DNA from: an uncultured Lachnospiraceae bacterium
Lineage (GTDB): Bacteria > Bacillota > Clostridia > Lachnospirales > Lachnospiraceae
DNA length: 64,000 nucleotides
Direction: 5' to 3'
NCBI GenBank assembly: GCA_947246015.1
Contig: CAMXQE010000012.1
Span: forward strand, 1-64,000
Each line of letters opens with the position of its first letter. The first letter of the stretch is position 1. Below the pieces are notes generated by a model, which did no database searches, had not been told where the DNA came from, and saw nothing but the letters and a program-made list of their open reading frames with translations. Of the stretch, positions 1-64,000 are shown piece after piece. Both the position numbers and the translations under genes were made by a program.

Positions 1-190
1 ATGAGGCAGGGGAACCCGGCTGGAAAAATGAGCTGTTTCTAACCGTTTTCCGCCGCTGTCTGCCTGCCAACGGCGGCTAAACTCCCTCACTGCGTTCGGT
101 CAGACAACGCCGCCTGAAACGGCAGGCAGACAGCAACGGAAAACGGTAAGTAACAGCATCATTTTTCCCCAACGGGTTCCCCTGCCTCAT
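1..190. repeat. Long imperfect palindrome A with 52-bp apex core
   Basis: Bases 1-68 pair with 121-190 as an imperfect inverted repeat with only scattered mismatches and small gaps. The apex (65-116) contains a 52-bp core bounded by GGCGGC and GCCGCC. The element may extend left of the window. The same core, as an exact reverse complement, lies at 487-538 inside a second palindrome whose arms are unrelated. No ORF in this stretch resembles a protein, so I treat it as non-coding repeat DNA beyond the end of the ribosomal cluster. Confidence 0.85.
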
Positions 191-325
191 CCCCCACCCC
201 TCCCTCCGCACGCTGTGCACTGGCTCAATTCCCATATGACACAGAAAATCAAAAAATCCGCCTGACTATTAAAATAAGATACGAAACCCCCGCCATACTC
301 GTACGAATATTCTACCAATACACAG

Positions 326-690
326 CATACGCAAGCATGTCCTGCCGGCGTGTCCGGCTCCTGCCTGTTGGGACTGGGATGCGGAGCGGGAGCGGGCGGG
401 GACGCGGCGGCGTTTGGGATTGAAAATCCATTCGAAAAAATGATGATATTTCTTACGGTTTTTCCATGGACGGCTGATTGCCGCTCCAGGCGGCGTTGTC
501 TGACCGAACGCAGTGAGGGAGTTTAGCCGCCGTTGGCAATCAGCCATCCATGGAAAAACTGTTAGAAATATCTCATTTTTGAAGCCGGATTTTCAATCCC
601 AAATGCCGCCGCGTCCCCGCCCGCTCCCGCTCCGCATCCCAGCCCCAACAGGCAGGAGCCGGACACGCCGGCAGGACATGCATCCGTACG
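326..690. repeat. Long imperfect palindrome B, core inverted relative to palindrome A
   Basis: Arms at about 326-482 and 533-690 are near-perfect reverse complements over roughly 150 bases. Bases 334-428 match 581-680 with only a few substitutions. The apex holds the 52-bp core (487-538), which is the exact reverse complement of 65-116. As single-stranded DNA or RNA it would form a very long hairpin. The open frames crossing it on both strands are mirror images of each other and I do not consider them genes. Confidence 0.85.
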
Positions 691-707
691 CGTCCTCCCC
701 CCACATC

Positions 708-733
708 AAAACAGCACCCGCCACTGCGGATGC
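708..733 (-). terminator. Probable rho-independent terminator of rplJ-rplL
   Basis: On the minus strand an 8-bp GC-rich stem (726-733 with 714-721, one G-U pair, 4-base loop) is followed by TGTTTT, about 30 bases after the rplL stop codon. Confidence 0.55.
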
Positions 734-761
734 CGTTTCAGTCAAACCTTCCGGTCTGTCA

Positions 762-1139
762 TTATTTTACTGTAACCTTAGCGCCTTCTGCTTCCAGTTT
801 TGTCTTGAGTTCTTCTGCCTCATCCTTGGAAATGCCCTCTTTCAATGTCTTAGGAGCTGAATCAACAAGGTCTTTTGCTTCCTTCAGGCCAAGACCGGTA
901 GCTTCACGTACTACTTTGATAACTTTAACTTTATTCGGTCCTACTTCTGTAAGTTCAACATCGAACTCTGTCTTTTCTTCTCCTGCTGCCGCAGCGCCGT
1001 CTGCTGCTGCTACAACTACAGCGCCTGCTGCTGCGGATACGCCGAATTCTTCTTCACATGCTTTTACTAAATCATTCAATTCTAATACTGTTAACTCTTT
1101 GATAGCATCAATAAATTCCTGAGTTGTTAATTTTGCCAT
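762..1139 (-). CDS. rplL: 50S ribosomal protein L7/L12
   Basis: A 125-residue protein of the normal L7/L12 length. It forms the dimeric stalk of the large subunit that recruits translation GTPases. The N-terminal dimerisation segment (about 1-33), an Ala/Gly-rich hinge (about 35-55) and the C-terminal factor-binding domain with the [12 protein letters not shown] and PKTLKEG segments are all visible. GGAGG precedes the ATG. It lies 75 bases downstream of rplJ in the usual rplJL order, and a likely terminator follows. Confidence 0.98.
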
Positions 1140-1214
1140 TATAATTTACCTCCGTTTTTGATTCATGGTTTCGATATTTTGTTTCCTGCGTTTTGCTTAT
1201 TCTGCAGCCGATTC

Positions 1215-1775
1215 TTACTCTGCTGCTTCAGCAGGTGCTTCCTCTGCTGCGGGTTCTGCCGCTGTCTCAGAAGCTGCTTCTGCTGCGGATGCACCGCCTT
1301 TTTCTGCCAGCTGGTTCATAACGCGTGCAAAGTTCGTAATAGGAGCCTGCATACTTCCGAACAGCTTGGAAAGAAGTTCTTCCCTGGAAGGAATCTTTGC
1401 AATATTCGCAATGCCTGCCGCATCGTATGCAATCCCTTCTACCATACCGCCTTTCACTTCAAGCTTGGGAGCTTCCTTCGCAAATTTGCACAATACTCTT
1501 GCGGGTGCGGTAGCATCCGATGTAGAGATGGCAACTGCGCTGGGGCCTTCCAAATACGGAACAAGCGCTTCGAAATCCGTTCCCTTGAATGCGAAGTTCA
1601 TCATCGTGTTCTTGTAAACTTTGTAAGTAATTCCCGCTTCACGAAGTTCCTTACGGAGTCTTGTATCCTGTTCTACCGTAAGTCCGCGGTAGTCAACAAG
1701 AACTACTGACTGGGCATCTTTGATGCTTGCAGAAATCTCTTCTACGATGGGTTGTTTCAATTCAACTTTTGCCAC
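1215..1775 (-). CDS. rplJ: 50S ribosomal protein L10
   Basis: A 186-residue L10, the stalk base that anchors L7/L12 dimers. The chosen start is a GTG at 1775, preceded by AGGAGG with good spacing; the longer open frame runs back into the leader and is not translated. The N-terminal RNA-binding region with VLVDYRGLTV is clear. The C-terminus ends in an Ala/Glu-rich tail longer than that of many L10 proteins. It is transcribed from its own promoter at 2042-2070 through an L10-leader-like region, and is followed by rplL. Confidence 0.97.
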   Translation of the reverse strand: MAKVELKQPIVEEISASIKDAQSVVLVDYRGLTVEQDTRLRKELREAGITYKVYKNTMMNFAFKGTDFEALVPYLEGPSAVAISTSDATAPARVLCKFAKEAPKLEVKGGMVEGIAYDAAGIANIAKIPSREELLSKLFGSMQAPITNFARVMNQLAEKGGASAAEAASETAAEPAAEEAPAEAAE

Positions 1776-1789
1776 TTTCTTTACCTCCT

Positions 1790-2035
1790 TATAGATTGTT
1801 CTGCCGAAAGGAGTTTTCCCGATATAAACTGAAAAACCTCTCTTCCCCGCATACATACGAAGACAGAAAGGTTTTATGCCATAACAAATAAACTCTTTTC
1901 CTCGGTAGGCGGTTCTTCCTTACGCCAGGCGTTTTGTTCTCACGCCTTAAGAACGTTCCACAGTCTCTGCGTTTCGTTCTTATCCGGCACCTACTGTCTT
2001 CGGCACGGTCACTTCCGTTTGAAATGAAAATGACC
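1790..2035 (-). promoter_or_regulatory. Ribosomal protein L10 leader (autoregulatory RNA)
   Basis: The untranslated stretch before rplJ on the minus strand contains a GCCGAAGACAGUAGGU-like element (about 1989-2004) and its partner CCUACCGAGG (about 1899-1908). These are hallmarks of the L10 leader motif that L10-L12 binds to repress its own operon. It sits directly between the promoter at 2042-2070 and the rplJ GTG. A covariance-model search would settle its boundaries. Confidence 0.8.
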
Positions 2036-2041
2036 TTTTTT

Positions 2042-2070
2042 ACTATACGGTATGATGCCGGGTTTGTCAA
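2042..2070 (-). promoter_or_regulatory. Promoter of rplJ-rplL
   Basis: Minus-strand TTGACA (2065-2070), 17-base spacer, TATAGT (2042-2047). The position explains how rplJL is expressed although a capA-family gene separates it from rplA. Confidence 0.85.
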
Positions 2071-2164
2071 GATTTTTTTGCAAGTTTTCACTTCCAAGTT
2101 TTCAATGCCCGCGGAATAGTGCAAGTCCAAACTGTTACACGCCTCCTGTGCTTTTCTTTACCCG

Positions 2165-3481
2165 CTATGGCGCCGCTATATACCCCTCCGTATCGATTGT
2201 CAGGTTCGGCGATATGGAACGCATATAAGCGAGCACCCTTTCCTTTTCCTCCCCGTAAAGCATGGAGGTCGTGCAGTTTTTCTGCAAGGCAGGGATGAAC
2301 TGCAGGCTTTCCAGTCCTGTCTCCGTCACCACGGCTTTTACCAGACAGGTATCCAATTCCCTGGAATTAAACAAAAAATTACCAAGGCTGTACACAACCG
2401 GCACCCCTTTCACATACTGGATGGGCTGCAGACAATGGGGATGGTCGCCGATAATCAGGTCCGCTCCAGCATCTGCAATCTTAGGCGCCTGGTCCAGCTG
2501 GGCCCAGTCCAATTCATCCGTATTCTCCGTCCCCCAGTGAATATAAACAATGACAAAATCGCTGTTTTCTTTTGCTTCGCTTACAATTTCCAGCAGCCTG
2601 GCCGGATTCCAGCAGCGGAATACACCCGGCGTCGTCTCAGTGGCGCCTTTGGTATCCGGATTATCCAGCCGCTCTATCTGAGTAGCTGACACGATTGCTA
2701 TTTTGATATCCCCTGCGATGAAATAAACCGGCGCAGACGCCTCTTCCAGATTCCGTCCTGCCCCCACAAAAGGCATATCTATATCGTTTAAAATATCCAT
2801 CGTATCCAAAAAAGCATCCTCTCCGTAATCATAGGCATGGTTGTTGGCAAGAGACACTATGTCCGCTCCCATGTCATGCAGGATATCCGCGTATTCCGGC
2901 TTTGCCCGGAATGTGAACTGCTTTTCCGGCGTAGGCGACCCTCTGTCAGAATATGGAAACTCATTATTTACCATAAAAATATCCGCATTCTGCATTTCCG
3001 CCATAAGGTCTTCGGAAATGCTGTCATAGATTCCGTCTGCCCTCTGCAGCATCCTCGCCATAATGCTGTAAGCAGGGTCGAAAAGGATGTCACCGGCAAA
3101 GACCAGCGTCACTTTTCCCTCCTCTGCCGTTTCTTTTGCATAAATATGATTCGTCTGCATGTACTCGCTGTCAGCAAGAATATCCGCGTACTTTCCCTTT
3201 GGCTCCTCTTCAGGCTCCGGCTCCTGTTCCTGCGTTTCCTGTCCTTTCGGCTCTTCCTGCTTTGCAGGACTTTCCTGTTCCCCCTTTTGTGCAGTCACCG
3301 CTTCGGAAAGAACCGGCTTCTCCGCCGCCGTTTTTTCCGGCAGACTTCCCGCCGCATCCCTTTCCACCGTCGTATAATAAATCAGAAGCGCTGTCATTCC
3401 CACGAGAAAAACGCCGATAAACGTAGTCCAAAAAACAAACACCAGATTCATAACATGTTTTTTTCTTCTCCGTTTTTTCAT
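2165..3481 (-). CDS. CapA family (poly-gamma-glutamate synthesis type) membrane-anchored protein
   Basis: A 438-residue protein. The start is ATG 3481, with GGGAGCAGAG upstream, rather than an upstream GTG. A basic N-terminus is followed by one membrane segment (about 11-35) and a Pro/Glu/Gln-rich linker (about 45-95). The extracellular PGA_cap-type metallophosphoesterase-like domain shows FAGDILFD, NNEFPYSD, SLANNHAYDYG and IGDHPHCLQP. The family includes CapA/PgsA, linked to capsule or poly-gamma-glutamate export, but many standalone members have no known role. It is oddly placed between rplA and rplJ in the same orientation, with no other capsule gene adjacent. Confidence 0.85.
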   Translation of the reverse strand: MKKRRRKKHVMNLVFVFWTTFIGVFLVGMTALLIYYTTVERDAAGSLPEKTAAEKPVLSEAVTAQKGEQESPAKQEEPKGQETQEQEPEPEEEPKGKYADILADSEYMQTNHIYAKETAEEGKVTLVFAGDILFDPAYSIMARMLQRADGIYDSISEDLMAEMQNADIFMVNNEFPYSDRGSPTPEKQFTFRAKPEYADILHDMGADIVSLANNHAYDYGEDAFLDTMDILNDIDMPFVGAGRNLEEASAPVYFIAGDIKIAIVSATQIERLDNPDTKGATETTPGVFRCWNPARLLEIVSEAKENSDFVIVYIHWGTENTDELDWAQLDQAPKIADAGADLIIGDHPHCLQPIQYVKGVPVVYSLGNFLFNSRELDTCLVKAVVTETGLESLQFIPALQKNCTTSMLYGEEKERVLAYMRSISPNLTIDTEGYIAAP

Positions 3482-3605
3482 CTCTCTGCTCCCAATGTTC
3501 TTACGCACCCCTGTGCATCAAAAAACCATCCGCAGGCTGTCCGGCCTGTTTCCGGCATATAAACCCGAAACTGAACCGCCTGCCCAACAGATGGCTTCCC
3601 AATCA

Positions 3606-4295
3606 TCAATACTTAGCTACACTTACTTTTACACCCGGTCCCATTGTAGAGGACAACGTAATGCTTCTTAAGAACTGACCTTTCAATGCCGAAGGTCTTG
3701 CTTTTACAATCGCTTCCATCAGTGCGTTGAAGTTCTGCTCCAACTGTTCTTCCGTAAAGGAAGCTTTTCCAATCGGCACATGGATGATATTGGATTTATC
3801 CAGCCTGTACTCAATCTTACCTGCTTTGATATCCTTAATCGCCTTTGTCACATCCATGGTTACGGTTCCCGCTTTCGGGTTTGGCATCAATCCCTTAGGA
3901 CCGAGCACCTTACCGAGACGGCCTACCACGCCCATCATATCCGGCGTAGCAACTACTACGTCAAAATCCAGCCATCCGTCATTCTGGATTCTCGGAATCA
4001 GTTCATCGCCGCCTACAAAATCAGCTCCAGCCGCCTCTGCCTCTGCCAGCTTATCGCCTTTTGCAAAAACCAGAACCTTAACTTCCTTACCTGTACCGTT
4101 AGGCAGTACAACAGCCCCACGAATCTGCTGCTCTGCATGGCGTCCGTCACAGCCGGTTCTGATATGAACCTCAACGGTCTCGTCGAATTTAGCGGTTGCT
4201 GTCTTCTTTGCAAGGGCAATTGCCTCTGCAGGCTCGTACTGTACGGAACGGTCTACCTGTTTTGCAGCCTCAATATATTTTTTTCCATGTTTCAT
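3606..4295 (-). CDS. rplA: 50S ribosomal protein L1
   Basis: 229 residues, the standard L1 length. It binds 23S rRNA at the L1 stalk and helps release E-site tRNA; it also commonly represses its own operon. The conserved segments [20 protein letters not shown] and GTVTMDV are present. The ATG is preceded by AGGAGG. It lies 55 bases downstream of rplK in the canonical rplKA pair. The usual next gene, rplJ, is displaced by the capA-family gene. Confidence 0.98.
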
Positions 4296-4350
4296 TATAA
4301 ATTCCTCCTATGGTTCAAACGGCATTGCGCCTCCCACTCTTTACTTGTTA

Positions 4351-4776
4351 TTAATCTTCTACTTTGATTCCCATACTTCTTGCTGTACCGGCAATCATGC
4401 TCATAGCCGCTTCCAGAGATGCAGCATTTAAATCAGGCATTTTCATTTCTGCGATTTCTTTAATCTTATCTTTCGAAATCGTAGCAACCTTTGTCTTATT
4501 CGGCGCTGCAGAACCTGATTTGATGTTGCATGCTTTCTTCAGAAGCACCGCAGCAGGGGGAGTTTTTGTAACAAAACTGAAACTTCTGTCTGCATATACC
4601 GTAATAACAACAGGAATGATTAAATCACCCTTATCCGCTGTCCTTGCATTGAACTGCTTTGTAAATTCAACGATGTTAACACCATGCTGTCCAAGTGCCG
4701 GGCCAACCGGTGGAGCCGGTGTCGCTTTGCCGGCAGGAATCTGTAACTTAATGTATCCTTCTACTTTCTTTGCCAT
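4351..4776 (-). CDS. rplK: 50S ribosomal protein L11
   Basis: 141 residues, the normal L11 length. It forms the GTPase-associated centre with 23S rRNA and is the thiopeptide-binding site. The N-terminal domain has the typical [20 protein letters not shown] stretch and the C-terminal rRNA-binding domain ends in [12 protein letters not shown]. Good AGGAGG ribosome binding site. It is separated from nusG by about 150 bases that contain a small hairpin (4844-4864). Confidence 0.98.
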
Positions 4777-4928
4777 TTTGGCTACCTCCTAAAATATTGT
4801 GGTTTGGCGCATCCATCCAGCCTGCTGGACTTCTGCTCCCACTGTTCCGGAGTCTTTCCGGAACTTTTTTGCAGTTACTGCTATATTTAAGCCGTCATCC
4901 GGCATAAATACCAAAGCATTCTTATTGC

Positions 4929-5444
4929 TTACATCCTTCTTACTTCCGCGAAACCGATCTCGACCGGAGTCTCCCTGCCGAACAGTTCCACATTGATAGT
5001 CGCGGTCTGCTTGTTGTAATCCATCCTCTGAACCACGCCTACCGTATCTTTCCATACACCCGCGACAACCGCAACAGAATCGCCTTCTGCGAAATCTACG
5101 GAAACATTTTCCGTCTTAATGCCCAAAGGCTTCATCTCCGCTTCCGTAAGCGGTACCGGTTTGCTTCCCGGCCCTACGAATCCTGTTACGCCCCTGGTAT
5201 TTCTGACCACATACCAAGTGTCGTCATTCATCACCATATTGATTAGAACATAGCCCGGAAACATCTTCTTCTGGACGTTCTTCCTCGCTCCGTTCTTCAT
5301 CTCCACCACTTCCTGCATGGGAACCCGGACTTCCAGAATTTCTTCCTCCAGATGCCTGTTTTCGATGGTCTTCTCAATATTGGCCTTGACTTTATTTTCA
5401 TACCCGGAATAGGTATGCACTACATACCAGTTTGCCTCTGCCAT
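4929..5444 (-). CDS. nusG: Transcription termination/antitermination protein NusG
   Basis: 171 residues. NusG binds the RNA polymerase clamp and links it to Rho or ribosomes. The N-terminal NGN domain begins with ANWYVVHTYSGYE and includes KMFPGYVLI and VRNTRGVTGFVG. The C-terminal KOW domain with FAEGDSVAVVAGVWKD follows. It starts 15 bases after secE, so the two are clearly co-transcribed from the promoter upstream of rpmG. Confidence 0.98.
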   Translation of the reverse strand: MAEANWYVVHTYSGYENKVKANIEKTIENRHLEEEILEVRVPMQEVVEMKNGARKNVQKKMFPGYVLINMVMNDDTWYVVRNTRGVTGFVGPGSKPVPLTEAEMKPLGIKTENVSVDFAEGDSVAVVAGVWKDTVGVVQRMDYNKQTATINVELFGRETPVEIGFAEVRRM

Positions 5445-5459
5445 CCATTCACCCTCACT

Positions 5460-5669
5460 CTATAACGTCGTCAAGAAATCAATGCCATACTGGAACAAAA
5501 AGTCGAGCACGGCAATAATCGCACCTGCCACCACCGAGATGCAGACAACCGCAACGGACTGCTTTAAAATTGACTCCTTGTCCGGCCATGCAATTTTCTT
5601 GAATTCGGTTTTTACACCCTGGAAAAAGTTCGGCTTCGGCGCCTTATCTGTCTTTGTGGAATCTCCCAT
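5460..5669 (-). CDS. secE: Preprotein translocase subunit SecE
   Basis: A 69-residue single-spanning SecE of the short Gram-positive type. It clamps SecY in the translocon. The conserved amphipathic segment FKKIAWPDKESILKQS precedes one transmembrane helix (about 38-60). It lies between rpmG and nusG, the usual order. Confidence 0.97.
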   Translation of the reverse strand: MGDSTKTDKAPKPNFFQGVKTEFKKIAWPDKESILKQSVAVVCISVVAGAIIAVLDFLFQYGIDFLTTL

Positions 5670-5700
5670 AGTGTACTCCTTTCAAAAATACAGACTGTCC

Positions 5701-5850
5701 TTACTTCGTTTCTTTGTGTAAAGTGTGGGTTCTGCAGAATCTGCAGTACTTTTTGATTTCCATCCGGTCGGGATGTGTCTTCTTATCTTTTGTTGTGTTA
5801 TAATTACGCTGTTTACATTCTGTACATGCTAATGTGATTTTCGTACGCAT
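5701..5850 (-). CDS. rpmG: 50S ribosomal protein L33
   Basis: A 49-residue reading frame on the minus strand starting at ATG 5850 with a GGAGG site and ending at TAA 5701. It has two zinc-binding CxxC pairs (CTEC and CRFC), so it is the zinc-containing C+ form of L33. The [10 protein letters not shown] segment is typical. It is the first gene of the rpmG-secE-nusG transcript. Confidence 0.96.
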
Positions 5851-5909
5851 ATATTTTTCCTCCAATTTTTGAGCATAAAAAAAAGACCTGTAACTAATCT
5901 TGTTTGATT

Positions 5910-5939
5910 ACTATAACATAGACGGACGGGATTCGTCAA
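5910..5939 (-). promoter_or_regulatory. Promoter of rpmG-secE-nusG
   Basis: Minus-strand TTGACG (5934-5939), 18-base spacer ending in TGT, then TATAGT (5910-5915). It lies about 60 bases upstream of the rpmG start. Confidence 0.75.
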
Positions 5940-6008
5940 CTGGTTTTCCGGATAAATAAAAAAATCGTATTTTCCTCTACATTTTTTCTTCTTTTATACC
6001 GATAAGTA

Positions 6009-6017
6009 TGTTATAAT
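6009..6017 (+). promoter_or_regulatory. Extended -10 element before the FliD-like gene
   Basis: TGTTATAAT, an extended -10 hexamer without a good -35. No sigma-28-type element was found. It implies a leader of about 120 bases before ATG 6144. Confidence 0.45.
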
Positions 6018-6143
6018 ATAACCAAAACTATATTGCACCCTGATACGAGGTTTAATTAATATTTGGTTTACAATTATAATGAACCTGCGCAGGAACAGAT
6101 TCCTGCGAAAGTATGATTTCAAGGACGAAAGGAGGGGAGTATT

Positions 6144-7451
6144 ATGGCATATAATGCAATAGCACTTAACAATGTATACAATTATTATATGACCACTTAT
6201 GCGCCGAGGAGTTCCTCCCGTTATGATACCCATAAGAAAAGCGAACTCCGCAACATATACAATTCCATTGTTAAGATAAATAAAGAATCTCCTTTATATA
6301 AACTGGACAACAGCAATGAATCCAAAAGTTTTGCTGTCGGAATTAAGGAGGATGCCAGAGAACTCCGCAATGTAATCGCCTCTTTGGGAGGCTTGGACGA
6401 AGAGAAGATTTTGAACAAAAAAGCTTCTTATTCCAGTAACGAAGATATCGCATCCGTAGTTTTTACCGGTGAGCATCCGGAAAATGTTGCAGTTCCATCC
6501 TACGAGATAGAAGTACGGGCACTGGCTTCCAATCAGGTAAATACGGGAAGTTTTCTTCCGAATACGAAGGTTGGCCTGCCGCCGGATACCTATTCTTTTG
6601 ATGTGCATATCAACGACTTAAACTATGAATTTCAGTACAGTATTAAAGAAGGAGAAAGCAACCGTTCCATTCAAAACCGTCTGGCGAAGCTGATCAGCAA
6701 CGCGGATATCGGTCTGAATGCCGATGTTATCGAAGACGATAATGGCAATTCCGCCCTGCGTCTGCGTTCCACATCGGAGGGACTGAAAGACGGGCATACT
6801 TCCATTTTCCTCGTATCCGATGATTTTACGAGTAAGAGAGAAGGTTCGGTTTCCTATTTCGGTCTGGACCAGATGACCCGGCCGGCCGCTAATGCAGAAT
6901 TTCTGCTGAACGGCAAAGAACTCACTTCCCAGTCAAACAGTTTTTCCATTGACAATCTGTTTGAGGTTACATTAAAGGGGCTGAGTTCCTCAAAGGGCGA
7001 TACTGCTACCATCGGACTGAAAACAGACGTGGAGTCCCTGACCGAAAATATCAGCGATTTGGTAAGAGGGTATAATTCCTTCATCCGGCATACGGCAGAA
7101 TATTCAGATAATTTTTCCGGCAGCCGCAGGCTTCTCGGAGAAATGCGCGGCATTACTGCACGTTATCACAGCCAGTTTGATATCCTTGGACTGAATCTTC
7201 AGGAAAACGGAACTATCGAGATTGACAAGGGTGAATTAAGGCACGCGGCATTTTCCGAATATGCAAAAGAGGATTTTTCAGCTATCCGTAATTTTGCCAA
7301 CACTTTAGTACGTAAAATGGATCAGGTTTCCCTGAATCCGATGGATTATGTCAACAAAACCATCATCGCCTATAAGAATCCGGGCAAGAATTATGCAACG
7401 CCATATATTACCAGTGCTTTCAGCGGTATGCTGTTTAACAGCTATTGCTAA
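6144..7451 (+). CDS. FliD-like flagellar hook-associated protein (filament cap)
   Basis: A 435-residue protein with a strong AAGGAGGGG site. The second half matches the FliD C-terminal pattern: AANAEFLLNGKEL, then an N-x-F-x-V-TLKGLSS stretch, a D-x-x-x-L-x-x-x-I block and LVRGYNSFI (about residues 240-320). FliD caps the growing filament and promotes flagellin folding. The canonical FliD N-terminal coiled region is not obvious, so this is a divergent or short member. It stands alone with its own promoter and a strong terminator, far from other flagellar genes here except the flagellin at 45-47 kb. It ends in a cysteine. Confidence 0.75.
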   Translation: MAYNAIALNNVYNYYMTTYAPRSSSRYDTHKKSELRNIYNSIVKINKESPLYKLDNSNESKSFAVGIKEDARELRNVIASLGGLDEEKILNKKASYSSNEDIASVVFTGEHPENVAVPSYEIEVRALASNQVNTGSFLPNTKVGLPPDTYSFDVHINDLNYEFQYSIKEGESNRSIQNRLAKLISNADIGLNADVIEDDNGNSALRLRSTSEGLKDGHTSIFLVSDDFTSKREGSVSYFGLDQMTRPAANAEFLLNGKELTSQSNSFSIDNLFEVTLKGLSSSKGDTATIGLKTDVESLTENISDLVRGYNSFIRHTAEYSDNFSGSRRLLGEMRGITARYHSQFDILGLNLQENGTIEIDKGELRHAAFSEYAKEDFSAIRNFANTLVRKMDQVSLNPMDYVNKTIIAYKNPGKNYATPYITSAFSGMLFNSYC

Positions 7452-7466
7452 ATACATTATTTTTAA

Positions 7467-7509
7467 CCAGACTAAAACCCCCTCATAGCGAGGGGGTTTT
7501 TCAGTCTGG
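7467..7509 (+). terminator. Strong bidirectional terminator
   Basis: GC-rich stem AACCCCCTC/GAGGGGGTT followed by T5, enclosed by a second pairing of CCAGACT with AGTCTGG. It ends the FliD-like gene. Confidence 0.9.
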
Positions 7510-7579
7510 CCGGCTTTCGTATTATTTCGTATTATAATGATGTCGTACTACACTGATGCCATATTATAACAGCATAGCA

Positions 7580-9208
7580 TTATAACGGAATATTTCCGTG
7601 CTTTTTATACGGATTTTCCACTGCTTTATTTTTCAGTGCTTTCAAAGCCTTTAGAAGTTTTTCCCTCGTTTCCTCCGGCTTGATTACCTCATTGACAAAC
7701 CCCCTCGAAGCAGCCACATAGGGATTCAGGAAACGTTCCTCATACTCTTTTTTGCACTGTTCCCGCATTGCCTGCGGGTCCGCAGCTGCTTTTATTTTAC
7801 GCTTAAATGCGATATTTACCGCACCGTCGGCACCCATGACCGCGATTTCTGCAATAGGCCATGCAAATACCATATCCGCACCCATTTCCTTGGAATTCAT
7901 GGCAATGTATGCACCGCCGTAAGCCTTCCGCATAATCACCGTTATCTTCGGGACCGTCGCTTCCGAATAAGCATAGAGCACTTTTGCACCATGGCGTATG
8001 ATTCCGTTATGTTCCTGTGCCGTCCCCGGCAAAAAGGCGGGAACATCCACCAACGTTACCAGCGGGATATTGAAGCAGTCATTAAAGCGGATGAAACGAG
8101 CTATCTTATCCGATGCATGGTAGTCCAGCGAGCCGCCCATGGCGGCAGGCTGATTGGCCACAAACCCTACGACCTTTCCCGCCATACGTCCCCAGCCAAT
8201 CACCGCGTTGGGAGCAAACTCCTTCTGTACTTCAAAGAAACTGTCCTCATCCACGATACAGTCAATAACGTCTTTCACATCATATGCCTTGCGGGAATTA
8301 TCCGGCACGATTTCCCGGATTCTGCCGGCCTTTCCCCCCTGGAGCAGCACTTTATTGATATTGCCGACTTTTCCAATCATTTTATTGACGCCGTAAAGAA
8401 AAGACGTCCTATCTCCGCTGTATTTTACCACAGGCGCTTTCTCACGGTTATTAGCCGGAAGATAAGAAAGAAGCTTCCTTACCCCCATCAGACACTCCCC
8501 TTCCGAATCATAGGTAAAATGGGACACACCGCTCTTTCTGGCGTGGACATCCGCACCGCCCAATTCTTCCACTGTCACCTCTTCGTTAATGACTGTCTTT
8601 ACCACATTCGGCCCGGTAATGAACATCTTGGATATATCCCTTACCATGAAAATAAAATCACAGATGGCGGGCGCATAGCAGGCGCCTCCCGAACAGGGTC
8701 CCAAAATAACCGCAATCTGGGGAATGACGCCGGAAGCCTTTGTATGTCTCAAAAACATACCGCTGTATCCGCTGAGGGAGGATATCCCCTCCTCGATTCT
8801 GGCTCCGCCGCTGTCATTGATGCAGATAAGCGGCGCTTTCATTTCCATCGCCATATCCTGAATCCTGCATATCTTAAAGGAATGATACTCACCCAGCGTC
8901 CCGCCGATTACCGTAAAATCTTCGCTTGCCACGAACACCAGCCTGCCGTCGATTTCTCCGTATCCCGTTACCACTCCGTCCCCCGGTACGCGGCGTTTAT
9001 CCAGGTCGAAATCATCAATACGGGATTCGATGAAGCCATCCACCTCCACGAAGGTATCCTTATCCAAAAGCTTATCGATTCTTTCCCTCGCTGTCAGCTT
9101 CCCGATTGTATGCTGCTTTTCTATCTTCGACGCCCCGCCTCCCAGCTTCGCTTTCTCTCTCCGTATTTCCAGTTCTTTTATTGCTTCATCCCATTTTACG
9201 TTTCCCAT
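7580..9208 (-). CDS. Biotin-dependent carboxyltransferase / acyl-CoA (methylmalonyl- or propionyl-type) decarboxylase alpha subunit
   Basis: A 542-residue protein; start ATG 9208 with GTGAGG upstream. It has the two-lobed crotonase-like fold of carboxyltransferases: an N-terminal half with NDSGGARIEEGISSL and GPCSGGACYAPA, and a C-terminal half with DVPAFLPGTAQEHNG and RKAYGGAYIAMNSK. It moves CO2 between biotin and acyl-CoA. Family members act in acetyl/propionyl-CoA carboxylase or in sodium-pumping methylmalonyl-CoA decarboxylase. No biotin carrier, biotin carboxylase or membrane subunit is adjacent, so the partner and substrate cannot be told here. It is monocistronic with a good promoter at 9329-9356. 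Confidence 0.9.
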   Translation of the reverse strand: MGNVKWDEAIKELEIRREKAKLGGGASKIEKQHTIGKLTARERIDKLLDKDTFVEVDGFIESRIDDFDLDKRRVPGDGVVTGYGEIDGRLVFVASEDFTVIGGTLGEYHSFKICRIQDMAMEMKAPLICINDSGGARIEEGISSLSGYSGMFLRHTKASGVIPQIAVILGPCSGGACYAPAICDFIFMVRDISKMFITGPNVVKTVINEEVTVEELGGADVHARKSGVSHFTYDSEGECLMGVRKLLSYLPANNREKAPVVKYSGDRTSFLYGVNKMIGKVGNINKVLLQGGKAGRIREIVPDNSRKAYDVKDVIDCIVDEDSFFEVQKEFAPNAVIGWGRMAGKVVGFVANQPAAMGGSLDYHASDKIARFIRFNDCFNIPLVTLVDVPAFLPGTAQEHNGIIRHGAKVLYAYSEATVPKITVIMRKAYGGAYIAMNSKEMGADMVFAWPIAEIAVMGADGAVNIAFKRKIKAAADPQAMREQCKKEYEERFLNPYVAASRGFVNEVIKPEETREKLLKALKALKNKAVENPYKKHGNIPL

Positions 9209-9328
9209 CTTATACCTCACTTCTTTTATCTTTGATTCCCACGACGCTGCAAATTTGATACCCCGTTATTTGCAGCGGGGCATTTGATTTGAAAGTATAA
9301 TATTTTGATATTCAAAGTATTTAGCAAT

Positions 9329-9356
9329 ATTATAGCATGGTTTCTATTTTTATCAA
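9329..9356 (-). promoter_or_regulatory. Promoter of the carboxyltransferase gene
   Basis: Minus-strand TTGATA (9351-9356), 16-base spacer ending in TGC, TATAAT (9329-9334). It is divergent from the extended -10 at 9385-9393. Confidence 0.75.
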
Positions 9357-9384
9357 GTATCTGAGTGAAAATTTTTTAGGAATC

Positions 9385-9393
9385 TGATATAAT
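9385..9393 (+). promoter_or_regulatory. Extended -10 promoter of small gene 9442
   Basis: TGATATAAT about 48 bases upstream of the ATG at 9442, with a weak -35. Confidence 0.5.
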
Positions 9394-9441
9394 ATAGACA
9401 GAATCCCTTTCAAAAAGCATTCAGAAAGCAGGTGATAATAC

Positions 9442-9624
9442 ATGCCAAATAATGAAAAAGAATATAACGGTTATCTGTTCGACCAGTTAACACTATTGGA
9501 ACGTATCGAAAGACAGGTTGAAAAAGGTGATATGCAGGCCGTAAAAGAAGAAATCGGCTTCCTGAAAAAAGAAGTCGAACGTAAGCTGTACCAGCAGCCG
9601 CCATTGACCGGAGGGCAGTCATAA
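9442..9624 (+). CDS. Small hypothetical protein (60 aa)
   Basis: A short but well-formed gene: ATG with AGGTGAT upstream, own extended -10 and a strong terminator at 9641-9680. The protein is charged and predicted helical, with an amphipathic repeat around LLERIERQVEKGDMQAVKEE. It has no signal peptide or membrane segment. I do not recognise a family. It is transcribed divergently from the carboxyltransferase and convergently to glf. Confidence 0.7.
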   Translation: MPNNEKEYNGYLFDQLTLLERIERQVEKGDMQAVKEEIGFLKKEVERKLYQQPPLTGGQS

Positions 9625-9640
9625 GCAAACATAAGGAAAT

Positions 9641-9680
9641 GAAAAAGGATAGCTGCATGACGCTGCAGCTATCCCTTTTC
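9641..9680. terminator. Terminator between small gene and glf
   Basis: A 17-bp nearly perfect stem (GAAAAAGGATAGCTGCA with its complement) and a 6-base loop. The A-rich and T-rich flanks let it work in both directions for these convergent genes. Confidence 0.85.
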
Positions 9681-9717
9681 GCATCTTTTCATATTTTCTT
9701 ATACCCACTGTAAAAAC

Positions 9718-10842
9718 CTAATCTCCTGCCTGTTTCTCCGCTTCTGCCATCTCCAGCGCCGCGGCAACAACCTTGTCCATATCGTAATATCTGTATTGTC
9801 CCAGCCTGCCTCCGAACAGGACATTTTTCTCCTTATCGGCCAGCATCTGGTATTCCTGATATAACTTGTTATTTCTCTCGTCATTTACCGGATAGTACGG
9901 CTCATCGCCTTTCCGCCACGCAGCCGGATACTCCCTTGTAATAACCGTCCCTTGCTGTGTTCCGAATTCGAAATGTTTATGTTCGATGACTCTGGTATAA
10001 GGCACTTCCCGCTCTGTATAGTTCACTACTGCATTTCCCTGATAATCCCCGCAATCGGGCATAAGTTCCTGTTCAAACCTCAGGGAGCGGTATTCCAGCG
10101 TTCCCAGCCGGTAATCAAAATATTCATCAATCATACCGGTATAAAGGACTTTCCCGAACGTCATGTCCCCGCTTATCCTGCATGATTCCATAAATCCTTT
10201 ATATTCCGTTGCCGTACGCACTTCCGTCCCTTCCAGCAGTTTTTCCACAACCGCCGTATAACCGCCCACAGGAATTCCCTGATACGAATCATTGAAATAA
10301 TTATTGTCATAGGTGAACCGCAGCGGCACCCGTTTAATAATGAACGCCGGAAGTTCATTGCACGGACGACCCCACTGCTTTTCCGTATATCCTTTTATCA
10401 GCTTCTCATAAACATCACGGCCTGCCAAAGACAATGCCTGTTCTTCCAGATTCTTCGGTTCCGTAATATGAAGTTCTTTAATCTGTCCTTCAATCACGGC
10501 TTTCGCCTCCGCCGGAGTCCTGATTCCCCACATCCTGCTGAATGTATTCATATTAAACGGTAAATTGTAAAGTTCATCTCTATACACTGCAAGCGGTGAG
10601 TTTACAAAACGGTTAAATATGGCATACCGGTTCATATAGTTCCATACCTTCTCGTCCGAAGTATGGAAAATATGCGCCCCGTACATATGTACATGGATTC
10701 CCAGCATCTCTTTGGTATAGATATTGCCGGCAATATGCTCCCTTTTATCAATGACAAGACACCGTTTTCCATTTTCCTTCATCTCATTGGCAAAAACAGC
10801 GCCGAAAAGCCCGGCTCCTACTATCAGATAATCATAATGCAT
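9718..10842 (-). CDS. glf: UDP-galactopyranose mutase
   Basis: 374 residues, the normal length. This flavoenzyme interconverts UDP-galactopyranose and UDP-galactofuranose, supplying Galf for surface glycans. The N-terminal FAD-binding motif is VGAGLFGAVFANE, followed by VIDKREHIAGN. Other signatures include MYGAHIFHT, KGYTEKQWG and FGGRLGQYRYYDMD near the C-terminus. It starts 20 bases after the HTH gene at 10863-11201 and is probably co-transcribed with it. It indicates that the glycans made by the following genes contain galactofuranose. Confidence 0.96.
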   Translation of the reverse strand: MHYDYLIVGAGLFGAVFANEMKENGKRCLVIDKREHIAGNIYTKEMLGIHVHMYGAHIFHTSDEKVWNYMNRYAIFNRFVNSPLAVYRDELYNLPFNMNTFSRMWGIRTPAEAKAVIEGQIKELHITEPKNLEEQALSLAGRDVYEKLIKGYTEKQWGRPCNELPAFIIKRVPLRFTYDNNYFNDSYQGIPVGGYTAVVEKLLEGTEVRTATEYKGFMESCRISGDMTFGKVLYTGMIDEYFDYRLGTLEYRSLRFEQELMPDCGDYQGNAVVNYTEREVPYTRVIEHKHFEFGTQQGTVITREYPAAWRKGDEPYYPVNDERNNKLYQEYQMLADKEKNVLFGGRLGQYRYYDMDKVVAAALEMAEAEKQAGD

Positions 10843-10862
10843 AACTGTCGTTCCTTCCAGAC

Positions 10863-11201
10863 TTATTCTTTCAGCTGATATTTTTCCAACTGTACATAGT
10901 CATCCATCAATTCCAGAATTTTCTTGCGCCCGCTCTTATTCAGCTTTACATAATACTGCATTACCCGATTCTCAAGGATTTTCTCACCAAGGCTTGCTCC
11001 CTTTTCCAAAGAACTGAAATCCACCGGATTCAGATTCAGCTTGTCACACATCTTGATGACCGTCCCATATGCCATGCCTTCAATTCCTCTATCCAGTGCC
11101 GTCACCAGTGTGCTGTAAGGAATCTGCATCTCAATCGCAAACTGACGCACACTTTTGTACTGTGTCAAAATCTCCTTCTTCAATATCTCTGCCTTTGTCA
11201 T
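10863..11201 (-). CDS. XRE-like helix-turn-helix regulator
   Basis: A 112-residue protein from ATG 11201, which has an AGGAGG site; the longer upstream open frame lacks such support. The N-terminal half (about 10-60) has an XRE/Cro-type HTH with SVRQFAIEMQIPYSTLVTAL and IKMCDKLNLNPVDF. The C-terminal part (about 75-110) is helical (LNKSGRKKILELMDDYVQL), common in phage-type or Lachnospiraceae regulators. It is likely co-transcribed with glf and may control it, but no operator is evident. Confidence 0.8.
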   Translation of the reverse strand: MTKAEILKKEILTQYKSVRQFAIEMQIPYSTLVTALDRGIEGMAYGTVIKMCDKLNLNPVDFSSLEKGASLGEKILENRVMQYYVKLNKSGRKKILELMDDYVQLEKYQLKE

Positions 11202-11617
11202 ATTTGGCTTCCTCCTGTCACTTTTGTTTGTGTTATCGCTGCTCAATATAATACGATACAGGCATCCGATTAAGTCGAATAGATATATTATAGCACATAT
11301 ACGGTTTTCCGTCACTGCTTTTTGGAAATGTATTAGAATTTTTAAAGAAATTTTATAATTTCTAAAGACATTTAAATTCTTTTTATTTTTCCACAACTAT
11401 GCCTTGTAGAAAAGCTCCTGCCGTATAGAATCCTCTCTGGCAGGAGCCGCAAGAAACGCAGGCAGACATTCCGGACGCCGCCATACCGTTGCCGTACAAA
11501 CATATGAAAATATTTGTGATTATGTTTTATAATATCATTTTAGACGGCACTCCCGGCAGCGTCAAGAGATTATGCATAATCCGCATAAAGAAACCAAACC
11601 ATATGCCGCGTTGTATA
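11202..11617. other. Intergenic region with XRE promoter and a hairpin
   Basis: No gene seen. It holds an extended -10 (TGCTATAAT, minus strand; hexamer 11287-11292) suited to the XRE-glf transcript. It also holds a 9-bp stem hairpin at 11413-11442, followed by TTTTCT on the minus strand, which probably terminates the gene ending at 11618. The rest is A+T-rich with nothing recognisable. Confidence 0.6.
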
Positions 11618-11992
11618 TTATTCCCCATTATGCGCAGACTGGCCGATTGCCTCTGCTAAATCTTTTAAGAACGGAACCACCGCACTTTCCAGTATTTCCG
11701 CAATCTTTCCGTCTTCCTTATCTCTGATTGCCGCACCCAGGTCCATCAGCCGGTCATTCATTTCCTGTTTGGAACTATGTATCCTTTCCGCATCCAGCAC
11801 ATCCGAAGCCCTGTTATATGCTTCAATCACCCAGTTCAGTCCATCTATGCACTGATTTAAAAAAACATCCGTATCAGACTGCCTGTTTCCCTGCAGTTCC
11901 CCGCACAGCGTGCCTATTCCGGGTATCAGCTTCTGCAGATACTCACCCACTGCCTGCATCGCCTCTTTCTTCTGTTCCTGCAAATTCTCCAT
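11618..11992 (-). CDS. Hypothetical helical protein (124 aa)
   Basis: Start ATG 11992 with TGGAGG upstream. The product is acidic and predicted all-helical, without membrane segments, for example AVGEYLQKLIPGIGTLC and AEILESAVVPFLKDLAEAIG. I do not recognise a family. It has its own excellent promoter (12081-12109), whose -35 overlaps the stop codon of the upstream SGNH gene, so it is probably expressed independently of the surface genes. Confidence 0.7.
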   Translation of the reverse strand: MENLQEQKKEAMQAVGEYLQKLIPGIGTLCGELQGNRQSDTDVFLNQCIDGLNWVIEAYNRASDVLDAERIHSSKQEMNDRLMDLGAAIRDKEDGKIAEILESAVVPFLKDLAEAIGQSAHNGE

Positions 11993-12080
11993 ATCTTTTC
12001 CTCCAATCAATTACTGAAATTCAATTAAAAAAATTCAATTAAAAAATTTAATTAATGGAATGATTCATCTTATTCTTAAA

Positions 12081-12109
12081 ATTATACCATTTTCCACAGT
12101 CCCCGTCAA
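12081..12109 (-). promoter_or_regulatory. Promoter of hypothetical gene 11618-11992
   Basis: Minus-strand TTGACG (12104-12109), 17-base spacer ending in TGG, TATAAT (12081-12086). The -35 overlaps the TGA stop of the gene upstream. The start codon lies about 90 bases downstream, after A+T-rich direct repeats. Confidence 0.8.
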
Positions 12110-13149
12110 TTTACGCCCAATTCTCCGCACACTTTATCCGCTATCAGCGCTGCGCCTGCGGCATTCGGATGCGTTCCGTCGCTGGTGTATTCCTTCGCAT
12201 TTTCATAAGTGATACCGCACCCATACACATCGATTACGGAAATGCCCTTCGCCTGTGCCACGGCCTTGATACAATCGTTGTAATTCTTGGCCGTCAGCCC
12301 GTGCTCATTCTGAAAAGGGAAACAATCTCCTTCCTCATCCCACCGCGCCACTTCCAATATGGTACAGCAGTAAATCTCCGCATCCGGATACCACATCTTC
12401 ATCTTATCGAGCATCAGTCCATAAGCTTCACTGAAATTCTGGATATAACCCTCCTGCACCTGGGACACTCCGTCATATGCGCCCAACGGAATACCGTTCA
12501 GCAAATCATTGGCGCCCATCAGGATAAGAATCACATCCGGCCACTCTCCCTCCGGGCCTGCCAGGTCCGCCATCCTCTGATTTCCGCAGGAATAGGCGCC
12601 TTCATGATTATCCTGCGACTGCCCGCTTACCGTACTGCCCGAATACGACGCATTGCTGCATAACTCCATACCCGTCCGCTCTGTCACCTGCATCCACCAC
12701 GTTTCTTCTACTGTCCGGATTTCTCCGCATTCAGGATAAAATTTACTGTAATATTCCGGAATATAACCCGTAAAAGTGGAAATGCTGTCCCCGCAGACGG
12801 ACACTTTTTTCCCGTTCCACGGAGAATCCGCTTCCGCATCCGTCCCGACATTTTCCGTCTCTTCCTCCATCCCTTCGTTCTCTCCGGCATCCGTTTCCCT
12901 GTCCATCTCTTCACCGGACTCTCCGTCTCCGCTTACCTCTCCAGTGCCCTCTTCTTTCTCTTCTTTCTCTTCTTTCTGTCCGTCCGTCTCCGATTCCATA
13001 CCTATATTTTCTTCTACACTGCTTTCAGCCCGGTTTCCGCAACCAAAAAGCGCCAGTGTCGTCATCCATAACAACAACCCGGCGATTCCTATTCTGTATT
13101 TTCCATTTCTCATTACGGCCTTATATTCCTTTCCGTATTTTTGTTCCAT
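12106..13149 (-). CDS. SGNH/GDSL-family lipoprotein hydrolase
   Basis: 347 residues. A signal peptide ends in a lipobox-like LALFGCGN (Cys about 37), so it is probably a membrane-anchored lipoprotein. A Glu/Gly-rich acidic linker (about 40-105) precedes the SGNH domain: block I VCGDSISTFTGY, block III-like MGANDLLNG and C-terminal DGTHPNAAGA with the catalytic Asp-x-x-His. SGNH enzymes usually add or remove O-acetyl groups on glycans, which fits the MBOAT proteins encoded nearby. An alternative start exists 36 bases downstream. Confidence 0.85.
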   Translation of the reverse strand: MEQKYGKEYKAVMRNGKYRIGIAGLLLWMTTLALFGCGNRAESSVEENIGMESETDGQKEEKEEKEEGTGEVSGDGESGEEMDRETDAGENEGMEEETENVGTDAEADSPWNGKKVSVCGDSISTFTGYIPEYYSKFYPECGEIRTVEETWWMQVTERTGMELCSNASYSGSTVSGQSQDNHEGAYSCGNQRMADLAGPEGEWPDVILILMGANDLLNGIPLGAYDGVSQVQEGYIQNFSEAYGLMLDKMKMWYPDAEIYCCTILEVARWDEEGDCFPFQNEHGLTAKNYNDCIKAVAQAKGISVIDVYGCGITYENAKEYTSDGTHPNAAGAALIADKVCGELGVN

Positions 13150-13199
13150 CTGCCCGATTCCCTTCTTATCCGTTCCTTCTCTTGCCTATACTTAACCGG

Positions 13200-13364
13200 C
13201 CCCGCCGCAGGCGGCGGGGCTTCCAGACAGAAATTGGAGCTGCGCTTTACATGATTCATGTCAGTGCCGGGCAAAATTTTAACGACGATGTAGTACATCG
13301 ACTAGAAATTTTAACGACTCAATGACACGAAGCTGGCCAAGTGAAACTACGGTTTCTGTCCGGA
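13200..13364. repeat. Compound repeat element: GC hairpin, inverted ends, paired AAATTTTAACGAC sites
   Basis: A 20-base GC hairpin (13200-13219) is followed by inverted ends TTCCAGACAGAAA (13221-13233) and TTTCTGTCCGGA (13353-13364). Inside are two direct copies of AAATTTTAACGAC (13274-13286 and 13306-13318) that flank the palindrome GATGTAGTACATC (13287-13299). There is no coding potential. The layout resembles a small non-autonomous repeat or a protein-binding/recombination site. Confidence 0.6.
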
Positions 13365-13388
13365 TAGAGTATCAGTGTGCCGACACGT

Positions 13389-14369
13389 TTACTTCCGAAA
13401 CATGGACTGCCTTGCACCGTGCATCGTTCCGCTGTTCTTCAGCACATCGTCCACTGCATCCATCCGCAGCCCTGCATCGATAAAGTCACAGTTCTTACAG
13501 AACGGATAATTCTGCCGTCCCGTCCTGATTGCCTTCCTGAGCATCTGATATTTTTTACTGTTCCACCCTTCCTTCAAGGGCACCTCATGCAAATCCGCCA
13601 AATCCGTCACTTCCAAATTATCACAGCAGCAGATTCCCAGCTTCCCGTTCGGCATTATCCACATATCCGTATAGGGCATCAGACAGGTCTCTTTAATTAC
13701 CTTGTCCGTGGCCGGTTTATTAGGAGCGCTTCCCGCCCGGTTCGTCAGAACCTCCTTCAGATAACGCATCTGTATCAGCACATCCACATCCTTGAACTCA
13801 TCCGGATTTGCTTTGACATATTCATAGATTTCCTGAATATTATCATACAGCTTCATTTCCATGCTGTAATTATTGATAACCAGCTGATTGACATAGGGAA
13901 CCACTTCCTTTACTTTATCTATGGTCAGCAGCAGCCCGTTGGTAGACATAAAAATAAATGCATCCGGCAGTTTCTCCCTTGCATATTTATGAAACTCCAT
14001 AATACGCGTATCCAGCAGCGGCTCATTGTTCCCGTACATCGTCAGATGCCCTTTATATCCCCAGTCCGCCAGCTGGTCGATAATGCTGTAAAACAGTTCC
14101 TCCTCCATCCTCATATAAGGCCGCTTCTCCGCATTCTTATTGGCCGTACAGAACTCACATGTACTATTGCAGCGGTTAATCGTTTCCAGATTTACCACCA
14201 ATGGCTGCGGCACTTCTTTCGCTGTCATGAAATATTCGATATAATCCTTTTGAAGCTTTCTTCTCGACACAAACTGCAGCTTCAGATAGCTTTCGCTTGC
14301 CAGCCCCGGAAGATACTTCCTCGCATTCCATCCTAACCTGCCTAAAAAATTGTGTATTCTAACCGGCAT
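13389..14369 (-). CDS. Radical SAM protein with SPASM-like C-terminal cysteines
   Basis: 326 residues. The radical SAM [4Fe-4S] motif CNSTCEFC (Cys 67, 71, 74) is followed by MYGNNEPLLD (the GGE-like region) and FMSTNGLLL. The C-terminal half has clustered cysteines (ETCLMPY, GICCCDN, PFCKNCDF) as in SPASM or twitch domains that bind auxiliary clusters. Such enzymes modify peptides or sugars; the substrate cannot be inferred. It has its own promoter (14447-14475) and opens the surface-associated block that continues with the SGNH lipoprotein. Confidence 0.88.
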   Translation of the reverse strand: MPVRIHNFLGRLGWNARKYLPGLASESYLKLQFVSRRKLQKDYIEYFMTAKEVPQPLVVNLETINRCNSTCEFCTANKNAEKRPYMRMEEELFYSIIDQLADWGYKGHLTMYGNNEPLLDTRIMEFHKYAREKLPDAFIFMSTNGLLLTIDKVKEVVPYVNQLVINNYSMEMKLYDNIQEIYEYVKANPDEFKDVDVLIQMRYLKEVLTNRAGSAPNKPATDKVIKETCLMPYTDMWIMPNGKLGICCCDNLEVTDLADLHEVPLKEGWNSKKYQMLRKAIRTGRQNYPFCKNCDFIDAGLRMDAVDDVLKNSGTMHGARQSMFRK

Positions 14370-14446
14370 TCCTACTTATCTCCTTTATCCTCTGATTTCT
14401 ATATTTTTTGCAGACACCCCTGCATTTATCCGTATGTACGCATATC

Positions 14447-14475
14447 ATCATAGCATTTTCTAAGATTACGGTCAA
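14447..14475 (-). promoter_or_regulatory. Promoter of the radical SAM gene
   Basis: Minus-strand TTGACC (14470-14475), 17-base spacer ending in TGC, TATGAT (14447-14452). Confidence 0.75.
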
Positions 14476-14647
14476 GCGGTGGACGGAAATCGGGCTGGTA
14501 TGTAGAAAAGAGGACGCACAGAACAGGGCAGAGGGGGATTAAGGACACGCTTTCGCCCGGCTCCATCATTCACAGGGAATCTCGTATACCATCCACCATA
14601 GCCGCCGCCCAACGGCTTCTGCCTTAATGATATTGTGCCGGTACACA

Positions 14648-14805
14648 GCGCCGGGGAGGGTATGGCTGTTTTAAGGACCGTCGGAAAACGTCGGTACTTA
14701 GTGAGGTACTAAAATGCGCGCAGCACATTTTACGAACTTAGTACCGTTACGTTTGAAGTCGAGCGCAAGCGCGTCCTTAAAACAGCCATACCCTCCCTGG
14801 GGCGT
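14648..14805. repeat. Long palindromic element, second core type
   Basis: Arms 14648-14678 and 14773-14805 are reverse complements over about 30 bases. The 94-base interior contains nested inverted repeats (CGGTAC...GTACCG; AAAATG...CATTTT). It has the same architecture as the palindromes at 1-690 but a different core. The right arm ends 8 bases before the stop codon of the gene at 14813, so on the minus strand it may also act as that gene's terminator. Apart from this and the promoter at 14447, the interval 14370-14812 holds nothing recognisable. Confidence 0.75.
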
Positions 14806-14812
14806 CGCCTCA

Positions 14813-16246
14813 CTACAAATAATAAGGCAGAAACCGTGCAAACAAACTGTAGGCGAAGGACAGCATTACGTAGGCCATGACTCCGAGGCAGAACAGTTTT
14901 CCGCAGGCTTTCCCGGCTCCGGCAGTCAGTGTACGGGATTTTTCATTTGTTATGGATGCCGCAATCCGGCTGGCGGCCCATTCCATGAGGCCGCACAGTT
15001 TCTCCATGCCAAGCGTTACCAGATACATGAGCGGTATCAGCACCGGCAGGATGTATCTTCCCTGCGGCTGGAATTCCCATGTGTAGGAGTAATAGATACT
15101 CAATCCTATCGTAATGGCACAGAACAGGGCCATGCTGAAATAGAAGACAAAGCGGTTCTTTCTGACCTCCGGTTCTGTGTTATCCTGTTTTATCCACAGG
15201 AACTGCAGAGGCAGTACCGCAGCTGTACAGGCAAGAATCCAAAAACGTTTATAATATACATAAATCAGCCCGTGCGTAGGTATCAGCATCGGCCCGAACA
15301 TAGCTATGAAACTGTCCCGGAGCAGCCTCAGATAGCTGGTCGTAAACAGCATCTCGTACAAAGATGCTCCGGAATTCTGATAGGTGAACCGGGTTAACGG
15401 GTTGTACTCCTCCATAGCCGTCTGAATGGCACATTCCCGCCTTGCATTCATGGCAATGATATCTCCGTCATACAATACGGCATTCCGGATAAACCACCAG
15501 CCGATGCCCGCCAGCACAAGGATAGAAATGAAGATTCCGTTCCGGACAAGCGGCCTCCACTCCACCCATAACCCCTTTTCTTTGGAAATATGGACATAGT
15601 GGAAGAAAAAAATGAGCATGGCCGCCACAATGATTCCGTAAGCATTGTAATAAGACATCGCGCAGAGGATAATCCCCGCCGCCAGCCTGATGCAGTCTCC
15701 CCTTTCATAGCCCGTTCTCTGTGCCTTAAGCAGCGCATAGAAGATGACTGCGACTGATAACATTGCCATGGAATCCGTATTCACGTACGAATGGATGAAG
15801 ATATTCTGGGGCAGGAAAACCACCATCAGGGTAAATACCCATTGCAGCCAGGGATTCTTCCAGGCTTCCTTTGCAATCCGCCGCACATAATAAGCCATAA
15901 AGACACCAAACACGGCATTTACCATCCGGGCTGCCAGCAAAAGGACATAGCCATCTGATGTAAACAGCTTTAAAAAACGCAGCAGAAAACCCTGTATCAT
16001 ATAGGTCAGAATAGGCTGGAACGCATAGGATGCACCGTATCCGTCCAGTATCACCTCCGGGTCCGCCCCGTGCGGCAGCCTTCCATGACTGCATATGTAA
16101 TTTACCACCTTGAACCGGTTGATTTCATCCGGCGGGTCCCCGTAAGTCTGCACCATGGCGAAACAGGCAATCGCCGCAAATACCAGCAGATAAAAAACAA
16201 GTTCCGCCGCCCATTCTCTTTTTTTCCCGTCCTTCAATCCATTCAC
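14813..16246 (-). CDS. Multi-spanning membrane protein, DUF2142/GT-C-like
   Basis: 477 residues with about 10-12 hydrophobic segments. After the first membrane helix it carries GDPPDEINRFKVVNYI, the acidic loop typical of DUF2142 and GT-C-type lipid-linked sugar transferases, where the Asp/Glu pair is often catalytic. It is likely a surface-glycan enzyme using a polyprenyl-phosphate sugar. The start is uncertain: GTG 16246 or TTG 16237, the latter with the better-spaced GGAAGG. It lies downstream of the DUF6044-like gene in the same orientation. Confidence 0.7.
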   Translation of the reverse strand: MNGLKDGKKREWAAELVFYLLVFAAIACFAMVQTYGDPPDEINRFKVVNYICSHGRLPHGADPEVILDGYGASYAFQPILTYMIQGFLLRFLKLFTSDGYVLLLAARMVNAVFGVFMAYYVRRIAKEAWKNPWLQWVFTLMVVFLPQNIFIHSYVNTDSMAMLSVAVIFYALLKAQRTGYERGDCIRLAAGIILCAMSYYNAYGIIVAAMLIFFFHYVHISKEKGLWVEWRPLVRNGIFISILVLAGIGWWFIRNAVLYDGDIIAMNARRECAIQTAMEEYNPLTRFTYQNSGASLYEMLFTTSYLRLLRDSFIAMFGPMLIPTHGLIYVYYKRFWILACTAAVLPLQFLWIKQDNTEPEVRKNRFVFYFSMALFCAITIGLSIYYSYTWEFQPQGRYILPVLIPLMYLVTLGMEKLCGLMEWAASRIAASITNEKSRTLTAGAGKACGKLFCLGVMAYVMLSFAYSLFARFLPYYL

Positions 16247-16258
16247 CTTCCTGCACCT

Positions 16259-16372
16259 GGTAACAGTTCAGCCTTCGGCTTCCCTGTTACGGAATCTGCC
16301 CATTCCAAATCTCCTGCGGCGAGGGGCAGATTCCCTCTCAGCTAAATTTACGTATTCTGACGGAACTGTTAC
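16259..16372. repeat. Nested inverted repeat between membrane protein genes
   Basis: The outer pair is GTAACAGTTC with GAACTGTTAC (about 16260-16269 and 16363-16372). The inner pair is GGAATCTGCCC (16291-16301) with GGGCAGATTCC (16324-16334). It sits in the 130-base gap between two co-oriented genes and could be an attenuator or a repeat element. Confidence 0.65.
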
Positions 16373-16380
16373 TGCACCCG

Positions 16381-18150
16381 TCATTCTCTCACATACAGAT
16401 AAACCATATAGGGAGAAGCCTCCGTCCCGTAAGCCTTCACGAACCGAATCCCCGTCTCCTCCGCATTGGACAACTCGAATCTGGAAAAAATATATTTGCC
16501 GCCCAGTTCCTCAAATGCCTGCGCATCCATACAGATTTCGCTGTCCGCCGCCTGAAAGCTCTTAAGACTGCTTACCACGGAAGCCTCCGTTCCCGAATAC
16601 AGATATGCCCTGGCTCCCCATTCATCATAATAAATCCGGCTGGCTTCTACCCGTTCCAGCGCCGGAGCGATGATACGCCGGAACTCCTCCTTGTACTGCT
16701 GCGGATAAAAGCCCAGATATCCGTCCAACGTAGCGATTCCGTTGTATTCCAGCACGGCCGGATGAAACCCGTAAGCTGCCGACCACTCACCCTGATAGCC
16801 GATGTCCTCTTTAATCTCCTGAAACAGCTCCTCGGAATAGAATTCCCCGTAATTCATCTCATCTATGGTTTTCCCTTTTAGAAGTTCCAACGCTTTATTT
16901 TTGCATGTACAGAGCAAATCATTGTATCTGGTAGGCGCCAGCAGGATAACCGCAGCCGCTGCAAACGCCATGACATTTGCAGCCGGCCTCCACCATCCAT
17001 GCAGCGCTCCCATAATGCCCGGCCTCTTTTCTCCTGCCGCCTCATACATTCTCTGAAGCACAATGAAAAACGCCGCATACCAGCAGAACGGACTGAAAAA
17101 TACGGTACGGTTAAACTGAAATCCTTTCAGAAACGGAACCAGCCTTTCCACCAGCCCGCGGAATGCTCCCCAGTTATATAGGCCATATACCACGCTGTTG
17201 AATACCAATACCAGCATCAGCAGATTATATACATCATGGAACATCCCTTTCCAATCCTGTTTCGCAATATACCGGTCATTCCGGTACAGGAAATAGAACA
17301 TACAGACCCACCAGATGAACCGGTCGTGCACGCTTTCCGCATGGAAATTCCCATGCATCCAGACATCCAGACTCTGCGCCAGTATTTCTTTTGCCGTCAA
17401 ATCCGCTTCCATCATGGTAACGCGTATCGTTTCCGTCCCGTCGAACAGCATCACACTAAACAGCCGGTACTCAAATACCATATATCCCGCCGCCAGTACG
17501 AATAACGCTCCCAACAGCGCTTTTGGCAGCTTCCTGTCCCGCACCCACAACCAGATGACCGCCACCGCCGTATAAGCCAGTATAAAAAATCCGAAGTAGG
17601 AAAAGTAGGAAAGAAACGGGTAACAGAACAAGGCAAGATACCGCTTCACGGAAGGCTCTTTATAAACTCTCCGCAGCAGATATACCGCCAGCGGAATGGA
17701 TGCAAACGGAATGCCAAAAGCAGGAAACATATTCAGCACGCCGTAAGCAAACCCCATCCATGCCGCAAGCGGCTTATACTCTGCAAAGTGTTCCCCATAC
17801 CAGTCCCTGGCAAGCAGCCATACGCTTCCTATGGAAACCGCCACTTTCAGCAGATATCCTGTCACATAAGCCGCAAAAGGAGGCAGAATCATATAAAGAA
17901 CCGTATAAAGCGACAGTTCCGAAGGCAGATTGTCCCTCGTCACTCCGCCCAGAAAAGGCACATCCACACCATGGGCAAAAAAACTGCCTGTATTTTTTAA
18001 CATCCTAAACTGTGCCATGAACAGGTCCAGATTATCATGCACCGCAATATAACTCGATTCCCCGCACACAATATATACGCCGGCTGCCCCGGCAAAAAAC
18101 AGTACGATTAAAACGACATACCAATATGCAACCAGTTTTCTTATCTTCAT
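16381..18150 (-). CDS. Multi-spanning membrane protein, DUF6044-like
   Basis: 589 residues, with an N-terminal membrane helix followed by YIAVHDNLDLFMAQFRML and a long series of hydrophobic segments to about residue 415, then a soluble C-terminal domain. The His-Asp-Asn loop after the first helix is characteristic of the DUF6044/YkoS group, whose biochemical role is unknown but which resembles GT-C glycosyltransferases. It overlaps the upstream gene by 4 bases (ATGA), so the two are translationally coupled. Confidence 0.65.
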   Translation of the reverse strand: MKIRKLVAYWYVVLIVLFFAGAAGVYIVCGESSYIAVHDNLDLFMAQFRMLKNTGSFFAHGVDVPFLGGVTRDNLPSELSLYTVLYMILPPFAAYVTGYLLKVAVSIGSVWLLARDWYGEHFAEYKPLAAWMGFAYGVLNMFPAFGIPFASIPLAVYLLRRVYKEPSVKRYLALFCYPFLSYFSYFGFFILAYTAVAVIWLWVRDRKLPKALLGALFVLAAGYMVFEYRLFSVMLFDGTETIRVTMMEADLTAKEILAQSLDVWMHGNFHAESVHDRFIWWVCMFYFLYRNDRYIAKQDWKGMFHDVYNLLMLVLVFNSVVYGLYNWGAFRGLVERLVPFLKGFQFNRTVFFSPFCWYAAFFIVLQRMYEAAGEKRPGIMGALHGWWRPAANVMAFAAAAVILLAPTRYNDLLCTCKNKALELLKGKTIDEMNYGEFYSEELFQEIKEDIGYQGEWSAAYGFHPAVLEYNGIATLDGYLGFYPQQYKEEFRRIIAPALERVEASRIYYDEWGARAYLYSGTEASVVSSLKSFQAADSEICMDAQAFEELGGKYIFSRFELSNAEETGIRFVKAYGTEASPYMVYLYVRE

Positions 18151-19562
18151 CGCTTCTTCTCCCGTAAGTTTCCTGCCTCGTCATACAGCATAACCGCCAG
18201 CGCACAGTAAAACAATCCCATACTGTATATCATATAACGGGGCTGTGTGAAAATCGTAACACCCACCACGCCGCAGTTAAGCGCCAGACCAAGCAATACG
18301 ATTTCGGCAAAAGCCGCCGTTTCATCCGGCCTGTTCCAGCACCTGCGCCTGCGTACTCCTGCGATATACAGACCGGTATAGAGCAGATAAACCAGCAGTG
18401 CATATACATTCAGGAAGCGGTTCTCCCTTGCGACAGAATTCACAAAGCCCTTCCATATATTCGCCGCTACGAGCCAGACAAGTTTTCCCTTTTCCTGCCT
18501 GATCAGCACCTTTATCATATCGCTGCAGTATACATCATACTGAAGGGCTTCATGAATCGGATTCCCGTCTCCATACTCACGGATATAATCATGAAACACC
18601 GGATTGACAATGCCGTAGCCAATTGCATCATAACTGTCCGCATAATGGGTCGTCAGCCCTGTCCACCCTTCCGGCGCATACCGCATATTCAATCCTTCCG
18701 CATCGGCACGGACACGGATTTCCTCATAGAACTCCTTCAGCACCCCGTCCTGAAACAGCTCCCTGTCATCCTCCTCCGCAGTATAAATCAGCGTACACAA
18801 AATCCCCATCGAATTGCCCGCATGTTCCATCCATTCGCCGCGCACACAGCGATTGTACAGCCGGTCTGTCATTTTCCCTGCAAACAGCAGAGCTGCCGTC
18901 AGCAGCAGCAGACCCGCCAGTTTTTTCAGTTCCCGCTTTTTTATCAGGTAATACAGGATAAAAACCGCCGCCATCAGACAGAGCGTCAGAAGCATCTGCT
19001 TGCGCAGGTTGATGAGCAGGAAAGCCAGACACGCGGTTCCGGCCAGATTCCGCCGCTTCCGCTTCATGACATAGCAGTAAAGCTGCACGACAAATAAAAC
19101 ATACAGCGGAAAGCCTAATCCTTCCGTCATGATACTGACCGTATAGGAAGACCCCCTGTTGGCAACCAGACGGTTCAGAAGCACCACGCAGAACTGGAAT
19201 CCTGCTGCCAGCACCGCCAGAAGACGACTGTCTCCTTTATATCTCTTTATGGTAACCGCCAGCTTCCATGCCGCATAAGCCATCAGAATACTCTGCATCA
19301 CAACCACCGGCATCAGATATCCCTCTTCCCCGAATATCGTACGGAATACCCACAGCCACGTCGGATACAGCGGCTCTCTCGTAATATCCATACTGGAATA
19401 ACTCATGGAATCCTTACACCAGACCGGACCGTCATAAAACGGAAAAAAAAGATAAAAGCACAGGCAGACTGCAAACAGCCCTGCCTCCCACCTTTTTTCT
19501 TTATACTTTTCTTTGTCCTTCATATAACCTTTGATTCTCTCTATCCAAATCATTCTGTCCAT
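18147..19562 (-). CDS. Multi-spanning membrane protein of unknown function
   Basis: 471 residues with about 10 hydrophobic segments and basic loops. The first periplasmic-side loop includes DGPVWCKDSMSYSSMDITRE, suggestive of a GT-C-like acidic loop, but I do not recognise a named family. ATG 19562 and ATG 19553 are both possible starts. It is coupled to the DUF6044-like gene and preceded closely by the glycosyltransferase ending at 19585. Confidence 0.6.
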   Translation of the reverse strand: MDRMIWIERIKGYMKDKEKYKEKRWEAGLFAVCLCFYLFFPFYDGPVWCKDSMSYSSMDITREPLYPTWLWVFRTIFGEEGYLMPVVVMQSILMAYAAWKLAVTIKRYKGDSRLLAVLAAGFQFCVVLLNRLVANRGSSYTVSIMTEGLGFPLYVLFVVQLYCYVMKRKRRNLAGTACLAFLLINLRKQMLLTLCLMAAVFILYYLIKKRELKKLAGLLLLTAALLFAGKMTDRLYNRCVRGEWMEHAGNSMGILCTLIYTAEEDDRELFQDGVLKEFYEEIRVRADAEGLNMRYAPEGWTGLTTHYADSYDAIGYGIVNPVFHDYIREYGDGNPIHEALQYDVYCSDMIKVLIRQEKGKLVWLVAANIWKGFVNSVARENRFLNVYALLVYLLYTGLYIAGVRRRRCWNRPDETAAFAEIVLLGLALNCGVVGVTIFTQPRYMIYSMGLFYCALAVMLYDEAGNLREKKR

Positions 19563-19584
19563 CTCACCTGCTGCCGCTGTCCGT

Positions 19585-20511
19585 CTATTGCCTGTCCCGT
19601 TTAATCATATTCAGCTGGATTTCAAAATCCCTCCGGTTCTTGATTGCCATATTGGACAGAATCAGCCCTGCAAAAAAAGACTGTATCGCCGCCAGCATCA
19701 CAAAGCCGCATACAAACAGCGTGGGGAACTTGGCCACCAGCCCTGTCTGAACGAATTCCACCAGCACCGGAATAAAAAATACAATGGAAATCACCGCCAG
19801 CAGCAGCGCTAACAGCGTAAAAAATCCCAAAGGCTTATAATCCTTATAAAGACGTCCGATGGTTCCCAGCACTTTCAGTCCGTCAGAATAAGTATTCAGC
19901 TTCGATTCGCTTCCCTCCGGCCTGTCCCGGTACTCCACGATGACATTTTCTATCTGCATATTATTAGAAACTGCATGGATGGTCATCTCCGTTTCGATTT
20001 CAAACCCTTTGGACAGCACCGGAAATGTTTTTACAAATGCATAGCTGAATGCACGGTATCCCGTCATAATATCCTTTACATCGCAGCCAAACAGACGGTT
20101 GATACTGCCTCTTACCAGACTGTTTCCCATATTGTGGAAGGGACGCTTATTCTCTGTAAAATAGGTGGAAGACAGCCTGTCCCCTACTACCATATCCGCA
20201 TTGTGGTTCAATACCCTGTCCACCATTTCAGGCGCATATTCCATCGGGTAGGTATCATCCCCGTCCACCATCACATAACATTCCGCATCGATTTCCCTGA
20301 ACATTCTCCTGATTACATTGCCTTTTCCCTGCATATATTCATAACGGATGACCGCTCCGGCCTGTGAAGCCAGTTCCACGGTCCTGTCCCTGGAATTATT
20401 GTCATATACATACACCACTGCCTCAGGCAGCGCCTTTTTCGCATCCGCAACTACTTTTGCAATGGTTTTCTCCTCATTATAACATGGTACCAATACTGCA
20501 ATTTTATCCAT
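19585..20511 (-). CDS. Family 2 glycosyltransferase, DPM1/GtrB-like, with C-terminal membrane pair
   Basis: 308 residues; the start is ATG 20511 rather than a GTG 15 bases upstream. The GT-A fold is shown by VLVPCYNEEKTIAKVV, YDNNSRDRT and the DGDDTYP (DxD-type) motif. Two membrane segments (about 230-255 and 265-290) close the protein, as in polyprenyl-phosphate sugar synthases. It probably loads a sugar onto undecaprenyl phosphate for use by the neighbouring GT-C-like membrane proteins. Confidence 0.85.
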   Translation of the reverse strand: MDKIAVLVPCYNEEKTIAKVVADAKKALPEAVVYVYDNNSRDRTVELASQAGAVIRYEYMQGKGNVIRRMFREIDAECYVMVDGDDTYPMEYAPEMVDRVLNHNADMVVGDRLSSTYFTENKRPFHNMGNSLVRGSINRLFGCDVKDIMTGYRAFSYAFVKTFPVLSKGFEIETEMTIHAVSNNMQIENVIVEYRDRPEGSESKLNTYSDGLKVLGTIGRLYKDYKPLGFFTLLALLLAVISIVFFIPVLVEFVQTGLVAKFPTLFVCGFVMLAAIQSFFAGLILSNMAIKNRRDFEIQLNMIKRDRQ

Positions 20512-20571
20512 CTTTCTTTCTCCCACTGTTTATCGTTACCTTATTTTAACAGAATATCCCTGCATCGTCCA

Positions 20572-22104
20572 TTAAAATCCCTGATAAATGAATTCCGCCG
20601 CGCTGTACTCCGGCCCGTAATATCCCAGCAGAATCGTGTAAAACAAAAGTGCATACCATAAAATAAAGCGCACCGGCAGTTTTTTCTTCTCAATCCGTTC
20701 CCTCACCGGCCCTTTCTGCTGCATCAGAGATACTGTAAACAGAATGCACAGAGACACCACGGCGATAACCGCTTCGATGAAATCCAGCCCCGGCGTGAAA
20801 AGAGTGCCTTCCGCTGCTCCTCTTGCACTCCCGCAGACCGCCGCTTTCAGCATATGTAGGGCAGCCGCCAGGGACTCCGCCCGGAAGAAAACAAAGCCGA
20901 TATTTACAAGAAAAAAAGTCCGGAGGATACGAAGACCGTCCACCCACTTACTCTTCGAATCCACATGGCATTTCTCCATCAGCTTTCCGTAAAACGGCGT
21001 AAGCAGTTCCCCGCACACGATATAGGCCCAGTGCAGCAGACCGGAACCAATGACAAACTTCCAGTCCCCGCCGTGCCAGACGCCTACCGTAAACCAGAGA
21101 AGAAACATCGCCAGAAAAGTCGTAAGCTGTTTTCCCCGTTTCTTACCGAAACGTTCCCTCATCCGCTTTCCCGTCTGCGTGAAAAACTGCGTGCGCAGGA
21201 TTGGATAAAATACATATTCCTTCATCCAGACGCCAAGCGAAATATGCCATCTGCGCCAGTACTCGGAAATGGTTTTTGAAAAAAACGGCGTTTCAAAGTT
21301 TTCCGGCAGCCGCAGCCCGAATGTCTGCGACATCCCCAGTACAATATCCATACTCCCTGAGAAATTAGTATAGAGCTGAAATGCATAACATACCGTGGCA
21401 ATCCAGATATAAATACCGGAATAGGCCGTATAATCATCGTATACGGCATTCACAATCAGGTTCATCCTCTCCGAAATCACCAGTATCTTAAAAAAACCCC
21501 ACACCATCCGCTGAAAGCCGAACACTACCTGCCGGTAATCAAACGCATGAGGAGCAAAAAACTGCTCCCCGTCCTCCCTGTAACGGAGTATCGGCCCGGA
21601 CAATACCGCCGGAAAATACATGCCGTACAATGCCAGCCGGAAGAAACTCTTCTGGGGCACAGCTATCTTATTATAAACATCGATGACATATCCTAAAATG
21701 GAAAACGTATAAAAGGACACTCCCAAAGGCGCCATCAGCTTTAATCCGGCCAGCACATCCCCGCTTCCTCCAAACAGCCGGACCAGGCCGTTTACCGTAT
21801 GCACTGCAAAGTTCACATACTTTAATACCACCAGTATGCCAATCAGAACCGCCGTCACGCCAAACAGCGCCATGCGCCTTTTCTTTTCATCATCCGTTCC
21901 CGCCATCACCCGGATTCCTGCATATGCCGCCGCACATGCCGCAATCGGATAAAGAATCAGTATTCCGTTTCCTGTCAGCAGGTAATAGGCAACGCTCACA
22001 AAAAGTAAAAATACCCATTGCGTTTTTTTCGGAATCAGATAATATAGAATTAAGATACAGGTATAAAAACATAAAAAATAAAACGATGTAAACGTAGCTT
22101 GCAT
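20572..22104 (-). CDS. MBOAT family O-acyltransferase (AlgI/DltB-like)
   Basis: 510 residues. I choose ATG 22104, because the longer frame reads through the divergent gene's repeats. It is multi-spanning, with the MBOAT signatures SFYTFSILGYVIDVY, EYWRRWHISLGVWMKEYVFYP and WHGGDWKFVIGSGLLHW, whose histidine is the expected catalytic residue. MBOAT enzymes pass acyl groups across the membrane to glycans or teichoic acid. Its start is only 18 bases from that of the divergent VOC gene. It likely works with the SGNH proteins and carrier protein nearby. Confidence 0.9.
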   Translation of the reverse strand: MQATFTSFYFLCFYTCILILYYLIPKKTQWVFLLFVSVAYYLLTGNGILILYPIAACAAAYAGIRVMAGTDDEKKRRMALFGVTAVLIGILVVLKYVNFAVHTVNGLVRLFGGSGDVLAGLKLMAPLGVSFYTFSILGYVIDVYNKIAVPQKSFFRLALYGMYFPAVLSGPILRYREDGEQFFAPHAFDYRQVVFGFQRMVWGFFKILVISERMNLIVNAVYDDYTAYSGIYIWIATVCYAFQLYTNFSGSMDIVLGMSQTFGLRLPENFETPFFSKTISEYWRRWHISLGVWMKEYVFYPILRTQFFTQTGKRMRERFGKKRGKQLTTFLAMFLLWFTVGVWHGGDWKFVIGSGLLHWAYIVCGELLTPFYGKLMEKCHVDSKSKWVDGLRILRTFFLVNIGFVFFRAESLAAALHMLKAAVCGSARGAAEGTLFTPGLDFIEAVIAVVSLCILFTVSLMQQKGPVRERIEKKKLPVRFILWYALLFYTILLGYYGPEYSAAEFIYQGF

Positions 22105-22122
22105 AAGAACAGGAGCCTTTCT

Positions 22123-22602
22123 ATGAATCAAAACACGAATCAAAACACGAATCAAAATACAACTCAAAACATGTATCAAAATACAGACCGAAATCCGGAT
22201 TCCAATCACTCATTAAAAGTACATCATATCGGATATCTGGTCAAAAAAATGGATGCGGCCATAAATGCTTTCCGGCATCTGGGCTACACCGTCCGTCAGG
22301 ATACGGTTTACGATACAATCAGGGGAATCCACATCTGCTTTATGGAAAAGGACGGTTATGTCATAGAGCTTGTCTCCCCTGCCGGCAGCGAATCTATCGT
22401 GGCAGGGCTTCTGAAAAGATACAAAAACAGCCCTTACCACATCTGCTATGAAACGCAGGATTTGGACAAAGAGCTTGCAGCGCTCACCGCAGAGGGCTAC
22501 GCTGCTATGGACGCACCGACACCGGCTCCCGCTCTGGACGGCCGGCGTGTAGTATTTTTAATGAATCCGTTTCTCGGCATGATAGAACTGCTGGAAGCCT
22601 GA
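22123..22602 (+). CDS. VOC (glyoxalase/epimerase-like) family protein
   Basis: 159 residues from ATG 22123 with AGGAG seven bases upstream. The first 25 residues are low-complexity Asn/Gln/Thr repeats encoded by 12-base DNA repeats. The rest is a VOC fold: VHHIGYLVKKMDAAINAF (metal His), YVIELVSP (metal Glu), YHICYET and GMIELLE. It is most like methylmalonyl-CoA epimerase-type proteins, but no substrate can be assigned. Several such proteins occur beside carrier proteins in surface or lipid loci, as here with the ACP gene at 22723. Confidence 0.8.
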   Translation: MNQNTNQNTNQNTTQNMYQNTDRNPDSNHSLKVHHIGYLVKKMDAAINAFRHLGYTVRQDTVYDTIRGIHICFMEKDGYVIELVSPAGSESIVAGLLKRYKNSPYHICYETQDLDKELAALTAEGYAAMDAPTPAPALDGRRVVFLMNPFLGMIELLEA

Positions 22603-22632
22603 TTCCGGTCCTTTTCCTCTCCCGTATCCCAA

Positions 22633-22700
22633 AGCGTGTTTGAAAATTCATTCCCGCAAAATGGGATGGCATCTTGCAGAAAGCAATTTTCAAACACGCT
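22633..22700. terminator. Long hairpin between convergent VOC and ACP genes
   Basis: A perfect 16-bp stem (22633-22648 with 22685-22700) encloses a 36-base loop that contains a further short pairing. It lies between convergent stop codons. There is no long T-run, so it may be a repeat element that also stops transcription. Confidence 0.6.
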
Positions 22701-22722
22701 CCAAACTGCGCACCTGTTATCG

Positions 22723-22968
22723 TCAGTCCGTAATCTGGCTTAAAATAATATCAGCCATTTCCCCAACGTTCTTCATGGCAACTACCTGCCCCATGGAGAA
22801 CTTCATGCCGAATTCCTGTTCTACTGCCGCAATCAGGCTGATATGCTCCAGGGAATCCCATTCCTCAATATCCGCCGAAGTCGTTGCGTCGTTTACGGTA
22901 ATCGACGCATCGTCAAATACATCCCGGAACACCTCATTCAATGTGGAAAATACTTCTTCTCTTGTCAT
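22723..22968 (-). CDS. Acyl carrier protein
   Basis: 81 residues; start ATG 22968 with GGAAGGA upstream. An acidic four-helix carrier with the phosphopantetheine site in EWDSLEH (Ser 39). A standalone carrier beside MBOAT and SGNH genes recalls the DltC role in D-alanylation, but no adenylating ligase (DltA) is visible in the window. It is followed downstream on the minus strand by the 22.6-kb hairpin and preceded by the SGNH lipoprotein gene. Confidence 0.88.
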   Translation of the reverse strand: MTREEVFSTLNEVFRDVFDDASITVNDATTSADIEEWDSLEHISLIAAVEQEFGMKFSMGQVVAMKNVGEMADIILSQITD

Positions 22969-23071
22969 TTCAGTCCTTCCTTTCATCTCTCGCTATCCGT
23001 TTTTGTCCGGCTGCCATTCATTTTTCCCGAAACCGTAACATATTTTACCATACTTTACGGATTACTGCCAC

Positions 23072-24130
23072 TTAATTATTTCTTGTCTCCTCACATTCCA
23101 ATATAATCTGTGACAATTTTCTTGCATATGCCTCTCTCCCCTTCGCGGAAAGATGCACCCCGTCTTCCAGATACTCATCCGCCGTATACGCATCCAGACC
23201 GATTCCCTCGTAAGCATTTAAGAACAGCGTATTTAAATCCGCCGATACATTTCCGCATACACGGTGGTATTCTACCAGATTGGCAATCCCGTTGCTCGAC
23301 ATGTTCCCGTCTCCCAGATAGGTGCCGTCGCTCGCCCAGAAATGCGCATAATTCGGCGAGCACAGAACAATCTGGGCATCGGGATAATATTCCCTTAAGT
23401 TTTTAACAGCAATGCGCAATGCGCCTACATAGGTATAAGGGTCGTACACCGACTCTTCATTGTTTAACGGCATACTGCTCAGGAAATCATTCATTCCGTA
23501 TTCCAGCACAAAATAATCGGTCTCGGAAAAATCGCACATATCAAATATTTCCCGCGCCGTAAAACCGTCCATAATCGATGGGTCCACATTTCCGCAGATG
23601 GCATGTACGACGCCCTGGAGCGACCTCGAAGTCCACTCTTCATATTCCGCCTTTTCGCCGGTCGGCAGGGCTGCCGTCGTCCCTCCCATAGCCAGATTAT
23701 ATACATCCGCATCGCAGTATTCGCCTGTCAGATGGGCAATGCCCGTTTCATTCCGGTAACCGTCTAAAATGCTGTCTCCTAAAAAAACAATCTGAAGCTT
23801 ATTCACTGCATGTCTTTCCGGTATTGCATCCGTCACATCCTGTTCTCCGATTTCCGGCTCGTTTAAATCCTCCGGTGCAAGCACGACCTGTTCCGGCAGT
23901 TCTGTTTCTGCGTCTTTTGTCTCCTGCCTCCGGTTTGCCTCATTCTCCTTTTCATTTTCATTCTCTTTGTCCATTTCCGGTGTGGAATGCGTATTCTGCA
24001 CAATCTGTCCGCCTGCAGCATCCTCTCCCTCTACGGCATTCTCTTCCACCCGGTTTCCGCAGGCGGCCAGCAGTCCGACCGCCAGGACGGTCAATAATCC
24101 CATATAGATTCTTTTCATGCTTTTTTTCAT
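23072..24130 (-). CDS. SGNH/GDSL-family lipoprotein hydrolase
   Basis: 352 residues. A signal peptide ends at the lipobox LLAACGN (Cys about 24), and an acidic Glu/Asn-rich linker (about 27-95) leads to the SGNH domain: FLGDSILDGY, EYGMNDFLSSMP and DGVHLSAKGREAYA (catalytic Asp/His). It is probably an extracytoplasmic esterase or acetyltransferase partner. It has the same plan as the protein at 12106-13149 and lies 104 bases upstream of the ACP gene in the same orientation. Confidence 0.86.
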   Translation of the reverse strand: MKKSMKRIYMGLLTVLAVGLLAACGNRVEENAVEGEDAAGGQIVQNTHSTPEMDKENENEKENEANRRQETKDAETELPEQVVLAPEDLNEPEIGEQDVTDAIPERHAVNKLQIVFLGDSILDGYRNETGIAHLTGEYCDADVYNLAMGGTTAALPTGEKAEYEEWTSRSLQGVVHAICGNVDPSIMDGFTAREIFDMCDFSETDYFVLEYGMNDFLSSMPLNNEESVYDPYTYVGALRIAVKNLREYYPDAQIVLCSPNYAHFWASDGTYLGDGNMSSNGIANLVEYHRVCGNVSADLNTLFLNAYEGIGLDAYTADEYLEDGVHLSAKGREAYARKLSQIILECEETRNN

Positions 24131-24491
24131 GCTTCCTTTTTCTCCCTTCTGCTTTTTCTGCTTTCATGTATATTTTATTTTTTCCTGTTCATATTCTTTA
24201 TGACCGCCTTTTTGGATTTTTGTTTACGGATTTCTTCTCTTATGAATTTCCGCTTTTATGGATTCCCTTTTATGGATTCCTTTTTTATGGATTTCTGCTT
24301 TTATGGACTCCCTTTTATGGACTTCCGCTTTTTTCAGTCCGGGTTTTTCCGGGTTTAAGGAAAAGTTTCGTATGCCTTAAGGGAAACTTAATAATTTTCT
24401 GTTTTAATGTTCCGTAGCAATATTTTCCTTATTTTGGAAAAAATATTATTATGATACATTCAATGACTTTAAGAAAGTTCAGAGGTTGCAT
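24131..24491. repeat. Intergenic region with degenerate tandem repeat
   Basis: From about 24239 to 24334 there are six imperfect 14-16-base tandem units with the consensus TTTTATGGATTCC. The remainder contains a palindromic AATATTTTCC...GGAAAAAATATT (about 24419-24447) close to the MBOAT start, possibly an operator. No gene was seen. Confidence 0.6.
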
Positions 24492-25886
24492 ATGCTGTTT
24501 AACTCTATGGCCTTTGCCATATTTTTACCAATTGTTTTTATATTATACTGGTCCGTCCCCGTCCGATACCGTTATCTGCTCCTGATTGCAGCCAGCTATT
24601 ATTTCTATATGAGCATGGATATAAAATATGCCGTACTGCTCCTGTTCACCACTGCCTCCTCCTATGCGCTGGCTCTTTGCATGGAGTATTCCGGAAGTAC
24701 ACAGCTGCGGAAAACTATTTTCGTCACAGGAATTGCGGTGCTGCTTACCCCCCTGTTCCTTTTTAAATATTCCCATATGCTGTTCCCCACGCTGCCGGCT
24801 ACCATACAGTTTATGCTTCCGGTAGGTATTTCATTCTATACCTTCCAGACATTGGGATACCTGGCTGACGTTTACCTGAAAAAATACCCGGCCGAACGGC
24901 ACTTTGGATACTACTGCCTGTTTGTTTCCTTTTTTCCGCAGCTTTTATCAGGCCCCATCGGACGGGGCGGCAGTCTTCTGCCGCAATGGAAGAACCCGCG
25001 TCCTTTTGACCCTTCGAGGGCTTCTTACGGACTGAAGCTAATGGCAGTCGGATACTATAAAAAACTGGTAGTGGCTGCGCTTCTGGCGCCTACCGTGGAT
25101 GCAGTCTATGACAATACGGACAGTTACATCGGACTGATTTACATTCTTGCAACCTTCCTGTTTGCCATACAGATTTACTGTGACTTTTCCGGTTATACCG
25201 ATATCGCCATCGGCTGTGCCATGCTTTTTGGAATAACCCTTGCGGACAATTTTAAAAGCCCTTATTTCTCGCATGGCATAAAAGAATTCTGGAGCCGCTG
25301 GCACATTTCGCTCTCCACATGGTTCCGGGATTATATTTATATCCCTCTCGGCGGCAGCCACTGCGGACGGTTCCGCCATGCCCTGAACCTGATGTTGACC
25401 TTCCTCATCAGCGGGCTTTGGCACGGCGCCGGTATCACCTATATCATCTGGGGCGGGCTGCACGGCCTGTATCAGATTCTCGAAAACTCTTTCTTCCGCC
25501 GGAAAGAAAAAAACAAAAGCGGCATGGCCGCCGCTCTGATAACCTTCCTTGCCGTATGTTTTGCATGGATTTTCTTCCGTGCCAATAACCTGACGGATGC
25601 ATGGCGGATTATTTCCAACAGTTTTTCCGGTATTACTGATTTGGAACAATACTTAAAGACCGCCGTCATCTGTCTGGACATGACCTACGGGCATATGGCC
25701 TACATCGGCATCCCCATACTGCTCCTCGCCGTTTATGACTATGCCTCGCTAAAAACAGATGTCATCGCATATATCTCTTCCAGAAAGATTTGGATACGCT
25801 ATCCGGCCTATATCCTTTTCCTTCTGCTTATACTTTTATTTTCCGAGAAAGGAGTATCGACAGAATTTTACTATTTCCAATTCTGA
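24492..25886 (+). CDS. MBOAT family O-acyltransferase (AlgI-like)
   Basis: 464 residues from ATG 24492 with AGAGG upstream. It has the typical AlgI layout: many membrane segments, MLPVGISFYTFQTLGYLADVY, KEFWSRWHISLSTWFRDYIY, and the catalytic-histidine region LISGLWHGAGITYIIWGGLH. It is predicted to O-acetylate an exported glycan together with the SGNH-like partner encoded 12 bases downstream (25899). This is a second, separately organised MBOAT unit on the opposite strand from the first. Confidence 0.93.
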   Translation: MLFNSMAFAIFLPIVFILYWSVPVRYRYLLLIAASYYFYMSMDIKYAVLLLFTTASSYALALCMEYSGSTQLRKTIFVTGIAVLLTPLFLFKYSHMLFPTLPATIQFMLPVGISFYTFQTLGYLADVYLKKYPAERHFGYYCLFVSFFPQLLSGPIGRGGSLLPQWKNPRPFDPSRASYGLKLMAVGYYKKLVVAALLAPTVDAVYDNTDSYIGLIYILATFLFAIQIYCDFSGYTDIAIGCAMLFGITLADNFKSPYFSHGIKEFWSRWHISLSTWFRDYIYIPLGGSHCGRFRHALNLMLTFLISGLWHGAGITYIIWGGLHGLYQILENSFFRRKEKNKSGMAAALITFLAVCFAWIFFRANNLTDAWRIISNSFSGITDLEQYLKTAVICLDMTYGHMAYIGIPILLLAVYDYASLKTDVIAYISSRKIWIRYPAYILFLLLILLFSEKGVSTEFYYFQF

Positions 25887-25898
25887 CGGCAGCTGATT

Positions 25899-26900
25899 AT
25901 GAAACCTTTTCATCCTTTTATCAACTTCACAGCCAAATGTTTCGCCGTATGCGGGAGCGTCATCTTCCTGCTCTTTTTACTGAACCTCCGCTACGAACAG
26001 GTGATGGACCGCCCTTACAGCGACGCTGATAAATTCCGTTATATGAATTCCACTTATAACAATATCCAAATCTGCAATATAGGCAGTTCCCACGGAGAGT
26101 ATGCCTTTTACTATGAAGACCTCTCCAAAAAATCCGGTTACCAGTGTTTTAACTTTGCCATGGCCAGCCAGACTTACGACTACGACTATGCGGTTCTTTC
26201 CATGTACCGGAACCACTTTGCAAAAGACTGCATTATGTTCATCCCCGTTTCCTACTTTTCTTTTAATAACGAAGTCATCAACGAAACGGAAGAGGAATTC
26301 CTGCGTGCAAAATATTATACCTTTTTATCTCCCAGGTATATCCCTCACTATGACCCTTATATCGACATCGTCACCCACTATTTCCCCATCCTGTCCGCCG
26401 GCGAGGATATCTCGAAGCTGCTCCCCTCCTTTTCCCTGCGCGCCCTTGCTGCAGAAGCCGCCCCGGCGGATAACCATGACGGGCCGTCCGAAGAGGAATT
26501 TCTCCAGAAGGCGCTGGACCGGTACAGCAGGCATATGGATGATAAAGAGGAATATTTCATGGCGGAACGCATCGATAACTTATATGCCATTCTCAGCTTC
26601 TGTGAAGACCATGGTATCACGCCCGTTTTAATCACGACTCCTTATACCAGTTACTACTATGAACAGGCATCCGTCGAATTCAAAGAACAGTTCCGCAGCC
26701 TCATCTCTTCCATTGCCTCGGATTGCGGAGTGTCTTACTATGATTATTCGGAGGATGAACGTTTTTCAAATCATTTGGAATATTTCTCCGATGCGGACCA
26801 CCTGAATGATGACGGAGCCGCCCTGTTCATGGACATAATAAAACAGGAAATCCCCGAATTTGCGGATTTCCTGTCACGTAATCAGTTTCAGTCAGACTGA
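25899..26900 (+). CDS. SGNH-like membrane-anchored partner of MBOAT (AlgJ/AlgX/DltD-like)
   Basis: 333 residues. One N-terminal membrane anchor (about 14-31) precedes an extracytoplasmic SGNH-like domain with NIGSSHGEYAF (nucleophile Ser region), FAMASQTYDYD and a C-terminal DADHLNDDGA catalytic pair. It is coupled to the preceding MBOAT gene, a standard two-component O-acetylation unit. Its stop codon overlaps the end of the convergent restriction-modification gene, so both proteins end in FQSD. Confidence 0.85.
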   Translation: MKPFHPFINFTAKCFAVCGSVIFLLFLLNLRYEQVMDRPYSDADKFRYMNSTYNNIQICNIGSSHGEYAFYYEDLSKKSGYQCFNFAMASQTYDYDYAVLSMYRNHFAKDCIMFIPVSYFSFNNEVINETEEEFLRAKYYTFLSPRYIPHYDPYIDIVTHYFPILSAGEDISKLLPSFSLRALAAEAAPADNHDGPSEEEFLQKALDRYSRHMDDKEEYFMAERIDNLYAILSFCEDHGITPVLITTPYTSYYYEQASVEFKEQFRSLISSIASDCGVSYYDYSEDERFSNHLEYFSDADHLNDDGAALFMDIIKQEIPEFADFLSRNQFQSD

Positions 26901-26902
26901 AA
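26886..26902. terminator. Palindrome spanning two overlapping convergent stop codons
   Basis: TTTCAGT-CAG-ACTGAAA, followed by T5 on the plus strand. Both the plus-strand TGA (26898-26900) and the minus-strand TGA (26888-26890) lie inside it, so one small hairpin probably serves both genes. Confidence 0.55.
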
Positions 26903-29662
26903 TTTTTCTTCTTTCAAAATGATACTATAAGGGAGGGACATCATATAATTATCAATCGCATTCCAGTCAGGCAGCCCATCCTTTGTAAACGGAAGTTTCA
27001 GACATAACTCGGGTATAAACCTATTTGCCTGACGTCCATATGAAAACTTGCCCGCATTACTGCTTATCATCTGACAAATAAAAATCTTTGATGCAAGCGA
27101 CATATCGCTCTTAGGCTCCAGCACAAAAACGTCTCTGCCCGAATACCATGGATTTCTTTGCACAAAAGATGCCAAAACAGACCCGCCGCCCGCAACCGAA
27201 ATCAGCCCTGCTCTCTGCGGAACTTTATCATCTAATTGTTCAACATAACCTGTGACGCCATTATTATACGCTGACCTGCCTACAAAAGCTATACCGTATG
27301 AATCCGGTTCAAGATAAGCTTTTTCTAAATTGATTCCATAACATACATGAAACAATTCCTTTATATAAAAATCCTTTAATGGTTTCACAAAAGGCGACTC
27401 TACCGGCACCAACGATTTTTGAGCAGCCGGCGCATATCTGGTCTGAAACACCTCTACATCAATATCCAAAATACTCGGAACAGAACTGGGCAGTTCAGAC
27501 TGCTTTGACTTTAATTCCCCTATATCTTCTGTATAACAATAAAGAGCATAGCTTTTAAGGGATTTAATAAAATCACTTTCTGTAATGCAGGAATAATCTG
27601 TACTGAGATATTCTTCCGCCACACAATCCGCTTTGGGGCCCATCTTCCCATTTTCTGTTTTCTTTCCCATGGACATATCTATTTGATATTTCACACACTT
27701 TGTAGAATCTAACGTTTTTTCATCCCTTAATTCTTTCAGCCACTCTCTCCGGTGATGAGCCCATGCACCATTGGCATCCACACGTCCTCTGTGTGCAATT
27801 GTAATAAATCCATCGTCTGTCCAGCGCGCCAAAAAAGTTTTAACCGTCGATATCGCCTGAGGAATCCCTGCCCTCCATACCATAATGCAGGGTTCAATGC
27901 CAACCTGCGAATCATGAAATAAATCCCGCGGCAATGTAATACATGCAAGAAGCGAATGCTTCTTCAATATTTTATTCCGTAATGCGCTCCCCCTGCTGCA
28001 TGCCGAGGATATTGGAACGAGGGTTATACCCACTCCTCCGCTCTCCAGAAAATCAAGCAGCGAAAGTGTGAAATCCAATTCCGACGAATCATCCGCTTTT
28101 AATGAGTAGGGCGGATTAATCATACCTACCACCGGTTTCATGGATAACGCTTCAAAGGTCTGCCTTAAAGAAATATCCCTGCCGGCAATTTCCACGGCAA
28201 CACCGTCAGAAGTCGTCATATCTTTTTCCAAAGAAGAACAGCAATATAAATGTGATTTTCCATCACCATGAAATCTCATATTTGCATATGCTAATGCAAA
28301 CATCTCCGGCTCATATTCAACACCTAACAGACAATCCTCCCGAATATGCCGTTTCTTTTCTTTTGCGGCCGTTGGCGAAATATTCAATGCATCAATATTT
28401 TCATCCATTCTGTTCATAGCTGCTACCAAAAAAGAGCCTGTTCCACAACATATGTCAAGAACCGGTGTATTCTCATCTAATTTTCTTCCAAGCGCCCACT
28501 CGGCAATATCCGTAAAAAGTTCGCAAATATGCCTCGGAGTCAAAACAATGCCTTTATCCTTTGCATCTCCTTTCGCATATTTCAGAAAACTTGTATAAAA
28601 AGAAGCCATAATATCTATTTTCGGCCTCTCCTGGTTCATTTTCAAAGGAACAAATACATTTACATACATAGATACAATAACGGAAGCCAGAAAACTGTTA
28701 AGTTCCGGGAATATATCCCCCTTTCCGGTTTTCTGCGGCTTATGCATCATCTGCTGCCCAATAATGCCCCTGTAATACTGATTCAGCATTCTCTTTTTTG
28801 ATTCCGGTATTTCATCGCGTACCCAGACTTCATCCAGTGTCTTCAGAAGAATTGCCGGCAGGTCATTCCCAAAAGTATCCTCTTCTTCCACAGGTCTTTT
28901 GGACAAAGCGGCGATTCCCTTCGTCTGCTTAAATATGGTTCCATCCTCAACTGTAAGAACCAGCAAAATTGCAGCCAAAAAGCCGGCTCTGTCCTTAGAT
29001 GAAATTCCATTTGCCCTCAAAAAATTATTACATGTCTTTGCATAAGAAGTTAACGACCATAAAGCTTTTTCATCCTCCTTCGAAAGACGCTGGAACTTTT
29101 CATTAAAAGCATTTTCATAGTCTTCCGGTGTTGCAAGCGCACTGTGAAACGGCTGCTGTTGCTCAAGTACGACCGCACCGGAAAGCGATTCCCCGCGTGG
29201 CAGTAAATACGAAGTGCAGATAAATTCTTCTTCCGATGTACCAGAAGCAGCCACAGCCACAATATCCATATTTCTATTTAAAAAGGAGGCGAACCAGACA
29301 GCCCCGCTGGTCGCATAATCTGTTATATAATCCTTAGTGGAAGTAAGCAGCGGCAAATCTTCTATATCTAAACCGGAGGGATTATGTTTTTCATTCGCTC
29401 CTTTACATTCAATAACAATAGCCATTCTTTTATGCGGTACCAAAACAAGAAAATCAGGAACTCCTCTTTCACCTGTTCCCTGCTTTGATGCATGGGCCAA
29501 GAGAAACTCCATACGCCGTGCCGCAGGCAATGTACTGTTTTTATAAGAATCTTCTTTGAACCAGATACTTCCATCCTCTGCTAAGGTATCCTGCGGAACA
29601 TTCAGTAACTGCTGGAGACGCCTGACTACTAATCCTTTATTAGCTTCTTCAGAACTTGCCAT
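26888..29662 (-). CDS. Single-chain restriction-modification enzyme (type IIG/IIL-like: nuclease, N6-adenine methylase, specificity domain)
   Basis: 924 residues. The N-terminus shows a PD-(D/E)xK nuclease pattern: GVPDFLVLV (Asp about 70) and IVIECKG (Glu-Cys-Lys about 85-87). The centre is a HsdM-like methylase with SAM motif VLDICCGTGSFL (about 401-412) and catalytic NPPY (516-519). The last 200 residues, ending in a type I S-subunit-like segment (SYGRQANRFIPELCLKLP), should read the target site. It therefore cuts and methylates as one polypeptide, with no separate HsdR or HsdS. It has its own promoter (29732-29760) and interrupts the surface-glycan region. Confidence 0.85.
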   Translation of the reverse strand: MASSEEANKGLVVRRLQQLLNVPQDTLAEDGSIWFKEDSYKNSTLPAARRMEFLLAHASKQGTGERGVPDFLVLVPHKRMAIVIECKGANEKHNPSGLDIEDLPLLTSTKDYITDYATSGAVWFASFLNRNMDIVAVAASGTSEEEFICTSYLLPRGESLSGAVVLEQQQPFHSALATPEDYENAFNEKFQRLSKEDEKALWSLTSYAKTCNNFLRANGISSKDRAGFLAAILLVLTVEDGTIFKQTKGIAALSKRPVEEEDTFGNDLPAILLKTLDEVWVRDEIPESKKRMLNQYYRGIIGQQMMHKPQKTGKGDIFPELNSFLASVIVSMYVNVFVPLKMNQERPKIDIMASFYTSFLKYAKGDAKDKGIVLTPRHICELFTDIAEWALGRKLDENTPVLDICCGTGSFLVAAMNRMDENIDALNISPTAAKEKKRHIREDCLLGVEYEPEMFALAYANMRFHGDGKSHLYCCSSLEKDMTTSDGVAVEIAGRDISLRQTFEALSMKPVVGMINPPYSLKADDSSELDFTLSLLDFLESGGVGITLVPISSACSRGSALRNKILKKHSLLACITLPRDLFHDSQVGIEPCIMVWRAGIPQAISTVKTFLARWTDDGFITIAHRGRVDANGAWAHHRREWLKELRDEKTLDSTKCVKYQIDMSMGKKTENGKMGPKADCVAEEYLSTDYSCITESDFIKSLKSYALYCYTEDIGELKSKQSELPSSVPSILDIDVEVFQTRYAPAAQKSLVPVESPFVKPLKDFYIKELFHVCYGINLEKAYLEPDSYGIAFVGRSAYNNGVTGYVEQLDDKVPQRAGLISVAGGGSVLASFVQRNPWYSGRDVFVLEPKSDMSLASKIFICQMISSNAGKFSYGRQANRFIPELCLKLPFTKDGLPDWNAIDNYMMSLPYSIILKEEKFQSD

Positions 29663-29731
29663 ACTAATCCTCCATTCCTGTTAATCCCGGGTGTAAACCA
29701 TTGTTCCTCACACCTGCCTCCTGATAAACAT

Positions 29732-29760
29732 ATCTTAACATGTAAAAATATCATTTTCAA
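29732..29760 (-). promoter_or_regulatory. Promoter of the restriction-modification gene
   Basis: Minus-strand TTGAAA (29755-29760), 17-base spacer, TAAGAT (29732-29737). The leader to the ATG at 29662 is about 65 bases. Confidence 0.65.
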
Positions 29761-29846
29761 CCTTTTTTCGAACATATATTCGTTTTTTCTATTCCTGGTT
29801 CCTGTTCATTCAGTGACCAGTAATCATTCCTGCCATGTCACCATAC

Positions 29847-31892
29847 TCACTGTTTCCGAATCACCAGCTCCGTAATCCGTATATCACCGCCTCCTACGTT
29901 CCACAGTGCAAATTCCAAATCCGGCGCATATTCCGTCAGTTCTACCTCAAAAGTCATGTGCTCATCCTCTGCCGTAACATTACGGGGTTCCAAATTATTC
30001 TCACCACCGCCGTAATAACACTTTGCATCCACGGCTGTAAGTCCGCTTCCCTGCACTTCTACCGTATAAATCCCGGCCCCCGCGTTCAGGTACGGGCCGT
30101 AAGAATTGCCATAGGAATGGATATTCCACCCCTCTTCCACCACCTCTGCGTTATTCAGGAAACGGCTGCTCGACATATCATACCGGTAAGTCAGCAGTTC
30201 CTCCTGCCCTATGGGTTCCAAACCGGCTAAAGGCTCCCTGCTGCCTGCAACCAGCCCGTCCATCCTGTAATAATGCAGCGGGTACGCCAGCCCCTGCTGC
30301 GCTTCATTGTCAAAAAACACAAAAAGCGTATCCGCCGGACATTCTGCCAGTATCTCCGCTTTCGCCTGCCCCGTTTTTTCCTCAAGGGAGCGGGCAAAAT
30401 AGAAATCATTCAAAGTCAGCCCGTAATCCGATGCATAATCCCCAAAAGAAAAAAGCAGTTTACGCTGGCTGTTCATATGCGATACAAAGCAGATATGCCG
30501 AATCTGTTTTTCCTCACCAATCCGTTTCCACGCCTCGTCTGTCAGGAGCGTCTGATAATGGTCCACCTTATCATAAATCTCTTTTTTTTCAGCTAACATC
30601 CCCCTGATGTCCATAAACTGCAGCAGGAGACAGAATCCCAGCAGCAGCCCTTTCGCACGCCGGCGGATGAAAGCCCCGTCCATGCAGACCGCTCCCAGCA
30701 CTAACAGATAAACAGCCGGCCAAATCAGACGCCCCGTCGCACGGAATACGCTCCACAGACGGAACAGAAACTTCGGCAGCGGTATCTCATACAGCACCTT
30801 GTCATGATACATCACCACATTGGAAGCCGCTGCTGCAAATGCCAGGATAAAAATCAATGCCCAAACCAGCCCCTGTATACGTTTTTCCCAGCCGTCTTTC
30901 TTCCGGCCTGTCCCCGCCGTATTCCCAAGCCGCACCGCTGCCGCAAAAACAAGCAGCATCAGGACGCCCAGACCTAAGTAGGCAAATCCCTCATACTGGC
31001 TGTCGGTATAAGGCATATCTTTCAGATACTCCGACCATCCCTGCGGATTGAAAAAACCATTCAGATTGAAGCTGTAATAACCCAGCCCGTCCATTCCGGC
31101 TTCCATGCCGGAACCAAACCCGCCGAATACAAACACCGTCGCCGCCGCTCCTGCCAGATAAGCGCCAAGCGGCAGGACTACCTTCCACCTCTTCCTGCCC
31201 TTCACCCAGTCCGTCAGCATGAACCCCAGCAGAATCATGCCGCACACAGGCAGGAAATACAGATGGATTCCGGCACACAGCACACCCAGTATCCCCCATC
31301 CGATTACCGCTTTTTTCGTATCCTTATATTTTTCCTCATAATATACAATAAACATCAGCCCAAGCAGGCACAGAAACTGTGCAGCCAGCGACGTCATCCA
31401 GTACATCCGGTCGATAAAGACCGGACTTAGGACAAAAAACATACCGCCCGCTACCACGCAAAACCCGCCTTGCAGATATTTTTTCACTAATTTAGCCCCC
31501 AGCGCCCCCTGAAGCATAAAGCACATCAGCCCGAACCATCCGAAATACTGAAACCGTGCCGGAAGCAGAAACCGGAACAGTTTAAATACAAACGCAAACA
31601 GCGGAATGGAATCCGTAAAGATGACGGAAGTCCGGTTCGGATACGCCAGGGTATCCAGCATCCCGAACGGAAACCTCCAGCCCGCATGACGGTAAAACTT
31701 CCACCCCAGATAATGCTGCGTCAAATCCCCGTCCTCACTGGTCAGCAGCCAGTCCGTATAGGTAGGATTTAAAATATGTACGCCGTACAGAAGCACAAAA
31801 ACCAATGCCCCCAGCAGCGCACATATCCACAATTCTCCGTTTTTTTGGACGGAGGTTTTCGCCCGTTGGAATATTTGTCGGCATATGCTCAT
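29847..31892 (-). CDS. Multi-spanning membrane protein, DUF6311-like, with C-terminal extracytoplasmic domain
   Basis: 681 residues. About 12 hydrophobic segments occupy residues 20-420. The first large loop has the sequence DGDLTQHYLGWKFYRHAGW, typical of the DUF6311 group of GT-C-like proteins. The C-terminal 250 residues form a soluble domain. It is probably a polyprenyl-sugar-dependent glycosyltransferase or flippase-associated enzyme; the substrate is unknown. It is monocistronic in this window. Confidence 0.65.
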   Translation of the reverse strand: MSICRQIFQRAKTSVQKNGELWICALLGALVFVLLYGVHILNPTYTDWLLTSEDGDLTQHYLGWKFYRHAGWRFPFGMLDTLAYPNRTSVIFTDSIPLFAFVFKLFRFLLPARFQYFGWFGLMCFMLQGALGAKLVKKYLQGGFCVVAGGMFFVLSPVFIDRMYWMTSLAAQFLCLLGLMFIVYYEEKYKDTKKAVIGWGILGVLCAGIHLYFLPVCGMILLGFMLTDWVKGRKRWKVVLPLGAYLAGAAATVFVFGGFGSGMEAGMDGLGYYSFNLNGFFNPQGWSEYLKDMPYTDSQYEGFAYLGLGVLMLLVFAAAVRLGNTAGTGRKKDGWEKRIQGLVWALIFILAFAAAASNVVMYHDKVLYEIPLPKFLFRLWSVFRATGRLIWPAVYLLVLGAVCMDGAFIRRRAKGLLLGFCLLLQFMDIRGMLAEKKEIYDKVDHYQTLLTDEAWKRIGEEKQIRHICFVSHMNSQRKLLFSFGDYASDYGLTLNDFYFARSLEEKTGQAKAEILAECPADTLFVFFDNEAQQGLAYPLHYYRMDGLVAGSREPLAGLEPIGQEELLTYRYDMSSSRFLNNAEVVEEGWNIHSYGNSYGPYLNAGAGIYTVEVQGSGLTAVDAKCYYGGGENNLEPRNVTAEDEHMTFEVELTEYAPDLEFALWNVGGGDIRITELVIRKQ

Positions 31893-31958
31893 TTTCTTAA
31901 TTATCCTTCCTGTGTTTATTCTTCCTTTTTGATGATGTAAGGAGACGATAGTAATCTT

Positions 31959-32259
31959 TTACAGAATCATCAAGCACTCCTGTATTCTGATTTCTCCGAA
32001 AATATAGCTGTAATCTTTATCGTAACATCCAGTTCTCTGCAATTCCCTTAACATGATTCTCTCAATTTTGATTATGTCCGGCTGCATTGGCGTAAAACGT
32101 ACTCCTCTATGCAGCAATTGATTATTTTTTCGTTTTTTTCAACTCCTTAATCAGTTTAGGGTCTGCAATTCTTACAGGCTGACCACCTTTAATATACTGA
32201 CCGTATATCCTGCTGTTATAGGAAACATATCTTAAAAGAGAAGCACTGTTTTGCTGTCT
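31959..32259 (-). pseudogene. Frameshifted C-terminal coding relic, unknown family
   Basis: Two minus-strand open stretches meet at an A-rich run near 32125-32140. The upstream part (to stop 32122) includes YIKGGQPVRIADPKLIKEL and has no start codon. The downstream part (to stop 31959) includes RGVRFTPMQPDIIKIERIML. A one-base shift would join them into about 100 codons. It looks like the tail of a decayed gene, perhaps from a mobile element. Confidence 0.35.
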
Positions 32260-32400
32260 CTAAAAGCAAAATAATGCGGATGCTTTGTGTCCTCTTAATT
32301 GACTTTCAGATAAGGGTCTTGTATCTTTGTAAAAAATATCAGAAAAGATACAGATTTCTTGTCGAAATCTCCATAAGCAGCATTTCTCCTTGTATAAATT

Positions 32401-32430
32401 AAGCCCCTTGCCTTTTTCGGCAAGAGGCTT
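32401..32430. terminator. Terminator-like hairpin
   Basis: AAGCCCCTTGCC/GGCAAGAGGCTT stem with a TTTTTC loop. The flanks are A+T-rich on both sides, so direction is uncertain. Confidence 0.5.
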
Positions 32431-32764
32431 ATAAACTTTTCCACGGTCTATTTATTATTCGCATGACCGGGAGCGAACCACGTTGACATGACCTATCTCT
32501 TTTCCGCATAATCGGAATCGGACTACTTTTTGAGGTAGTTGTCTACCTATTGCTATTATTATACGCAAACCTTAGAAATATGTCAATCCCCACGAAAAAA
32601 TCTGATATATAATGCCATTTATGACATAGTCCTTTTAGCCCTCAGTCATAATGATATTGAGCCAGTGCCCCTCCCTGAGCATCCTCTGTTCCCATAACGT
32701 CTTATGGATGGTTAAAAATTGGGGATTGTATCTTATGGGGAAATATCATACACTGATAGGTAGC

Positions 32765-32996
32765 GTGAGAAGTATTTCTAAAGCTCACGGCAAAAACTGT
32801 TTCGCTAAGAAATACTAAATCTCACACCAAAGAACGCCTAAAACACGGCGTTCTTCCCATTGACGATTTGTGCCGCCAAAAGGCGGCATGTGGGTTAGCA
32901 TGAAATCATCTTATCTGTAAAGAGGTACTTAAGAGTGAAAGATTTTTCAAATCTTTCACTCCGCAAGTTTGTGTCTGCGCTGCATCCACAAACTTG
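32765..32996 (+). promoter_or_regulatory. Chain of five stem-loops upstream of 33033
   Basis: In order: 32765-32779 pairs with 32808-32825; 32830-32838 with 32847-32855; GCCGCC/GGCGGC 32872-32887; GAGTGAAAGAT/ATCTTTCACTC 32933-32961; and CAAGTTTGTG/CACAAACTTG (about 32964-32996). They form a dense structured tract ending just before the ribosome binding site of the membrane-protein gene. It could be a leader RNA or a cluster of repeats; I recognise no riboswitch family. Confidence 0.45.
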
Positions 32997-33027
32997 ATAT
33001 GCGCAAAAAGCAGCGCGGAAATGAGGA
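32990..33027 (+). repeat. Shared leader repeat, copy 1
   Basis: 27 identical bases (32990-33016) followed by a similar GGAAATGAGGA tract also occur at 43605-43642. Each copy ends in the ribosome binding site of the gene it precedes. Confidence 0.8.
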
Positions 33028-33032
33028 AATAT

Positions 33033-34334
33033 ATGAATGAGAAATTTAGAAAACATTACCGCATACCGTTTCTTTTTCTTTTGATGGCTACCGTTTTTTT
33101 ATGTACGCTTCCTGATGAACTGCATGGATGGAACAGCGGGTGGTATGCCATGGATTATTCCCTTGGTCTTGATTCCAGGCTTTTTATCGGCTCTCTGCTG
33201 CGGCTGTTTTATCCGGACTTTCTGCCTGCATCCGCCGTATATGCCTTTACTGTCCTTTCCATTCTTGTCCTGCTGGCTCTCCTTTCTTATGTTCTTGGTT
33301 ATGCGCTGGAGCGTGCAGAGGGGATGAGCGGTCAGACCGGGCTAACAGTATTGACGGCGCTCTATCTGCTCTCTCCCGGCTCTCCGGCTTATCTTTGGAG
33401 CACGGAAAATATGGGGCGTTTTGACCTCTATCTTCTTCTGGTGACTTTGGCCGCAGGTATCGTCTGTCTCCGTCTGCGCTCGGTTCCGGTATGCCTGATT
33501 GTCCTTACGATATGCGGTCTGATTGGCCTTAGCATCCATCAGGGATATCTGTTTACATTCTTTCCGCTTCTGTTTACCCTGTTTCTGACGACGCTTGCCT
33601 ATACAGGGACAGCGGACAGGCAGCCGCGCAAAATAAGGCTTTATTCCATATCCGCCTTTCTCTGCATGGGACTGCTTGGCGCCGTGTTTTTCTATTTTCA
33701 GTTCCTTTCCCATATCCATGTGGATACCTGCGGGGAACTGGTTGGCATTCTGTCCTCCCGGACTGACCTGGCGCTGAATGAATCGGCTTTCCGGTACGAA
33801 TATTTTTCCGGCATCACCCAGTCCATACAGGAGCTGGTTTTCAATGAGCTTGGGGAACGCATCCGTTACGGTGTCATAACCCTCCTGCTGCTTTCCCCTC
33901 TGGCCGTGCTGTATGGATGGTTCTGGAAGCAGATATGGAAATCCTGTTCTGATTCCGGTATCCGGAAAGCTTCCGAAAACAAGGAAAAGGGAGCCGGCTG
34001 TCCTTCTCCCCTGTTCTATCTCTGCATACTGCTCAGCCAGCTTATGTTCCTTCCGGCTTTTGCCCTTACCATCGACTGGGGCCGCTGGTTCGGTGCCTTC
34101 CTTACAGTACAGACCCTGCAGATTGTCTTTCTTGCGGCAAAAAAAGATGCCGTAGTCCTGTCGGCCCTCGAAACATTGAGCGCGGCAGTACACAGGCATC
34201 CCCTGCTTTTCCTCTTCATGGCAGTCTGGCTTGGAAACCTCCGGAAATTTCAGGCTACCCTGCTGCCCGATGCTCCGGTGTTCTTCGCATCGCTGTATAA
34301 ATTACTCCACTTATTCCAACTATTCATTCCATAA
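33033..34334 (+). CDS. Multi-spanning membrane protein of unknown function
   Basis: 433 residues from ATG 33033, for which TGAGGA is well placed; the TTG at 32994 and ATG at 33021 upstream lie in the leader repeat. About 10 hydrophobic segments are visible. The periplasmic loop after the first helix (DELHGWNSGWYAMDYSLGLD) and the later LSIHQGY recall other surface-glycan GT-C-like proteins, but no named family is recognised. It is convergent with the DUF6056-like gene. Confidence 0.65.
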   Translation: MNEKFRKHYRIPFLFLLMATVFLCTLPDELHGWNSGWYAMDYSLGLDSRLFIGSLLRLFYPDFLPASAVYAFTVLSILVLLALLSYVLGYALERAEGMSGQTGLTVLTALYLLSPGSPAYLWSTENMGRFDLYLLLVTLAAGIVCLRLRSVPVCLIVLTICGLIGLSIHQGYLFTFFPLLFTLFLTTLAYTGTADRQPRKIRLYSISAFLCMGLLGAVFFYFQFLSHIHVDTCGELVGILSSRTDLALNESAFRYEYFSGITQSIQELVFNELGERIRYGVITLLLLSPLAVLYGWFWKQIWKSCSDSGIRKASENKEKGAGCPSPLFYLCILLSQLMFLPAFALTIDWGRWFGAFLTVQTLQIVFLAAKKDAVVLSALETLSAAVHRHPLLFLFMAVWLGNLRKFQATLLPDAPVFFASLYKLLHLFQLFIP

Positions 34335-34382
34335 ATCCTGTACGGCTATGCGTCTCACAGGCTTCCTCCTCTCCATGGTTCA

Positions 34383-35780
34383 TCAGTATGCGTCCCATTC
34401 TTCTCTTGGAACCGCAGAAACGCTGTCCACATGAAAATAGGCCGCATACGCCACATTTACCCAATAGCGGCTGTCCTCATCGCTGAGGTCCGAATTATAA
34501 GCATCACTGTACTTATTTTGAAAATCGGGACGCAGAAGCGGAACCGTAATATCCATATTTCCTGCCGCCCTCTGTTCTTCGATATAACGGAACCGTTCCT
34601 CGCTCTCTCTGTAAATACGCATCAGCTGGGCGCCGCTTTCCATGTATTCAAAGAAAAAATACAGCGCAAGAACGGATACCGCCCCATACTTCAATGCCCT
34701 CAGATAAATATCCGTATCCACCACATCCACAATCCCCTGCACACAGCTAATCATCAGGAAAATGCCCGCTCCGAAATAAGCCCTTCCCATCGGCTCCGGC
34801 GCCAGCACAAGTGCATAACAGGTCGCTATAAAGACAAAAAAGTAAAGCAGCATATTCAGACTTCTTTCCCATGCCGCTTTCTGCAGCCTGACCAGAATGA
34901 ATACGACAATGGCTATGGATATCAGCACAAAAAAATGTTCCCGGACCGCCAGATTACACTTCTGCCATCTGGACACAAGCGCCATCAGCCCTGTATGCTC
35001 TTCCTCTATATAAGCGGCCCGCTCCGCATTGCCGGGGGCCAGAATCATAAACAGAAAACCGGTCAGATTTCCCACGATACCGCTTATCATCCATATCCTA
35101 ACCCGTTTCTTTTTCCATACATACAGACCAATCCAGATACCTGCCAGCAAAATACAGCCGCCGGAAGTATTCTCATTGCACCAGCCAGACAAAACTCCCA
35201 GCAGAAACAGCCCAACCCCGGCAGCAATTTGGGAAATCCCGCTGTAATCAGCCTTCATACAATAACGCAGCGCCGACAGATATCCCATGATAATCATGCT
35301 GCCCCACAGATAATTGCACGCACCGGTCTCCCACAGCACTGTCTGCTCAAATGACACTGCAAAAATCCATAAAAACAGATGAATCAGCAGATAGATAAAT
35401 GCATCGTATTTCTTTCTCCGCTCCACGTTATAATACATGAAAAGGGACAATGCCACGAAGGCAGCACTGTTGCAGATATTAAAAAACCACTTATCGCCTA
35501 ACAGGAACAGTCTCAGAATCATATGGCTTACACTCCTGCCGGTCCAGTGCTTATACTGGTATTTTTCCTTCCGTATCAGGTCACGGAAATTCGCACCCGC
35601 CACATTTTCCGCATAAGTAAGGTCATCCGACATCATGGGGGTAAATGTATTGTATAGCAGAATCAACAGGAATGAAACCGCAATCAGGGCAAAAAAGAAG
35701 TATTTCCTTCCGTTTTCCCCTTTTAAGTCAAGCCACGGCTTTCCCGGTTCTTCTCTCCGCCCTGTCTTCTGTCCCATCAT
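34383..35780 (-). CDS. Multi-spanning membrane protein, DUF6056-like
   Basis: 465 residues, about 11 hydrophobic segments. After the first helix comes MMSDDLTYAENV with the acidic DD pair, and then YKHWTGRSVSHMILR, the pattern of the DUF6056 family, another GT-C-like group in surface polysaccharide loci. Two consecutive ATG codons (35780, 35777) follow AAGGAAGG. It is separated from the FAD protein gene by a short tandem-repeat tract. Confidence 0.7.
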   Translation of the reverse strand: MMGQKTGRREEPGKPWLDLKGENGRKYFFFALIAVSFLLILLYNTFTPMMSDDLTYAENVAGANFRDLIRKEKYQYKHWTGRSVSHMILRLFLLGDKWFFNICNSAAFVALSLFMYYNVERRKKYDAFIYLLIHLFLWIFAVSFEQTVLWETGACNYLWGSMIIMGYLSALRYCMKADYSGISQIAAGVGLFLLGVLSGWCNENTSGGCILLAGIWIGLYVWKKKRVRIWMISGIVGNLTGFLFMILAPGNAERAAYIEEEHTGLMALVSRWQKCNLAVREHFFVLISIAIVVFILVRLQKAAWERSLNMLLYFFVFIATCYALVLAPEPMGRAYFGAGIFLMISCVQGIVDVVDTDIYLRALKYGAVSVLALYFFFEYMESGAQLMRIYRESEERFRYIEEQRAAGNMDITVPLLRPDFQNKYSDAYNSDLSDEDSRYWVNVAYAAYFHVDSVSAVPREEWDAY

Positions 35781-35802
35781 ATATCAATCCCTTCCTTTCT
35801 TA

Positions 35803-35872
35803 TGCTGAACCTCGAATGCTGAACCTCGAATGCTGAACCCCGAATGCTGAACCCTGAATACTGAACCTTAAA
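35803..35872. repeat. 14-bp tandem repeat, five copies
   Basis: Units TGCTGAACCTCGAA at 35803, 35817, 35831, 35845 and 35859. The first two are identical and the rest diverge progressively. Related fragments continue to about 35935. Non-coding. Confidence 0.9.
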
Positions 35873-35974
35873 TCCTAAATCCCAAAGTCTGAAATACAGA
35901 ACCCGAAATCCGGAGCCTGAAATCAGAAATCCGGACATATCCGCAAATCCTCTCCCTCAATCTGTCATCATCTG

Positions 35975-37213
35975 TCATCCTGCTTCATGCCCGGCTGCTG
36001 TCAGTTCATCCGCCAGCTTCATGGCCAGCTCTACTACCAAATCTGAATTGTAATGTTCATGCTCCCCCCATCTTCCCAATCCGTATATTCCTTCCGTACG
36101 CGCCCACTTAAGCAGCCTGTCCATAATCTCCGGTTTTTCCACCGTATTCAGGGGATAGGCATATTGATTCTCATACCGGAACCGTCCCGTATCCGGCCCG
36201 ATGCGTTCCATATTGGTTTCCGTCCAATACCCCTTAGACCCCGGACAGAAATTATGCCGCACCAAAATACGATGGTACGAAATTTCCTCCTGCGGATAAT
36301 AAATCCACTGCGCATCCGTGTCCATATGTTCCGAAACATACTCAATCTGCACGGAACTGTAACAAAGTTTTCCCATTTCCCCGCGCAGTTCCTCCGGCAT
36401 TCCCTCTATTGCCTCCCACTCCGCCCAGGGAACTGTCGTAATGACCTGCTCTGCCTCATAGACGGAACCGTCACGGCATTTTATCCGTTTCCTGCCATCC
36501 GGCAGAAGTTCCATAAAGTATACGTCCGCTTCCAGCCGGATTTTATCTCCGAGTTCCCGCTGCATCCGCAGCCAGACTTCACCGAACCCGTATTTTTTCG
36601 GATAAAAGAACTGTGCATGGCCCGGCTGCTGCCCGTACGGTCTCCTGTTTTCACAGCTTAACTTCGTCTCCTCGTAAGACACATTAGGCAGCTTCTCCAG
36701 CCAGTAAGTGCCCAGCCGGTTCAGATTGGCGCCGAACATCTTCCGGTTATAAGGAAGCATATACTCCTCTGCTATCTTCTTTCCCAGCTTCCAGTAAATC
36801 CAGTCCACGAACTCCTCCGGCATCTCCTCTTTCCGGCTGTTGCCTGCACAGGCAATCGAATCCAGATATTCCTGCTGCTTTTCCGGTGTCATCTGCCAGA
36901 TATTCGCCTCAAACGGATGGTCGATATACCCTCCGTCAAAGGCAATCTTTGAATTTCTCTCATACCTGTCCCATTCCTCTTCCGGCATAAAGCCAAACAG
37001 GAACTCATCTACCGCCGGCCTGCGCACATCCAGGAAATGGCCGCCGCCGATATCCAGCGGCGCACCGTCCACTTCCATGCTGCGGCATAAGCCTCCGGCC
37101 TCCGCTTCCTTTTCCAACACAAAAAAAGAGCTTTCTCCCTTCTGTTTTAACCGGCAGGCAAAAGCCAGCCCTGCCGGTCCCGCCCCCAAAATTAAATATT
37201 TAACGTGCTTCAT
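35975..37213 (-). CDS. FAD-dependent NAD(P)-binding amine-oxidase/UGM-like protein
   Basis: 412 residues; start ATG 37213 with AGAGG upstream, overlapping the end of the GtrA gene by 14 bases. The N-terminal dinucleotide motif YLILGAGPAGLAFACRL and the following EKEAEAGGLCRSM and DIGGGHFL segments place it with protoporphyrinogen oxidase/UDP-galactopyranose-mutase-like flavoproteins. These are frequent in polysaccharide loci, where they may rearrange or oxidise a nucleotide sugar. It is distinct from glf at 9718 and lacks that enzyme's full signature set, so the activity is open. Confidence 0.75.
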   Translation of the reverse strand: MKHVKYLILGAGPAGLAFACRLKQKGESSFFVLEKEAEAGGLCRSMEVDGAPLDIGGGHFLDVRRPAVDEFLFGFMPEEEWDRYERNSKIAFDGGYIDHPFEANIWQMTPEKQQEYLDSIACAGNSRKEEMPEEFVDWIYWKLGKKIAEEYMLPYNRKMFGANLNRLGTYWLEKLPNVSYEETKLSCENRRPYGQQPGHAQFFYPKKYGFGEVWLRMQRELGDKIRLEADVYFMELLPDGRKRIKCRDGSVYEAEQVITTVPWAEWEAIEGMPEELRGEMGKLCYSSVQIEYVSEHMDTDAQWIYYPQEEISYHRILVRHNFCPGSKGYWTETNMERIGPDTGRFRYENQYAYPLNTVEKPEIMDRLLKWARTEGIYGLGRWGEHEHYNSDLVVELAMKLADELTAAGHEAG

Positions 37214-37661
37214 CCGCAGCCTCTTTTCCTCTTTTCGTAAACACAAAGAATTTCTGTCCTAAAAAATTAAATACAATAAACAATCCCATCCCAAACAGCA
37301 TCGCCACATTTTCTTCTATTACTTTGGCCGCTATGCCTGTCATTTCCGAAAGTGCCGGGGAATATCCCGCCATCACCTTCTCTACCGTCGGTTTCGCGAT
37401 TCCGTACGCCAGCAGATAACATACGATGATATTTCCGGCAAAACGAAGCACCGACTGCCAGCTGTTTTCCTCTACTTTAAACGTCAGTTTTTTATTCGCA
37501 AAATAGGAAAAAATGCTGCCGATGGTATAGGAAGAACCGGTTGCCACCCAAAAATTCCAATGCAGTACATTATAAAATACCAGATTGAGGACAAGCCCCA
37601 GTAAAGTATTGAACACTCCGATTATCCCGAAATGCAGTATCTCATCCAGCAATTTCTTCAT
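37200..37661 (-). CDS. GtrA family membrane protein
   Basis: 153 residues; start ATG 37661 with GGGAG upstream. Four hydrophobic helices and the family features FGIIGVFNTLLGLVLNLV and FNFLGQKFFVF. GtrA-like proteins are thought to flip or help flip undecaprenyl-phosphate-linked sugars. It lies between the FAD protein gene (overlapping) and the glycosyltransferase at 37775, a typical GtrA-GtrB pairing. Confidence 0.88.
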   Translation of the reverse strand: MKKLLDEILHFGIIGVFNTLLGLVLNLVFYNVLHWNFWVATGSSYTIGSIFSYFANKKLTFKVEENSWQSVLRFAGNIIVCYLLAYGIAKPTVEKVMAGYSPALSEMTGIAAKVIEENVAMLFGMGLFIVFNFLGQKFFVFTKRGKEAADEAR

Positions 37662-37730
37662 ATTGCTCCCATACCTTTCTGCCGTCCGCATCTTCCGCAT
37701 ACAGACATAAGTTCTAAAACATCTTCCGTT

Positions 37731-37799
37731 TTCACCGGTTCAGAATGTCTTCTTTTCCAAAACAAATCCAGCCTTCACCGGTTCAGAATATCTTCTTTT
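37731..37799. repeat. Direct duplication of a gene 3' end
   Basis: The 26 bases at 37731-37756 repeat at 37774-37799 with one mismatch. The second copy is the 3' end of the glycosyltransferase (codons for KKEDILNR and stop). Confidence 0.8.
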
Positions 37800-38515
37800 T
37801 TCATAAAACGCACATGCCATGCCGTCTTAAAATACTTAAAATTCGCCCAAAAGGAATTCTGCGACACACCCTCTGTCCTTGCCGTCCATTTCACGGGAAT
37901 CTCGATAAATTTTACACCCAGACGGATGGGTTTCAATGCCGTTTCAAGAAAAAACGGATGTTTCAGTTCTTCCCAACGGATTGACAGCATCAGTTCTTTC
38001 GGAAAAATACGGTAAGCATATGTGATATCCGAAAGATTTACAAGAAACAATATGGCAATCAGTCTCTGAAAAATACAGTTTGCCACCAGCTTCACCTTAT
38101 TATACCCCTTGAACCCGCCGCCTTTTTTCCATCTGGTAGCCGTAACGATTTTTTCAGGATTCTTCTTCTCCAGCCGGATGAATTCCTGTATCAGATTCGG
38201 ATCCGTCTCCAAATCCGAACTCATCAGCACCACATGGGAGCCGGATGCCATCCCGATTCCTTCCTGCACCGCACCTCCTACAAAGGGCTTTTTCTGATGA
38301 TGTATGAAAACAGGGATGACCTGACCGTATTTTGCTTCGATTTCCCCTGCGGTCCTGACGCATTCGGGCGTACTCCTGTCACATACCACAATAATGATTT
38401 CTGCCAAATCTTCCCTCCTGCATGTGGACATAATCGTATCCGCCGTCTGCATCAGAGAATACGTTTCATCCATGGCTGGCAGAATAATTGAAAGATTCTC
38501 AAACTTTTCCTGCAT
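37775..38515 (-). CDS. Family 2 glycosyltransferase
   Basis: 246 residues with a GT-A fold: LSIILPAMDETYSLMQTADT, IIVVCDRSTPE and VVLMSSDLETDP as the DxD-like site. It is shorter than GtrB-type enzymes, with only one hydrophobic stretch (about 155-172) that may lie on the membrane. Its place upstream of GtrA suggests that it makes a polyprenyl-linked sugar. The 3' end is partly duplicated downstream. Confidence 0.85.
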   Translation of the reverse strand: MQEKFENLSIILPAMDETYSLMQTADTIMSTCRREDLAEIIIVVCDRSTPECVRTAGEIEAKYGQVIPVFIHHQKKPFVGGAVQEGIGMASGSHVVLMSSDLETDPNLIQEFIRLEKKNPEKIVTATRWKKGGGFKGYNKVKLVANCIFQRLIAILFLVNLSDITYAYRIFPKELMLSIRWEELKHPFFLETALKPIRLGVKFIEIPVKWTARTEGVSQNSFWANFKYFKTAWHVRFMKKEDILNR

Positions 38516-38605
38516 CTCCTACTCCATTCCATCCCCAAAAAAACGTAACAATCCGGCATCTGACCCGCTGCCTGCGGGAAGCTTTCTGCCGCGACCGGCG
38601 AAACA

Positions 38606-39559
38606 TCAGATTCTTCCCATCCAGTCGTTAAACACATCCGTCAGGGTATCCCGCATCTGATACTTCTGTTCAAATCCAAGCGCTTTAATTCTGCTGTCAT
38701 CCCCCAAAAGCAGCGGTTCGTCCGCTGCACGCATCAACTTCTGATCGGTAACGACTTTTGCATCCGTTCCCGATATCTCTACCAGCATATCCAGAATCTC
38801 CGATATTTTATAAGCCTTTCCCGTACAGATATTCACCGATTCGCCGGGATTCCCTTTTTCCAGTAAAAGCCGCATCGCGGCAACACCGTCGCGCACATCG
38901 ATAAAATCCCTCGCGCTTTCCAGGTTTCCCACATGAATCTCAGGCTCCATCTTTCCCGCCTTAATCAAAGCCAGCTGCCTTGCAAAATTCTGGATGGCAG
39001 TCGCCGGCGGATGCCCCGTCCCCACATGGATGAACATACGGGGCAGGTACACCTTCAGCCCGTAATTGGCATAGTACTGGTATCCCAGCATCTCGACCCC
39101 TGCCTTGGATACGCCATAGGGGGTATGCGGCTTCAGCAGACGGTCTTCCTTCAAAGGACAGTCCTGCGGCGTTATATCACCATATTCCGCACTGGAACAT
39201 GCCAGCAGCACTTTCACATCCTTTTTCTCTTTCAGTTCCCTGGCACAGTAAAGCACATTTAACGTTCCCTGATAGTTAGTCATATGCGTCGTATATTCAT
39301 AGTCCCAGGAAGCGCCGTTAAAAGCCTGCGCCGCCATATGGATAATGATATCAGGCTCCAGCCGCATCACATGGCGCATCAGGGCATCCCGTTCCAATAT
39401 ATCGCACCGGATGACCGAAGGGTCCTGTATCGCCTCGTTCCTGCTCGCCGCAGAAACACGGGCTATTCCCCATACTTCATATCCGTCCTCCCGGAAACTC
39501 CGTGCAAAATGCTGCCCTACCATTCCGGTTATACCAGTTATCAATACTTTTTGGCTCAT
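38606..39559 (-). CDS. NAD-dependent sugar epimerase/dehydratase (GDP-mannose 4,6-dehydratase/reductase-like)
   Basis: 317 residues, extended short-chain dehydrogenase. The Rossmann motif GITGMVGQHFA, the active-site Ser near ACSSAEYG and the YGVSKAG (YxxxK) catalytic pair are clear. Nearest types are GDP-4-keto-6-deoxymannose reductases or GDP-mannose 4,6-dehydratases, so it probably makes a deoxysugar donor. It shares the minus strand with the glycosyltransferases on either side. Confidence 0.86.
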   Translation of the reverse strand: MSQKVLITGITGMVGQHFARSFREDGYEVWGIARVSAASRNEAIQDPSVIRCDILERDALMRHVMRLEPDIIIHMAAQAFNGASWDYEYTTHMTNYQGTLNVLYCARELKEKKDVKVLLACSSAEYGDITPQDCPLKEDRLLKPHTPYGVSKAGVEMLGYQYYANYGLKVYLPRMFIHVGTGHPPATAIQNFARQLALIKAGKMEPEIHVGNLESARDFIDVRDGVAAMRLLLEKGNPGESVNICTGKAYKISEILDMLVEISGTDAKVVTDQKLMRAADEPLLLGDDSRIKALGFEQKYQMRDTLTDVFNDWMGRI

Positions 39560-39619
39560 ATCTTTTTCTTTCCTTTGTTCTATTCTAATCTTTTTTCTGT
39601 TTCTATTTCTGTTTTTCTA

Positions 39620-39664
39620 GTTCTGTTTCTTGTTTCTGCTTTCTCTGGTTCTGTTTCTTGTTTC
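39620..39664. repeat. Pyrimidine-rich direct repeat
   Basis: A 17-base unit GTTCTGTTTCTTGTTTC occurs at 39620-39636 and 39648-39664 inside a strongly pyrimidine-rich (plus strand) gap between the epimerase and WecG/TagA-like genes. Confidence 0.7.
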
Positions 39665-39701
39665 CTATCCGTTCCGGCCGCATCCGGCCGCCGTAAGCGT
39701 C

Positions 39702-41195
39702 TCAGTGTCCGGTCAGTATCAGCCATATGAACTGCGCATTAGAACGCACATATCTCCTTAACAGCCTTTTGGGATCCTGTATGAGACGATACAGCCATTC
39801 CAAATAAAATTCCTGCATCCACTTCGGCGCACGTTTTGCCGTTCCCGCATGGAAATCAAACGCGGCCCCCACACCGAGCATCACCGCATTAACCTTTCCA
39901 CGGTGCTCATACATCCACCGTTCCTGCTTGGGCGCTCCCAATCCTACCCATAGGAAATCCGGTTTCGCCGCATTGATTCTCTCTATCGTCTCGATATCCT
40001 CTTCCTCTGTCAGTTTCCGGAAAGGCGGGGAATAAACCCCTGCAATATTCAGTCTCGGATACTTTTCCCTGAGATTCTTTTCCAGCGCTTTCAATGTCTG
40101 CTCCGTGCTGCCGTAAAAGTAATGACTGTACCCTTCCTCCTCTGAAACACGCAGTATCTCAGGCATCAAATCCGGCCCGGCTACCCGCTGGGCAGTCCCA
40201 TAGCCCCGCATCCGGCAGATTAAGGACAGAGGTTTGCCGTCCGGCACCGCAATGACCGCACTGTTCTGCACCACACGATAAGAGGGGTCGTTATAGGCCA
40301 TGACCGTCGTATGCACATTTGATACACAGACATATTCCCCGCGCAGTTTTTCCAAATCCCTGGTCAGAAAATGTATGACCGATTTCATATTCGTCACAGC
40401 GATATCCACGCCCAGAATATTACAGCTTTTCGGCTCCGTAATCCTCATCTGGTTCCTGTATTTAAAAAATATAGGAATAATCTCCATATCATCCATCAGA
40501 TAACGGCGGTACAGTCTCCTTGGCTCTTTCATCAGCCGGTAAAACCATTCCAGCCCCACATAACTTACCCACTTGGGCGCACGCTTTACCACTCCAGCCT
40601 CGAAATCAATGGTCGCGCCGATATGAAGCGTCAGCGGCACGTTCAGTAAATCCCTGTATTTATAATAAAATTTTTCCTGCTTCGGACTTCCCAGCCCGAT
40701 ACAAAGGATATCCGGTTTCGTCCGGTTGATTTTTCTGATGATACCGGATATCTCCTCCGCATTGTTTTCAAACGTATAGCTGGGAGAGTATACCCCGGCA
40801 ATTTTCAGGTTCTTATATTTTTTCATCAAATTGATGGCCGCTTTCTTTGCCACTCCCTCCGCCGCCCCCAGCAGGAACACGGAAAAACCTTCCCTTGCCG
40901 CCATCTTGCAGACTTCCGGAAAATAGTCCGAACCGGATATCTTCTCCTTTATCGGTGCCCCCATAAGCCTGGACATCCAAATAAGGGGCTTGCCGTCGGT
41001 CAGCACCAAATCCGCCCCTTCATATATCTCCCGGAATAACCGGTCATGCTCAATCCTGACGATATGGTCCACATTCGGCGTCACGACATAACTGTTCCGC
41101 TTACTCAGAATCAGCTGTTTCGCCCGCTCCACTGCCTCTTCCATCGTCAGATTGTCCACATGCGTATTTAAGAACTTCATTCTTTTATCACTCAT
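39702..41195 (-). CDS. Tandem-fused WecG/TagA/CpsF family glycosyltransferase
   Basis: 497 residues, twice the usual family length, made of two complete WecG/TagA domains (about 1-245 and 256-497). Domain 1 has TPNVDHIVRI, VLTDGKPLIW, FLLGAAEG and GLGSPKQEKF. Domain 2 has the matching SNVHTTVMA, AVPDGKPLSL, FYGSTEQ and GLGAPKQERW. Both keep the Asp of the DGKPL motif, the position proposed as catalytic in TagA. Such enzymes add the second sugar, often ManNAc, to a lipid-linked primer. Two domains could add two residues in series. Confidence 0.93.
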   Translation of the reverse strand: MSDKRMKFLNTHVDNLTMEEAVERAKQLILSKRNSYVVTPNVDHIVRIEHDRLFREIYEGADLVLTDGKPLIWMSRLMGAPIKEKISGSDYFPEVCKMAAREGFSVFLLGAAEGVAKKAAINLMKKYKNLKIAGVYSPSYTFENNAEEISGIIRKINRTKPDILCIGLGSPKQEKFYYKYRDLLNVPLTLHIGATIDFEAGVVKRAPKWVSYVGLEWFYRLMKEPRRLYRRYLMDDMEIIPIFFKYRNQMRITEPKSCNILGVDIAVTNMKSVIHFLTRDLEKLRGEYVCVSNVHTTVMAYNDPSYRVVQNSAVIAVPDGKPLSLICRMRGYGTAQRVAGPDLMPEILRVSEEEGYSHYFYGSTEQTLKALEKNLREKYPRLNIAGVYSPPFRKLTEEEDIETIERINAAKPDFLWVGLGAPKQERWMYEHRGKVNAVMLGVGAAFDFHAGTAKRAPKWMQEFYLEWLYRLIQDPKRLLRRYVRSNAQFIWLILTGH

Positions 41196-41339
41196 AAAAG
41201 AAAAACCTCTTCACCTGTCAAAATTATATTCTATACCACTTTACCATTAATGACGGGATTTTTCAAACTATATTGGAAATTTATTATTTCATATTATATC
41301 AATTGATTATTTCAATTCCCTGTTTCAATTTCTTATTTC

Positions 41340-42284
41340 TTATAGATTCCGGTACCAGTCAAATAATCCGTCCCCCCAGAAAAACTCCGGCCCGTATGAT
41401 AAAATCCCAAACTCAGGCTCTATCCTGTTCCGTATGGCATTGCGGCAGTTTTCTGCACTTTCCGGTTCATGCATGGATTCCAGATACCACAGCAGGAAAT
41501 AAACCAGCTCATTCAGAAAACTCTGCTCATATAACGGATACAATCCCTGTCTTTTTAATTCCTGCCCCAACATCAGCCACATTTTCAAACCGCTCATCCA
41601 GTCTCTATCCTTTATATCAGACAAAGAGCCCGGCACATCTACCCTGTGCGTAACAAAAACATCATCCATATAGGAAATCCTCTCCGCCACAGCCAAAAGC
41701 ATATATACAAAAAATCCATCCTCTGACGAACGGAAATCCGGAAATTTATATCCGGAACAGCTCACAAAGTCCGTCCGGAACAGCTTATCCCATGCCCATC
41801 CCTTCGTAATCTGGAATATTCCCGCACAGTTTAAAGAGCTGCCGCAAAACAAATCCTTCCTGCGGAAGAATAGTTCTTCAAAGTCCATGTTGATTTCCCG
41901 TATTTCGCTGCGTGCTTCACTGTATTCCGCATAACAGCAAATCGTAATATCCGCTTTGTATTTTTCCGCCCTGCGGTACATTTTCTCCAGCATATCCGGA
42001 GCAAAATAATCATCTGCATCCAAAAAAGACAGATACTCCCCTGCCGCATATTTCATGCCGTGATTCCTTGCCTCACCGGCAAACCGGTTCTTCTGCGTCA
42101 GGACTTTTATCCGGGAATCCTTCCGTGCATATTCCGCCAGAATCTGCGGCGAACTGTCCGTAGAACCGTCATCCACACATATGATTTCCATTTCTTCCAA
42201 TGTCTGCCCTCGCAGACTGTCCAGACATTGTTTCAAATACCGTTCTTCGTTATAAACCGGAACAATAACCGACACCCTGACCAT
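41340..42284 (-). CDS. Family 2 glycosyltransferase
   Basis: 314 residues with a classical N-terminal GT-A domain: VSVIVPVYNEERYLKQCLDS, CVDDGSTDSSP and LDADDYFAPDM (DxD). It probably transfers a sugar from a nucleotide donor in the cytoplasm during assembly of a surface glycan. No membrane segments. It is separated from the fused TagA-like gene by about 140 A+T-rich bases. Confidence 0.9.
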   Translation of the reverse strand: MVRVSVIVPVYNEERYLKQCLDSLRGQTLEEMEIICVDDGSTDSSPQILAEYARKDSRIKVLTQKNRFAGEARNHGMKYAAGEYLSFLDADDYFAPDMLEKMYRRAEKYKADITICCYAEYSEARSEIREINMDFEELFFRRKDLFCGSSLNCAGIFQITKGWAWDKLFRTDFVSCSGYKFPDFRSSEDGFFVYMLLAVAERISYMDDVFVTHRVDVPGSLSDIKDRDWMSGLKMWLMLGQELKRQGLYPLYEQSFLNELVYFLLWYLESMHEPESAENCRNAIRNRIEPEFGILSYGPEFFWGDGLFDWYRNL

Positions 42285-42394
42285 ACGCTGCTGTATGCCT
42301 CCCTGTATTCATAAGTCGTAAGTAACTATACTATATCATCCAACCGGCCTTCCGGTCAACCGAACCGAATTTTTACGGTAAGCATAAAAATTGA

Positions 42395-42423
42395 TTGTAA
42401 AATACAAAAGGTTTCCTTATAAT
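42395..42423 (+). promoter_or_regulatory. Promoter of the 42503-45330 glycosyltransferase pair
   Basis: TTGTAA (42395-42400), 17-base spacer, TATAAT (42418-42423), about 80 bases upstream of ATG 42503. Confidence 0.7.
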
Positions 42424-42502
42424 CAATATAGACAACGGATGTCCGCCGTATGGAAGGCTATCCGCGTCCTACCCATCCGAACATTTAATGGAGGTACCTG
42501 AC

Positions 42503-43594
42503 ATGCTCCCTATATCCGTCTGTATCATAGCTAAAAACGAAGAAAACTATATCGGGGAATGCCTCCGCCGGCTTTCCTGCCATGACTGGGAAATTATCGT
42601 TGTAGATACCGGTTCCACTGACAGAAGCGTAGAAATTGCACGTACTTATACTCCCCATGTATATCATTTTGACTGGGTAAACGACTTCAGCGCGGCAAGA
42701 AACTATTCCATTTCCAGGGCATCCAATGATTATATTCTTATCGTAGACTGCGATGAATATCTGGAACAGGATGAAACTACCGGACAACTGATTGCCCGTC
42801 TTCCACAGTTGCTTTCACCAGGACAGGCCGGAATGCTGAACCGAATCAGCCCTGCGGCAGATACTGCTGACGGGCAGCGGGAAAACGATACCTCCGCGTC
42901 TTTGGTTCATGAGCATATTGCACGTTTTTTCCACCGGAAGCATATCCATTATGAAGGTTCTATTCATGAACAGCTCGCGGCTATTGATGGAAAACCACTG
43001 GAATTTGTTCCTGTCCCGCTGACTTTCTATCATGTCGGGTACAGCACTTTGGCCATCAAAAAAGAAAAAGCCGCCAGAAATATCACCCTGCTGGAAGCAG
43101 AACTGGAAAAAAGCGGTACCAGCCCTTATCTTCTTTTCCAATTAGGCCAGTCCTATTTCGGGCTGTCGGATTATGAACAGGCGCTTCCATATTTTGAACA
43201 GGCCCTTTCCATGGAGGTCAACGAAAAAGAAGATTATGTCCAGACTATGATAGAATCCTATGGTTACTGTCTGCTGAATCTTGGATTCCATGCGAAAGCA
43301 TTAGAACTGGAAGGCATATATGACATTTTCTCTAAAACTGCAGATTTTGTCTTTTTGATGGGACTCATCTACCTGAACAACGCCATGTTTCAGGCGGCAA
43401 TACATGAATTCCAAAAAGCGACAGCCATTCCTGTCTATGCTGTGGACGGAGTGAACAGTTATAAAGCTTATTATAATATCGGTGTCATTTACGAATGCAT
43501 GGGGAATCTCCCCAAAGCCCTGGAGTACTATAACAAATGCGGCACCTATACGCCGGCGTTGGAGCGGAAACGTGCGATTTCAGCCAAGCCGTAA
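42503..43594 (+). CDS. Family 2 glycosyltransferase with C-terminal TPR repeats
   Basis: 363 residues; the start is ATG 42503 with GGAGG eight bases upstream (an in-frame ATG at 42488 overlaps that site). The N-terminal GT-A domain has ISVCIIAKNEENYIGECLRR, VDTGSTDRS and VDCDEYLEQ. The C-terminal half (about 200-360) has TPR-like helices such as YFGLSDYEQALPYFEQAL and CMGNLPKALEYYNKC. GT-TPR proteins often glycosylate proteins. Its location beside flagellin points to flagellin modification. Confidence 0.88.
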   Translation: MLPISVCIIAKNEENYIGECLRRLSCHDWEIIVVDTGSTDRSVEIARTYTPHVYHFDWVNDFSAARNYSISRASNDYILIVDCDEYLEQDETTGQLIARLPQLLSPGQAGMLNRISPAADTADGQRENDTSASLVHEHIARFFHRKHIHYEGSIHEQLAAIDGKPLEFVPVPLTFYHVGYSTLAIKKEKAARNITLLEAELEKSGTSPYLLFQLGQSYFGLSDYEQALPYFEQALSMEVNEKEDYVQTMIESYGYCLLNLGFHAKALELEGIYDIFSKTADFVFLMGLIYLNNAMFQAAIHEFQKATAIPVYAVDGVNSYKAYYNIGVIYECMGNLPKALEYYNKCGTYTPALERKRAISAKP

Positions 43595-43604
43595 ATGTAT
43601 CCGC

Positions 43605-43642
43605 AAACTTGATATGCGCAAAAAGCAGCGCAGGAATGAGGA
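43605..43642 (+). repeat. Shared leader repeat, copy 2
   Basis: Identical to 32990-33016 over 27 bases and similar to the GATGAGGA-like end. It fills the 53-base gap between two glycosyltransferase genes and supplies the ribosome binding site for the second. Confidence 0.8.
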
Positions 43643-43647
43643 CAACC

Positions 43648-45330
43648 ATGGACGAAATCATATGCTATACTGCCCGTCTGCCGGAAAACACCCAAAAAAA
43701 CATTTCCTTTCTGGAACTTCTTTTAGATGATAACTGGGCGGACGGCAGAATCGAATATCCTGAAAATCTGACCGCTGAAACAGGTAGCATGAATCATAAA
43801 CTGACAGCCAAACAGACTTATGAATTTCTTCTGCGGGCAGTCCAAAAATATCCTTTCAGAGCCATCGGTGTTTCTTCTTCCGCAGCCGGAGCCGGTCATC
43901 CGCAGACTTCCGTAAGCCGGGACACTTACCGCACCGATGCTTATATTGCGGGCAAATACCAAAAAGAACTTCTGTCTTCCGGTTATTTTAATCTGGTGGT
44001 ACAAACCCTGTTAGCCGATGCATCCCGGCTTCCTAATCCTAAAGAAGCGGTCTCATGGCTGGAAAAAATGATTTCCCACAGCGATGAATTTTACGAAATC
44101 GATGATGCCACCCGCCCTATCCTGATTTACCGCGGTTCCGATACCTGTTATAATACTCTGAACCAGTTTGCCGATGAACTGGCGGCCGCACTGCGCATCT
44201 GCGGACAGCCGGTAGAAGTTTTCGATGTACAGAAAGCGGGAAACCAGGCACTGACCAAATACATTAACTGCCGTTTTAAAGCCATTATCGGCATACAGAC
44301 CTACGTTTTTTCCATTCTGATGCAGGATAACAAAACCAATCTTCATGACCTCATAATCGGACCCAAATACAATTTAATCCTTGACCATCCTGCATGGATG
44401 AAAGAACATATTGAAAACGGTCCCGCAGACTATTATCTGCTGACCCATGACCGTAATTACTGTGCTTTCGCCAAACGTTACTATAAAAATATAAAAGACT
44501 GCCTTTACTTCCCTCCGGGTGGAATGCTCCCGAAACCGGATAACAGCAGGCGGTTCCCTGCCGGACAATACGCTGTCCTGCAGCCCAAAACAGAAAAACA
44601 ATACGATATTACCTTTATCGGGTCTTACCGCGACTATCGGGAACGTCTGGCAGTCATATACGCCTATGACCGCACGCACCGCTTCTTAGCTGCGCACTTT
44701 ATCCAAAGGATGAGACGGCATCCAAATGAAACTGCCGAACAATCCTTTGCGCATACGCTGAACGGTTATGGGATGAAACTGAATGACCGGGATTTTTTGA
44801 ACCTGTTTTTCGAGCTTCGGCAGGCATGTTTCTGCACCATGCTCTATTTCCGTGAGAAAATTATCCGCACGCTTCTTGATGCCGGTATCAACATCCATGT
44901 TTACAGTGACAGCTGGGAAAAATCCCCCTTTGCAGACCATCCCTGTCTTCACTGCCACCCTGCGCTAAGTATGGAAGAAAGTCTGGAAGTCATGCAGAAA
45001 TCGCGTATCTCTCTCAATATCATGTCCTGGCACAAAGACGGACTCACGGAACGCATACTGAACAGTATGCTCTGTCATTCTGTTGTCCTGTCGGACCGGA
45101 GCGCCATATTGGAAGAGGAATTTACAGATAAAGAAGACCTCCTTCTTTTTGATTTGAAACAGACCGACCTGCTGCCTTCGCAAATCAAAGAAATTCTTGC
45201 CGATGACTGCCGGCTGCAGCAGATTGCCGATTGCGGCTACCAAAAAGCGGTACAGAAACATTTGTGGCGTCATCGGGCTGAACGGCTGCTTGACATACTG
45301 CATACAAATGTATCCGCCCAACCGGTATAG
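43648..45330 (+). CDS. CgeB-like glycosyltransferase (GT-B type)
   Basis: 560 residues from ATG 43648, with TGAGGA in the leader repeat upstream. The middle and C-terminal parts resemble CgeB/DUF3880 proteins: ITFIGSYRDYRERLAVI, INIHVYSDSWEKSPF, LNIMSWHKDGLTERILNSM and HSVVLSDRSAILEEEF, a GT-B nucleotide-sugar-binding pattern. Related proteins modify flagellin or spore surfaces. It is co-transcribed with the GT-TPR gene and is convergent with the flagellin gene. Confidence 0.8.
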   Translation: MDEIICYTARLPENTQKNISFLELLLDDNWADGRIEYPENLTAETGSMNHKLTAKQTYEFLLRAVQKYPFRAIGVSSSAAGAGHPQTSVSRDTYRTDAYIAGKYQKELLSSGYFNLVVQTLLADASRLPNPKEAVSWLEKMISHSDEFYEIDDATRPILIYRGSDTCYNTLNQFADELAAALRICGQPVEVFDVQKAGNQALTKYINCRFKAIIGIQTYVFSILMQDNKTNLHDLIIGPKYNLILDHPAWMKEHIENGPADYYLLTHDRNYCAFAKRYYKNIKDCLYFPPGGMLPKPDNSRRFPAGQYAVLQPKTEKQYDITFIGSYRDYRERLAVIYAYDRTHRFLAAHFIQRMRRHPNETAEQSFAHTLNGYGMKLNDRDFLNLFFELRQACFCTMLYFREKIIRTLLDAGINIHVYSDSWEKSPFADHPCLHCHPALSMEESLEVMQKSRISLNIMSWHKDGLTERILNSMLCHSVVLSDRSAILEEEFTDKEDLLLFDLKQTDLLPSQIKEILADDCRLQQIADCGYQKAVQKHLWRHRAERLLDILHTNVSAQPV

Positions 45331-45347
45331 AACCGGCCGGGCGGATA
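45311..45347. terminator. Shared bidirectional terminator containing a stop codon
   Basis: TATCCGCCC (45311-45319) pairs with GGGCGGATA (45339-45347), with an inner CCGG pairing. The TAG stop of the CgeB-like gene lies in the loop. It serves both that gene and the convergent flagellin gene. Confidence 0.8.
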
Positions 45348-45363
45348 TCGTAATTATTATATT

Positions 45364-46770
45364 CTATCTGAGTAAATCAATAATATCCCGCTTGCTCTGA
45401 TTTGCCTGGGCTAACATGGACTGGCCGGCCTGCTCCAGAATATTCACAATCGAATGCGCCACCATCCCTTTTGCCATATCCATATCCCGAATCCTTGATT
45501 CCGAGGCAGTCGTATTTTCTATCACATTATCTTCATTTGCAATGATATAGTCAAGACGGTTATGCTGCGCACCTATTAAAGCTCTCTGCCTGTTAATCGA
45601 TTCCATTGCAAGCCTGGTTTTATCAAGAGCTGCATAACAGCCTTCGACAGTCCTGACATCTATATCCAGTATCCCTAGAAGTTCTGCATTCATCCGTTCA
45701 ATTTCCAGGTCCATTTTCTCCCCATTTTCCGCTCCGTACTGTATGGGGAAAAGATTTGTAATCCGTGTCTCATTGGAACCGGTGACCTCTGCAAAATCTA
45801 CTTTTCCTGAATGCGGCCTTTTAGGGTCGGCATATACGGTCTGAATCTGGTTCAGCGCCCTATCCTCGGTGTTATAACCGGTTGCCGCCCGTATCACAAA
45901 TTCCTGGTCATTCTCTTTAATCAGATAATTTGAATGGCTTACCTGTATTCGGTTCCCCTGCGGTTTATAAGGCTTTGTTGCACTTGGTCCGGGCGGATTG
46001 TCGCATACGTAACTGAATATGGCATTCAATAGTTCACTACCTGTTGTCAGTCCATGAATATCAATCCTGTATTCATGGGTCGTAGTCCCAAACCGGTTCG
46101 AAACACTGCTCTGTGTGCCATCACCGTTAATAAACGTAAATTTAAAAGTCTCGGTACAATTTTCGCTGCACCCGAAAGAAAAAGACTTGTCGTACAGCTT
46201 TTTCACACTGGCTGCATTAATTGCGCTGAAATCCATGGTAGATGCCGGATAAAAAAGTCCTGAACTCTCATATACTTCAGACATGTATCCCAGCGGAGCC
46301 GAAGGCGATTTAATCAAATCCATACTAATTATTTCTTCTTTTGTAGCGCCTGCCAGATTAAAAATATGTATGCCATTAAAGGTGGTAGTCTCTCCGATTC
46401 TGGAAACTTCCAAAATGAGGTGGGATATCTCGTCCTGAATTGCCGCTCTTTCAAACGCTGACATCGTCCCGTTCGCTGCCTGTATGCTCAGTTCCGTAAT
46501 GCGGTTCATCATTTCATGCACTTCTGCCAGCGCACCATCCGCTACTTGACAGGCGGAAACACCGTCTTTCGTATTATCTACCCCACGGGAGAGCCCCCGT
46601 ATCTGCTTTCGCATCTTTTCTGAAATGGACAATCCTGCTGCATCGTCCGAAGCCCTGTTGATACGGTATCCCGAAGATAATTTTTCAGTTGTTCCAGCCT
46701 TACGTCCGGTAGTTATATTTAACTGCCGGTTTGCATTCATCGCATATAAATTGTGTGCAATCGAGCTCAT
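45364..46770 (-). CDS. hag: Flagellin
   Basis: 468 residues; start ATG 46770 with GGGGGA upstream. Conserved N-terminal D0/D1 region (NANRQLNITTGRKAGTTEKL, SGYRINRASDDAAGLSISEK) and C-terminal D1/D0 region (ENTTASESRIRDMDMAKG, ending SKRDIIDLLR). The central surface domain is long and unlike standard flagellins. At least five cysteines are present, including a CSENC pair, which is unusual for flagellin. It is exported by the flagellar type III system and is probably glycosylated by the convergent genes at 42.5-45.3 kb. An extended -10 at 46808-46816 precedes it; no sigma-28 element was seen. Confidence 0.95.
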   Translation of the reverse strand: MSSIAHNLYAMNANRQLNITTGRKAGTTEKLSSGYRINRASDDAAGLSISEKMRKQIRGLSRGVDNTKDGVSACQVADGALAEVHEMMNRITELSIQAANGTMSAFERAAIQDEISHLILEVSRIGETTTFNGIHIFNLAGATKEEIISMDLIKSPSAPLGYMSEVYESSGLFYPASTMDFSAINAASVKKLYDKSFSFGCSENCTETFKFTFINGDGTQSSVSNRFGTTTHEYRIDIHGLTTGSELLNAIFSYVCDNPPGPSATKPYKPQGNRIQVSHSNYLIKENDQEFVIRAATGYNTEDRALNQIQTVYADPKRPHSGKVDFAEVTGSNETRITNLFPIQYGAENGEKMDLEIERMNAELLGILDIDVRTVEGCYAALDKTRLAMESINRQRALIGAQHNRLDYIIANEDNVIENTTASESRIRDMDMAKGMVAHSIVNILEQAGQSMLAQANQSKRDIIDLLR

Positions 46771-46807
46771 TAAAATTCCCCCAAACATTAATAAATTCAA
46801 CTATTAT

Positions 46808-46816
46808 ATTATATCA
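46808..46816 (-). promoter_or_regulatory. Extended -10 element of the flagellin gene
   Basis: Minus-strand TGATATAAT, about 38 bases upstream of the ATG, without a convincing -35 and without a sigma-28-like GCCGATAA. Confidence 0.45.
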
Positions 46817-47063
46817 CTATAAACAAACAATACAGGCGATGGCATAATCCGCTTCCTGCCATGGCCTGTACTGCTATGTTATAAATAACTGATTCTCCAT
46901 ATTCTTTTCCCCCTTTTACTACCATTACTTTCTCGCATATCATATAGATTCGCTTGTATTTTAACATGAATGTATGAATGTTTCAAGATTTATTTTCAAA
47001 ATCGCATGAAATCTGTAACCGTTCAGCTTTCCATGTCATTTCGTCTAGCGTCACGACGCCCAT

Positions 47064-48403
47064 TCATCCAATCAGCACTTTCTTCCCATCAAAGGCAAAG
47101 GCATACCGCCGTATTTTATCTGCGGAAATTCCTTTTGCTTCCAATGATGCAGCATACTGTTTTTCCTCTATCTGTGCAAGGGCCGCTTTCACTGTATCCT
47201 CAAGGGTTTTATCCCTTTTGGGATGATACACCTTAAACTCTATCACAAAAGCATCCATGCCGGGTTTCCTTGGTTCCAGCATCACATCATACCTGCCAAA
47301 GCCGCTCTCCCGATTGGATGTAATCACATACCGGTTCGCCAGTTCCACCATCAGCCCGAGTACAAATCCATGATAAAAACGTTCCGGTTCCGTCCGGGAG
47401 GGGTGCCTTCCCGTATCAAAAGAACTGAACGTTGCGTCGGCTACGCGGTTCATATATTCATTCATGGCATCCACGTCCCCCAAAAGCAGCGCTTTCACAA
47501 AATCATTATAATCTGACGCATTGCCTGTAAACCATCCCCGAATATGTCCTTCCATTTTCCAAAGATAAATCCATTATACCAGTATTTGACATCCGACTTA
47601 CGCTCATCCAACCCATATTCATCCAGCGCAGTAAACACCTCATCTTCCGTAAAACCAAATGCAGCTTCATATTCATCGGATGTTGTCGTTACCGCTTTCA
47701 GGTTGTTCAGGTCTGAAAAAACAGACTCTTTACTAACCCTCGTAATTCCTGTCATAATTGCCCGTTCCAGCCATGGATTCGTCTTAAAAGCCGCATTGAA
47801 CATGCTTCTGGTAAATGCCACCAGTTCCTCCCAGTATCCTGCCACATAAGCTTCCTGCATCGGCGTGTCGTATTCATCCAGCAGGATAATCACCTTTTTC
47901 CCATAATAACGGTACAGATAATCCGACAGCTGATACAATGCCAGTGTCGCATCCCCGTCATTCATATCCACAGAAACCCGGTCAAAGAACTCGCGGTCAC
48001 GCGCAGACATACCCTCACTGTCCCGCAGGAACCCGTAACGGTTGTATAGATTGACCAGCAGCTGGCAGATTTTATACCGTGCAGCCGGATAGTCTTTCTC
48101 CTTTATATTGGCAAATGAAAGGCTGATGACCGGATAGGTTCCCTGGAGAGCGCGGTATTTCTCCTCCTGCCAAATAGAAAGACCCTCAAACAGACTGCCG
48201 CGCCCTGCATAATCAATGGAAAAAAACTGCTCCGCCATACTCATGTTAAGCGTCTTACCGAACCGCCTCGGCCGGGTAATCAGCGTCACCTCGTCTCCGC
48301 TCTCCCACCACTCCTTTATGAAACCGGTCTTGTCAATATAAAAATAATCATTCTCCCTGATTTTTCCATAATCCTGTATCCCTATCCCTACTGTCCTTGC
48401 CAT
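47064..48403 (-). pseudogene. Broken AAA-ATPase-like / PD-(D/E)xK nuclease-superfamily gene
   Basis: The 5' part (48403 to about 47560) encodes the AAA-ATPase-like domain common in gut Firmicutes and Bacteroidetes: YGKIRENDYFYIDKT, TRPRRFGKTLNMSM (P-loop) and IILLDEYDTPM (Walker B). The 3' part, in another frame (about 47555-47064), encodes the C-terminal nuclease-like domain with RYDVMLEP and FVIEFKVY. At the junction, after YNGFIFGKWKDI, the usual linker of about 100 or more residues is missing and the frame changes. A deletion plus frameshift has therefore inactivated it. The native role of the family is unclear. Confidence 0.85.
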
Positions 48404-48724
48404 CGTATCTCCTTCAAATACATAGATGAAATCTTTTTCACATTCTTACTTTGCTTTTCCCAAATCCGGTCTGTGATTCCATCCTGTTCGCTGTCATCCA
48501 AAAAATTTTCACTAACATCAATCCTATCTACAATCCCGAAAGCACAAAATTCCCATTTATCTTTCTATCTTGCTATCGGTATATAATCATTATAAAAAGT
48601 CACAGACCGGCATATACTACTCTTTTTATTATTCTTCATTACATTCTCCTCTGAAAGTCTATTTATAACACAAACACAACAAAGCCCATACGAACTTCGC
48701 ATGGGTCTTTATTACACATCCTGT
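48404..48724. other. A+T-rich intergenic region
   Basis: No gene seen. It contains a hairpin at 48681-48710 (stem GCCCATACGAA/TTCGCATGGGT) that would act as a minus-strand terminator, followed by TTTGTTGTGTTT. Confidence 0.55.
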
Positions 48725-48922
48725 TTATTTACGCATAAGCATTTTTCGTATGCTTGGCATTTTCCTATCTTTTCCTATACCAAATGTATTTAATGTTAAG
48801 TTTTGAACATCTAAGTAAGATGTCTTTATAACTTCCGAGTGTCTTGGTACAATCATTCGACTCCACCCATTCCCCCTCTCATAAGCAAGATGTCTCATTA
48901 GCGATATATTTTGATCTTCCAT
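48725..48922 (-). CDS. Possible small protein or gene fragment (65 aa)
   Basis: An open frame ending in a basic tail (SIRKMLMRK) with a terminator just downstream. The ribosome binding site (AAAGGGGAC) is too far from the ATG to be convincing. The sequence LMRHLAYERGNGWSRMIV is not recognised. It may be a remnant of a longer gene. Confidence 0.35.
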   Translation of the reverse strand: MEDQNISLMRHLAYERGNGWSRMIVPRHSEVIKTSYLDVQNLTLNTFGIGKDRKMPSIRKMLMRK

Positions 48923-49292
48923 TTTTACTATAAAGTCCCCTTTCCTAAATTTACAGCTTATGTCCTAAGCATTTACTTTTTAAAATCAAATTTAATTATA
49001 AACTGCATTCAATATCACCATAATGTCATTAGGCACACTTTTACTATGATTCTTTTACTACTGCGGAATTTTTGTAGAAAAGTTAGTGAAATCACTTTCT
49101 CTTTCCATATCCATTCGATATACAAAACAGGCACAGTTATCTACTGTACCTGCTTACCATATAAAATTCCCATTTTACATAAGCGGTATTATCTTACAAC
49201 ATATATACTACCAAATTTCTATCATTTTGTAAATAAAGTTATTGAGAATCCATATAAATAATGAATGTACCATTTCATTTTTACTATACGTA
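48923..49292. other. A+T-rich intergenic region with terminator of the sulfation cluster
   Basis: A hairpin at 49128-49152 (CAGGCACAGT/ACTGTACCTG) is followed by TTTTGTATAT on the minus strand, so it likely ends the transcript that comes from the pyruvate-kinase-like gene. Nothing else is recognisable. Confidence 0.6.
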
Positions 49293-50252
49293 TTAAATAA
49301 TCGTTTCTTTTTTAACGCTGCTAAACATATCATTCAGAACAGCTACCGTTTCTTTCACATACTTCCCTACAGCAGTCTCCTCCGACATCTGCACGCCGTA
49401 TACACCGGACTTATAGATTTCGTACAAAGCTTCTATTTCACCAATCGTAGGAATCGGCTTTGACTCCATATTTTTAAGCACCTGCGTTGCCAAAAATACC
49501 CGCACATCATAATACTGCGCCTTCTCAATAATATATTTCTGATAACGCGGAATATTGATAATACCGATATCCGTAGACAAATCGCCTCTGTCTACCAAAA
49601 TATACTCAACCAAAGGCAGAATATTATTAATATCATTTACCGCATCCAAGGTCTCTATCTTGGAAATTACTTTAATGTTCTCAGCCAAAAGTGACTTCGC
49701 TTCCTTAACATTCTCCGCAGACCTTACAAACGAAAGTCCCACATATTCTAAATGATATTTATTTGCCACCTGAATCAACTGTTTATCCTTTTCAAAGAGA
49801 AACGGAATATCTTTGTGCATACCTCTTATGTGTACGCCCTTTCCATTTATCAATACACCATCTGACTTAGATAAAAATGTGATTTTCTCATTGTCCACAT
49901 CCAACACTTCAAATTCAAACACACTGTCATTGGCCCACGCAATCATGCCTGGTTTCAGATGACGGTAAAAATCCGGATAATTGAAACATTCATTCGGAAT
50001 AGAAAACTTCTCACCTTTTACCAATTCTATTCCATTATTAGGTACATCCTTCGTCCGCACCTTATTTCCGGGCAAGTCCATCAAAATTGCTGCATCCGGC
50101 ACCTGCGAACGTATTTCTTCGATATACTCCTCAATATCAGCGATAAAGCCATGTGCTCCGTTAATACGGTATATATTTTTATTACTATGAATTTCTGTGA
50201 TTGGCACTTCATGCAAAAGCGCAGGACCCACCGTTAAAATAAATTTTTTCAT
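49293..50252 (-). CDS. Pyruvate kinase-like protein without the C-terminal domain
   Basis: 319 residues, against about 470-590 for metabolic pyruvate kinase. It keeps the barrel and active-site blocks: RINGAHG (RxNxxHG), DLPGNKVRTKD, the catalytic Lys in VISKIETLDAV, DRGDLSTDIG (metal site), ATQVLKNME and QMSEETAVGKY. A short B-domain-like part is present, but the allosteric C-terminal domain is absent. Its ATG overlaps the antiporter stop (TAATG). Its place in a PAPS-forming cluster suggests a role in sulfate activation or phosphate/ATP balance rather than glycolysis. That is inference. Confidence 0.85.
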   Translation of the reverse strand: MKKFILTVGPALLHEVPITEIHSNKNIYRINGAHGFIADIEEYIEEIRSQVPDAAILMDLPGNKVRTKDVPNNGIELVKGEKFSIPNECFNYPDFYRHLKPGMIAWANDSVFEFEVLDVDNEKITFLSKSDGVLINGKGVHIRGMHKDIPFLFEKDKQLIQVANKYHLEYVGLSFVRSAENVKEAKSLLAENIKVISKIETLDAVNDINNILPLVEYILVDRGDLSTDIGIINIPRYQKYIIEKAQYYDVRVFLATQVLKNMESKPIPTIGEIEALYEIYKSGVYGVQMSEETAVGKYVKETVAVLNDMFSSVKKETII

Positions 50253-51526
50253 TACACATTCTCTCCTTCTATCAAATTATCAAATATTGTTTCATCTTTT
50301 TTCTGCTGTCCCCTGAGCCAATAACCGGCAATCAATGAAGACAGCATCGTCGTTAAAATCAGTACGGTAAAAAATTCAACATTAATAATATCATAATTAT
50401 AGGCCACTGTTGCAAGCACAATGCCCGGACCACCCCTCGCGTTCATGGTAATTCCAAAATTCCACACCACTTTTTTCCGTAACTTTGTTGCTGCCAGCAA
50501 TAGGAGCACCGTTCCAATCCACTCCAAAACAAAAGCAAGGGCAAAGAAAACAACAAACCGCAGAAGTGAAAAATTATGTAGCAGATTCAGTTGAATACCA
50601 ACCAATGCAAAGTATACCGGAACAAAAAAGGCAAAGGAAAAATCAGTAATACACTTTACTTTTTCTTCCGCATTTTTATCTTTATTCGTTATGCTCCGAA
50701 TGATGTACCCTGTCAAGAATGCCGAATACATAATATTGATTTTTAGATAGCTAAGCGCTGCCACAATCACAAAAAGGCTGATAAAGCATAACTGCATAAA
50801 CGAAGAATTACCAATCCGGATATCCACATTCTCCAGTTTCCTGCCAATAAAGTGAACAAGCAAAAACAGGGCAAGCGTCAGGAAAATCACGATACACATA
50901 TTTCCGATATTCAATTCTTCTGACAAAGCAATATCTATCGCTGTATTTAATAAAATCCATAAGCATAAATCCTGTAACGTAGATGCCGTTAAAACCACAT
51001 TTGCAAACCGCGTATTAATAATGCCCATATCAAAGAAGATTTTAGATATGACCGGAATGGATGTAATAGCGATTCCAATAATAAACACGAGCAAAAACGC
51101 GGCATGGCTGTCTGCCGTTCCAATAAAGTACGGTTCAAAGCTTTTGACAAACGCCAGTCCTGCTACCATGGGAATAATAGTCGATCCAATAAATAGGGAG
51201 AAAAATATCCTGAAATTCTTTTTCTGCAAATCTATTTTTGTATTATAGCCGGATGAAAACATAAGAAAAGAAAGCCCTAACTGATAAAAGATATTTAATA
51301 CTTTCCCTTCTTCATTATAACTGTTAAATATATTTCCCATCAACTCCGGTACAACTGCTCCCAAAAACGTTCCACCGAAAAGCATTCCACCGATTATCTC
51401 ACCTACTACCTTCGGCGCCTGTATTTTCTCAAATAGTCTCCCGATAAGGAATGCACCTGCCAATAAACATGCCAGTGCGGACAATGTCATCATGATTTCA
51501 TTGTCCGCAAGTGTAGCTAACTTCAT
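50252..51526 (-). CDS. CPA2-type cation:proton antiporter family protein
   Basis: 424 residues; start ATG 51526 with AGAGG eight bases upstream. About 12 hydrophobic segments and the Kef/NapA-like signatures IQAPKVVGEIIGGMLFGG, LGLSFLMFSSGYNTKID and TSIPVISKIFFDMG. There is no C-terminal TrkA-N domain, unlike KefB/KefC. Family members exchange Na+ or K+ for protons. In this operon it could balance charge for, or directly mediate, anion uptake, since no classical sulfate transporter is visible. It is coupled to the pyruvate-kinase-like gene. Confidence 0.85.
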   Translation of the reverse strand: MKLATLADNEIMMTLSALACLLAGAFLIGRLFEKIQAPKVVGEIIGGMLFGGTFLGAVVPELMGNIFNSYNEEGKVLNIFYQLGLSFLMFSSGYNTKIDLQKKNFRIFFSLFIGSTIIPMVAGLAFVKSFEPYFIGTADSHAAFLLVFIIGIAITSIPVISKIFFDMGIINTRFANVVLTASTLQDLCLWILLNTAIDIALSEELNIGNMCIVIFLTLALFLLVHFIGRKLENVDIRIGNSSFMQLCFISLFVIVAALSYLKINIMYSAFLTGYIIRSITNKDKNAEEKVKCITDFSFAFFVPVYFALVGIQLNLLHNFSLLRFVVFFALAFVLEWIGTVLLLLAATKLRKKVVWNFGITMNARGGPGIVLATVAYNYDIINVEFFTVLILTTMLSSLIAGYWLRGQQKKDETIFDNLIEGENV

Positions 51527-51559
51527 ATCCAACACCTCTTTCTTGTTTTAAAAAAATTT

Positions 51560-51664
51560 CCAAGAAAAGTATCGGACTTTCTGCAACCAAAAGCAAGGAA
51601 ATTCCTAAATGTTTGGTCGCCATCCAAGAAAATGGATAAAATAAATTTTTAGCTGTTTTCTTGG
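51560..51664. promoter_or_regulatory. Three CCAAGAAAA sites, candidate operator
   Basis: CCAAGAAAA occurs at 51560-51568 and 51624-51632 in one orientation and at 51656-51664 in the other, within the 150-base gap between the HTH gene and the antiporter gene. The outer copies form an inverted repeat. The spacing and position suggest regulation by the adjacent HTH protein. Confidence 0.4.
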
Positions 51665-51674
51665 AAAAAGCGAA

Positions 51675-51932
51675 TTACACTCTTCCCTGTATAATCTTAT
51701 ATACCCGCGAAATGCTTAAATCGTATTTTCTCGCCAAATCACCCACTTCGTATTTTCCGCTGTAGAAATCCTCTTTTAAACTTATATTCCTTTGTTCTTT
51801 ATCCATCCACTCTGCATTAGAAGGCAATGCCGGAAAATACACAGTCGTACCTGCCATCTGCTCCAAAACCTGCTTATATGCTTCCTCCCCAATAATATTC
51901 TTTAATTTTTTTAAAGCTTCTTTTGAATTCAT
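51675..51932 (-). CDS. Small HTH regulator, Mor-like/CD3324-like
   Basis: 85 residues. The C-terminus is a helix-turn-helix of the Mor/sigma-70 region 4 type (YEVGDLARKYDLSISRVYKII). The N-terminal half (LKKLKNIIGEEAYKQVLEQM) is probably a dimerisation region. Similar small Clostridia proteins often control adjacent transport genes. It lies between sat and the antiporter gene, next to three CCAAGAAAA repeats that could be its operator. Confidence 0.72.
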   Translation of the reverse strand: MNSKEALKKLKNIIGEEAYKQVLEQMAGTTVYFPALPSNAEWMDKEQRNISLKEDFYSGKYEVGDLARKYDLSISRVYKIIQGRV

Positions 51933-51968
51933 GCCAACTAACCATATTCTTTCATCACTTACATGCCT

Positions 51969-53024
51969 TTATTCGATAAAAATCTGTCCGCAATTAAGAA
52001 TCGCATCAAAAATTTCCCTGCGGAGCATGATTTCATCGGGAATCGCACCTTCATTGATATACTTTCTGATAATCGTGCCGCTTATTTCGACACGTTCAGT
52101 TTCGTAATGACTGCAGTTTTTCTCACTGACTACCATTCCGCATTTTTTACAAAAATACGGCTCATGTAAAAGAAGCAGTTCGATTCCTAAATCATATTTT
52201 CCGTAAAGCTCTCCTGCAAGCGCATGTGCATCATAAGCTCCGTAAAACCCGCCTACACCGGCATGATCCCTTCCGATGATAAAGTGCGTACATCCAAGAT
52301 TTCTCCTTATGATTGCATGGAACACCGCTTCTCTTGGTCCCGCATAACGCATCTGGGTCTTTAATCCCTCCATATATACTCTATTTCCCGGGTAAAATTC
52401 CTCTACCATTTTTTCATATGCCGCCACTACCGCTTCCTGTGTAAAATCTCCTTTTTTCTTCCATCCTATAATGGGGTTAATGAATAACCCGTCGCACACT
52501 TCCAATCCAATACGTTGTAAATGCTCATGCGCTTTATGAATCGGATTTCTTGTTTGGAAACCGACAATTGTTTTCCAGCCTTTATCCGCAAAAATTTTCT
52601 TTGTATTCTCCGGTCTTAATGCATCTTCTAAAAGCGTTTTGTCACGCAGCATTGTCTTTCCTCCCACTCTGAGCGGGGAACGAGCCTTTTCTTTCTTCAC
52701 TCCCGGATGCTTCTCATCCAGCGTACGGAATACCTTCTCAATGTCGGCATCCGTCATGCGGTATGTATCTTCCACTTCCAAATCAGCTACATGTTTCCCA
52801 TGAAAAGATAAATGCAGTGTTTGTCCGTTATTCAAAACTGTATCCTCCGGTATATCTAATGTAACCGGAATCGTAAACACCTGACCATCGGAAAGCAAAT
52901 ATGTATCCACAACACTTCTGAAATCAGCCTCGTTCATGAAACCTTTCAGCGGGTACAAAAGCCCGGTCTCTATATTGATGATATCCTGTAATGTTTCCTC
53001 GTCTATTTCTATGAAATCAGTCAT
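51969..53024 (-). CDS. sat: Sulfate adenylyltransferase (ATP sulfurylase)
   Basis: 351 residues of the homomeric Sat type. It makes adenosine 5'-phosphosulfate from ATP and sulfate. Start ATG 53024 (or the adjacent ATG 53027), with GGGGAGG upstream, overlapping the end of cysC by 8 bases. Key motifs: FQTRNPIHKAHEHLQ (QxRNPxHxxHE) and GRDHAGVGGFYGAYDA. A zinc-type Cys pair (FCKKCG) is also present. Coupling to APS kinase and the absence of APS reductase in the window point to PAPS made for sulfation rather than for sulfate reduction. Confidence 0.95.
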   Translation of the reverse strand: MTDFIEIDEETLQDIINIETGLLYPLKGFMNEADFRSVVDTYLLSDGQVFTIPVTLDIPEDTVLNNGQTLHLSFHGKHVADLEVEDTYRMTDADIEKVFRTLDEKHPGVKKEKARSPLRVGGKTMLRDKTLLEDALRPENTKKIFADKGWKTIVGFQTRNPIHKAHEHLQRIGLEVCDGLFINPIIGWKKKGDFTQEAVVAAYEKMVEEFYPGNRVYMEGLKTQMRYAGPREAVFHAIIRRNLGCTHFIIGRDHAGVGGFYGAYDAHALAGELYGKYDLGIELLLLHEPYFCKKCGMVVSEKNCSHYETERVEISGTIIRKYINEGAIPDEIMLRREIFDAILNCGQIFIE

Positions 53025-53535
53025 CATAATCCTCCCCATATTTTCCGGCTATATATCTTTTTATCATCTCAAAAGACTCTTCTTCCGTCATCTCATCCAC
53101 CTTTATGCAGAGGTCACAGTTTACCGGCTCATCAAAACGCTGTCCCAAACCAACGATATCCGTTTTCCCCATATTCTCTTTGTAGACACCCTTCACATCA
53201 TTTTTCATGCTGACCTGAATATCTTTATCCAAATATATCTCGTTGTAACCTGCAATCTTTCGGCGTGCCAAATCACGCAGATGCTGAAATGGGGAAATGT
53301 TGCAGATAATACCGATGATGTCATTCCTGTCTAAAAGATAAGCTCCCAATATAATGCGCTTGATATTCGCTTCTCTGTCTGCATCTGTATAACCTAAGTC
53401 GTTTTCGAATAGGTTGCGGACTTCATCTCCATCTAACAAATATGTTTTTAAACCCTTTTCCTTATAATATTTCTCAAGTTTCCTGCCAAGCGTGGTTTTG
53501 CCCGCGCCTGAAATACCAATTAACCATATAATCAT
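53017..53535 (-). CDS. cysC: Adenylyl-sulfate kinase (APS kinase)
   Basis: 172 residues. It phosphorylates APS to 3'-phosphoadenosine 5'-phosphosulfate, the donor used by sulfotransferases. The P-loop is GISGAGKTTLGRKL. DGDEVR, DREANIKRI and ISPF (APS-binding region) follow, and EIYLDKDIQV is also conserved. It is translationally coupled to sat and lies 30 bases downstream of a sulfotransferase-like gene, so donor synthesis and use are on the same strand and probably the same transcript. Confidence 0.94.
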   Translation of the reverse strand: MIIWLIGISGAGKTTLGRKLEKYYKEKGLKTYLLDGDEVRNLFENDLGYTDADREANIKRIILGAYLLDRNDIIGIICNISPFQHLRDLARRKIAGYNEIYLDKDIQVSMKNDVKGVYKENMGKTDIVGLGQRFDEPVNCDLCIKVDEMTEEESFEMIKRYIAGKYGEDYDD

Positions 53536-53565
53536 TATTTTATCTCCGCTCTTTTCTTATATCCA

Positions 53566-56090
53566 TCAAAGAATATATTCACTATAGATATCTACATTCA
53601 TAACTTCTGCAAAGCGTATACGCCAAAGCTGATTTCTAATCCCCCTGTTTACATTCCACATGCTCATTGCATCTCTCCCGATTGTACTCTCAGGAAAACT
53701 GTTTTCCCAACGCCAACCTTTCAAGAACATCTCCTGAAGTTCCCTTCTGGTAAAATTCAGACAGCTTACATATGGATAACCATATTTTTTTTGGTAAGGC
53801 GCTGATATTAAAGAAATGCGCATGCGGTCAAACACGGAAAAATATTCTTCATGCAAATTGTAGACCGGCTTTAGGTCAAATCCCGATACCGATACCCCCT
53901 TATTTTTCGGCTGTTTTCCATGACGAGTTGTCTCCAATAAAGAATCATGAAATGCTATGCCTAATTTATCACAAATCATCGTAAATTCATCTTTAGGGTG
54001 AAGTTTTAAATCTTCAAAACTTACCGTAAATTCATCCCAGTATTCATATTCTTCTCTATTATAATATACTTCCAAATCCATATCACATAATATACCAAAT
54101 GCCACCACCCAACTCCATTCTCCATGAAAACGAATGTTATCAATAAGAGACCCAGCAGTCATATATCTGTTCCTCACTGTAGCTAATGTATAACCATGTA
54201 CACTTTTATCACTCAACCAATGCGCACATTCCCTCACCCACTTGCGATTATAATTATGCATTTCCCAGTAAATGACCATATTCTTTAAATCTGCTGCTTC
54301 TCTTCCAAACATTGCTTCATATGCGACATGAAACATAACAAATAATTCCTGTGATGTGAAATTATTACCTAAACCTAATAGTTCCTCCATTTTCCGATTA
54401 AATATATTTCTTTTGGACTCTTCTGCAAACAAATCTCCTTCAATCCCGCTCTCACCCTCATACATCTTCCAAAAGGCTGGCAAAATATTCTCCGCTCTCT
54501 CCTCTGCCAAACGGACACAGATTAAATATAGGTGATTATTAAAAAAACCACCCTCTTGAATCATCATAATGCGAGGATGCCCCTCTAAACACTGTCTTAC
54601 CAGATTATTTCCACTACGCGCAGGAATCGCGCCTAATACTATACCCATAGGACGTAATTCTTCTTTTACATATTTTTCCGTATTCCTTTCTAAATGAATA
54701 TTTTTATATATATAAGAAAAATAATCCGTATAATTATGTATATGATACTCCTTTAACTTCTCAATATAAATCTCATTTTTATTCCTCGCCTCTTCTGATG
54801 TATGCTCCAAATAATCAGTATATTGAGGAACTACCAATAAACAAACATCTCTATCCGTTATTTCCGACCGCGATACTTGCGGCATTTGCAGCCTCTCTAA
54901 CTTCTCCGCATTTTCCTCCAGTATATCCCAATAACCTATCCTGTCAGTTCCATTCTGCTTCCACCATGCATAGAACCGACTACACAAATACGGATCTCCT
55001 GTCAAAATCAATTTATACCGCTTCAGTATATTTTCAAGGTTGTTCCATGGTACTTCTATATAATCCCTTAACAGAAAATACTGCCTATTCCTTTTATAAC
55101 CGGCATAATCATAGGCATCAACATTTCCGAACCCCCCCCGCTATGTTTGGACTCACATTCTATAAATACCGGAGCATTATACTGTTCTCTTATTTTGTCC
55201 AAACTCAATACCGGTCTTCCCAACAGCGTTCTCCCTGCACAGCCCTCATCCCATGCACAAAAAGCGCAGATATCAATACCGTTCGCCAACAGCAAATCAT
55301 ATCCGTCCTGAGCTTTGGTATTTTTTCCAACAATAATAATTTCATTCGTTTCTTTTAGTCTTTTTATTAAAGTATTAAAATCCCCATCCGCATCCGTTAT
55401 CCTACCCGCTTTGATGTTTGCCTCGTAAATCTCATCCACACATTCAAATTCCACAGAAGAACTTCTAGACTGCTCCTCTTCCAGACTACTACTCTTCGGA
55501 TGGACTCCTTCCGCCCATATTTCATAATTCCGATAATTCAGCATGGTATGTTTCTCATCCATGTACAACTCCTGCCACAGTTCCCCTTCCGTATTAACAG
55601 GAATCCCCTGTTGGGTGAGATATTCAGCCATTTCCCATGCTAACTCATTAAAGCCATGAATGGTGACGCCATCATATTCCGGTTTCAAATCCTTAAAACC
55701 CAATGCATCCTCACAGCTTTCCAGTTCATGCAACATCCTTATTTCCCTGTCAGCTTCTTCGTCCTGATATGCAAAGCAAATCAACTGCCCACTCCTACTT
55801 AATACCGGAAACACCACCACCTCTCCAAATATACTTTTATGTCCTATAAAATATTTATGACAGACTGCCCAAACCGTTTCATCCAAAACTGCATATTTCT
55901 TTTGTATACACTCCTGCAGAACCGGGCTTCCTAAAAGAGAAGTATAACTAATTATTCCAAGATATTTCTCTCCATCCATGACACACACCAGTTCATCTTT
56001 ATGTCCTTTTAGAAAATAATGAAGCAATTCACTTCTGGTAATGTCCCCATACGCCACACTATACACTTCTTTATCGCAAAACCGTATCAT
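53566..56090 (-). pseudogene. Large sulfotransferase-like protein, out of frame at a poly-G tract (putative phase OFF)
   Basis: ATG 56090 (AGGAG upstream) opens a frame that ends early at 55068. The second frame continues the same protein to 53566. Adding one G to the 8-G tract at 55132-55139 joins them into 841 codons, co-linear with the intact paralogue at 57477-59927. The N-terminal part has a CBS-like segment (about 17-55) and Rossmann-like stretches (VTIHGFNELAWEMAEYL; EIIIVGKNTKAQDGYDLLL). The C-terminal part has a sulfotransferase-type loop (GAIPARSGNNLVRQCLEGHP) and FEDLKLHPKDEFTMICDKLG. It lies immediately upstream of cysC. I regard it as reversible rather than dead. Confidence 0.8.
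55132..55139 (-). repeat. Poly-G tract (8 G) inside sulfotransferase-like gene
   Basis: Eight G on the coding strand at about codon 317. Eight gives a premature stop at 55068; nine, or six or twelve, would restore the frame to the 53566 stop. Confidence 0.95.
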
Positions 56091-56102
56091 ATATATTCTC
56101 CT

Positions 56103-57474
56103 TCACAATTTCAATGTCCTTCTTGTATTTCTACGTATTCCATCCAACTCCTCCATAGAAATCCCCATCATATCTGCAGTCCTTTTTCTCTTTTCATAAG
56201 TTGAAAAATTAATTCTATCCCATTCATATGCCCTCAAAATACTCATATCACGCGCTGTAAATTCATCCGTTTCTATCATACCATTTCTCCAGTTAATGTT
56301 TTCTGAATCAAATCCTTCAACCAATGCATTTTGCTCTTTTGCCATCTGGTATAGACGGGTATCTGGCAATGGAACTGCATTAAATAATTTTATGTAATCT
56401 GCTCCCAAATCTTCTGCAAATTTAATTGTCTGCCTTATCTCTTCCCAAGTCTCCCCTGGAAATCCTACAATAAAATTAGCAGCAACGTAAATATTTTCCT
56501 GCTTCAGCTTTTTAACCACTGCAACAGCCTTTTCCAATTTTAAAGGTTTTTGTATCACATCATGCAGTATCCGCTCCGTTCCTGATTCAACTGCAATATC
56601 TACATAAATACAACCACTCTTATGCATTAATTCAATCAGTTCATCATCAAGCAGAAAGGCTGCCGTTGCAATCATTTTCCATGGAATGTTGTATTTCTTT
56701 AACCCCTCAAAAATTCTGATTGCCCTTTTTCTGTCTGTAAGCAGATTATCATCATCGAAAATCAATGACTTTATATGGTAAGTATTAATAAGCCAATCAA
56801 TCTCCTTCAATACATTTTCTGCGCTTCGCGGCCTGAATTTCCTTCCGGCAATTTTATCCACTTGACAAAAACAGCAATTATAGGGGCATCCCCTTGATGT
56901 TAAAATCCTTGCATACGGATATGCCGCAGGTCCATCCAGACTTTTCCGTTCAGCCTTCATAGCATACTGAGAATAATCAATAAGATGATATGCCGGTAAT
57001 GGATATTTATCTAAATCGGTGATTAGTTCCGAATGTCCTCCTTCTATATCATATGTCCATACACCCTTTGGCATTGTTTTTCTTTCACCATTAATAAAAT
57101 GTATTAGCTGCGGCAACATTTCTTCACCTTCACCGCACATAACATAATCATAGTTCCTGTCCTTTACATTTTCCCGCGGATTGGCCGTAGCATGTACCCC
57201 TCCTAACCCGGTTATGATATTTGGGTCAATACTTTTTACAATTTTTGCCGCCATATGGCCTGTATACCCATAAAAATCCATCAAAACACTAATACCCACA
57301 AAATCAGGTTTTTCTTCCCTTATCCTGGCCTCAAACTGTTCTATACTTAAGCTTTCTGCCAGGGCATCAATCACTTTAATCTTATATCTGTTTTCCTGTT
57401 CCAAAACTGCTGCTAATAAACACAAATTATATGGTATAAAATGCCATAATATTCCCGCATTCCCCCCCCCCCAT
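56103..57474 (-). CDS. B12-binding-domain radical SAM protein, start separated from body by a poly-G tract (putative phase OFF)
   Basis: The cobalamin-like N-terminal domain (LCLLAAVLEQENRYKIKVID, GISVLMDFYGYTGH, TGLGGVHATANP) precedes the radical SAM domain with CPYNCCFC and FDDDNLL. The only well-placed start is ATG 57474, two bases after the previous stop, and the 11-G tract begins with its third base. Eleven G leads to a stop after 15 codons; ten or thirteen would give a continuous protein of about 456 residues. An open frame without a good start exists from TTG 57425. Such enzymes often methylate unreactive carbons. It lies between the two sulfotransferase-like genes. Confidence 0.82.
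57462..57472 (-). repeat. Poly-G tract (11 G) at the radical SAM start codon
   Basis: Eleven G beginning with the G of ATG 57474. Reading frame depends directly on tract length: 10 or 13 in frame, 11 out. Confidence 0.95.
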
Positions 57475-57476
57475 TC

Positions 57477-59927
57477 TTATTTTCCGCATCCCAATTGTAA
57501 TTCGGAATCACCAATACAATTTTCCGTATCATAACATACCTCCATTATTTCTATAAAACGAATCTGCCAAAGCATAAATCCAAAACGTTCCTTCCTATAC
57601 CAAATGTTTATTTCATCTTCCACTTTCTCCATCTCCGGCAATTTCTCCCATCGAAACTCTTTCAAAAACATTTCCTGCAGTTCCCGCCTGCTAAAATCCA
57701 AACATCTCACATATGAATATCCATATTTTTTTTGAAACGGTCCGTCAAGCAAACATAAACGCATCCTGTCAAAACTGCTAAAGTATTCCTCATATTGCTT
57801 ATATATGGGTTCCAACCCAAATCCTGTTGTATCCCCTACTATGTTCCGATAATACGCCGTCTGTCCATGACATGTCGTCTGCAGCATGACATGCTCAAAA
57901 GAAATCCCCAGCCATCTGCATAGCTCAGATAACTCTTTCTCCGGACTGCTTTTTAAATCCTCAAACCTTATAACCCGTTCCTTCCAATTTTTATATATCT
58001 TTCTCTTTTCCTGTCGCCAATCATGACTTCCCATACTGCCCCACAAAACATTCCAGCGGGCCCCTGCATAAAAATCTGTACGGATACCTGAACCGGCACG
58101 CATGTATGCATTGCGCACTGTACGCAGAAGAAATCCTTCTACATTTTCACTGCCCAGCCAGTATGACCATTCTCTTACTAATTCCCTGTCCCATTGATGC
58201 GGTTCCCAGTAAATAATGGTATTTTCCAAATCCAATATTTCTCTTCCGTACATGGACTCATAAGCAAGATGAAACATTACGAACAGTTCCTGCGAAGTGA
58301 AACAATCATTCAGCCCCAGCAGTTCCTCCATCTTCCGGTCAAACTTCTCTTTATCCGGAAAAAATGCCGTTACTGCTTTCTCTCCGGCCTCCCGTCTAAA
58401 TAAATGCCAGAATCCAGATAATATATCAGTAGCATGTTCTTCCGCCAAACGTATGCAAATGGAATATAAATTATTGTTAAAATAATTAACCTCCTGTATC
58501 AAAAGGATTTGCGGATGCCCTGAAAAACTATGCCTGACCAGTGTATTTCCACTATGAGGCGGTATCGCCCCAAGCAATATTCTGGCTGGACGCAATTCCC
58601 TTCTTCCATACTTTAATTCTTGGGTATCTAAATGAATACATTTAAACATATCAGAATAATAATCCGTATAGTCATGTATCCCATATGCATATAATTTTTC
58701 TACATATTCATTATGCCTATTTGCAGTCTCCGAAGTAATATGAAACTTACTGTCGTATTCCGGCACAATCAGCAGGCAGATACTTTCCATACCCCCCCCC
58801 ATTTCAATGCCATCTATTCTCGGCACTTGCAGTTTTTCTGTTCCCCATAAATTCTCCTTCAGGATATCCCAATATCCTATTCCCTCTGTTCTGAATCCAT
58901 GCTCCATCCACCATCGATAAAACCGGTTGCATAAGAACATATCTCCCGTCAGGATGATAGTTCGCCCTTGCATCATGCGGAAAATATTCATCAGATTATT
59001 TTCAGGCACTTCTAAATAATCCCTTAACAAAAAGTATCTCCTGTTTCTTTTGTACCCTTCATAATCATTCAAATCAACGGCTCCAAATCCCCATGCACTA
59101 TATTTCTCACCACACTCCAGAATGACAGCCTCCGAAAACCGTTCTTCAATCTCTATTTTTTTTAAAACTGGCTTGCCAAATAGACTTGTCCTTCCTTCCC
59201 GTCTTGCTTTTTCAGACAGAAACGCACATATATCCAAACCATTTGACAATAGCCAGTCATAAGCCTCCTGCGCTTTCGTACCGACTCCTCTTATAATAAT
59301 TTCCTTTTTGTTCTTCAGCTTTCTGATTAATTCATTGACATCTCCATCTGCATTTTTTATTTTTCCGGCTTTAATATTCGCCTCATAAATTTCATCAACA
59401 CATTCAAATTCAACCGAAGCGCTTCTCAGCCGTTCCTGATATACATCATTTCTCTTCTGGTGAACCCCTTCTGCCCATATCTCATAGGTCTGTCCATCCG
59501 CCACCTCTTGCGATTCCCATTTACCAATCTCATGCCAAAAATTCCCTTCTACATGAACCGTAATTCCCTGCTTTTGAAGATATATCGCAAAATAATAAGC
59601 AAGCTCATTGCATCCATGAATCAAAACCTCAGAATAACCCGGAGTACAATCATGGAAATTTAACGCCCCCTCACATTCTTCCAGTTCGTGCAGCATCCGT
59701 AATTCCCTATTGGCTTCCGCATCCTGCCACGCAAAACAAACAAGTTCATGTCTTTTATTCAATACTGGAAGTAAAACGATACTGCCGTCAGAAGATTTAT
59801 GTTTTGCAAAATACTTCCTTCCCTCTTCCCATACCTTTTCATCTAAAAATACATATTCCTTTTGCATATCCTCTTTTTGGCTTTTATTTTGCGTCTCAAA
59901 AATCTTTTTACTGCAAAAACGTATCAT
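57477..59927 (-). CDS. Large sulfotransferase-like protein, intact paralogue (putative phase ON)
   Basis: 816 residues; start ATG 59927, with GGGAGG upstream, aligning with the paralogue's MIRFC start. The N-terminal half has Rossmann-like stretches (VLIHGCNELAYYFAIYL; EIIIRGVGTKAQEAYDWLL) and VEFECVDEIYEANIKAG shared with the paralogue. The C-terminal half has a PAPS-binding-type loop (GAIPPHSGNTLVRHSFSGHP), VRNAYMRAGS resembling the 3'-phosphate site, and VIRFEDLKSSPEKELSELC. It carries a 9-G tract (58792-58800, about residues 375-378) in frame. It is probably a cytoplasmic sulfotransferase using PAPS from cysC/sat. The acceptor is unknown. Confidence 0.82.
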   Translation of the reverse strand: MIRFCSKKIFETQNKSQKEDMQKEYVFLDEKVWEEGRKYFAKHKSSDGSIVLLPVLNKRHELVCFAWQDAEANRELRMLHELEECEGALNFHDCTPGYSEVLIHGCNELAYYFAIYLQKQGITVHVEGNFWHEIGKWESQEVADGQTYEIWAEGVHQKRNDVYQERLRSASVEFECVDEIYEANIKAGKIKNADGDVNELIRKLKNKKEIIIRGVGTKAQEAYDWLLSNGLDICAFLSEKARREGRTSLFGKPVLKKIEIEERFSEAVILECGEKYSAWGFGAVDLNDYEGYKRNRRYFLLRDYLEVPENNLMNIFRMMQGRTIILTGDMFLCNRFYRWWMEHGFRTEGIGYWDILKENLWGTEKLQVPRIDGIEMGGGMESICLLIVPEYDSKFHITSETANRHNEYVEKLYAYGIHDYTDYYSDMFKCIHLDTQELKYGRRELRPARILLGAIPPHSGNTLVRHSFSGHPQILLIQEVNYFNNNLYSICIRLAEEHATDILSGFWHLFRREAGEKAVTAFFPDKEKFDRKMEELLGLNDCFTSQELFVMFHLAYESMYGREILDLENTIIYWEPHQWDRELVREWSYWLGSENVEGFLLRTVRNAYMRAGSGIRTDFYAGARWNVLWGSMGSHDWRQEKRKIYKNWKERVIRFEDLKSSPEKELSELCRWLGISFEHVMLQTTCHGQTAYYRNIVGDTTGFGLEPIYKQYEEYFSSFDRMRLCLLDGPFQKKYGYSYVRCLDFSRRELQEMFLKEFRWEKLPEMEKVEDEINIWYRKERFGFMLWQIRFIEIMEVCYDTENCIGDSELQLGCGK
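58792..58800 (-). repeat. Poly-G tract (9 G) inside intact sulfotransferase-like gene
   Basis: Nine G encode part of EMGGGMES, in frame. The tract is at a different place from that in the paralogue, so the two tracts arose separately. Confidence 0.95.
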
Positions 59928-59950
59928 TTTACTTCCATCCTCCCAATTAT

Positions 59951-60427
59951 TTATACCTGATATAATATATCTTCCAACGAAAGAATCGGACAATCCATCT
60001 TAGCCCCCAAAGCTTCCTCAATTTCATCAAAGAAAGTAATAGAAGTAACCACAACTGCATCTACTTCCTCTAAATCATCATCCGGTGTAACCATCAAAAA
60101 ATCCGCATATATTTTATCCGCATTTTTATCAATACCATATTTTATCTCCACGCCACTTCCCTGTAGTTCTTCTGCCAAGGTTTCCCCTGCATAATGCATA
60201 CCATATATAGCAATTTTCTTATATCCTTCCTGTTCAAAATAGGAAGCCAGATTCTTCCCCTCCTGCTTTACTTTTACCCATTGGTTCATCATTAAAAACA
60301 GCGCCAGATGTTTATCCGATTTTTTATGATTCTCCTTCACTTTACTGCCCAGCATCCCACTTACTGCTGTTACGCCTGCTGCTGCTCCTCCTATTGCCGA
60401 TATTATCCCTATCATTCCTTTTCGCAT
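59951..60427 (-). CDS. Small Rossmann-like protein with N-terminal membrane segment
   Basis: 158 residues. A hydrophobic Gly/Ala-rich N-terminus (about 5-27) could be a membrane anchor. The rest has a nucleotide-binding-like pattern: KIAIYGMHYAGETLAEELQG, then a beta-alpha unit ending YGIDKNA, and VTPDDDLEEVDAVVVTSI. It resembles the Rossmann-like stretches at the N-termini of the two sulfotransferase-like proteins downstream. Comparable proteins appear in capsule loci; no activity is known to me. The gene ends 24 bases before the sulfotransferase ATG. Confidence 0.65.
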   Translation of the reverse strand: MRKGMIGIISAIGGAAAGVTAVSGMLGSKVKENHKKSDKHLALFLMMNQWVKVKQEGKNLASYFEQEGYKKIAIYGMHYAGETLAEELQGSGVEIKYGIDKNADKIYADFLMVTPDDDLEEVDAVVVTSITFFDEIEEALGAKMDCPILSLEDILYQV

Positions 60428-60465
60428 AACTATCTTCTCCTTTCAAAATTGCATTTTCTTCCAGT

Positions 60466-61674
60466 TTATTCGCTTTTATCTGCTTTTAAGCTATTCCAAA
60501 CTACATGCCCTATCCCTTTATTCTCTCTAATTCTACTTTTTCTATCATCCTCCTCTACAATATTTATAAAATCATCTAAAGTTCCAAAATCATCACTTTC
60601 AATACACGTTTCCTTTCCTGTAAGATTTTCTTTCATAACTTCATACAAATAGAAAACCTCTTTTTCTGACACCAATAATTCCCAACCAAATATATGCTTA
60701 GTACTCTTATCATAAACTAACAACATATTACCCGCTTGTGGATATAACAAAACTTTATCTTTATATATACTATACTTCGCATGCACTGGCCAACCGAGAA
60801 ACCGATTATCAACCAGCCGGAACCCCTTCGGATATTCAATTGGATTGCCAATTGTTTTCCTATTTTTATCAATCCTCAGTATATTCTTTAAGAAAAGATT
60901 TAATACTAAAATCTCATCCTCCAGAAAAATCAACTTTACATAAGGAATCTGCCCTGCATACTTTCTATCTCTCCACTCTGCACTTTCGTTGGTATATACT
61001 TGCAATGTATCATTTTCCATATCCCATTCATAAATATTGGTTGACTCTACTGGCAATATCCAATAATGATTTCCATCAAAACACATGGAAAACGGTTTTA
61101 TCCCTTCTAAAGTTTTAGAAAAAACAATCTGTTTTGTATCCAAATTTACATTTATAAATGTGCTGCCGCCATATCTGCCAATCAATACACAGTCCTTATT
61201 ATCATAAATTATAAGATTGCCTGAACAAAAAAAATCCGGCTCAAACAAAGAACTCAATTCTTTGTCCTTTTTTATCTGTTGGCTATGCAGATTAAATACA
61301 TATACTCCCTTTCCCAGTTCGTGTGGAAATATATATATATCATTTTTCCATTTTACTATACCCGATATATTTACAAAACCAGTATCATAATCAGGGAAAG
61401 GAATTATTTGTTCTTGCTTTTTTATAAGATCATACTTCATAATAGCATTAGCATCATTAGGGAAAAAATAAATAGCATTATTATAAGCCACCCCCCCATT
61501 TAATGACAGCCTCCCCGCATTGCTTTCCCTGATAGAAAACTTATGTACAAAATGGATTGTCATATCTTCTATATCTAAACAGAAAATCCCATTAAATGCT
61601 ATATTAAAGAAATATATCCTATTTTCTATCTGACAAATGCTGCCAACCTTTAAATGCGTCTTTACATCTTTCAT
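60466..61674 (-). CDS. Beta-propeller-like protein of unknown function
   Basis: 402 residues with repeated beta-strand motifs about 45-50 residues apart (YFFNIAFNGIFCLDIE, YFFPNDANAIMKYDL, YIFPHELGKGVYVFNL, WILPVESTNIYEWDM, LLYPQAGNMLLVYD), as in a seven-bladed propeller. No signal peptide, so probably cytoplasmic. The last 60 residues are acidic/basic and non-repetitive. A 7-G tract (61491-61497) encodes Gly-Gly-Val in frame. It overlaps the preceding glycosyltransferase gene by 4 bases (ATGA), so the two are translationally coupled. Confidence 0.7.
   Translation of the reverse strand: MKDVKTHLKVGSICQIENRIYFFNIAFNGIFCLDIEDMTIHFVHKFSIRESNAGRLSLNGGVAYNNAIYFFPNDANAIMKYDLIKKQEQIIPFPDYDTGFVNISGIVKWKNDIYIFPHELGKGVYVFNLHSQQIKKDKELSSLFEPDFFCSGNLIIYDNKDCVLIGRYGGSTFINVNLDTKQIVFSKTLEGIKPFSMCFDGNHYWILPVESTNIYEWDMENDTLQVYTNESAEWRDRKYAGQIPYVKLIFLEDEILVLNLFLKNILRIDKNRKTIGNPIEYPKGFRLVDNRFLGWPVHAKYSIYKDKVLLYPQAGNMLLVYDKSTKHIFGWELLVSEKEVFYLYEVMKENLTGKETCIESDDFGTLDDFINIVEEDDRKSRIRENKGIGHVVWNSLKADKSE
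61491..61497 (-). repeat. Poly-G tract (7 G) in propeller gene
   Basis: Seven G at about codons 59-61 (LNGGVAYN), in frame at this length. Confidence 0.9.
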
Positions 61675-63038
61675 ACATTATTCTCCAATAGTGAATCATC
61701 CACATCCAACAAATATCTGTTTTTCTTTAAAAAACTGTAACTCATTTTATGGAAAGGCATCATATACCCCTTACACTTTCTTCTAGGCAATACATATGTA
61801 TGTTTGTTTTTCCATGAATCCATAATAAGATGATATTTTTTCATATCCTCCTCTTCTTCCGCACTTATTACCCAGCATCCGTCTATCCGCTCATTCATCT
61901 CCTTTGTCGCTTCCAAAATTTCATCTTCCGTGTTGTTTTCCAAAATAATCCCTCTTTTTCTGAATCTTGAATTATACATATCACATTCATTAGAAGCATC
62001 AAGTATCTCGTATAAATTTAAATATCTCTTTTCTTTTTGGGAATAATACTTTTTAATAATGTACATATCAAATCCTGTATTTGGACATGATTCAAATCCA
62101 TAGCATATAGGTACCATATTTGTCATAAGCATGGGGCATCCCCAAAAACCCGCGATGGCAGGCAATCCAGAATCTGACCCTAAAATAAATTTACTCTTTG
62201 ACAATAAATAAAAATCCATTAACTCATCGTAGTAATTATTAGCATAATCTATCACACCGGGAATATTGCATTTTCTAATTTCATATTTACCCATTCTGAC
62301 TGATTGAATCCCCAAGCTTTCCATATAAAGGCAGGCCTTTTTGTAAGAGTTAATATCGCAATCACGGCAAGAGGTATCCTTTGCCAAAGCCTCAGCCCAA
62401 TCAAGCTCCTTCGCTCTATTTTCCCTTGCGTGCAAACAAATAAATTCATTCCTTATCCCCATTTGTTTCATTTTCGGTTCTGCCTCTTTAATCTGCTTTT
62501 CTGTAAATGGCAGCAGGGGTTTTCCAATCTGAACCGGAAAATATTCAGATTTTCTTGCATAATATTGGTGGAACGCTCTTTTATCAATCATCTCTGCATG
62601 CTTCGCCAGCACATAAGCCCAAAAATCTATATTAGATTTTGTTACAAAATACAAATCTCTTCCAAACAACTCTAATATTTTTTCATTATATATTCCGCCT
62701 GTATAAGCTTCATAAAAAATAGGAAGAACTACATTAAGTATGCTTTTATCCTCTTTTTCAAAATCTCTCCTCATCAAAAACAGACGTGGGATAGTTTCTC
62801 CAATCGAAACAAACTCCACGCCTACAATCCTTATCTTTTCAAACTTCGTGCAAAGTTTTCTCCACCTTTTTTCATACTTCTTTCTATATAATATAAAATT
62901 TTTCTTAAATTCCAGCATAGAAAGATACCTGCCAAATTTCTTTATATAATATCTTTCTTTATCGTCTTTCCTAAGCCTTGTTTTATACTCTAAAATATCA
63001 TTTAACAAATAATTATTTTTCATTATTTCTATATCCAT
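61671..63038 (-). CDS. TIGR04372-type putative glycosyltransferase
   Basis: 455 residues. The diagnostic middle part has FICLHARENRA, the CRDCDINSYKKACLYMESLG segment and VRMGKYE. The C-terminal nucleotide-sugar-site-like region is LLSKSKFILGSDSGLPAIAG. These match the family of putative surface-glycan glycosyltransferases TIGR04372, which resembles GT-B enzymes. The N-terminal 90 residues are basic and helical. It is coupled to the propeller gene and lies at the head of the genes feeding the sulfation cassette, so its product may be the glycan that is sulfated. Confidence 0.78.
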   Translation of the reverse strand: MDIEIMKNNYLLNDILEYKTRLRKDDKERYYIKKFGRYLSMLEFKKNFILYRKKYEKRWRKLCTKFEKIRIVGVEFVSIGETIPRLFLMRRDFEKEDKSILNVVLPIFYEAYTGGIYNEKILELFGRDLYFVTKSNIDFWAYVLAKHAEMIDKRAFHQYYARKSEYFPVQIGKPLLPFTEKQIKEAEPKMKQMGIRNEFICLHARENRAKELDWAEALAKDTSCRDCDINSYKKACLYMESLGIQSVRMGKYEIRKCNIPGVIDYANNYYDELMDFYLLSKSKFILGSDSGLPAIAGFWGCPMLMTNMVPICYGFESCPNTGFDMYIIKKYYSQKEKRYLNLYEILDASNECDMYNSRFRKRGIILENNTEDEILEATKEMNERIDGCWVISAEEEEDMKKYHLIMDSWKNKHTYVLPRRKCKGYMMPFHKMSYSFLKKNRYLLDVDDSLLENNV

Positions 63039-63063
63039 CCCTTTTCTTCAGCTAAAACATATT

Positions 63064-64000
63064 TTAAATATAATTTATATGCTGTGGCTGATTACCAGAC
63101 ACTTCCGGAATACTCCCCGAATTATAGATATCCCAAAGAACCTCATTCGTCTTATGCTGCAGACACAATGTACCACATTCCTTATTGGGATCAAAATCTT
63201 CCGAAGCGATTAAATTCATAACTTCCCAGTATCTATCGCTATAAAACAAATCTTTAAATCTGGTTTCTTTTATATTGCCAATATGATATTTTTTATATTT
63301 TTCATTAAAAAACATACCGCAAGGCGCGACTAACCCAGTTCCCGACATCTGCAAAATAAACGGTGCCCCAAAACATTTACAATACCGTTTCTTTCCATGG
63401 CTCATGATTTTCGACCATTTAACACTGACCTGATATTTTTCCGTCGAAAAAGTTTCCGCTTTCTTCAATATTCTAATTAAATCTTCATCATCATAACTTT
63501 CATAATCAATGCCCAATGTACTATCTTCATCATCACTGCAATGCTTTATCACCAAATAATCCACGCCCAATTCTTTCCCCAATTCAGTTAATGGGATAAT
63601 TTGATCTTTAAACTCTGGCATTAAAACCATTTGTAAACCAATGGTAACTGGCAAATTCTTTTCCTTCTTAATTTCAACAGCTTTCTTTATCGTATTTGTT
63701 ACTTTATGGAAACACTCTTTTCTGCATCCATGAATATAGGCATATCTTTCTGCTTCACCCGCAGAAATATTAAATCTAAGATATGTTAAACACGGTAATA
63801 TAGCATCCAGTTCACCATCATTTAATAAATATCCATTTGTCCCCAATGCCATATCTATCCCTAATGATTTTCCATATATAATCGCATCTTTTAAATTAGG
63901 ATTACAAGTACTTTCCCCATCACTCACAAAGCTTATTCCTTTTACCCCTATTCCAGCAGCATCTTCTAAAAAATGAAATATAACATCCTTATCCAGATTC
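63064..64000 (-). CDS. Radical SAM/SPASM protein, 5' end outside the window
   Basis: The frame is open through the window edge at 64000; at least 312 codons are present. Visible parts are the SDGESTCNPN (GGE-like) and GTNGYLL motifs of the radical SAM barrel and a SPASM-like cysteine set (CKCFGAPF, GLVAPCGMFF, KECGTLCLQH). The CxxxCxxC cluster motif must lie upstream, beyond the window. It ends 26 bases before the TIGR04372 gene, so it belongs to the same run of genes. Substrate unknown. Confidence 0.82.
   Translation of the reverse strand, partial: NLDKDVIFHFLEDAAGIGVKGISFVSDGESTCNPNLKDAIIYGKSLGIDMALGTNGYLLNDGELDAILPCLTYLRFNISAGEAERYAYIHGCRKECFHKVTNTIKKAVEIKKEKNLPVTIGLQMVLMPEFKDQIIPLTELGKELGVDYLVIKHCSDDEDSTLGIDYESYDDEDLIRILKKAETFSTEKYQVSVKWSKIMSHGKKRYCKCFGAPFILQMSGTGLVAPCGMFFNEKYKKYHIGNIKETRFKDLFYSDRYWEVMNLIASEDFDPNKECGTLCLQHKTNEVLWDIYNSGSIPEVSGNQPQHINYI

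Follow-up and report, generated by a model that had tools for sequence, protein, structure and literature searches.

Three poly-G runs of 8, 11 and 9 G in a putative sulfation locus of an uncultured Lachnospiraceae bacterium are probably slipped-strand contingency (phase-variation) tracts, a reading to which we give a probability of roughly 85%. It is based on indirect, mutually consistent evidence from the sequences, covering tract statistics and strand bias, the frame states of the genes and the families they belong to, and a cross-species comparison of tract sites: runs of at least 9 are in excess, G lies preferentially on the coding strand, G tracts and A/T runs differ in how often they split genes, glycan genes are enriched among tract-bearing genes, and homologues have only 3-6 G at the tract sites compared. 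The initial annotation had proposed a local four-gene system; the tracts belong instead to a genome- and genus-wide set, and the locus is one piece of a larger collection of poly-G loci that extends across surface-glycan genes in its own genome and in many species of the genus.

Poly-G tracts in the window

The window, a stretch of 64,000 bases, contains four G/C runs of at least 7, all of them C on the plus strand and G on the coding (minus) strand (Table 1), and the next-longest G/C runs are five of 6. The runs of 8, 11, 9 and 7 G claimed in the initial annotation were thus all recovered at their positions, together with the claimed absence of any further run of seven or more, and its division of the tracts into two out of frame (8-G and 11-G) and two in frame (9-G and 7-G) was borne out. 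As a class of at least 8, the 8-G, 11-G and 9-G runs are longer and commoner than expected by chance, and their occurrence inside 3,669 bases has P = 3e-7, or about 3e-4 with a rough scan correction (from 13 runs of at least 8). The 7-G run in gene A is not exceptional, being one of 19 runs of exactly 7 in the genome; the earlier interpretation as slipped-strand contingency loci is therefore kept for three of the tracts and dropped for this background-like one. Judged by the placement of the tracts, unit changes would alter the reading frame or promoter spacing.

Table 1. Poly-G tracts and genes of the locus, with positions in the window
Feature	Position	Strand	Remarks
8-G tract, gene D	55132..55139	-	Current length puts gene D out of frame
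11-G tract, gene C	57462..57472	-	Current length puts gene C out of frame
9-G tract, gene B	58792..58800	-	In frame; surrounding stretch poorly conserved
7-G tract, gene A	61491..61497	-	In frame; same as background
ATP sulfurylase (PAPS synthesis)	51969..53039	-	Pfam 3.8e-77
APS kinase (PAPS synthesis)	53017..53535	-	Pfam 1.1e-34
Gene D, 3′ part	53566..55140	-	Sulfotransferase-like; other frame open 521 codons from tract; 51% identity to B residues 300-821
Gene D, 5′ part	55068..56090	-	340-codon ORF, stop shortly past tract; 54% identity to B residues 40-302
Gene C, main part	56103..57425	-	B12-binding radical-SAM enzyme
Gene C as now read	57413..57532	-	GGAGG 57543-57539, ATG 57532-57530 (likely start), 39 codons, stop 57415-57413
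Gene B	57477..59993	-	Sulfotransferase-like; 838 aa as listed; likelier ATG at 59927
Gene A	60466..61674	-	402 aa; OLF match weak (0.005, below cut-off)

Genes of the locus

Weak family matches and the neighbouring PAPS-synthesis genes suggest that genes B and D may encode two paralogous sulfotransferase-like proteins. Both match Sulfotransfer_3 under the curated cut-off (7e-4 for D, 9e-4 for B), and among seven B-type proteins, matches at 0.1 or better were obtained to Sulfotransfer_3 in two and to Sulfotransfer_5 in three. A profile search against PDB sulfotransferase domains returned values of 0.001 and 0.009. The 5′ PAPS loop of sulfotransferases is of the R-S-G-T-T type, and a (H/Y)SGN..LVR..LAGHP stretch can be aligned, with its elements in the correct order, to SPRSGSTLLRVMLAGHP of 4gox, the stretch alone not being significant. 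The ATP sulfurylase and APS kinase genes that adjoin gene D would supply the sulfate donor, which is supporting rather than strictly defining for sulfotransferases; the earlier description of a ‘sulfation’ locus is based on these adjoining genes together with the weak family matches. The main part of gene C matches B12-binding (3.9e-18, profile 19-120 of 121) and Radical_SAM (1.1e-26) in Pfam, and the 11-G tract lies 20 codons into the gene. Gene A is perhaps a beta-propeller.

A family-wide search for B, in which 299 genera were represented by a single genome apiece, gave only partial matches in three besides its own genome; in the named-genome scan B alone found nothing, and an alignment of three homologues found five loci. 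For gene C, the genus yielded three distant matches only (30-33%).

The off state of genes D and C in the assembly would also fit plain pseudogenes that were frameshifted once and are now decaying. We consider this highly improbable, as no further stops occur past the tract in 521 codons of gene D and 452 of gene C, and the 3′ half of gene D is still 47-56% identical to B and to two intact homologues, with pN of 0.27-0.35 versus pS of 0.76-0.78, which would allow at most a very recent break. Furthermore, G tracts are the break sites in many genes and species.

Run-length spectra in the genome and the genus

Chance expectations were estimated from run-length spectra. The genome carrying the locus, a 96-contig assembly that is 83.75% complete, has 19 runs of exactly 7, three of exactly 8 and 12 of at least 9. 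Two of these 12 lie in G-rich sequence 40 and 29 bases from contig ends (C19 and C30); they are the two longest G runs (18 and 13), look like artefacts and were rejected as contingency tracts. The 10 remaining runs of at least 9 compare with 0.27-0.38 expected from the genus 8/7 ratio (P = 1e-11), or with 1.0 under a generous ratio (P = 1e-7). One of the ten is on C37, poorly placed in a GC-rich stretch, and the runs of C37 were likewise rejected as contingency tracts.

Summed over 16 genomes of the genus (16 species), there are 779 runs of exactly 7, 88 of 8 and 116 of at least 9, the last against a geometric expectation of 11.2, an about tenfold excess; the 116 include the two contig-end runs above, which are the only ones judged to be artefacts. 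Lengths peak at 9-10 G (81 runs of 9 and 20 of 10 among the 110 of 116 that were fetched). The excess of runs of at least 9 is clear in eight of the 16 species, weak in three (G001, G010, G011) and absent from five genomes (G006-G009, G014), and the richer genomes hold 9-24 such tracts. Where runs of at least 9 could be placed in genes, G is on the coding strand in 52 and C in four, a count that omits the rows classed as ‘other’ (34) and ‘weak’ (16); 34 of 120 tracts are intergenic or unclear. Loci around homologues of gene B also carry tracts, in Lachnospiraceae bacterium 28-4 (9 and 10 G), which has 14 tracts in its genome and which we take to be a cultured mouse isolate, and in the MAG S10_Bin4, with a 9-G split in a radical-SAM gene. 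Several observations count against the contingency reading: lengths cluster at 9, two apparently orthologous tracts, one in G015 and one in G004, each have 9 G, and the examined syntenic part of G004 (L170) contains no run of at least 7.

Several tracts lie inside glycine motifs (methyltransferase GCGGG, MBOAT W-G), and chance runs of GGG codons in such motifs likely explain the 7-G run of gene A and the GC-rich C37 runs. As an account of the set as a whole, chance is very hard to credit, as the length spectrum shows long runs to be about ten times as numerous as expected; moreover, split genes are as many as in-frame ones, no glycine motif is completed in the split ones, and homologues have 3-6 G at the sites compared.

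Frame states and derived sites

Across different loci, coding G runs of at least 8 leave the gene on in 22 cases and split it in 21, with 14 more truncated, whereas A/T runs of at least 8 in the same assemblies give 66 on, three split and 14 truncated (Fisher 3e-8 for G versus A/T splits). These regions were chosen because they hold a tract, with one genome per species. The truncated class was left out of the off count in the main test because some of its members may be natural C-termini, and the outcome is the same if it is counted as off (1e-6). For 7-G runs the ratio is 11 on to one split (p = 0.018).

The contrast with A/T runs bears on the possibility that G homopolymers were misread or misassembled, in which case the genes would be whole and their frame breaks artefacts. 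The genome is a draft whose two longest G runs are artefact-like, and relatives, too, have a few runs at contig ends. Nevertheless, errors would not make 9-10 G runs overly common on the coding strand of glycan genes, only three A/T runs from these assemblies split a gene against 66 that leave it intact, and the species showing the excess, whether clearly or weakly, include one with a 7-contig assembly (G015). We consider error a very unlikely source of the pattern.

Comparison with homologues supports the contingency reading, with long tracts at sites where relatives have short ones. At the 8-G site of gene D, the longest G run is 4 in paralogue B and in six homologues, and at the 9-G site of gene B it is 3-4 in six homologues. 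At an MBOAT site, 13 homologues have 4-6 G and open frames, and two tract-bearing MBOAT genes (10 G in the genome carrying the locus, 9 G in G012) stop at the tract.

Tract-bearing genes are enriched in glycan-modifying and surface-structure functions relative to controls. In 105 tract-gene pieces, the best 25 of 76 families include acyltransferase-3 (nine), methyltransferases (eight), epimerases, hexapeptide and PMT_2 (three each), and MBOAT, WcbI and radical SAM (two each); among the best 25 of 207 families in 104 of the 105 control ORFs picked, none of these has two or more members. Counting against a strict association, some tract genes are non-glycan, among them those for a transporter permease and for a periplasmic binding protein, and many pieces have no Pfam match.

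Proposed switching and known systems

Campylobacter and pathogens like it are well known for switching genes through poly-G tracts. Here, a G run would gain or lose units during replication through slipped-strand mispairing, each unit change would shift the downstream reading frame, and each cell would stochastically make or fail to make the full-length enzyme. In the present assembly the switched genes would be B (on), D (off) and the radical-SAM enzyme C (off), and a population would display its surface glycans in mixed forms, sulfated or carrying other modifications. That slippage takes place in the living population and is reversible, that a surface structure is sulfated and that the cells benefit, for instance by escaping phage or immunity, is inferred. 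MutS1 is intact in the genome, which counts against the proposal, in that a repair defect is no explanation for the instability.

With rather more reserve, we favor the broader proposition that a Campylobacter-like multi-locus poly-G phasome arose in commensal Lachnospiraceae (in this genus and, at least partly, in further genera, G027 being an example), and that its tracts, both translational and promoter-spacer, would stochastically diversify sulfation, acylation and methylation of a cell-surface or flagellar glycan in MutS-keeping gut anaerobes. The mechanism is known, and its occurrence in this lineage is apparently undescribed, with no report of poly-G phase variation in Lachnospiraceae among the papers listed in searches of the open-licence PMC literature. 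If the proposition is true, the surface-glycan identity of these bacteria is a shifting mixture, which would matter for their susceptibility to phage, for the binding of antibodies and for the tracking of strains, and a number of their glycan genes that look ‘broken’ are in fact switched off.

In the Campylobacter phasome analyzed with PhasomeIt, tracts peak at 9 (53%) and 10 (26%) G, 77% are in ORFs, strains have 5 to 81 putative phase-variable genes at a 7-G cut-off, and length variation was shown (PMC6321876). The present set shares the 9-10 G peak, the preference for ORFs, the multi-locus distribution and, across different loci, the mix of on and off states, and differs in its Lachnospiraceae host, the presence of MutS1 and tracts known from one assembly per species. 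The C. jejuni flagellin-glycan gene Cj1295 likewise has a homopolymeric tract within a glycosylation locus and alters surface-glycan modification (PMC3068675), though the enzyme differs and the glycan target here is only putative. In the gut commensal Bifidobacterium breve, slippage of an intragenic G tract during replication was shown by maximum depth sequencing and is modulated in mice (PMC9187656); that system is non-Firmicute and concerns pilus genes rather than glycan-modifying enzymes. Firmicute examples in a survey of prokaryotic homopolymeric tracts, B. subtilis swrA and L. monocytogenes inlA, also switch frame, but the survey cases are mainly poly-A/T, in single genes and toward the 5′ end (PMC2831843).

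A candidate promoter-spacer tract

The length peak at exactly 9 would also fit programmed transcriptional slippage or ribosomal frameshifting at G9, which would give a fixed protein mixture from unchanged DNA. RNA polymerase slippage is weaker at G runs than at A/T runs. Tracts of 8, 10 and 11 exist too, and the surface-gene enrichment would be left unexplained, so that we give this alternative very little weight. The Firmicute element IS1447 does use run-of-nine slippage, but at A9, and the slippage described in that article concerns A or T runs (PMC6211511). Slipped-strand contingency, by comparison, would accommodate a promoter-spacer tract, which would require a change at the DNA level. 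A scan of the 116 tracts for such spacers gave four sites with at most two mismatches versus 1.2 at random positions, so that only the one-mismatch site on C48 stands out: a 9-G run between TTGACA and TAAAAT (15-base spacer), upstream of an LRR-type protein, with no site as good in the random-position control (0.0).

G tracts of the window and their genes

A run count confirmed the four G runs of the initial annotation as the only G/C runs of 7 or more in the window, every other G/C run being 6 or shorter, and the reading frames bore out its division into two tracts out of frame (8 and 11 G) and two in frame (9 and 7 G). Gene D is a paralogue of gene B; the parts flanking its 8-G tract lie in different frames and show 54% and 51% identity to B. 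Gene C has a GGAGG and an ATG at 57532, reads for 20 codons to its 11-G tract and stops at 57415, while its B12-binding/radical-SAM body occupies an open frame different from that of this start. Compared with aligned homologues, gene B (57480-59930) is missing about 57 residues of the N-terminal region.

G tracts of the window (genes A-D) and further tracts of its own genome (split: the gene continues in another frame past the tract)
Tract	Gene or context	Position	Coding strand	State
8 G	gene D	55132-55139	minus	off
11 G	gene C	57462-57472	minus	off
9 G	gene B	58792-58800	minus	on
7 G	gene A	61491-61497	minus	on
10 G	MBOAT O-acyltransferase, beyond window			split
9 G	multi-span protein without Pfam match, beyond window			split
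	epimerase ORF, beyond window	after codon 305		
	family-2 glycosyltransferase ORF, beyond window	after codon 204		
9 G	15-b TTGACA/TAAAAT spacer, upstream of LRR-type protein (L015:6754-8856)	L015:6715-6723 (G000:C48:17714)		

Excess of long runs in the genome and genus

The window's own genome (G000; 3.93 Mb, 96 contigs, 83.75% complete) contains 19 G/C runs of exactly 7, three of exactly 8 and 12 of at least 9. An 18-G (G000:C19:73070) and a 13-G run (G000:C30:45558) were dropped as probable sequencing artefacts; both lie in G-rich sequence close to a contig end, at distances of 40 and 29 b respectively. The remaining 10 include one (on contig C37) in GC-rich sequence with a long frame opposite it, and compare with 0.27-0.38 expected from the genus-wide 8/7 ratio, or 1.0 under a generous ratio. 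Twenty control regions totalling 300 kb (15 from G015 and 5 from G011, both of the genus) were free of G/C runs of at least 8. The 7-G run of gene A is ordinary.

The local four-gene cluster of the initial annotation survives as three clustered tracts, the runs of at least 8 lying inside 3,669 b (P 3e-7; about 3e-4 after rough scan correction), but tracts also occur elsewhere in the genome and across the genus. Together, 16 genus genomes hold 779 runs of 7, 88 of 8 and 116 of at least 9 (11.2 expected), a total that still contains the two dropped contig-end runs. Eight genomes (G000, G002, G003, G004, G005, G012, G013 and G015) show a clear excess and three (G001, G010 and G011) a weak one; by run count, G006-G009 and G014 show none. 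We fetched 110 of the 116 together with ten 8-runs; among these tracts 81 have 9, 20 have 10 and 5 have 11 bases. Where runs of at least 9 fall in genes, the coding-strand base is G in 52 and C in 4.

Reading frames and tract sites

A single frame rule was applied to every homopolymer of regions chosen because they carry long G tracts. Among coding G runs of at least 8, 22 were in frame, 21 split and 14 truncated, as against 66, 3 and 14 for A/T runs of at least 8 (Fisher 3e-8 without truncated genes; 1e-6 counting these as off); 7-G runs gave 11, 1 and 1. Under a looser rule, 35 of 120 tracts counted as ON, 22 as split and 16 as truncated; a further 13 sat at 5′ ends, and the other 34 were classed as intergenic or unclear. 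Generic sequencing or assembly error in homopolymers and decay into pseudogenes would both yield broken frames, and the contrast between G and A/T runs speaks against either. Decay is further opposed by the 3′ part of gene D, which has no stop across 521 codons and shows pN of 0.27-0.35 below pS of 0.76-0.78 against B and two homologues. These two explanations each fail at least one control, as do transcriptional slippage, by which frames would shift during transcription, and the chance occurrence of glycine codons.

Six homologues have only 3-4 G at the positions of the D and B tracts, as does B itself at the D site, and tract positions differ between B and D. The MBOAT motif was present in 14 of 30 fetched loci: 13 other homologues carry 4-6 G with open frames, and both genes in which the run is long (G000, 10 G; G012, 9 G, its site read separately from its fetched tract) stop at the tract. 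Two genes of G002 and G003 that share acyltransferase peptides have tracts at differing places. Around the B homologue of G015, a WcbI-like gene carries 10 G and a radical-SAM gene has 9 G at its end; 16 kb away, a gene without Pfam match carries 9 G. In MAG S10_Bin4, a radical-SAM gene adjoining B homologues is split at a 9-G tract; the part of S10_Bin3 covered by region L170 lacks runs of 7 or more.

Functions encoded by tract genes

Among the first 25 of 76 families in 105 tract-gene pieces, acyltransferase-3 (at least 9) and methyltransferases (at least 8) lead, followed by NAD-dependent epimerases, hexapeptide transferases, PMT_2 and DUF6056 (3 each), and MBOAT, WcbI, radical SAM, polysaccharide deacetylase and GHKL (2 each). 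Many pieces have no Pfam match, and non-glycan genes occur (a transporter permease, a periplasmic binding protein). Families with at least two members in 104 control ORFs (first 25 of 207) include response regulators, GGDEF, tRNA synthetase, LGT, resolvase and histidine kinase.

Genes B and D are likely sulfotransferase-like, judging from sequence profiles. Their Sulfotransfer_3 matches (D 7e-4, B 9e-4) lie under the curated cut-off, and at 0.1 or better seven B-type proteins gave Sulfotransfer_3 in 2 and Sulfotransfer_5 in 3. A profile of the seven matched PDB sulfotransferase domains (4gox, CurM 4gbm) at 0.001 and 0.009, mostly through a single C-terminal stretch; the 5′-loop stretch falls in correct order and is not significant alone. 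Genes for ATP sulfurylase and APS kinase adjoin the tract genes, in surroundings rich in glycan genes and with a flagellin-like gene (45364-46800), as judged from translations.

The 9-G spacer tract is a candidate for promoter-spacer phase variation of an LRR-type protein that is probably secreted; no spacer site as good was found in a random-position control. Elsewhere in the genome, a 10-G run (L011:6563-6572; G000:C20:23562) lies about 10 b before an ATG and overlaps the ribosome-binding region.

Phase variation as a probable explanation

Length excess, frame splits and gene families are best explained by slipped-strand contingency loci, as initially proposed, a reading to which we assign a probability of about 0.85 and which the ordinary 7-G run does not support. 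G tracts in genes would slip in the population and switch frames reversibly, presumably with some benefit. MutS1 is intact in the own genome, and instability would therefore stem from tract length alone. Against slipped-strand switching stand the tight length peak, the five genus members without excess, and an apparently orthologous 9-G tract of equal length late in a sensor-kinase-like gene in G015 (G015:C1:597230; L065:6231) and G004 (G004:C53:18310; L132), which may be conserved and stable.

The mechanism is already known. In line with the initial suggestion that such a cluster in a Lachnospiraceae-like locus is not a described system, none of the open-licence papers listed in literature searches reports poly-G phase variation in Lachnospiraceae. 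In the sole open-licence paper combining ‘phase variation’, ‘Lachnospiraceae’ and ‘slipped-strand’, the latter two terms concern chicken microbiota and a Campylobacter gene.

Occurrence in other genera

In 21 sampled other genera of the family, runs of 7, 8 and at least 9 number 313, 45 and 57 (7.6 expected for the last), 35 of the 57 falling in G027, G028 and G031; the phenomenon is therefore wider than one genus. A first look at eight tracts of G027 found two tract genes split and two in frame, which suggests a system common to other genera. These G027 tracts lie at L228:4034, L230:3981 and 6959, and L233:4035; judged by eye, one split gene reads like a family-2 glycosyltransferase and one in-frame gene like an acyltransferase. 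The highest count among 98 genomes, 95 G runs of at least 9, belongs to G076, of the same order.
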